Position numbers and translations under genes: made by a program. 21,740 nucleotides of DNA from positions 1 through 21,740 of the IMG/VR virus record IMGVR_UViG_3300042301_001125; one strand, given 5' to 3'. Every line of letters starts with the position of its first letter. Position 1 is the first letter of the stretch. Positions 1-21,740 of the stretch are shown here, piece by piece. The DNA comes from a virus. The notes beneath the pieces are model-generated. The model saw only the letters and a program-made list of their open reading frames with translations. It did no database searches and was not told the DNA's origin.

Positions 1-88
1 TCAGCTCGCGTATTTTCGCGAAATTATCAGAAAAATGTTGTAGTGTTGTTGACAAGAACAAACCTGCAGTTCTGAGAGGCACAGACAA

Positions 89-1573
89 TTGCAAATAGAA
101 AACCTACAAATCAAAGACCTTGTATCAGACCCAAACAATGTGCGAGTCCATTCTGCGCAGAACCTTGATGCAATCAAGCAAAGCTTGAAGAGATTTGCCC
201 AGCAGAAGCCGATTGTGGTTGATGTCAACAATGTTGTAGTTGCTGGCAACGGCACACTACAGGCAGCCACTAGCTTGGGCTGGAAAGAAATCAAGGCAGT
301 GCGACTGCCGGCAAACTTTACCGAAGCCGAAAAGAAAGCCTTTGCCATCGCGGATAACAGGACCGCAGAGCTGGCTCAGTGGGACACCGCAGAGCTTGAC
401 AACCAGATTCTTGAGCTAACAGAAATCGGATTTGACCCGCAGGACTTTGGTTTCACCAGCAAGGACCTAGAGAACATCATCAGAATCGCAGAGGCAAAGA
501 CCACCGGCGTTACCGATGTGTTCCAAGAGTGGCAAGGTATGCCTGAGTTTGTTCAGTCGGACAAGCGTAGTGAGTTTAGGACAGTGATTCATTTCCCTAC
601 TGAGAAAGATGCAGATGAGTTTTTTGCCCTAATTGACAGACCTAAAAAGAATGCAATGTGGTGGCCGGAGAGTGATGGACACATAGGTTCAGCTATAGGT
701 GAAGCTTACATAGCAACCCCCGCCAAGACTCAGGTGGGGGAGACAAAAAAAAATCAGCTAGTTGATTTTTACCATTTACAACTAGCTAATCGCAACAACC
801 TGCCCTTGCCTGCATATCCAATCTATATTCCAACCAAAGGCAGAGCAGATATAGCTACAACCCCAAAGATACTTGCAGAATCTAATGTGCCATTTATTCT
901 TGCTGTTGAAAAAGAAGATGTTGCTAATTACAGGACCAAGTTTCCTACAGCAGAAATACTTGAACTGCCAGAGAGTAATCAAGGCATTGTTTATTCACGC
1001 AATTTTTGCAAGGCAGATGCAAAGAAAAAGGGTGCTGCTTATCATTGGCAGATTGATGATGACATCCGCAAGATTGCTTTTTCTGTAAATGCTAAAGAAA
1101 CTAATATGCCTTTTGCGCAGGGGCTGGCTATTGCAGAAGCTTTTACTAAACACTATGACAACATTGGAGCTATGTGTCTAAGACACTTGGCTTTTTCTCG
1201 CACAGAAAAGCACGATGTTGGTTTCAACAAGATTATTTATGGCATACAGCTGTTATCTTCAGAACCTGACATATGGTTTAGAAACAATACAATTGAAGAT
1301 ATTGACAATACGATGCAGCTACTGACTGCAGGATACTGCACTCTTGTTTTGAATCGGCTTGTGTTTAGCACACCAAGTACAGGAGTAGAAAAAGGTGGCA
1401 ACACAGAGAACTCTCATCAGCTTGAATCAAGAGAGGCAAGAGCAAGAAATACTCAAAACAATTGGCCTAATGCATTTAAGTTACGCAAAACCAATGTAGG
1501 AATCCGAATTGCACCAAGCAGAGTTTGGTCAACCTTTCCGCAAATACCGGTAAAGAAAAATGTATCAGCCTAA
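89..1573 (+). CDS. ParB/Srx-like domain fused to TET-associated glycosyltransferase (TAGT)
   Basis: 494 residues. Residues about 5-100 read as a ParB/sulfiredoxin-fold domain: the pattern around DPNNVRVHS (14-22), then VVAGNGTLQAA (50-60, a GNGR-like motif), then IADNRTAELAQWD. Residues about 150-195 (MPEF, a VIHF strand, MWWPE) form the segment that often follows ParB-like domains in phage proteins. From residue 244 (PIYIPTKGR) the protein is a GT-A-type glycosyltransferase of the TAGT kind, with DDD at 323-325 as probable metal/nucleotide-sugar site and a second acidic motif EDID at 403-406. In phages TAGT enzymes accompany base hypermodification, so the likely job is adding sugar to modified bases in phage DNA; the ParB part may bind DNA or act as nuclease/NTPase. 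No TET oxygenase or other base-modifying enzyme is in this window. The start is TTG at 89: GAGAGG lies 9 bases upstream, an in-frame stop sits at 50-52, and there is no other start between. It overlaps the next gene by 14 bases. The GT half is clearly more AT-rich than the ParB half. Confidence 0.75.
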   Translation: MQIENLQIKDLVSDPNNVRVHSAQNLDAIKQSLKRFAQQKPIVVDVNNVVVAGNGTLQAATSLGWKEIKAVRLPANFTEAEKKAFAIADNRTAELAQWDTAELDNQILELTEIGFDPQDFGFTSKDLENIIRIAEAKTTGVTDVFQEWQGMPEFVQSDKRSEFRTVIHFPTEKDADEFFALIDRPKKNAMWWPESDGHIGSAIGEAYIATPAKTQVGETKKNQLVDFYHLQLANRNNLPLPAYPIYIPTKGRADIATTPKILAESNVPFILAVEKEDVANYRTKFPTAEILELPESNQGIVYSRNFCKADAKKKGAAYHWQIDDDIRKIAFSVNAKETNMPFAQGLAIAEAFTKHYDNIGAMCLRHLAFSRTEKHDVGFNKIIYGIQLLSSEPDIWFRNNTIEDIDNTMQLLTAGYCTLVLNRLVFSTPSTGVEKGGNTENSHQLESREARARNTQNNWPNAFKLRKTNVGIRIAPSRVWSTFPQIPVKKNVSA

Positions 1574-2441
1574 GTTTCCCATTTACATTCCTAGCAAGTC
1601 ACGCTCAGAGAGTAGCCTGACCGCACATTTCCTAGAAAGCATCAATGTTCCATTTCGCATCGTGGTAGAGGAACAGCAGTATGCGGATTACAACAGATTC
1701 TTTCCCGCAGAAAAGCTTTTAGTTCTTGACCCTAAATATCAAGAAGAGTATGACACCTATGATGAGTTTGGCGGGGAGTTCAGCAGAGGCTCAGGACCGG
1801 CACGAAACTTCATCTGGGACCATTCTGTAGCAGAGGGTCACGACTTTCATTGGATTATGGATGACAACATCCAGCTATTTGCCATTATGCAAAACAACCA
1901 GCGTATTCCGGTTGGTGACGCAATGATTTTTCAGGCGATGGAAGAGTTTGTATTGCGGTATGAGAATGTCGGAATGGCAGGACCTAACTATTGGATGTTT
2001 GCGCCAAGCCGGGCAAAGTTTGCTCCATTTACTTTGAACACAAGGATTTACAGCTGCATCCTTATTCGCAACGATGTGCCTATGCGCTGGGGTGGCAGAT
2101 ACAATGAGGACACCGACCTGAGCTTGAGGATGCTCAAGAGTGGCTGGGCAACAGTCCTGTTTAAATCTTTCTTGCAATACAAGATAACTACACAGCAAAT
2201 GGGCGGTGGAAATACAGAAGCTTTCTATTCAGACAAAGGCACTTTGCCAAAGTCCGAGATGCTGCGAGAAAGACACCCGGATGTCACTCAAGTAGTCTGG
2301 CGATTCAAACGCTGGCATCACCATGTTGATTACACGCCTTTCAAGGACTTGGGTTTGATTCGCAAGCCGGGCTTAGAGTTACCGACAGAGAGCCAGTATC
2401 AGCTCAAGAAAGTAAAAAGAGACAGGCGCAAAGATGGCTAA
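1560..2441 (+). CDS. TET-associated glycosyltransferase-like protein (TAGT), second copy
   Basis: 293 residues, a clear paralogue of the C-terminal half of the preceding gene. Both begin with a PIYIPSK/TK strand (residues 7-13 here), then an ES-x-NVPF motif (26-32), a VVEE/AVEK strand, and an FPAEKL/FPTAEI stretch. The probable active-site motif is HWIMDDN at 97-103 (HWQIDDD in the paralogue), and a second acidic motif EDTD at 183-186 precedes a short helix, as in GT-A enzymes. The C-terminal 50 residues are basic (KVKRDRRKDG at the end), possibly for DNA contact. The gene overlaps its upstream neighbour by 14 bases and the terminase small subunit by 8, so all are probably one operon. Expected role: transfer of a sugar to a modified base or to an already attached sugar. 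Substrate and acceptor cannot be read from the sequence. Two adjacent copies could add successive sugars. Confidence 0.7.
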   Translation: MYQPKFPIYIPSKSRSESSLTAHFLESINVPFRIVVEEQQYADYNRFFPAEKLLVLDPKYQEEYDTYDEFGGEFSRGSGPARNFIWDHSVAEGHDFHWIMDDNIQLFAIMQNNQRIPVGDAMIFQAMEEFVLRYENVGMAGPNYWMFAPSRAKFAPFTLNTRIYSCILIRNDVPMRWGGRYNEDTDLSLRMLKSGWATVLFKSFLQYKITTQQMGGGNTEAFYSDKGTLPKSEMLRERHPDVTQVVWRFKRWHHHVDYTPFKDLGLIRKPGLELPTESQYQLKKVKRDRRKDG

Positions 2442-2904
2442 AGTTGGCAGACCACCAAAACCTAATGAGGAAAAGCGCAGAATTGGCAACCCCGGCAAGC
2501 GACCACTTCCATCTCAAGAGCTAGTCGTTGCGCTACCGGCAGCTGAGTCTGTTCCTGAACCAACCAGACCGCTAGGAACATACGGCAAGCAATTCTGGGA
2601 CCGAGTTTGGCAATACGGCATTCATTGGATTAGCCCAAGCACTGACTTTGAAGTAATGATGATGACGGCTGAGTTGATTGATGAGCGTTGGAATTTGAGA
2701 GCTAAGGTGATGAAAGCTTTGCTTGCTGAGCACATTACATCCGAAGCCTCAAGGGACCGCAGAGCCTTGCGAGAGTTAGACCGGTTAATTGACAGTCACC
2801 TGTCACAGCTAGGGCTAACCCCGGCAGACCGCACCCGCTTGGGCTATGCAGAAGTCAAGAGAATGTCTAAGATTGCAGAACTAAGAAAGATGTCAAATGA
2901 GTAG
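2434..2904 (+). CDS. terS: Terminase small subunit (P27-like family)
   Basis: 156 residues, the DNA-recognition subunit of the packaging motor. The N-terminus has the basic GRPPKPNEEKRR...GNPGKRPLP motif (residues 5-26) seen in many actinophage P27-type small terminases. It is followed by a Pro-rich linker and a mostly helical body (about 48-156) with YGKQFWDRVW and a conserved-looking LGLTPADRTRLGYAEVK segment (131-147) suited to oligomerisation. The assignment rests on these motifs plus position: the stop overlaps the large terminase start by 8 bases, and the start overlaps the preceding TAGT gene by 8. The ATG at 2434 has only a weak AGG upstream, so translation is probably coupled to the upstream gene. 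Confidence 0.85.
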   Translation: MAKVGRPPKPNEEKRRIGNPGKRPLPSQELVVALPAAESVPEPTRPLGTYGKQFWDRVWQYGIHWISPSTDFEVMMMTAELIDERWNLRAKVMKALLAEHITSEASRDRRALRELDRLIDSHLSQLGLTPADRTRLGYAEVKRMSKIAELRKMSNE

Positions 2905-4417
2905 TTGGCCACCACGCTGGCTTACACCTGTAGCCAAAGAATCACTTGAAAGCCGGAGAGCCGCACAGGTAATTGCATTCATTGAGGCTTATGGCTTACA
3001 GACCAAAGACACTATCGCTGGTAAGTCAGGCTCACAGCTACAGCTAAGAGATTGGCAGATAGAGCTAATCAAACATTTGTTTGCTGAGGATGCCAACGGC
3101 AGGCTGCTTGCCAGAACAGCCCTAGTGGGAATGCCAAGAAAGAATGGCAAAAGTGCGCTGGGTTCATCGCTTGCTCTATGGTCCTTGTTCTTAGGTGCTA
3201 ATGGTGGTGAAGTCTATAGCTGTGCTGCCGACAAGGAACAGGCACGAATCGTGTTTGGTGATGCTAAGCGAATGATTGAAGCACATACAGAGCTATCCGA
3301 ATTGGTGAGGATTTACCGCGATGCTATTGAGGTTGTTGATAGCGGTTCAATTTACAGAGTTCTATCCTCAGAGGCTTATACAAAAGAGGGTTTGTCACCG
3401 ACCTTTGTTGTTTTTGATGAGTTACACGCAACGCCTAATCCGGATTTATACAATGTTATGCAGCTTGGTATGGGTGCGCGTGAAGAGCCGATGCTTTTAA
3501 GCATTACTACCGCCGGAGTAAAGACAGACAACAGCGGTAAGGATTCAACGGCATACGCTCAATACCAATATGGGCAAAAGGTTGCGCGTGGCGAACAGCC
3601 TGACCCGTCATTCTTTATGGCATGGTGGGAAGCCCTGCCGGAAGCAGACCACCGAAATCCGGAAACTTGGGAAATGGCTAACCCCGGTTATGGTGACCTT
3701 AACAGCATCGAAGATTTTGAGGCAATGGCTAGGCGTATTGAAGAACCGGAGTTCAGAACTAAGCGTTGCAACCAATGGGTGAGCAGTGCTAATGCTTGGC
3801 TGCCTTCAGGACTTTGGGAAACACTTGAAACCAAGCGAGAGCTTGACCCAGATGCCGAATACATACTTGGCTTTGACGGCTCATTCAATAATGACTGCAC
3901 AGTTATTGTCGGCTGTCAGATACCGCGTGATGAGGATGAAAAGCCATATCTGTTTTTAGTCAAGGCTTGGGAAAAGCAACCGCAGGACACCGATGATTGG
4001 CGAGTTGACACCCTAGATGTCGAAAGCACGATTATGAATTTCATCCAGAACCACCCGAAAACCTTAGAGGTTGCTTGCGACCCATTTAGATGGCAGAGAA
4101 CAATGGCAGTCTTACAAGACACCGGTATCAACATTGTTGAGTGGCCTACTACAAGTGTTCGGCGTATGGTGCCAGCGTGTCAGAAGTTTTACACGCAGGT
4201 AACAGAGAACCGCTTAGAACACGATGGTGACCCTTTTATGACAAGGCACTTATCTAACGCGGCAGTCAAGACAGATAACTACGGACCGCGAATTGTTAAG
4301 GAACACCGAAGCAGCTCCAAGAAGATTGACGCAGCGGTTGCTGCTATCATTGCTTTGGACAGAGCATTAGTAATTAGAGAAACCGAAGCACCGCGCATAC
4401 CGCAGTTTTTCATATAA
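2897..4417 (+). CDS. terL: Terminase large subunit (ATPase and nuclease)
   Basis: 506 residues, the packaging ATPase and headful/cos nuclease that docks on the portal. A Walker A-type loop GMPRKNGKS is at 78-86, and a Walker B VVFDE with D174-E175 is followed by LHATPNPDLY. The nuclease domain begins around residue 322 with an ILGFDGSFNNDCT strand (D327 the first predicted metal ligand). Further acidic positions such as EVACDPFRW (near 391) and a late KIDAAVAAIIALDRAL segment (near 475-490) match the expected order. Length is normal for the family. It overlaps the small terminase by 8 bases. The C-terminus ends just before an AAGGA ribosome site for the 47-residue ORF that follows. Confidence 0.95.
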   Translation: MSSWPPRWLTPVAKESLESRRAAQVIAFIEAYGLQTKDTIAGKSGSQLQLRDWQIELIKHLFAEDANGRLLARTALVGMPRKNGKSALGSSLALWSLFLGANGGEVYSCAADKEQARIVFGDAKRMIEAHTELSELVRIYRDAIEVVDSGSIYRVLSSEAYTKEGLSPTFVVFDELHATPNPDLYNVMQLGMGAREEPMLLSITTAGVKTDNSGKDSTAYAQYQYGQKVARGEQPDPSFFMAWWEALPEADHRNPETWEMANPGYGDLNSIEDFEAMARRIEEPEFRTKRCNQWVSSANAWLPSGLWETLETKRELDPDAEYILGFDGSFNNDCTVIVGCQIPRDEDEKPYLFLVKAWEKQPQDTDDWRVDTLDVESTIMNFIQNHPKTLEVACDPFRWQRTMAVLQDTGINIVEWPTTSVRRMVPACQKFYTQVTENRLEHDGDPFMTRHLSNAAVKTDNYGPRIVKEHRSSSKKIDAAVAAIIALDRALVIRETEAPRIPQFFI

Positions 4418-4425
4418 GGAAAAAG

Positions 4426-4569
4426 ATGACAGCAACAATTATGCAAATCTCAGGGGCAGTTCTGATATCAATAGGTGCAGGGCTGGTATTTCCACCAGCA
4501 GGGTTAGTGGTTGCCGGAGTATTTGCTGTGGCATTTGGAATCAGTTTGGAGCGAAACAATGTTGGCTAA
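4426..4569 (+). CDS. Small two-segment membrane protein between terminase and portal
   Basis: A 47-residue ORF starting MTATIMQISGAVLISI and ending SLERNNVG. It has AAGGA at 4416-4420 (5 bases before the ATG), directly after the terL stop. Two hydrophobic stretches (about 8-23 and 25-41) are separated by a Pro-Pro-Ala-Gly turn, so it looks like a small hairpin membrane protein. It ends 11 bases inside the portal gene, whose start (4559) has its own GGAG inside this ORF. The tight packing and good ribosome site support a real gene. Function unknown: it could be a minor membrane protein or a superinfection/holin-like factor, but nothing in the sequence decides this. Confidence 0.75.
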   Translation: MTATIMQISGAVLISIGAGLVFPPAGLVVAGVFAVAFGISLERNNVG

Positions 4570-5911
4570 CTTTTTTGAGAATCGCGGAATCAGCTATCAA
4601 AGCTTGTTTGCATCCGGCGATGACATTGAGCTAGGCACACAGTCAGCCACTCTTATCAACAGCGAAACTGTATTTAAGGTCAATGCCGTATTCAGCGCAA
4701 TCTCTTTGATTAGCGACACTATTTCGACTCTGCCGCTTGATGCTTTTGTCCGGGCTAATGGTGAGCGTGTTGCTATGCGACCACGCCCAAGCTGGGTGCT
4801 AAAGCCAGATGTTGACACAACCAAAGAGGCTTTCTATGGTTCTGTAATTGTTTCGCTACTGCTAGATGGCAACGCATTTATTCGCGTGTACACCCAGAAC
4901 GGGCAGGTTGTCAATCTAAATGTTCTGAACCCCGCGAAAGTCGAAATCAAGCGAAATGGTCTTGGCAGAATTCAGTTCATCGTGCAAGGTGAAAAAGCAC
5001 CACTATCTACTGATGAAGTTATTTTCATTCCGGATGTTGTTAGACCCGGACACATTAGAGGCGTGTCAAGAGTCGAAGCACTCAAAGATAACTGGGGCTT
5101 GGCTATGGCTTTGGAAAACTATGCTGCCAGATTCTTTGGGCAGGGAGCTAATACCAGCGGCATTATTGAGTTCCCAGAAACTTTGACCTATGAGCAAAGC
5201 CAAGCATTAGCTCAGGCTTTTGATGCTCGCCACCGAGGTTGGAAGCAAAGCAGCAAGACCGGTATTCTTTCCGGCGGTGCGACTTACAAGCAGACCTCTG
5301 TATCTAATGACCAATCACAATTCCTAGACTCACGCCGTATGGCAGTTGAGGATGTCTGTAGAGCTTTCAACATTCCACCAAACCTTATGGGCTTGCCGGG
5401 AACAACCAGCTATGCATCTGTCGAGCAGAACAACCTTGCTTGGGTAACCCACAGCCTTAGACCTATCATTCAGAAAATCGAAAATGCTATGTCGCCGCTC
5501 TTGGCACTATCGCCAAACGGACAGAACGCATTTCTCAGGTTCAACATTGATGGACTTCTGAGGGCTGACATCAACAGCAGAATGAGCGCATACAGCACCG
5601 GTCTGCAGTCGGGCTTCCTGACTATCAACGATGTGCGCCGACTAGAGGATTTGCCATCACTAAATGACCCAAGCGCAGAAACAGTGAGAGTGCCATTGGC
5701 TAATGTCAACCTAGATGCAGCAAACCTCAACGCAGAGGACAAGCGAGTTATGATGGCGGTCCGATTGGTAAATGCCGGCTTTGAGCCGGGGGCTGCTCTA
5801 GCTGCGGTTGGACTTACGAACATCGCTCATACCGGCGTACCAAGCGTTCAGCTACAGGGAGTCGCGCAGATTGACCCTAATGACCCGCTAAGTGCATACA
5901 AGGTTGACTAA
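4559..5911 (+). CDS. Portal protein (HK97 gp3-like family)
   Basis: 450 residues from ATG 4559, forming the dodecameric ring through which DNA enters the head. Features of the SPP1/HK97 portal family: a NAVFSAISLISDTISTLPLD helix early (about 42-61), an LLDGNAFIRV strand, a VIFIPDVVRPG loop, an Ala/Gln-rich helix with FFGQGANTSGI, then VEDVCRAFNIPPNLMGLPG and the SVEQNNLAW motif typical of these proteins. I chose 4559 rather than the in-frame TTG at 4511 because GGAG at 4548-4551 lies 7 bases before ATG 4559 and because the upstream extension is already coding in another frame for the 47-residue membrane protein. The stop overlaps the next start as TAATG. Confidence 0.92.
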   Translation: MLANFFENRGISYQSLFASGDDIELGTQSATLINSETVFKVNAVFSAISLISDTISTLPLDAFVRANGERVAMRPRPSWVLKPDVDTTKEAFYGSVIVSLLLDGNAFIRVYTQNGQVVNLNVLNPAKVEIKRNGLGRIQFIVQGEKAPLSTDEVIFIPDVVRPGHIRGVSRVEALKDNWGLAMALENYAARFFGQGANTSGIIEFPETLTYEQSQALAQAFDARHRGWKQSSKTGILSGGATYKQTSVSNDQSQFLDSRRMAVEDVCRAFNIPPNLMGLPGTTSYASVEQNNLAWVTHSLRPIIQKIENAMSPLLALSPNGQNAFLRFNIDGLLRADINSRMSAYSTGLQSGFLTINDVRRLEDLPSLNDPSAETVRVPLANVNLDAANLNAEDKRVMMAVRLVNAGFEPGAALAAVGLTNIAHTGVPSVQLQGVAQIDPNDPLSAYKVD

Positions 5912-6177
5912 TGGCTATCAACTCAGGCACACAGTTGATAGGAACAACCCGCAGTCAGATTGACGGCAACTCAGTTCATTGGGTCAAACTTACTATCCGA
6001 AACAATGAAGATACCAAGACCTTGTATGTTGGCAACAATAATGTTTCAGTAGCCAACGGCTTGCCTATTGACAAACTATCAACTCAGAGCTTTGACATCC
6101 CACCCGGAGAGAGCCTGTCAATGATTTCAGACAGCGGAACTCATAGTGTTTCGTGGCTCAGAATCGAGATGCACTAA
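5911..6177 (+). CDS. Small beta-rich virion protein, paralogue of the gene at 20155
   Basis: 88 residues with no recognised catalytic motif. The pattern is alternating polar and hydrophobic residues with LYVGNNNVSVANGLPI (about 38-53), SFDIPPGESLSMISDSG and a terminal WLRI strand, suggesting a small beta-sandwich. A similar layout (LYVGASGVTAATGF, YELAPNDSLFCISS, VLRV) occurs in the gene at 20155-20424, so the two look like paralogues. Such proteins are often head or fibre decoration or plug proteins. Position right after the portal suggests a virion component, but this is inference. Start and stop are both coupled by TAATG overlaps. Confidence 0.7.
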   Translation: MAINSGTQLIGTTRSQIDGNSVHWVKLTIRNNEDTKTLYVGNNNVSVANGLPIDKLSTQSFDIPPGESLSMISDSGTHSVSWLRIEMH

Positions 6178-7523
6178 TGCCTTATTACATTGGAAATCAC
6201 CCAGACTGCAACGGGGAATGGTCAGTTGTAAAAGATGACGGCACACTTCTTGCGTGCCATACCAGTAAAGACAACGCTATTGCACAAATGGTCGCGGTTT
6301 CTTTAGCTGAGGACCTAGAGCCGGGTGGGACTTATGAGGGTGAGTATCGCTCAGAGGAAATTCGCGCAGTAGACCTAACCCCGCCAGCTTTTATGAGAGC
6401 TGCTGCTAGACAGGGGCTGCGTTACTATGAGGAAGGCAAAGCCGGTGACGGGCTAGTTGACCGAACAGTGCGAGAAGCTAGGGCTATGGCTAGTGGTTCT
6501 GTTACCGCTGACAAGTGGGTTCGCATCCGGGCTTGGATTGCCAGACACCTTGTTGACCTAGACTCTCCAGACGCAAATCCAAATTCCGATAACTACCCAA
6601 GTGCCGGCGTAGTTGCCCATCTGCTTTGGGGCAGTGGACCATCGAAGCGTGCTGCGCAACGCGCACTTGAGTATGCAGAGCGCATAGTCACTAGACTTGA
6701 AGAAGAAAACCGCAACAAGTATGTAGAGGGTGAAGCTATGGCAAAGTTTGAAGTTAGAACCACACCGGCTAATTTTGAAATTCGTGAAGATGATACCGGT
6801 ATGTATTTTGAGGGCTATGCTGCTGTATTTGACAGCCCCTCAGAACCGCTGCCATTTATTGAGCGAATCGCAAGGGGAGCTTTCAGAAACAGCCTCAAGA
6901 AGTCGCGGAATGACATCAAGCTACTTTGGAACCACGACACTAACTTGGTTCTTGGTTCATCAAGGGCAAAGACATTGACTCTAATCGAAGATGAGCGTGG
7001 ACTAAAGGTAAGTGCGCAACTGCCAAACACTACCGCCGGCAGGGATGCTAAAGAGCTACTAGCAAGAGGCGATGTTGACTCTATGAGCTTTGGTTTCTCT
7101 GTGCCTAGTGGCGGGGATGTATGGAACTCTGAGGGAACAGAACGCACCCTAAAGAGTGTAAGGCTACACGAAGTCAGCATTGTTGCTTTCCCGGCTTACA
7201 CGGCTACCGCCGGCACAACTTCTGTTCGCGGTCTGGACCTAGTTGCTGAGCGCAGTATGGTAGATGCCGATGAATTGTCAGATGCAATTGTTATGATGGA
7301 AGCCGGCGGCACTCTAACAACTGAGGCTGCCAACATTCTGCGAAAAGTAATTGACGCACTTGAAATAGAGGATGAACCTATGCAGGAAATGGAAGAGCCA
7401 TCTTTGGATGACAGCCCGGAAGAATCTGAGGATTCAGTAGCTGTTATTGAAGAAAATGATAATGGCGATTTCAGCGCACTAGAGCTAGTCAAGGCAAAGC
7501 TTTGGCTTTTGGAGAGAAAATAA
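6177..7523 (+). CDS. Capsid maturation fusion protein with HK97-type prohead protease
   Basis: 448 residues from ATG 6177. Three parts are visible. Residues 1-50 form a small module (PYYIGNHPDCNGEWSVVK...) often seen in actinophage head proteins. Residues about 62-178 form a helical domain starting AVDLTPPAFMRAAARQGL and containing PSAGVVAHLLWG, also common near phage maturation proteases. From about 190 comes the HK97-family prohead protease (S78-like serine protease) with candidate catalytic His253 in WNHD and Ser304 in DSMSFGF. The C-terminus (about 390-448) is very acidic and may act as a scaffold or spacer. ATG 6177 is preferred over the in-frame GTG at 6153 because it forms the TAATG junction used by its neighbours. 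An internal in-frame ATG with a strong ribosome site at 6738 would give protease without the first two domains. Its likely role is cutting the capsid delta domain during head maturation. Confidence 0.88.
   Translation: MPYYIGNHPDCNGEWSVVKDDGTLLACHTSKDNAIAQMVAVSLAEDLEPGGTYEGEYRSEEIRAVDLTPPAFMRAAARQGLRYYEEGKAGDGLVDRTVREARAMASGSVTADKWVRIRAWIARHLVDLDSPDANPNSDNYPSAGVVAHLLWGSGPSKRAAQRALEYAERIVTRLEEENRNKYVEGEAMAKFEVRTTPANFEIREDDTGMYFEGYAAVFDSPSEPLPFIERIARGAFRNSLKKSRNDIKLLWNHDTNLVLGSSRAKTLTLIEDERGLKVSAQLPNTTAGRDAKELLARGDVDSMSFGFSVPSGGDVWNSEGTERTLKSVRLHEVSIVAFPAYTATAGTTSVRGLDLVAERSMVDADELSDAIVMMEAGGTLTTEAANILRKVIDALEIEDEPMQEMEEPSLDDSPEESEDSVAVIEENDNGDFSALELVKAKLWLLERK
6725..6731 (+). promoter_or_regulatory. 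Internal ribosome binding site for short protease form
   Basis: AGAGGGT with GAGGG 7 bases before the in-frame ATG at 6738, within the coding sequence of the fusion protein. It lies at the domain border, which makes a chance match less likely. Confidence 0.55.
6738..7523 (+). CDS. Probable internally initiated short form of the prohead protease
   Basis: An in-frame ATG (codon 188 of the long protein) begins MAKFEVRTTPANFE, exactly where the protease domain starts. GAGGG at 6726-6730 lies 7 bases upstream, a better ribosome site than most real starts in this window. Translation from here gives a 261-residue protein with both His and Ser catalytic candidates and the acidic tail, close to the size of free-standing HK97-type proteases. 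The long fusion and short form could be made together, as seen with nested scaffold/protease genes in other phages. Not proven by sequence alone. Confidence 0.6.
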   Translation: MAKFEVRTTPANFEIREDDTGMYFEGYAAVFDSPSEPLPFIERIARGAFRNSLKKSRNDIKLLWNHDTNLVLGSSRAKTLTLIEDERGLKVSAQLPNTTAGRDAKELLARGDVDSMSFGFSVPSGGDVWNSEGTERTLKSVRLHEVSIVAFPAYTATAGTTSVRGLDLVAERSMVDADELSDAIVMMEAGGTLTTEAANILRKVIDALEIEDEPMQEMEEPSLDDSPEESEDSVAVIEENDNGDFSALELVKAKLWLLERK

Positions 7524-7690
7524 TGGCGACTGTAGAACAAATCAAGCAGGTTATCTTGGAAGTTGCCGGCTATCCAGAAACCGGAATAGCAAAGGACCTA
7601 GCCCAGAAGTGGGCAGAGGCAATCGCGGGAATTGACAATCCAAAGGTGGATGTTGAGAAACGCGTGATTGATGCGGTAGAAATCCGCTAA
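7523..7690 (+). CDS. Small protein of unknown function before the capsid gene
   Basis: 55 residues from ATG 7523 (MATVEQIKQVILEVAGYPETG... to VIDAVEIR). GGAGAG at 7511-7516 lies 6 bases upstream, and the start overlaps the protease stop as TAATG, so I prefer it to the in-frame TTG at 7502. The sequence is amphipathic and mostly helical with no membrane segment or signal peptide. It is the last gene before a terminator. Position between protease and major capsid protein suggests a head assembly role such as scaffold or decoration, but I do not recognise the family. Confidence 0.65.
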   Translation: MATVEQIKQVILEVAGYPETGIAKDLAQKWAEAIAGIDNPKVDVEKRVIDAVEIR

Positions 7691-7700
7691 GACAAGAAAG

Positions 7701-7733
7701 CCCGGTCAGCTTAGCTGGTCGGGTTTTCCTTTT
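7701..7733 (+). terminator. Intrinsic terminator before the capsid gene
   Basis: Ten-base stem CCCGGTCAGC (7701-7710) pairs with GCTGGTCGGG (7714-7723), including two G-U pairs, around a TTA loop, followed by a T-rich run TTTTCCTTTT. It ends the portal-protease unit. Confidence 0.85.
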
Positions 7734-7761
7734 GAGCAGATGTAAATAATTCTGCTACACT
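7732..7761 (+). promoter_or_regulatory. Probable promoter of the major capsid protein gene
   Basis: TTGAGC (7732-7737) as -35, an 18-base spacer, then extended -10 TGC-TACACT (7753-7761). It starts at the end of the terminator T-run. A start of transcription near 7768 would give a leader of about 75 bases before the capsid ATG, with AGGA at 7833-7836. The leader carries the repeated hexamer GCCAGC and short possible stems, which may stabilise the message. No other feature was seen in 7691-7843. Confidence 0.6.
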
Positions 7762-7843
7762 TTTACCAACTGGAAGTGAGTCAGCTCTGCCAGCATAAGC
7801 CAGCGTCAGCGCGGCATCAATCAACTAAAGTTAGGAACCAAGA

Positions 7844-8998
7844 ATGTCTTTTGTCAAGGCACAAAAGGAACTTATTGCCAACCTAGTGGAGCAAATCCGC
7901 GAGGTAACTGACTACGCAGATTCTGAGAAGCGTGGTCTATTGGGCGAGGAAGTTTCAAAAATCAACCGTATTGAGGATGAAATCCGCTCTGCTGAGGCTG
8001 CTGTCCAGACCGCAGAACGCGCAGAAGCTCGCCTCAACGCTGCAGCCGATGCTGCTCGCGACTACAAGCCATCTGTAGAGTCACGCTCTGATGCAGACAT
8101 CCTACGCTCAATTGCGCGTGGTGAAGTTCGCGGTCACGAGTTTGAGAAGCGTCTGCTTGTACCTAGCGACAACACTGTTCCAAAGTCTTTCTATGATGAG
8201 GTATTCTCTGTTGCTCGCCTAGTCGGTCCGATGCTGGATGTATCTCAGGTTATCTCGACCAGCACTGGCGAGTCCCTGACCATCCCAACTCTAACCGCAT
8301 ACAGCACTGCAACCATCAAGGGTGCTGGAACTGCTATCGCTGAGTCTGACCCTGTATTCAGCTCAATCACTTTGGGTGCTTACAAGTACAGCTTCCTTGT
8401 TCCTGTAGCTAATGAGCTACTGAACGATGCTGGCTTTGACATCTCTAGCTTGATTGCTGAGCAGGCAGGTAACGCAATTGGTTACGCTGTCAACGCTGCA
8501 CTAACTACTGGTACTGGAACTGTTCAGCCAACCGGTGTTGTAACCGCAGCTGGTTCGGGTGTAACCGGTGGTACTGGCGTTGCTGGTGCGTTCACCGCAG
8601 ACAACCTAATTGACCTTGCATACTCCCTAGATGGAGCAGCTCGCAGACTACCGGGCGTTGGCTACATGGCTAACACTCAGTCTGTCGGTGCTATGCGCAA
8701 GCTCAAGGATGGAGCTGGCAACTACCTGTACCAGGTCGGTGTAGGTCAGCCTGACTCATTCGCTGGATTCCCAATCTTTGAGAACCCTGCAATGGCAGCT
8801 ACCGCGACCTCTGCTAAGTCGGTTGTTTTCGGACACCTTCCAAGCTACAAGGTCCGTATGGCCGGTGGACTACAGATTGCACAGTCTTCTGACTACGCAT
8901 TCAACACCGATGTCACCACCTTCCGCGTGCTAATGCGCGTGGATGGAAACCTGACCCACGCCGGTCACATCAAGTACTTTGCCGGAGCTGCATCTTAG
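7844..8998 (+). CDS. Major capsid protein, HK97 fold
   Basis: 384 residues. Residues about 1-100 are a charged, Ala/Glu-rich coiled coil (repeated EIR, AEAR and similar), matching the HK97 delta (scaffold) domain removed by the prohead protease. The mature part probably begins near 100-110, before LVPSDNTVPKSFYDEVF, a motif typical of HK97 capsids. It continues with VSQVISTSTGESLTIPTL (E-loop region), a KYSFLVPVANELLNDAGFD spine helix region, IGYAVNAALTTGTGTVQPTGV, and the C-terminal PSYKVRMAGGLQIAQSSDYAF. AGGA lies 7 bases before ATG. Its own promoter and flanking terminators on both sides fit a need for very high expression. The codon use looks cleaner (many GCT/GCA, CGC, ACC codons) than in its neighbours, consistent with this. 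Confidence 0.95.
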   Translation: MSFVKAQKELIANLVEQIREVTDYADSEKRGLLGEEVSKINRIEDEIRSAEAAVQTAERAEARLNAAADAARDYKPSVESRSDADILRSIARGEVRGHEFEKRLLVPSDNTVPKSFYDEVFSVARLVGPMLDVSQVISTSTGESLTIPTLTAYSTATIKGAGTAIAESDPVFSSITLGAYKYSFLVPVANELLNDAGFDISSLIAEQAGNAIGYAVNAALTTGTGTVQPTGVVTAAGSGVTGGTGVAGAFTADNLIDLAYSLDGAARRLPGVGYMANTQSVGAMRKLKDGAGNYLYQVGVGQPDSFAGFPIFENPAMAATATSAKSVVFGHLPSYKVRMAGGLQIAQSSDYAFNTDVTTFRVLMRVDGNLTHAGHIKYFAGAAS

Positions 8999-9015
8999 TT
9001 CAGGCATACTAAGCG

Positions 9016-9055
9016 AAACACCCCCGGTTGTAGGTTGCCGGGGGTGTTTCTTTTT
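9016..9055 (+). terminator. Strong intrinsic terminator after the capsid gene
   Basis: A perfect 12-base stem: AAACACCCCCGG (9016-9027) pairs with CCGGGGGTGTTT (9038-9049) around a 10-base loop, followed by CTTTTT. This is the strongest hairpin in the window and isolates capsid transcription from the sugar cassette. Confidence 0.93.
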
Positions 9056-9058
9056 GAC

Positions 9059-9074
9059 TAAGCTAACTGCTATG
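9059..9074 (+). promoter_or_regulatory. Possible leaderless promoter of the GT4 gene
   Basis: TAAGCT (9059-9064) fits TANNNT and is 7 bases before ATG 9072, with no Shine-Dalgarno upstream. It directly follows the terminator, so a new start of transcription is needed here. No convincing -35 box. Confidence 0.45.
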
Positions 9075-10262
9075 AAACCTACAAAAAAACTAAATGCCGC
9101 ATTCTCTATCTGGTCGAATTCATATGGCACATCTACCGGCTATGGAGTCCAAGTCACTCACCTAGTTGACAGGCTCAAGCGAGATGGCGCAGAGGTCGCT
9201 GTTCTCTCTAACTATGGGCTTGAGGGAAGAATGGATGAAATCCAAACCCCATATGGCAAGGTAGCTCATTACCCGCGAGGGTTTGACACTTACTCTAATG
9301 ATGTCGGTCCGGTTGACCATAGCATCTTTACCGGAAAGCACCCGGACAAGAAATCTGCCCTGATTACTCTCTATGATGTCTGGGTTCTAACAAACAAGCT
9401 GTATGACGACATTGAGCGCATCGCCAGCTGGGTACCCCTAGACCACATTACAATGCCGCCAAAGGTCAAGCAGTGGCTTGTGAAGCCTAATGTGACACCT
9501 ATCGCTATGGCACTTCACGGAGTCCGGCAAATGGAAGAACAGGGAATTGAGTGCGAGTATGTGCCTCACGCGGTTGACACTAAGGTTTACAAGCCAACTC
9601 ACCAAATCCCTACAGGCGAATCTGTAGCTAATTACTTCAATAGCCAAGATAAGTTTGTTGTTGGAATGGTCGCGGCTAACAAAGCATCAGGGCTAGTTCA
9701 CCGAAAAGCTTTCAGCGAGAACCTTTTGGCATACTCTATCTTCAAGAAGAAACACCCGGATGCTCTGCTGTACTTACACACAGAACCGCTAGGGCTTGCT
9801 GCCGGCTGGAACTTGTTACAACTAATCGAAGCTGTCGGGCTAGGCAAAGATGATGTCATCTTTCCGCATCCGCTTGAGTATCGCTTTGGATTAGAGCCGG
9901 CTCATATGGCAGCGGTTTATACCGGGATGGATGTGCTACTTGCGCCAAGCTTAGGCGAGGGCTTTGGTGTGCCAACTATTGAGGCTCAGGCGTGTGGCAC
10001 AAGGGTTATCGTGTCTAACTGGGCAGCTAGTCCGGACCTAGTAGGTGACGGCTGGACAGTCGAGGGGCAGCCTCAGTTCGATGCCGGTCAAAATGCTTGG
10101 TGGAAAATACCAAGTGTGCCATCTATTGTTGAGGCTTTGGAACAAGCTTATGCTGCAGGAAAAGGCAGAAGCACAAAAGCTGTCGAATTTGCTAAGCAGT
10201 TTGATGTCGAAAAGGTCTGGAAAGATAATTGGCTGCCTGTGCTTGATAGGCTGACCAAATGA
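9072..10262 (+). CDS. GT4-family glycosyltransferase
   Basis: 396 residues from ATG 9072 (MKPTKKLNAAFSIWSNSYG). GT-B fold retaining glycosyltransferase. The N-terminal half has a Gly-rich STGYGVQVTHLVDRL acceptor-side motif near residue 20 and ITLYDVW; the C-terminal half carries FVVGMVAANKASGLVHRKAF and the E-x7-E motif GEGFGVPTIEAQACG with E296 and E304, which binds the nucleotide-sugar. An in-frame extension upstream to 8979 would run through the terminator hairpin and is rejected. The stop overlaps the GT2 start as ATGA. With the next two genes it forms a sugar cassette placed between capsid and connector genes. Likely acceptors are a virion protein or a host surface/cell-wall sugar; DNA is also possible. 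The sequence does not say which. Confidence 0.88.
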   Translation: MKPTKKLNAAFSIWSNSYGTSTGYGVQVTHLVDRLKRDGAEVAVLSNYGLEGRMDEIQTPYGKVAHYPRGFDTYSNDVGPVDHSIFTGKHPDKKSALITLYDVWVLTNKLYDDIERIASWVPLDHITMPPKVKQWLVKPNVTPIAMALHGVRQMEEQGIECEYVPHAVDTKVYKPTHQIPTGESVANYFNSQDKFVVGMVAANKASGLVHRKAFSENLLAYSIFKKKHPDALLYLHTEPLGLAAGWNLLQLIEAVGLGKDDVIFPHPLEYRFGLEPAHMAAVYTGMDVLLAPSLGEGFGVPTIEAQACGTRVIVSNWAASPDLVGDGWTVEGQPQFDAGQNAWWKIPSVPSIVEALEQAYAAGKGRSTKAVEFAKQFDVEKVWKDNWLPVLDRLTK

Positions 10263-10903
10263 AACTAATCGTGCCGGTTCTAAACCGCTATGACCTACTG
10301 CAACGGATGATTGATTCAATTGACTTTCCGATTGAGCATCTACTAATTATTGACAATGGCGGTCAGCTAGATGCCCTAAAGGGTAATGAGTTTATTGATG
10401 CTGTAACAGTTCTTGATATGCCAACCAATCTAGGCGTGGCTGCATCTTGGAACTTAGGCATCAAGGCATTCGGTATGGATGAGGTCTGGCACTTTAGTTC
10501 TGCTGACACTGTTTATGGACCGGGTGCGCTTGAAAAACTTAGTGAGGCTAAGTCAGATGAAATTACTTTGACTAAAGCCTTTCCGCATTGGCAGACCTTT
10601 GCTATTGGCACTCACATAATCCAGCAGATTGGATTGTTTGATGAAAGCTTTTACCCAATCTATTTTGAGGACACCGATTTTATGCGTAGAGCGGTCAATG
10701 CTCTGCTACCGATTCAATACCTTGACATAAATGTAAGTCACGACAATAGCTCAACTATCAATAGTGACTCAAGACTTAGGGACAGAAACAGCGTTACATT
10801 CCAAAGCAACGCTATCTATTTTGAAACTAAGGCTGCTTGCGATGACTATTCTGCTGGCAGCTGGAATCCGCAAAGGCGCAGGGAGAACAATTGGGCAAGG
10901 TAG
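10259..10903 (+). CDS. GT2-family (GT-A fold) glycosyltransferase
   Basis: 214 residues, short for the family but complete in its catalytic core. Features: an N-terminal LIVPVLNRYDLLQRMIDSI strand-helix, a LLIIDNGG motif, MPTNLGVAASWNLGI (typical NxGvaaAwNxGi of GT2 enzymes), the SSADTVYGPGALEKL metal-site region and the late YFEDTDFMRRA motif. The C-terminus is basic (NPQRRRENNW). It should use a nucleotide-activated sugar and act in the cytoplasm. The start ATG overlaps the GT4 stop (ATGA), so it is translationally coupled, and its 3' end overlaps the epimerase gene by 13 bases. Acceptor unknown; it differs from the two TAGT proteins at the left edge in motif layout. Confidence 0.82.
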   Translation: MKLIVPVLNRYDLLQRMIDSIDFPIEHLLIIDNGGQLDALKGNEFIDAVTVLDMPTNLGVAASWNLGIKAFGMDEVWHFSSADTVYGPGALEKLSEAKSDEITLTKAFPHWQTFAIGTHIIQQIGLFDESFYPIYFEDTDFMRRAVNALLPIQYLDINVSHDNSSTINSDSRLRDRNSVTFQSNAIYFETKAACDDYSAGSWNPQRRRENNWAR

Positions 10904-11898
10904 TGATTACAGGTGTAGCTGGACTTTTAGGTTCACACCTAGCAGACAGATTCATTGATGAGGGCTGGGATGTAATTGGCATTGACAACCTTATCGGTGG
11001 CGATGCTAGTTATGTACACCCAAAGGTACATCTGTATTTAGATGACCTAACTGATGATGACATTATTCATAAGACTTATTGGCACGAAGCAGACCTTGTG
11101 ATTCACGCCGCAGCCCTAGCTCACGAAGGCTTAAGTGTATTTAGCCCAAGCCTAATCGTGAAAAACAATGTTCAGGCTACTGTAAATGCCGTTACTGCAG
11201 CTGCTAAGAATCAAGTCAAGCGGTTTGTGTATCTATCTTCAATGGCGAGATATGGAAATCTGGGCGTTACTTTTACAGAGGATATGGAGCCAAAGCCACA
11301 AGACCCATACGGCATCGCCAAGCTATCCTCAGAGAAGCTAGTGGCTAACATCTGCGAGGTAAATAATATTGAGTGGACTGTTATTGTTCCGCACAACATT
11401 ATCGGAGCACGACAGAAGTATGATGACCCTTTTCGAAATGTAGCAAGTATCTTTACCAACCGGATGTTGTCTGGCAAGCAACCTATCATTTATGGCGATG
11501 GGACTCAGCAGAGGTCATTCTCATTTGTTCAAGATGTAGTTGAACCTTTGTACCAAGCTTGCTTTATGCCGGAGCTAAACGGCGAGGTTGTAAATGTCGG
11601 ACCGGACAAGGAAAGCACCACCATCCACGAATTAGCTGTAATGATTGCGGGGCTTCTGGACTTTGACCTTGACCCGATTTTTATGGCGGGCAGACCGCAG
11701 GAAGTCAAGAGAGCACTATGCAGTAGCGACAAGGCTCGCAAGCTTTTGGGCTATGAAGCAAAAACCAAAGTAGAGGATGGAATCAAAGAGCTTGTTACTT
11801 GGATTCAAGAACAGGGACCTAAGCCATTCAACTACTACCTGCCACTTGAAATCAACAACGACAAGACCCCACGCAGCTGGTCTGACCGATTGATGTAA
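10891..11898 (+). CDS. NAD-dependent nucleotide-sugar epimerase/dehydratase
   Basis: 335 residues from TTG 10891, chosen because GGGAG at 10881-10885 sits 5 bases upstream and the protein then starts at the usual place just before its Rossmann motif. That motif is G8-VA-G11-LL-G14 in VVITGVAGLLGSH. D32 in IDNLIGGD fits NAD(P) ribose binding, VIHAAALAH is the fourth strand, and the catalytic set is S116/S117 with Y140 and K144 in DPYGIAK. It is an extended short-chain dehydrogenase that modifies an activated sugar (4-epimerase, 4,6-dehydratase or related), feeding the two glycosyltransferases ahead of it. Exact sugar not readable. The next gene starts 10 bases downstream at its own probable promoter. 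Confidence 0.88.
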   Translation: MGKVVITGVAGLLGSHLADRFIDEGWDVIGIDNLIGGDASYVHPKVHLYLDDLTDDDIIHKTYWHEADLVIHAAALAHEGLSVFSPSLIVKNNVQATVNAVTAAAKNQVKRFVYLSSMARYGNLGVTFTEDMEPKPQDPYGIAKLSSEKLVANICEVNNIEWTVIVPHNIIGARQKYDDPFRNVASIFTNRMLSGKQPIIYGDGTQQRSFSFVQDVVEPLYQACFMPELNGEVVNVGPDKESTTIHELAVMIAGLLDFDLDPIFMAGRPQEVKRALCSSDKARKLLGYEAKTKVEDGIKELVTWIQEQGPKPFNYYLPLEINNDKTPRSWSDRLM

Positions 11899-11910
11899 AC
11901 TACAGCTATG
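11896..11910 (+). promoter_or_regulatory. Possible leaderless promoter of the connector gene
   Basis: TAAACT (11896-11901) lies 6 bases before ATG 11908, overlapping the epimerase stop codon. No Shine-Dalgarno is visible before this ATG. Same geometry as at 13796 and 20659. Confidence 0.45.
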
Positions 11911-12504
11911 GCTATTACAAATGGATACACCACTCTTGCTGTCCTGAAGTCTGCGATGAGAATCCCGACAGCGGACACTTTAGATGACGCACTTCTGGAA
12001 AATGCAATTGAGTCAGCATCGCGACAGATTGACGGACACTGTGAACGCGTGTTCTACAACGGCACAGCCACGCGAGTCTATGCCCCTAATGACAACTATG
12101 TAACCGAAACTGATGACATAGTTAGCATTACTAACTTTATGACTAGCAGTGATGGTTCTGGGTTCGATACAACTTGGACCGCTACTGACTATCAGCTAGA
12201 GCCTCTGAATGGCATCGCCGGCGGAATAGCTACACCGGCAACTCAGGTAAGAGCTGTAGGCAACTTTGTCTTTCCGGTAATCGGTAAAGAGGCAACTGTT
12301 CAGATTACTGGAACATTTGGCTGGTCTGCTGTACCTAGTGCTATCAAGCAAGCAACCCTGATTCTTTCTCAGAGGCAGTTCAAGCGTTATGACAGCCCTT
12401 TGGGTGTAGCCGGCTTTGGTGACTTAGGTGCGGTCCGAGTAAGTCGAATTGACCCGGATGTGGCTAGCCTGATTGCTCCATACCGCAGACTGCGAGTTGG
12501 ATAG
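11908..12504 (+). CDS. Head-tail connector (adaptor) protein
   Basis: 198 residues. The N-terminal helices (LAVLKSAMRIPTADTLDDALLENAIESASRQIDGHC) match the helical bundle of gp6/gp15-type head-tail adaptors that sit under the portal. The middle is a beta-rich insertion (TATRVYAPNDNYVTETDDIVSIT, then VQITGTFGWSAVPSAIKQATLILSQRQFKRYDSP), also typical of actinophage adaptors. Position after capsid (interrupted by the sugar cassette) and before the tail terminator fits. The stop TAG overlaps the following GTG start (TAGTG). Confidence 0.8.
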   Translation: MAITNGYTTLAVLKSAMRIPTADTLDDALLENAIESASRQIDGHCERVFYNGTATRVYAPNDNYVTETDDIVSITNFMTSSDGSGFDTTWTATDYQLEPLNGIAGGIATPATQVRAVGNFVFPVIGKEATVQITGTFGWSAVPSAIKQATLILSQRQFKRYDSPLGVAGFGDLGAVRVSRIDPDVASLIAPYRRLRVG

Positions 12505-12905
12505 TGGCAACTCTAAACCAACTAAGGACTGGTCTGGCAACTAATCTGCGGACCATCTCCGGGCTGCGAGTATATGAGGAAATTCCGGACAATCCTCAAT
12601 TCCCTGCCGCTATCGTGGTTCTCAATAGTGCTGACTATGACCGCAACTTTGGCGGAATGACTTTGTACAACTTTCAGATTCAGGTTATTGTCGGTAGAGC
12701 TGCAGAGCGTAGTGCTCAGAGGGCTTTAGATTTGTACATAGAACCCGAAGGCAGCTCAAGCATCAAAGCTGGTGTAGAATCAAACAGAACAATGAGCGGA
12801 ATCGCGCAGGACACCTACCTTGCAAATATGCCTAACATTGGCTCAGTAATCATAAATGATGTAACATATTTAGCAGCAGACTTTTTGGTTGCTGTTTACG
12901 CATAG
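12504..12905 (+). CDS. Probable tail terminator / tail completion protein
   Basis: 133 residues from GTG 12504 (TAGTG coupling to the adaptor). Layout: an N-terminal helix NQLRTGLATNLRTI, then LRVYEEIPDNPQFPAAIVVLNSADYDRNFG, a strand YNFQIQVIVGRAAERSAQRALDLY and a final helix-strand pair. This alpha/beta layout is that of lambda gpU / HK97 gp10-region tail terminators, which cap the tail tube and join it to the head. It directly precedes the major tail protein. Moderately sure; a different minor connector protein is possible. Confidence 0.65.
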   Translation: MATLNQLRTGLATNLRTISGLRVYEEIPDNPQFPAAIVVLNSADYDRNFGGMTLYNFQIQVIVGRAAERSAQRALDLYIEPEGSSSIKAGVESNRTMSGIAQDTYLANMPNIGSVIINDVTYLAADFLVAVYA

Positions 12906-12915
12906 GGAGAAATAA

Positions 12916-13350
12916 ATGGCAAAATTTGTAGCCACCGGAACTAAGGTGACTTTGAATGGCACTGACATATCAAGCAGCATCGCAAGGGCTGAGCTTGTAG
13001 TCAACAGCGCAGAGGTAGATGTCACCGACTTTGGTTCATCTGGCTGGACTGAGCTGACCGGCGGGTTGAAGTCTGGTTCTGTATCACTAGATTTCCACTC
13101 TGACTTTGGTATGGGCGGTGTTTCTAACACTTTCAACACCTTGCTAGGCACTATCGGCACTGTAACCATCATTGGTGCCAATGGAACCGCAGCAAGCACC
13201 AGCACCCCGCTATATCAGGCACAGGTTTTGGTCACATCTTTCACCCCAATTTCGGGTGCTGTTGGCGACCTAAGCACCTTCTCAGTTACTTTCCCGACTA
13301 CCGGTGCTGTAACTGTAACTGGCTCAACCGCTGCTGGAACTGCTCTCTAA
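12916..13350 (+). CDS. Major tail (tube) protein
   Basis: 144 residues. Strongly beta-stranded and Gly/Ser/Thr-rich: KVTLNGTDISSSIARAELVV, VDVTDFGSSGWTELTGGLKSG, VSLDFHSDFG, then VLVTSFTPISGAVGDLSTFSVTFPTTGAV. This is the common pattern of siphovirus tube proteins (lambda gpV-like fold), including the SVSLDF strand and the T-PISGAVGDLSTFSV motif. GGGAG lies 6 bases before ATG. It is followed, as expected, by the frameshifted tail assembly chaperone pair and then the tape measure. Confidence 0.9.
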   Translation: MAKFVATGTKVTLNGTDISSSIARAELVVNSAEVDVTDFGSSGWTELTGGLKSGSVSLDFHSDFGMGGVSNTFNTLLGTIGTVTIIGANGTAASTSTPLYQAQVLVTSFTPISGAVGDLSTFSVTFPTTGAVTVTGSTAAGTAL

Positions 13351-13381
13351 ATAAATCCATAACCTACAGGAGAACCTACAA

Positions 13382-13636
13382 ATGAGAATCGCACTAACAG
13401 TTGATTATGTCGGTGGCATCAGCAAGGAAGTTATTGCTGGTGCTGCCGATATGGTTGCATTTGAAAGACAGTTTGACCTAAGCATCGGCACACTTGCCGA
13501 AAGCCCTAGACTGACTCACCTTTACTACCTTGCTTGGCACAGCGAAAAGCGCAGCAAGGCAACCGGGCTAGAGTTTGATGAATGGCTTGCTACTGTCGAA
13601 GGTGTCGGTGCTGGGGACTCTGACCCAAAATCATAG
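13382..13636 (+). CDS. Tail assembly chaperone, short (unshifted) product
   Basis: 84 residues, starting MRIALTVDYVGGISKEV and ending GAGDSDPKS, with AGGAG 9 bases before the ATG at 13382. A mostly helical body (VAFERQFDLSIGTLAESPRLTHLYYLAWHSEKR) matches the gpG-like half of tail assembly chaperones that coat the tape measure while the tail tube grows. The CCCAAAA heptamer 6 bases before the stop lets some ribosomes continue into the -1 frame. Confidence 0.85.
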   Translation: MRIALTVDYVGGISKEVIAGAADMVAFERQFDLSIGTLAESPRLTHLYYLAWHSEKRSKATGLEFDEWLATVEGVGAGDSDPKS

Positions 13637-13794
13637 GGCTGGGTGACCACTCAGCACATTGGCGCATAGCTGCGCTTGCCATTGAATCCGGGATAGCACC
13701 TCACCTTTTGCTTCAAGAGTCCGACAGGATGCTATTTACAATTGAGCGTTACTTGATTTGGCGCAACCTAGAAAGTAAGCGGCAGAGCGGTTAG
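13382..13794 (+). CDS. Tail assembly chaperone, -1 frameshift fusion (gpG-T type)
   Basis: Programmed -1 slip on C CCA AAA (13624-13630) in the reading phase X-XXY-YYZ. After codon 83 the -1 frame reads IIGLGDHSAHWRIAALAIES and continues GIAPHLLLQESDRML, TIERYLIWRN, ending at TAG 13792-13794. The fusion is 137 residues, 54 of them from the -1 frame. That extension has the classical gpT-like chaperone layout (HWRIAALAI, a LLLQESDRML helix, a Trp/Arg-rich end) and has no good start of its own, so it is only reached by frameshifting. Ratio control between short and long forms is a conserved feature of siphophage tail assembly. Confidence 0.88.
13624..13630 (+). promoter_or_regulatory. Programmed -1 ribosomal frameshift site
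   Basis: CCCAAAA read as GAC-CCA-AAA in frame 0 and CCC-AAA in frame -1. The frame-0 stop is one codon further on. Confidence 0.85.
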
Positions 13795-13795
13795 C

Positions 13796-13810
13796 TACAA
13801 TAGTCATATG
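13796..13810 (+). promoter_or_regulatory. Probable leaderless promoter
   Basis: TACAAT (13796-13801), 6 bases (AGTCAT), then ATG 13808. No Shine-Dalgarno. Starts directly after the chaperone stop codon. Transcription would begin at or next to the A of ATG. Confidence 0.6.
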
Positions 13811-14341
13811 ATTGAGATTTTTCCGGGAAAGTATTTGGGCTTGGGTGATGCCCTTAATACCCTCAAGAAAGTTGATAATGACACTTTCAAACTTCTCAAA
13901 AAAGATATGCGCAAGCAGGTCGCACCACAGCTATCTGCAATCAGGTCCCGCATACAACAAGCAGAGGCTCAGCTAAGAGCACCCGGAGCAACAACGGGAA
14001 AGCCGGCAAATGTATTTAGCAATAGCCGACTTGGTTGGAGCGGTGCATCAGTAAAGTTTTCAGTTTCTTCAAGAAAGTATCCGCGCACTATTGTCTCTTT
14101 TGATACCACAGGAAGTCGAAAGCAATATGGATACGATGTTATGGAGCTTGCCGGCGTACAGGGATACAACTCACCGCAGGGTGCGGCATTTATAGCTATG
14201 CTGAACAGTAGGCTTGGCGAAAAGGGACCAACCCGAATGGCTTACCCTGTAATTGTTAAACAGCTTCCACAAATACGCAAGGATGTGCAATTTATTCTTG
14301 ACGCATATATGGACCAAATCACCGCAGCTATGAGGAACTGA
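13808..14341 (+). CDS. Minor tail or tail-completion protein of unknown family
   Basis: 177 residues between the chaperone pair and the tape measure. The N-terminal half is helical and basic (NTLKKVDNDTFKLLKKDMRKQ, then QLSAIRSRIQQAEAQLRAPG), the middle is beta-rich with KFSVSSRKYPRTIVSFDTTG, and the C-terminus returns to helices ending in ILDAYMDQITAAMRN. This resembles HK97-gp10-like tail components or neck proteins in overall layout, but I do not recognise a firm signature. It has no Shine-Dalgarno and a TACAAT box 6 bases before its ATG, so it probably begins a leaderless message that also covers the tape measure. Its location after rather than before the major tail protein is unusual for a neck protein. 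Confidence 0.7.
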   Translation: MIEIFPGKYLGLGDALNTLKKVDNDTFKLLKKDMRKQVAPQLSAIRSRIQQAEAQLRAPGATTGKPANVFSNSRLGWSGASVKFSVSSRKYPRTIVSFDTTGSRKQYGYDVMELAGVQGYNSPQGAAFIAMLNSRLGEKGPTRMAYPVIVKQLPQIRKDVQFILDAYMDQITAAMRN

Positions 14342-14343
14342 CT

Positions 14344-17022
14344 ATGGCAATCAAAATTCCAATTCTTACAGAGTTCAACAAAAAAGGAATCAAGGATGCT
14401 GAAAACACTCTTGGTCAGTTTGGTAAAAATGTAGGAATTGCATTTGCCGCAGTCGGTGCAGCTACAGTTGCAGCTGGATTAGTTGTCGCTGACTTTGCTT
14501 CAAAGTCCATTGCTGCCGCAGAGAATGTACGCCAAGCAGATGACAGACTAAGACAAGTTGCAGAGTCTATGGGCATCTTTGGTGCTCAGACAGATGCTGT
14601 AAGCCAAAGGCTCATAGGGTTTGCTGAATCAAATGAAATAGTCCTAGCGACTGACGCAGAGCTTATCAAGTCAGCTCAGGCAAAGCTATTGACATTTAAG
14701 CAAGTTGCAGAGAGCGCAGATGAAACCGGCGGGGCTTTTGATAGAGCAACTATGGCAGCTCTTGACTTGGCAGCTGCCGGCTTTGGTTCGGCAGAATCTA
14801 ACGCGACTCAGCTTGGTAAGGCATTACAAGACCCAATCAAGGGACTGACTGCTCTTACTAGGTCCGGTGTCACTTTCACCGCTCAGGAAAAAGAAAACAT
14901 CAAGACTCTTGTTCAATCTGGCAAGACTCTACAAGCACAGGAACTAATCCTTAAGGCAATCGAAACTCAGGTTGGTGGAACAGCTGCAGCTACCGCTAAA
15001 TCATCCGACAAGATGAAACTGGCTTTTGAGAATGTTCAGGAAACAGTAGGCGAGGCATTACTGCCTGTCTTTGATGAATTTACTAAGGCCATAACTGACC
15101 TGACTCCAGAGATTGGTCAGGCATTAGTTCCAATCGCACAATATATGGCAGAGGTGTTTAGGACTAAGGTTCTGCCGGCTATTCAGAATTTCACTAAATG
15201 GCTGTCATCTCCAGAAGGCACTAAGACTGTCAATGACCTAACCAAATCAATTACTGAATCTGTTGGTGCTTTCTTCAACTTTGTTGGCTGGGCTATCAAA
15301 AACAAAGAAGCAGTTATGGCTATGGCTACTGCTATTGGTAGTGCAATTGTTGTTTACAAGTCTTTGAAAGTTGCTATGGAAGTTGCTAAAGCAGCTCAGC
15401 TACTATTCAATGCAGCAGCGTGGTCTAATCCTTATGTAGCTATTGCTGGAGCAATTGCCATTGGATTAGGTCTGATTGTTGTTGGCTTCAATAACATTAC
15501 AGAAGCTCAGAAAAAGACAGAACTTGCAACCGACAACTCTGCCGGAGAGCTAAACAGATTCAATAACATCAAGCTAAATGGTATTACTAACCAGCTAAAT
15601 GGTGTTACTAATGCTGCAACCGGAGCTAACTATGCTATGTCACAGTTACAGGGACCTAAGCTTGGACCCGGTTTAGATGAATCTGGTAGGTCTGTACTTG
15701 AGCCACCTAGCAAAAAAGATTTCCCGCTCAACCCAAAGCCGGGTCAAGTTTACTCTTGGTACATTTGGGAAAATGTGAATGGTCAGACTCTAGCTGTTTG
15801 GTATGAGCAGACTTGGGATGGCAAGAAGTGGAGCAAGGCTAAAAAAGTTACATTCACCGGTGGCGGTGGCGGTGGTGGCGGTCAGCCAGATAACTCAGCA
15901 GCTACTGCACGCAAGAAAATACAGGATTTGATAAACAGCACTACTCGCAGTGTTGTACAGGCACAGACCGATTATCGCAGAGCGGTAAATAAGGCTCAGC
16001 TTGAGTTTCTGGAAAATGAAACTAAAATCCGGACAGAATACACCGACAAGCTTTTAGATGTTATCAATGATTCTAAGGACAGAATCAGAGATGCTTTCAG
16101 AGGTGTAGCAAGTTTTACAGTTCAGTCTTTCTTGTCGGAGTTCAAGCAGGTAGAGTCTGCAAGACTAACCGCATTTGAGGATGCCAAGAAAGCTGCCAAA
16201 GATGCTGGTTCAATCTTTACTGAGGCGTTTGTTTCTGGGGACCCTGTCAATGCTTATCTCAGTAGCCTGCGTGCTAAGGTCGCGGAAAATGCTAACATCC
16301 TGCGAGTCAGCGGCAAGCTAGTTGAGGCTGGCTTTAGTCAGACATTTATTGAGCAGATTATTGCTACTGGACAAGAAGGTGGCTTGAGTCTAGCTGAGGG
16401 CTTGCTATCTGCTAACCCAGAAATTGTTGCAGAGGTCAAGAGGCTTTACAAGGACATTGAAAATGTATCCGAAACCGGCGCAGATGCCTTAGCTGACAAG
16501 TTGTATGAAAAGCAGGGCTTAGCAACAAGTGCGCTAGTTCAGCTGTATGAATCTACGCAGCTAGAGTTGCTAGATGCTCTTGAGGCAAACTATGCAGATT
16601 ACACGAAGTCGCTGGATGATGCCGCTACTGCGCTTAGAGAATCCATCACGGAAATTACCAATGACTTTGATGATGCTATTGCGGAAATGGGAGACAATCT
16701 AGGCGGCTTGTCAAAGACTATTCGCGAGTTCAGAAATTCTCTAACTGGCGCAGCTGATTCCGCTATTGAAGCAACTACACGCAACGCTATCGGCGCAAGC
16801 GGTAAGACATCGGGCGTATTCACGCCAGAACCTTTTGACATTGACTTTGCACTTGGTCAAGCACCCGGCACTTATGCGGCTTCAATCAGCAGTCAGCCTC
16901 AGACTGTTATCAATGTAAATGTTCAGACCGATGCTTCTCAGTCTGTCGCTATGGTTGGCAAAGCTATTGGTAATACAATTACAAAGTATGTGCGCACCGG
17001 TGGTGCGGTTCTGGTTGAGTAA
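14344..17022 (+). CDS. Tape measure protein
   Basis: 892 residues, the longest gene here; it sets tail length (at about 0.15 nm per residue, a tail of roughly 130 nm). GAGG lies 8 bases before ATG. N-terminal motifs (FNKKGIKDAENTLGQFGKNVG) and the block ATQLGKALQDPIKGLTALTRSG are typical of siphophage tape measures. Hydrophobic segments lie at about 30-50, 323-343 and 362-382, suited to membrane insertion on DNA ejection. A Trp/Tyr-rich insert (about 460-505) is followed by eight glycines (506-513), and then by long coiled-coil helices to about residue 840. The C-terminal end (QTVINVNVQTDASQSVAMVGKAI onward) is the part that usually contacts the tail tip. Followed 11 bases later by the distal tail gene. 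Confidence 0.93.
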   Translation: MAIKIPILTEFNKKGIKDAENTLGQFGKNVGIAFAAVGAATVAAGLVVADFASKSIAAAENVRQADDRLRQVAESMGIFGAQTDAVSQRLIGFAESNEIVLATDAELIKSAQAKLLTFKQVAESADETGGAFDRATMAALDLAAAGFGSAESNATQLGKALQDPIKGLTALTRSGVTFTAQEKENIKTLVQSGKTLQAQELILKAIETQVGGTAAATAKSSDKMKLAFENVQETVGEALLPVFDEFTKAITDLTPEIGQALVPIAQYMAEVFRTKVLPAIQNFTKWLSSPEGTKTVNDLTKSITESVGAFFNFVGWAIKNKEAVMAMATAIGSAIVVYKSLKVAMEVAKAAQLLFNAAAWSNPYVAIAGAIAIGLGLIVVGFNNITEAQKKTELATDNSAGELNRFNNIKLNGITNQLNGVTNAATGANYAMSQLQGPKLGPGLDESGRSVLEPPSKKDFPLNPKPGQVYSWYIWENVNGQTLAVWYEQTWDGKKWSKAKKVTFTGGGGGGGGQPDNSAATARKKIQDLINSTTRSVVQAQTDYRRAVNKAQLEFLENETKIRTEYTDKLLDVINDSKDRIRDAFRGVASFTVQSFLSEFKQVESARLTAFEDAKKAAKDAGSIFTEAFVSGDPVNAYLSSLRAKVAENANILRVSGKLVEAGFSQTFIEQIIATGQEGGLSLAEGLLSANPEIVAEVKRLYKDIENVSETGADALADKLYEKQGLATSALVQLYESTQLELLDALEANYADYTKSLDDAATALRESITEITNDFDDAIAEMGDNLGGLSKTIREFRNSLTGAADSAIEATTRNAIGASGKTSGVFTPEPFDIDFALGQAPGTYAASISSQPQTVINVNVQTDASQSVAMVGKAIGNTITKYVRTGGAVLVE

Positions 17023-17033
17023 GGCGGCAAAGG

Positions 17034-18263
17034 ATGGCTGTACCAACACCTAAAGTCGAAATTGGTTTTGACCTTACCGACTCTTTGACCGGTCCATATT
17101 TTCGCCTTGATGACCCTCTTTATGGTCAGCTTGACACATCGCCTTATGGACTTGGTGGCACAATCTTTTTCGATGTCACTAACAAGGTTAGGTCAATCGC
17201 AATTCAGCGAGGTAAAAACAGACAGCTAGACCAGTATGACCAAGGGTTAGCAAATGTTGTCCTAAACAATAATGACCGCACCTTTGACCCTCTTAACGCC
17301 AGCTCACCTTACTATGGTCAGATTATTCCAAAGCGTCAGATTCGCATTACCTCTGGCGGCATTTTACAATTCTTTGGATTGATTGATGACTGGAACTTTT
17401 TTTATGAGCCAAGCGGGGATAGCTCAGCAGCAGTTTCCTGTTCAGATGCTATCGGTGCATTTGCTACTCAGACAATAAATGTAAGAACAAATACAGCTCA
17501 GTATTCCGGAGAGCGTTTGAATACAATCCTTGATTTACCGGAAATCAATTGGCCTACAACCTCACGCTCAATTGAAACTGGGCAAATGTTTTTAGGTGCT
17601 GATGTTATTCCTGATGCTACAACTGCACTTAGCTATATGCGATTGATTGAAAAGTCTGAGCCGGGAAGCTTGTTCATTGGTAAGTCAGGTGATGTTGTTT
17701 TTAAGGACCGAATAACAGCACCAACCTCAGGTGGGCTTTTGCTATCTGATGACGGCACAGGCATACCTTACACCGGGATGAAAGTTCAATACGGCTCAGA
17801 ACTATTAGCTAATGAGATTGTTCTAAAGGATTACCAAACAAATCAAGCGACAGCTCTGGACCTTGAATCAATTGGAACTTATGGTGTTTTCAATTTGACT
17901 CAGACTGACTTGCTAGTAGATGCACAGCCGGACTTAGAGCAGATGGCATCATTCTTTTCTAATAAATACTCTCAGCCGGAATACCGCTTTGAATCTGTCA
18001 ACATCATTGTGGACCAGCTAAGCCCTAGTCAGCAAGCTCAGATACTTGCTCTTGAGCTTGGCGATGTAGTAAAAATCAAGTTTACGCCTAACAACATTCC
18101 ACCGGCTATTGAGAAGTATGCAGAAATCATTAGGATTGATAACTCAGTAACAGTTACAAGCCACATCATATCTCTAGGGTTTGCGACACAGGACTTCACT
18201 GTGTTTGTGTTAGATGATTTGGAATTTGGTAAGCTTGATTCAGGAAACGCTTTAGCGTTCTAA
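17034..18263 (+). CDS. Distal tail / minor tail protein
   Basis: 409 residues. The N-terminus (GFDLTDSLTGPYFRLDDPLYGQLDT) and FFDVTNKVRSIAIQRGKNRQLDQYDQG with LANVVLNNNDRTFDPLN are the pattern of actinophage minor tail proteins found straight after the tape measure. The order is a beta-barrel Dit-like domain (to about 135), a middle section with ILDLPEINWP, and a Tal/gp27-like C-terminal part with ALELGDVVKIKFTPNN and IISLGFATQDFTVFVLDD. It probably closes the tube and forms the baseplate hub on which the fibre proteins sit. It is preceded by an AAAGG ribosome site. The region has only this one clear hub protein, so it may combine Dit and Tal roles. Confidence 0.8.
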   Translation: MAVPTPKVEIGFDLTDSLTGPYFRLDDPLYGQLDTSPYGLGGTIFFDVTNKVRSIAIQRGKNRQLDQYDQGLANVVLNNNDRTFDPLNASSPYYGQIIPKRQIRITSGGILQFFGLIDDWNFFYEPSGDSSAAVSCSDAIGAFATQTINVRTNTAQYSGERLNTILDLPEINWPTTSRSIETGQMFLGADVIPDATTALSYMRLIEKSEPGSLFIGKSGDVVFKDRITAPTSGGLLLSDDGTGIPYTGMKVQYGSELLANEIVLKDYQTNQATALDLESIGTYGVFNLTQTDLLVDAQPDLEQMASFFSNKYSQPEYRFESVNIIVDQLSPSQQAQILALELGDVVKIKFTPNNIPPAIEKYAEIIRIDNSVTVTSHIISLGFATQDFTVFVLDDLEFGKLDSGNALAF

Positions 18264-18275
18264 GGGAGAAAATAA

Positions 18276-18944
18276 ATGCCGGGACTTGGTAGAAAAGTAT
18301 TCACCGCAGGTGAGGTATTGACCGCAGCTAACACTAACGGCTATTTGATGGACCAAGCTGTAATGGTGTTTGCTGACACAGCAGCAAGGTCAAGTGCTAT
18401 CGGCACTCCATCTGCCGGAATGTTGAGCTACAGAACTGATGGCACTGTCTATGAGTATTTCAACGGCAGTGCTTGGTCGGCTCTCACTAACCCCGGTGAC
18501 ATTACTGCAGTAACCGCAGGGACCGGTTTAGCCGGCGGTGGAGTTTCTGGCGATGTCACTCTAAATGTAAATTACGCAGCCGTTGGTTCAGGCGTATCAT
18601 CTTTAGTAACAATTAACGCTACTCAGGTTGCTAACACAGTGACAACTGTGACTGCGGCTTATACAGCAACTACTGCTGACAAGAATGAATACCTAATCGC
18701 CGGTGGCACTGTTGCGTACACAGTAACTATTCCCGATGTTCTTGCTATCGGAGAACAAATTTCATTAGTGCGCACATCTACCGGCACAGTGAGCATCGCT
18801 GCAGGAACAGGTGTGACCACTTGGGGAGCGAGCGGCACTGCGGGAACAGCGGTGACTTTCAAACTAGAAAGTCAGTATGACTCAGCTTCTGTTGTCAAGT
18901 ATGCTGCAAACAGCTATGTAGTTATTGGAAAGGTTGTTGCATAA
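18276..18944 (+). CDS. Tail fibre-like structural protein
   Basis: 222 residues. It begins MPGLGRKVFTAGEVLTAANTNGYLMDQAVMVFAD, a motif shared by many phage fibre base segments that attach to the tail hub. It continues with SYRTDGTVYEYFNGSAWSAL, a Gly-rich GTGLAGGGVSGDVTLNVNY repeat (typical of trimeric phage fibres), and a beta-rich tip with YLIAGGTVAYTVTIPDVLAIGEQISLV. GGGAG lies 7 bases before ATG. The stop is coupled to the following adhesin as TAATG. Likely role: fibre shaft and receptor contact together with the next proteins. Confidence 0.8.
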   Translation: MPGLGRKVFTAGEVLTAANTNGYLMDQAVMVFADTAARSSAIGTPSAGMLSYRTDGTVYEYFNGSAWSALTNPGDITAVTAGTGLAGGGVSGDVTLNVNYAAVGSGVSSLVTINATQVANTVTTVTAAYTATTADKNEYLIAGGTVAYTVTIPDVLAIGEQISLVRTSTGTVSIAAGTGVTTWGASGTAGTAVTFKLESQYDSASVVKYAANSYVVIGKVVA

Positions 18945-19807
18945 TGCCATTCCCAGTCATCGGTATTTTTGCTAGTTCTGCTGCTAAAAAACCTGTCATA
19001 AATTATTTAGTTATTGCCGGTGGCGGTGGCGGTGGCGGTTCTATCGGTGCTGGTGGTGGTGCTGGTGGTTATCGCACATCATTTGGCACATCTGGGGCTA
19101 ATTCTGCTGCCGAAACTCCGATTCAACTAGCAGTTTCTACTAACTACACGGTAACTATCGGTGCTGGTGGTGCTGCTGTAACATCTGGCAATAATTCTGT
19201 ATTTTCTACAATTACTTCGACAGCCGGTGGTAAAGGTGGTAATGGTAATAATTACCCGAACTCTACTTCTGCTGTCGGTGGTTCTGGTGGTGGTTCTGGT
19301 TCGACTCAAAATGGTGTCTATCAAACAAATACCGCTGGTAGTGCCGGAACTGCTAATCAGGGTAGTGCTGGTGGTACTGGCTCAGCCTCTGCTGGTTCCG
19401 GTGGTGGTGGTGCTAGTGCAGTAGGTGGCAATGGCAGTGGTGACACCGCTGGTGCTGGTGGTGCTGGTCTAGCTTCTACCATTACAGGCACATCAGTTAC
19501 GCGTGCTGGTGGTGGTGGTGGTTGTGCTTTTCAGAACAGAGGAGCTGGTGGTGCTGGTGGTGGTGGCATTGGCGGTACATTCCAAACCGGTGGACCGGGT
19601 TCTGGAACAGCAAATACTGGCAGTGGTGGTGGCAGTGGATATGCGGCTGGTAGTGCTGGCTCTGGTGGTTCTGGTATTGTCATTTTGCGCTATCCGTCTA
19701 AATTCACTATTACTATTGGTGCAGGACTTACTGGTTCGACTGCAACTGACGGAGCAGACAAGGTTTCTACAATAACCGCTGGTACTGGAAATGTGAGTTG
19801 GGCATAA
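18944..19807 (+). CDS. Polyglycine-rich tail adhesin
   Basis: 287 residues, very rich in Gly, Ser, Thr and Ala. After an N-terminal strand INYLVIAGGGGGGG the protein holds a core of G-rich segments of variable length (SGGGSGSTQ, SAGSGGGGASAV, RAGGGGGCAF, GAGGAGGGGIGG) and closes with GSGIVILRYPSKFTI, a known signature at the end of glycine-rich phage fibre proteins. This pattern fits polyglycine type II helix sandwich folds, as in the S16-type receptor-binding adhesin, where variable loops between Gly helices contact the receptor. The DNA is low complexity (GGTGGTGCTGGT-like runs), so other frames also stay open by chance. Likely receptor-binding protein, and a hot spot for recombination. Confidence 0.78.
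   Translation: MPFPVIGIFASSAAKKPVINYLVIAGGGGGGGSIGAGGGAGGYRTSFGTSGANSAAETPIQLAVSTNYTVTIGAGGAAVTSGNNSVFSTITSTAGGKGGNGNNYPNSTSAVGGSGGGSGSTQNGVYQTNTAGSAGTANQGSAGGTGSASAGSGGGGASAVGGNGSGDTAGAGGAGLASTITGTSVTRAGGGGGCAFQNRGAGGAGGGGIGGTFQTGGPGSGTANTGSGGGSGYAAGSAGSGGSGIVILRYPSKFTITIGAGLTGSTATDGADKVSTITAGTGNVSWA
19018..19680 (+). repeat. Low-complexity GGT/GGC/GCT-rich tract
   Basis: Imperfect repeats of GGTGGTGCTGG-type words across the adhesin gene, encoding the Gly-rich helices. Likely prone to slippage and recombination. Confidence 0.75.
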
Positions 19808-20154
19808 TGGCACACTACGCTTTTTTGAATGAAAACAACATTGTTACTGAAGTCATTGTTGGCATTGATGAAACAGAACTGATTGAAGGTCAGGACCCGG
19901 AAACTTGGTATGGTGCATTTCGTGGCCAGGTTTGTAAGCGAACCAGTTACAACGGCAACTATCGCAAGAACTACGCCGGCATTGGTTATACCTATGATGC
20001 TAACCGCGATGCATTTATTGCACCAAAGCCTTTTGATTCTTGGACTCTTGACGCATCAACTTGCACTTGGAAAGCACCTAAGCCGATGCCAGCAGAGGGC
20101 AAGTACCGCTGGGATGAAGCTAGTGTAAACTGGATTGAAGTCAAGGGAGAATAA
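19807..20154 (+). CDS. Conserved tail-associated protein of environmental phages
   Basis: 115 residues from ATG 19807 (TAATG coupling with the adhesin stop). The sequence follows a pattern I recognise from many marine and freshwater phages: MAHYAFLNENNIVTEVIVGI at the start, then QVCKRTSYNGNYRKNYAGIG with YTYDANRDAFIAPKPFDSW, and a repeat of the aromatic unit TCTWKAPKPMPAEGKYRWDE near the end. The repeated W-containing beta hairpins suggest a small fibre or tail-tip decoration protein. Precise role unknown, but the gene always sits with fibres, as here. It ends directly at the next start. Confidence 0.75.
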   Translation: MAHYAFLNENNIVTEVIVGIDETELIEGQDPETWYGAFRGQVCKRTSYNGNYRKNYAGIGYTYDANRDAFIAPKPFDSWTLDASTCTWKAPKPMPAEGKYRWDEASVNWIEVKGE

Positions 20155-20424
20155 ATGTCAGTAAACGCAACCAGAACCACAGTAGGCACAGCAGCAGTGC
20201 AGATTGCTAGTCCATCAAGTATGCCTCAGTATGTCTGGGTTCAGAATGCTGACTACGCTGGCACGACTGAGCTGTATGTTGGAGCTTCTGGTGTAACCGC
20301 TGCAACCGGTTTTCGCGTGTGGCGTGACCAGACTGTAGCTTATGAGCTTGCTCCAAATGATTCTCTATTCTGCATTTCAAGCGCAGCTGGTGGCACTGCC
20401 GCAGTATTGCGAGTAACCAAGTAA
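20155..20424 (+). CDS. Small beta-rich virion protein, paralogue of the gene at 5911
   Basis: 89 residues with GGGAG 5 bases before ATG, which follows the preceding TAA directly. Sequence: TTVGTAAVQIA, a WVQNAD strand, TELYVGASGVTAATGF (about 39-54), YELAPNDSLFCISSAAGG and VLRVTK. The same order of motifs appears in the 88-residue protein beside the portal. A beta-sandwich decoration or fibre-tip protein is likely. Being next to the fibre genes it probably sits on the tail or head surface. No catalytic motif seen. Confidence 0.72.
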   Translation: MSVNATRTTVGTAAVQIASPSSMPQYVWVQNADYAGTTELYVGASGVTAATGFRVWRDQTVAYELAPNDSLFCISSAAGGTAAVLRVTK

Positions 20425-20443
20425 CAGCTAAGAGCTGAGCTGT
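20424..20443 (+). promoter_or_regulatory. Hairpin covering the start of the XhlA-like gene
   Basis: ACAGCT (20424-20429) pairs perfectly with AGCTGT (20438-20443) around an 8-base loop. It includes two bases of the GTG start at 20442, so it could slow translation of the lysis gene. No T-run, so not a terminator. Confidence 0.35.
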
Positions 20444-20654
20444 GGATGAGCAGATTCCAACTTGGGCTATTGAGCTAATCAAACAAGTTGAGCGACTGAA
20501 TGAAAAAATACCAACCCACATTGATTGGGTTGAGCGCAACTTGAAAGACCACGAATTGCGCATCAGAAGTCTTGAGCGCAAGCTTTGGGTTATCGCCGGG
20601 GCTTCTGCTGTTGTCGGTGCTATGGTAACTGCCCTAATCAACCTGTTTGGCTAA
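20442..20654 (+). CDS. XhlA-like small membrane protein (probable holin partner)
   Basis: 70 residues from GTG 20442 (an in-frame stop at 20436-20438 excludes any earlier start). Residues about 10-48 form an amphipathic coiled coil (ELIKQVERLNEKIP, then DHELRIRSLERKL), followed by one C-terminal membrane segment (WVIAGASAVVGAMVTALINLF, 49-69). This coiled-coil-plus-TM layout is that of XhlA/hemolysin-type phage proteins, which sit beside holins and endolysins. The ribosome site is weak (AAGAG, with the start partly in a hairpin), which would suit low-level expression. Immediately downstream is the M23 endolysin, supporting a lysis role. A spanin or minor tail protein is less likely. Confidence 0.65.
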   Translation: MDEQIPTWAIELIKQVERLNEKIPTHIDWVERNLKDHELRIRSLERKLWVIAGASAVVGAMVTALINLFG

Positions 20655-20658
20655 GCGT

Positions 20659-20673
20659 TACAATACTTATATG
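20659..20673 (+). promoter_or_regulatory. Probable leaderless promoter of the endolysin gene
   Basis: TACAAT (20659-20664), 6 bases (ACTTAT), then ATG 20671. No Shine-Dalgarno. Same -10 sequence and same spacing as at 13796. Confidence 0.6.
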
Positions 20674-21102
20674 CGATTTCCATTTGAACCTAAATTCATT
20701 ACCGGCAGATTTGGCACTCTGTCGGAGTTTCGCCGCAAAAACAATATGCAGCCACATTCCGGAGCTGACTGGGCTAGACCAGAGGGGACCTCAATTCCAG
20801 CTATCGCCAAAGGCACTATCGTGCTACAGCAATTCTCTGAGGTGCTTGGTAATGTTTCGGTGCAGCGAGTTATGGATAAGGCTGGCGAAATTTGGTATGT
20901 CGGCTACTGCCATCTAAAGGCTTTGGGATTGCCGGTTGGCACTAAGGTCGCTGAGGGTAATTCTGTAGGCTTGGTGGGCAACACAGGGTCAGCCAGCAGT
21001 GGTCCTCACCTACACCTGACAGTTAGTAAAGAGCTAAAAGGCGTGTTTGGTCCAACCGCAGTAAAGATTGACCCCATCGAATTCATAAAGGTAAACAAAT
21101 GA
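20671..21102 (+). CDS. Endolysin: single-domain M23 (LytM-type) metallopeptidase
   Basis: 143 residues from ATG 20671. Zinc and catalytic residues of the M23 family are all visible: H29 and D33 in the HSGAD motif, H81 in YCHL, and H113/H115 in the GPHLHL motif, with the family core strand GTSIPAIAKGTIV between. It should cut peptide cross-links or stem peptides of host peptidoglycan at the end of infection. There is no signal peptide and no separate cell-wall-binding domain, so export probably depends on the holin encoded next. An in-frame TTG at 20647 is ignored, as the ATG is the only start that fits the leaderless -10 box. The stop overlaps the holin start (ATGA). Confidence 0.9.
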   Translation: MRFPFEPKFITGRFGTLSEFRRKNNMQPHSGADWARPEGTSIPAIAKGTIVLQQFSEVLGNVSVQRVMDKAGEIWYVGYCHLKALGLPVGTKVAEGNSVGLVGNTGSASSGPHLHLTVSKELKGVFGPTAVKIDPIEFIKVNK

Positions 21103-21455
21103 AAGAACATCTCAAGCAGATTCTGGTTCGCTCACTAGGTCTGGTCCTAGCAACATTTTTTGGCGGCACTGCTATCGGTAGCGTGTTGGGCGATTGGGTA
21201 ATGGGTGCTCTTATCGGTGTCGGCTCTGCCTTTGCCGTAGTGCTAACAACAATCGGAGTCGCGGTTGCTTGGAAAGGCACTCTGGAACTAACGGACATTC
21301 AGAACGCATACCGGGCTGCTGTAGCTAAGAGTGACAGCGAGGCTGTCGAAGATGCGCTTAAGGTAACTCAGGATGGCAAGTTTGACTTTGATGATGTTGA
21401 CTTTGATGGCGATGATGACTTGTACGACCCAGAAGTCAAAGATAAGGTCAAATAG
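21099..21455 (+). CDS. Holin with two membrane segments
   Basis: 118 residues; AAAGG lies 7 bases before ATG, and the start overlaps the endolysin stop. Membrane segments at about 9-30 (LVRSLGLVLATFFGGTAIG) and 34-57 (VMGALIGVGSAFAVVLTTIGV) are separated by a short polar turn. The C-terminal half is cytoplasmic and very acidic, with the D-rich end FDFDDVDFDGDDDLYDPEV. Two TMs, a charged tail and position next to the endolysin fit a class II type holin of actinophages. It converges with the WhiB gene, overlapping it by 8 bases. Confidence 0.8.
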   Translation: MKEHLKQILVRSLGLVLATFFGGTAIGSVLGDWVMGALIGVGSAFAVVLTTIGVAVAWKGTLELTDIQNAYRAAVAKSDSEAVEDALKVTQDGKFDFDDVDFDGDDDLYDPEVKDKVK

Positions 21456-21740
21456 CTGCGGCTTTTTTTAGCTGTTGTCTTTCTTCCGGCATTAGACCAC
21501 CCCAGATACCAAACTGCTCATTGGCTTTGAGCGCATAATCGCGACACGAAAACAAAAGCGGACAGGTCTGGCAAAGATATTTAGCATATTTAGCTACTTC
21601 ATCACGCTTTGCTAGGTCCGGTAAATTCTCTAAGTAGAAAATTTCACCTAATCCCCAACAGGCTGGACCGCTGCCGTTGCCTTGCTTAAGAATAAATGAA
21701 CCACGCATTAGCTTTTCATAGGCATCTGCAATTTCGCTCA
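21448..21740 (-). CDS. WhiB-family iron-sulfur transcription regulator (5' end probably outside window)
   Basis: At least 86 residues from the in-frame ATG whose complement is at 21706-21708, but the frame stays open to the window edge, adding SEIADAYEKL upstream, so the true start may lie outside. Four cysteines for a [4Fe-4S] cluster are present: C17, then C46-x2-C49-x5-C55 (counting from that ATG). The WhiB signature GIWGGL follows at 67-72 and a basic/Ala tail (EERQQLKKAAAI) ends the protein. WhiB proteins are found only in Actinobacteria and their phages, so this is the best host marker in the window. It is the only gene on the - strand and ends 8 bases inside the convergent holin. It probably belongs to an early or regulatory module lying beyond the right edge and may retune host or phage promoters. 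Confidence 0.9.
   Translation of the reverse strand, partial: SEIADAYEKLMRGSFILKQGNGSGPACWGLGEIFYLENLPDLAKRDEVAKYAKYLCQTCPLLFSCRDYALKANEQFGIWGGLMPEERQQLKKAAAI

Follow-up and report, generated by a model that had tools for sequence, protein, structure and literature searches.

The window, by which we mean the whole stretch of viral DNA analyzed here (an entire linear IMG/VR record of 21,740 bases), opens with two genes, P1 and P2, that run directly into the terminase genes (Table 1). Both encode a TAGT glycosyltransferase domain, and P1 begins with a ParB-like domain. The locus raises the question of whether this pair glycosylates DNA and, if so, which base would accept the sugar. The record is probably a fragment, and because it starts at the module, the early region of the phage is absent from it. 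A WhiB-like regulator at the right end, which points to an actinobacterial host, and siphovirus-like head genes suggest a phage of actinobacteria.

Table 1. Features of the window
Feature	Position	Strand	Evidence
P1, 494 aa, TTG start	89–1573	+	open frame
ParB/Srx-like domain of P1, residues 1–137	89–499	+	phrog_620 ParB-like 4.3e-39
WWYP domain of P1, residues about 138–212	500–724	+	conserved in TAGT-A partner proteins
TAGT-B domain of P1, residues 243–494	815–1570	+	PF20691 6.8e-32; phrog_842 6.9e-29
P2, 293 aa: TAGT-A, GT-A glycosyltransferase	1560–2441	+	open frame; PF20691 3.9e-45; AF2 model
Terminase small subunit (TerS), overlapping P2	2434–2904	+	PF25673 1e-6; phrog_83 3e-14
Terminase large subunit (TerL)	2897–4417	+	PF03354 1e-20; PF20441 5e-16; phrog_9 5e-115
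GT4	8979–10262	+	Pfam
GT2	10259–10903	+	Pfam
Nucleotide-sugar epimerase	10891–11898	+	Pfam
WhiB-like regulator	21448–21738	−	PF02467 1.1e-13

Two TAGT proteins in a terminase operon

P1 overlaps P2 by 14 bases, P2 overlaps TerS by 8 and TerS overlaps TerL by 8, which makes P1, P2 and both terminase genes a single coupled operon. The initial annotation had described two tandem paralogous TAGTs directly before the terminase, one of them fused to a ParB/Srx-type domain, and each part of that description is borne out, including all of the motifs it quoted. P1 consists of the ParB-like part, a domain of about 70 residues that we call WWYP and that the first reading overlooked, and a TAGT domain (PF20691), in that order. 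PHROG families (4e-39), a Foldseek match of the N-terminus to Noc/ParB folds (2e-7) and a predicted model with pLDDT of ~95 over residues 1–90 establish that the ParB N-terminal fold is present despite a PF02195 score below cut-off (0.02). In the P1 sequence, GNGT stands in place of the canonical GERR CTP-binding motif, so a CTP-clamp function should not be assumed.

The TAGT domain of P1, which we call TAGT-B, matches PF20691 over residues 243–437 with 111.5 bits (6.8e-32), and P2, which defines the type that we call TAGT-A, does so over residues 6–216 with 154.7 bits (3.9e-45). With a curated cut-off of 27.5 bits and 28% identity between P1 and P2 over 217 aa (E 6e-24), chance is excluded. 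The motifs are PIYIPTK, ESNVPF, HWQIDDD, EDID and GGN in P1 and PIYIPSK, ESINVPF, HWIMDDN, NEDTD and GGGN in P2. HWxxDD, ED-x-D and GG are kept in both proteins, and the acidic DD and ED motifs are also common to the T6 TAGT and to the TAGTs found beside TET genes in relatives. Both domains are under purifying selection, and TAGT-B evolves faster than TAGT-A: in comparison with the locus L008, TAGT-B has a dN of 0.225 and TAGT-A one of 0.035; dS is similar for the two and close to saturation.

Structure prediction, proposed at the outset as a check, was informative for one of the two proteins. The AF2 model of P2 (pLDDT 93.7, pTM 0.91) has a GT-A fold, and Foldseek ranks GT-A enzymes highest among its matches, for example LARGE1, COLGALT1 and GnT-I; a sequence search of the PDB found no chain related to P2. 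The TAGT model of P1 is too poor to judge a fold, with pLDDT of 30–60 over residues 323–443 and poor modeling everywhere outside the ParB domain. A GT-A fold for TAGT-B would therefore be predicted from sequence homology, and we make no structural claim for either WWYP or TAGT-B.

The only characterized TAGT that we met is ggt of phage T6, which glucosylates DNA by adding glucose to glucosyl-hmC (PMC13216743, PMC13390438). This β-glucosyl-HMC-α-glucosyltransferase of T6 and T2 belongs to the same Pfam family, has the DDD/ED/GG motifs and is a DNA-linked glycosyltransferase of GT-A fold; a PHROG profile named for it matches P2 at 6.9e-45. It is far from TAGT-A both by sequence and in the tree and, unlike P1 and P2, has no ParB or WWYP partner. 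Its acceptor is α-glucosyl-hmC made via gp42 and α-GT, neither of which is recognized in the fragment covered by the window.

We consider it fairly probable that the ParB-WWYP-TAGT-B/TAGT-A pair is a phage DNA-glycosylation module. This reading rests on the domains, the catalytic motifs, the GT-A fold of P2, the operon overlap, the partnership of WWYP with TAGT-A, the interchangeability of the slot before the terminase and the absence of TET in relatives. In the mechanism that we infer, which covers DNA as the substrate, the identity of the sugar, the order of the transferases and protection, the enzymes would be docked on phage DNA by WWYP, either alone or together with the ParB-like domain. 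TAGT-A would act as a GT-A transferase that uses a divalent metal and a nucleotide-sugar donor to put a sugar on the DNA, and TAGT-B would probably add a further sugar or a second mark, by analogy with the T6 TAGT, which extends a DNA sugar. Expression together with the terminase would mean that the DNA is marked before packaging and should be shielded from host nucleases. Two points count against DNA glycosylation here: GT-A enzymes mostly act on proteins, lipids or glycans and P2 is without a solved relative, and the T6 TAGT requires a pre-existing sugar.

The WWYP domain and the TAGT-A clade

The WWYP domain of P1 reads DVFQEWQGMPEF...TVIHF...DEFFALI...MWWPESDGHIG, and the consensus is EWxGMPEF...VHF..E.D...F..L....K....W.P, with D, W, MP, F, W and P invariant. 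The region has no Pfam or NCBIfam match, its profile found no convincing relative in the PDB, and a tblastn search of named phages with the isolated domain returned nothing. A role for WWYP as the enzyme that makes the acceptor was rejected because the invariant residues form no evident active site, and a binding role is therefore preferred. We also rejected the presence of WWYP in ParB-methyltransferases such as TPDSL_ph1, whose protein is a ParB-N4MTase.

TAGT-A forms a single clade in the tree (60 tips, support 1.0), and TAGT-B is not clearly monophyletic. A ParB-WWYP protein adjoins TAGT-A in 52 of the 59 distinct TAGT-A groups, and most of the remaining seven lie at a contig end or have a WWYP-TAGT-A chain. 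In bacterial genomes WWYP always lies beside TAGT-A (11/11), and in all ten module-bearing genomes it is single-copy and at the module; only three of 395 Enterobacterales genomes have it, each time beside TAGT-A. Apart from terminase and head genes, no other genes are conserved beside the TAGT-A module across the 59 groups. The module is abundant, with at least 591 IMG/VR matches and 29 loci in bacterial genome assemblies, and a search of plasmids for TAGT-A found none. Searched against E. coli, the module of the Pantoea prophage finds a counterpart for its ParB part only, namely YnaK of prophages; at the DNA level, this part (L176:9300–9700) and E. coli prophage ynaK are ~71% identical.

WWYP takes three forms: ParB-WWYP beside TAGT-A, WWYP alone beside TAGT-A and, in Aeh1-like phages, a WWYP-TAGT-A chain. 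The layout of the window, with ParB-WWYP-B followed by A, recurs in L004 and L232. Other loci have ParB-WWYP followed by an A-B chain (L003, L007, L015, L005, L205 and others), ParB-WWYP, B and A as three genes (L044/L256, L231 and others) or B-ParB-WWYP followed by A (L039). The ParB-TAGT fusion, highlighted initially, is not central to the system: ParB-WWYP usually forms a protein of its own, TAGT-B is an optional, mobile third part, and the P1 fusion is one among several shuffled arrangements. ParB is optional as well, since some phages without it keep a small WWYP domain. Swapped fusion partners are the usual sign of parts working together, and we read the exchanges among TAGT-B, ParB and WWYP in this way. 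Some TAGT-B homologues have no TAGT-A in view, several of them adjoining a nucleotide-sugar epimerase (L218, L220, L228).

The WWYP-TAGT-A chains of Aeh1ORF087c type occur in large myoviruses (Aeromonas Aeh1, 65 and phiAS5, Tenacibaculum PTm1, Pectobacterium POP12); their TAGT-A is ~45–53% identical to P2, and no ParB or TAGT-B was seen with them. Aeh1ORF087c itself appears in a 2021 paper among presumed DNA modifiers, with its base given as unknown (PMC8056088). Petrov et al. list a dCMP hydroxymethylase for other T4 relatives, not for Aeh1 or 65 (PMC2993671). T4 relatives without gene 42 and the glucosyltransferases, a group described without specific reference to Aeh1, probably have no major dCMP modification, and some are cut by type II enzymes (PMC2993671). 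Likely unmodified dCMP in such phages counts against the DNA-glycosylation reading.

Such restriction-sensitive DNA would fit site-specific marking, in which ParB-WWYP binds pac or cos and the TAGTs modify that site only, controlling terminase cutting or protecting the packaging start. In many loci, unrelated terminases directly follow the module, and in the window it overlaps TerS. However, TAGT-A is not beside the terminase in Aeh1, phage 65, 1.124.O or 1.076.O, in the last of which it sits between portal and head-morphogenesis genes. The slot before the terminase is moreover shared with methyltransferases, TET and Mom, families that modify bases throughout the genome, and we regard marking confined to a packaging site as very unlikely.

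Contents of the ParB-TerS slot

Using TerL as an anchor, we classified 81 distinct TerL-homologous loci with a visible ParB; because they were gathered through TerL, TAGT and TET searches, the proportions that follow are biased. The slot is empty, with ParB ending at TerS, in 15 of the 81. An N4/N6 methyltransferase, present as a ParB fusion, occupies it in 19, a C5 methyltransferase in two (PF00145 1.7e-51 in L123), a Mom-like enzyme in two (phrog_1384 5.5e-57) and TAGT-A in 16, the window included. In the remaining 27 a TET/JBP oxygenase stands in the slot, by itself or together with an epimerase or, in the usual case, with a divergent TAGT or a P-loop kinase (for example, Tet_JBP 5.1e-9 in L089 and Ploopntkinase3 4.6e-25 in L295). 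Every filled slot (66/66) thus contains a DNA-modifying enzyme or a TAGT, and this pattern favors DNA as the target of the pair without relying on how the family is named. On this evidence the 'probable DNA-glycosylation pair' of the initial annotation stands as the best reading. The 15 empty slots imply that the module is dispensable, and this counts against that reading.

ParB-DNA methyltransferase and ParB-Mom genes resemble the window in that ParB precedes, or is fused to, a DNA-modifying enzyme directly before TerS, whereas the catalytic unit of the window is a glycosyltransferase pair, accompanied by WWYP. Phage ParB>TET/JBP>TAGT operons occupy the same ParB-TerS slot, with TerL up to 77% identical to that of the window. 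They have ParB without WWYP, TET and TAGTs of divergent clades, whereas the window has WWYP with TAGT-A and TAGT-B and no TET. The nearest terminase relatives of the window (73–77%), L008 excepted, have ParB>TET>TAGT at every locus with a visible slot, and the lineage of the window therefore appears to have swapped one cassette for the other.

Several slot proteins deserve separate mention. The Mom-like proteins (phrog_1384) lie at L115:536–1276, L124:734–1417 and L134:565–1251. A P-loop kinase stands between TET and TerS at L295:6533–7099 (Ploopntkinase3) and at L291:6917–7507, which has the same opening motif; a kinase step in base hypermodification is possible. At L089:769–1656, phrog_6059 ('queuine tRNA-ribosyltransferase') and Pfam Tet_JBP give conflicting labels, and the HxD...H pattern of a 2OG-Fe oxygenase makes the PHROG label look wrong.

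The TAGTs might instead glycosylate a virion protein, the terminase or another non-DNA target. The closest folds of P2 are protein or glycan glycosyltransferases, genes for GT4, GT2 and an epimerase stand among the capsid genes of this phage, and the position of TAGT-A in 1.076.O among head genes would be in keeping with such a target. Yet the slot is equivalent to that of DNA methyltransferases, Mom and TET, the partner is a ParB and the T6 homologue acts on DNA. In addition, homologues of GT4 and GT2 are found in relatives whatever fills the ParB-TerS slot, methyltransferases included, which suggests a separate, perhaps virion, glycosylation cassette. We consider a non-DNA target quite unlikely.

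For the same reason, the presence of these genes where the slot holds methyltransferases, we dropped GT4, GT2 and the epimerase as a firm part of the DNA pathway. The sugar genes (8979–11898) lie between major capsid and connector genes and are possibly a donor-sugar or virion-glycan cassette with no specific tie to the TAGT pair. In L091 and L095, the TET-TAGT operon includes a homologue of the epimerase with 60% identity.

Acceptor base and donor sugar

The initial annotation had linked TAGTs to TET/JBP oxygenases. This applies to the divergent TAGTs in the slot of sister phages (ParB>TET>TAGT) and fails for the TAGT-A clade, which is not TET-linked. Its suspicion that TET plays no part in the present locus, and the search for TET and thymidylate-synthase-like enzymes that it proposed, were pursued among relatives. 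TET/JBP (PF12851) was found in none of 40 TAGT-A records by a search that recovered all five TET-slot controls, and in none of six further named phages in a search run without a positive control; the total of 0/46 strengthens the suspicion. Pfam scans of the 21.7-kb window, PF12851 among them, found no 2OG-Fe oxygenase. Thymidylate synthase (TS; PF00303) was absent from all 38 IMG/VR relatives of TAGT-A type and present only in six large myovirus-size genomes, where an ordinary TS is expected. ThyX was found in 0/24, and a C5 methyltransferase in 5/40 TAGT-A records, not consistently. In fact, the PF20691 profile does not require an association with TET, and the T6 TAGT also works without it.

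Two TAGT-A records, G005 (33 kb; L019/L341) and G030 (48 kb; L332–L334), each carry an exact 127-nt repeat located at the ends or close to them. IMG/VR classes both as linear, yet the repeats make it probable that they are complete circular assemblies. Neither contains TET, TS or ThyX, and the early-region genes scanned in G005 are ordinary (RusA, YqaJ, HTH) or have no assignment. The absence of TET and ThyX, with TS confined to large myoviruses, suggests that the acceptor is not a known TET or hydroxymethylase product. That no enzyme making a hydroxylated base is recognizable also counts against DNA glycosylation itself.

These searches bear on the ordinary pathway, in which TET, a hydroxymethylase or another enzyme encoded in the unsequenced part of the phage makes 5hmC or 5hmU and the TAGTs sugar-coat it. 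The fragmentary record, starting at the module, would leave room for such a gene, sister phages have TET in the very same slot, and the TS-family genes of Aeh1, PTm1, POP12, Kuja and phage 65 could include a hydroxymethylase. We nevertheless judge this pathway unlikely, given the zero counts for TET in the 46 TAGT-A records and for TS in the 38 from IMG/VR, their absence from the apparently complete G005 and G030, and conserved neighbors that are terminase and head genes only.

Returning to the DNA-glycosylation module, it seems self-sufficient; its acceptor may be an unmodified base or a handle that an unrecognized enzyme provides. The fuller proposal, which we put forward tentatively and with less than even confidence, is that a WWYP adaptor and TAGT-A, often with ParB and TAGT-B, form a self-contained system, widespread in phages of many bacterial phyla. 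Such a system would glycosylate DNA without a hydroxymethyl base made by TET or thymidylate synthase, using a canonical base or the handle just mentioned.

We found no literature description of the WWYP partner, its exclusive pairing with TAGT-A, the TET-less TAGT-A clade or the cassette exchange at the ParB-terminase slot; Iyer et al. 2013, reportedly the main comparative paper on TAGT, could cover parts of these. TAGTs, phage DNA glycosylation and ParB-methyltransferase genes are already known, as are many TAGT phages without α-/β-GT: a 2026 study counted solitary TAGT homologues without these enzymes in 288 of 753 phage genomes and regarded them as potentially new transferases (PMC13216743). 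Should the module glycosylate DNA, the modification would be common and its acceptor chemistry would lie beyond the TET or hydroxymethylase pathways. Prophages in cultured Pantoea, Erwinia, Chryseobacterium, Rhodovulum and Xenophilus make the question accessible to mass spectrometry, and new DNA-modifying enzymes can readily be sought in the ParB-terminase slot.

Sugar-nucleotide genes recur near such modules, which counts in favor of the DNA-glycosylation reading, and they differ, with UDP-galactopyranose mutase in L005, UDP-glucose dehydrogenase in L039, GT9 in L333 and epimerases elsewhere, which suggests that the sugar varies. At L005:6714–9276, an epimerase, the UDP-galactopyranose mutase and a cytidylyltransferase directly precede ParB and TAGT-A-B, which hints at a donor of the galactofuranose type. 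In enterobacterial phages (L333:195–2249, L072, L076), an MptE-like protein, a GT9-like transferase and a methyltransferase are encoded directly upstream of ParB-WWYP.

Follow-up and report, generated by a model that had tools for sequence, protein, structure and literature searches.

The window analysed here, the whole 21,740-nucleotide stretch of DNA, is a 21.7-kb contig of an aquatic bacterial virus in which terminase, portal, protease, capsid, adaptor and tail genes follow one another in the usual order. Three intact and tightly coupled genes, all on the + strand, are located between the gene of the HK97-type major capsid protein (7844-8998, + strand; PF05065, 1.6e-57; phrog_10, 2e-66) and that of the head-tail adaptor (11908-12504, + strand; phrog_442, 4e-20), which forms the right border of the slot. 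The first of the three, the core gene of the slot (9072-10262), encodes a GT-B retaining glycosyltransferase of the GT4 family (Pfam Glyco_trans_1_4, 4e-10; phrog_2170, 3e-36). It is followed by a gene for a small GT-A glycosyltransferase, GT2 (10259-10903; Pfam Glycos_transf_2, 1e-6; phrog_29879, 8e-53), and by one for an NAD-dependent nucleotide-sugar epimerase/dehydratase of the extended SDR type (10891-11898; PF01370, 4e-49). GT4 and GT2 share an ATGA (10259-10262) and GT2 and the epimerase overlap by 13 bases (10891-10903), the same gene set and overlaps as had been described in a sequence-only reading of this DNA. A longer version of GT4, starting at a TTG at 8979, was rejected as an artefact, as both alignment and promoter conservation favour the ATG at 9072.

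Other features of the window and its relatives are reported here in their own right. Directly upstream of the small terminase gene, an operon at 89-2441 encodes a ParB-like domain fused to a TET-associated glycosyltransferase (TAGT; PF20691) together with a second TAGT-like protein (phrog_842), and is probably a DNA hypermodification operon; at the same place, relative L005 has ParB, a Tet_JBP oxygenase and a gene weakly like phrog_842. A second variable slot of the head module, between portal and protease, encodes collagen-repeat proteins in two relatives (L076:3322-4146 and L077:818-1951), the former without and the latter with the sugar cassette. Finally, an M23-family peptidase (20647-21102; PF01551) is probably an endolysin or a tail-associated peptidase.

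The three cassette proteins have the features of active, soluble sugar enzymes. GT4 contains the motif GEGFGVPTIE in its C-terminal domain, an E-x7-E signature of which E296 and E304 are invariant in 24 sequences, and its AlphaFold model (pLDDT 92.4) matches GT4-type structures with Z scores of 28-32; both the GT-B fold and the E-x7-E signature of the retaining GT4 family are therefore present. In GT2, residues D83, D138 and D140 (D and DxD-type motifs) are invariant, and its model (pLDDT 94.5) finds GT-A matches. Both phage-encoded glycosyltransferases thus have intact active-site motifs, as would be expected of a virion glycosylation system. The translated epimerase carries the SDR motifs GxxGxxG and YxxxK, its closest solved structure being the UDP-glucose 4-epimerase 4zrm (1e-43). 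These structure searches point to general GT4 and GT2 folds and name neither an acceptor nor a sugar. No strongly hydrophobic, transmembrane-like segment is present in any of the three proteins (maximum 19-residue hydropathy 1.06-1.62), and all three look soluble; their genes are part of the structural module. All three genes are under purifying selection, with dN/dS values of 0.04-0.07 between the window and relative L003.

The cassette also has its own transcription signals. Its left border is a predicted intrinsic terminator 3' of the capsid gene (9015-9050, + strand), which folds with -28.9 kcal/mol (z -5.8), was also found in the terminator scan and is as strong as the sequence-only reading had claimed. 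A stable structure (below -12 kcal/mol) is found 3' of the capsid gene in 64/64 distinct relatives. Immediately behind it, a putative -10 element, TAAGCT (9059-9064, + strand), is positioned as a leaderless promoter of GT4. Its TANNNT pattern recurs 11-14 nt before the ATG in 55/71 GT4 genes of relatives, versus 0/65 capsid genes, 0/27 large terminases and 15/64 adaptors (0-35% at other genes), and the leaderless start proposed earlier for GT4 is thus conserved beyond chance. The leaderless start proposed for the adaptor fared less well: a -10-like TAAACT is present in the window (11896-11901, + strand) and also in relatives L003 and L004, but the element occurs in only the 15 adaptors just mentioned. 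Terminator and promoter-like element appear to form a conserved regulatory block that opens the cassette. Given the conserved structure and a TANNNT at leaderless distance, GT4 is probably expressed from its own leaderless start and not by read-through from the capsid gene. A further hairpin, 5' of the capsid gene (7696-7728, + strand; -21.2 kcal/mol, z -3.3), is absent from the consensus terminator scan; if it is a terminator, the capsid gene would have hairpins on both flanks and may be isolated leftward too. The description of the cassette as a self-contained transcription unit of sugar enzymes was therefore borne out on both counts, by families and coupling as well as by its own signals.

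We then compared the locus among relatives, of which 80 viral contigs were fetched via the capsid protein and others via GT2 and GT4. Of 100 capsid-bearing relatives with a visible next gene, 92 have GT4 behind the capsid gene and eight are without it, and 67/75 complete slots hold GT4. A search with the GT4 profile only gave 64 viral contigs that extend upstream of GT4; the capsid gene is there in every one, within 700 nt in 63. About eight of these contigs had already been fetched by capsid or GT4. The link to the capsid drawn from one genome is thus far stronger than that genome could show, and the association is with virion genes and not with lysogeny or envelope genes. GT4 also diverges in step with its neighbour, its pairwise divergence correlating with that of the capsid at r 0.74, much as for true head genes (protease 0.79, adaptor 0.69), with a looser fit for GT2 (0.46).

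The sequence-only reading had taken the cassette for a moron inserted between capsid and adaptor. As in a moron, promoter and terminator signals of its own are present. However, the pattern of a patchy gain against an empty ancestral site is not seen: GT4 presence changes only twice on the capsid tree, and the eight empty sites fall in two places, both nested within GT4-bearing rows. In one of these groups the empty sites look like deletions: their alignment to GT4-bearing sisters begins at the capsid stop, covers the terminator and runs on into what is left of the GT4 -10 region (TTTTTATGTATG), and beyond this scar they align to the region upstream of the adaptor. For the second case, L074, alignment of the empty site gave no tie to a deletion. 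As the root of the capsid tree was not inferred, the preference for loss over gain rests on the nesting and the junction scar. Together, these comparisons indicate that GT4 is ancestral at its capsid-adjacent position in this lineage and not a recent insertion, and the proposed comparison of loci with and without the cassette (92 versus 8) therefore went against insertion, the absences being nested. A conserved, ancestral context unrelated to virions had been named as the observation that would speak against a virion role; the context is indeed conserved and ancestral, yet it is that of the capsid gene. Loss in two events also means that GT4 is not essential.

Behind GT4, the gene content is much less stable. 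On the capsid tree (72 slots), the minimum number of presence changes is 2 for GT4, 5 for GT2, 6 for the epimerase and 9 for a cytidylyltransferase-like gene, with at least 25 changes for the whole slot content. Among 133 pooled slots, in which some contigs are counted twice, GT4 is present in 125, GT2 in 101, the cytidylyltransferase-like gene in 55 and the epimerase in 22. Methyltransferases, UDP-glucose-dehydrogenase-like, TOD1-type and (weakly) sialyltransferase-like genes, a second GT4 and extra glycosyltransferases are also found in the slot. Cargo-like exchange is thus seen for the genes behind GT4 and not for GT4 itself. A first transferase that stays constant, with changing genes after it, would be needed for a glycan whose root is fixed and whose tip varies.

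The linkage extends to other phage lineages. The same capsid family followed by GT4 was found in contigs, phage or prophage, from Microbacteriaceae, Pirellulales, Steroidobacteraceae, Chloroflexi and Gemmatimonadaceae bins. A different capsid family (phrog_267/544) is followed by GT4, directly or after one small gene, in Peptococcaceae, Caldisericales, Saccharibacteria and Gammaproteobacteria bins, and the GT4 relatives behind other-family capsids span phage contigs from Firmicutes, Proteobacteria and Saccharibacteria as well as a Microcystis phage; since bins may hold stray phage contigs, these phylum assignments are indicative. In that Microcystis phage, Mae-JY09, the order is capsid, one ORF, GT4, ORF, epimerase, ORF, adaptor, and in cyanophage S-CBS4, GT4, GT2 and a methyltransferase sit between portal and protease. 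When capsid type is mapped onto a tree of 34 GT4 proteins, it shows 4 changes, the minimum possible being 3. Counting against a role in capsid glycosylation, the locus of one full-length GT4 relative (L182) contains no recognised phage gene. GT2 behaves differently: its distant homologues in large aquatic phages (L086-L141), about 45% identical, are away from recognised capsid genes. In one of these (L093:7247-12191) they lie between a RuvC-like resolvase and a terminase-like gene, which rules out GT2 as capsid-bound by itself.

Several known systems bear comparison with the cassette. One is that of Pontimonas phage phiPsal1 (MG835450; GT1 / methyltransferase / GT2), which occupies the same slot with a GT4 52% and a GT2 49% identical to those of the window. 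It shares the terminator type and the leaderless start, and has an opposite-strand methyltransferase in place of the epimerase. The closest working parallel is chlorovirus PBCV-1, whose capsid protein Vp54 is glycosylated in the cytoplasm by the virus's own, mostly soluble transferases, sugar-nucleotide enzymes and a methyltransferase domain (PMC5408694), although that is a eukaryotic giant virus and these are genes of tailed phages. The top Foldseek match of the GT4 model is the chlorovirus NY-2A GT4 3oy2 (E 9e-17, Z 31.4, 17% identity); as MshA, BshA and sucrose-phosphate synthase score equally, reflecting the general GT4 fold, this match is a parallel and not proof of kinship. Virion (capsid) glycosylation in mycobacteriophages Che8 and Rita is mentioned in PMC11256854, which credits it to Freeman et al. 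2023. Like the cassette, these phages combine phage-encoded glycosyltransferases with actinobacterial hosts, and the capsid is the acceptor there and the likely acceptor here; among the five tblastn records there is no mycobacteriophage, and the likeness to the Che8 transferases is one of description. In Maravista, which is related to Che8 and Rita, the transferases are near the 3' end of the genome (PMC11256854), whereas GT4 here is fixed behind the capsid gene and has its own conserved promoter-like element. Adjacency is therefore unnecessary for capsid glycosylation, which counts against our reading. Phage capsid glycosylation is thus already known from Che8 and Rita; a capsid-adjacent GT4 family across phages of many phyla appears to be new, as a literature search, with most subscription journals outside it, turned up no description of transferases next to the capsid gene of tailed phages.

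From these observations we consider it probable that the cassette is a soluble, phage-encoded pathway that builds a glycan with a variable outer part on a virion protein, probably that of the capsid. Conserved gene position is circumstantial evidence for this, and we infer the acceptor, the order of the steps, the sugars and the benefit as follows. The late capsid message would stop at the 9015-9050 terminator, and a separate, leaderless GT4 transcript would begin just behind it. Acting in the host cytoplasm, GT4 would put the first sugar on a virion protein while heads are being assembled or earlier, and the major capsid protein is the likeliest acceptor. GT2 would then lengthen the glycan, and the epimerase would make or cap a variable outer sugar, either by supplying the donor or by modifying the end of the glycan. 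In relatives, the place of the epimerase is taken by a cytidylyltransferase-like protein, methyltransferases, a UDP-sugar dehydrogenase or additional transferases, which would serve the same end. The phage may benefit through the surface properties of its particle, or by escape from factors that bind the particle. Comparing capsid alignment columns between phages with and without the cassette gave a single, weak candidate for a glycosylation site: residue 238 (window 8555-8557, in a glycine-rich stretch) is Ser in 86/92 GT4-bearing rows and Ala in 8/8 empty ones; Ala is also found in five GT4-bearing rows, and with two loss events the difference is not significant.

The same pathway might act chiefly on a tail or neck protein, such as the tail tube, instead of the capsid. 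Neck and tail genes also border the slot, and mycobacteriophage transferases reportedly modify both capsid and tail proteins. We nevertheless regard such an acceptor as unlikely, since GT4 holds its place behind capsid genes of differing families and since its terminator-promoter block is tied to the end of the capsid gene. Remodelling of the host cell surface, by which the cassette would block superinfection or alter receptor glycans, is improbable for a related reason, namely that envelope modification leaves the cross-lineage linkage of GT4 and capsid unexplained. Serotype-conversion cassettes of the gtrABC type consist of a membrane flippase, a bactoprenol glucosyltransferase and a membrane-bound specific transferase. 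Such families are absent from the slot, the cassette is without a membrane glycosyltransferase, flippase or polymerase, and none of its three proteins has a transmembrane-like segment. Furthermore, phiPsal1 is lytic according to PMC6106888. On the other hand, exchange of the outer-sugar genes would suit envelope diversification too, and a host-surface role is known for phage transferases and has been proposed for freshwater actinophages (PMC10202952).

We also considered whether the enzymes glycosylate phage DNA bases jointly with the TAGTs upstream of terminase. The window does encode a ParB-TAGT fusion (89-1573) and a second TAGT-like protein (1560-2441), L005 has ParB and a Tet_JBP oxygenase at that place, and DNA protection has been proposed for actinophage transferases (PMC10202952). 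Yet phiPsal1 has GT4 and GT2 and its complete genome contains no TAGT match, so that the partner expected in DNA hypermodification does not co-occur, and the TAGT operon is a separate unit which leaves the capsid linkage unexplained. That operon is the better candidate for DNA modification, and participation of the cassette is very unlikely. Finally, the cassette could be a passing moron without a virion role, lying behind the capsid gene only because insertions are tolerated there and a terminator is at hand. In its favour, the cassette is a self-contained unit with a promoter-like element, and empty sites exist. However, GT4 is apparently ancestral and under purifying selection, its divergence parallels that of the capsid, and it is found behind capsid genes of other families too, which makes this explanation scarcely tenable.

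Glycosyltransferases of aquatic phages are usually classed as auxiliary genes. Those of actinophages have been proposed to protect DNA or to exclude superinfecting phages (PMC10202952). That one transferase family stays tied to the capsid gene in phages of many phyla points to the particle itself. The lead gene adjoins that of the capsid in almost every relative and also in phages that are not related, which suggests that these viruses sugar-coat their own shells and change the sugars often. More tentatively, as a possibility that falls somewhat short of probable, we propose that a capsid-bound glycosyltransferase family, spanning phages of several bacterial phyla and more than one capsid family, primes capsid glycans of tailed phages, with the swapped genes varying the surface sugars. 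Capsid glycosylation would then be common among environmental tailed phages, gene order would be a simple marker with which to find it, and the swapped third gene would provide natural variants for comparing particle glycans. If true, bacterial viruses would have their own equivalent of serotype switching, played out on the particle.
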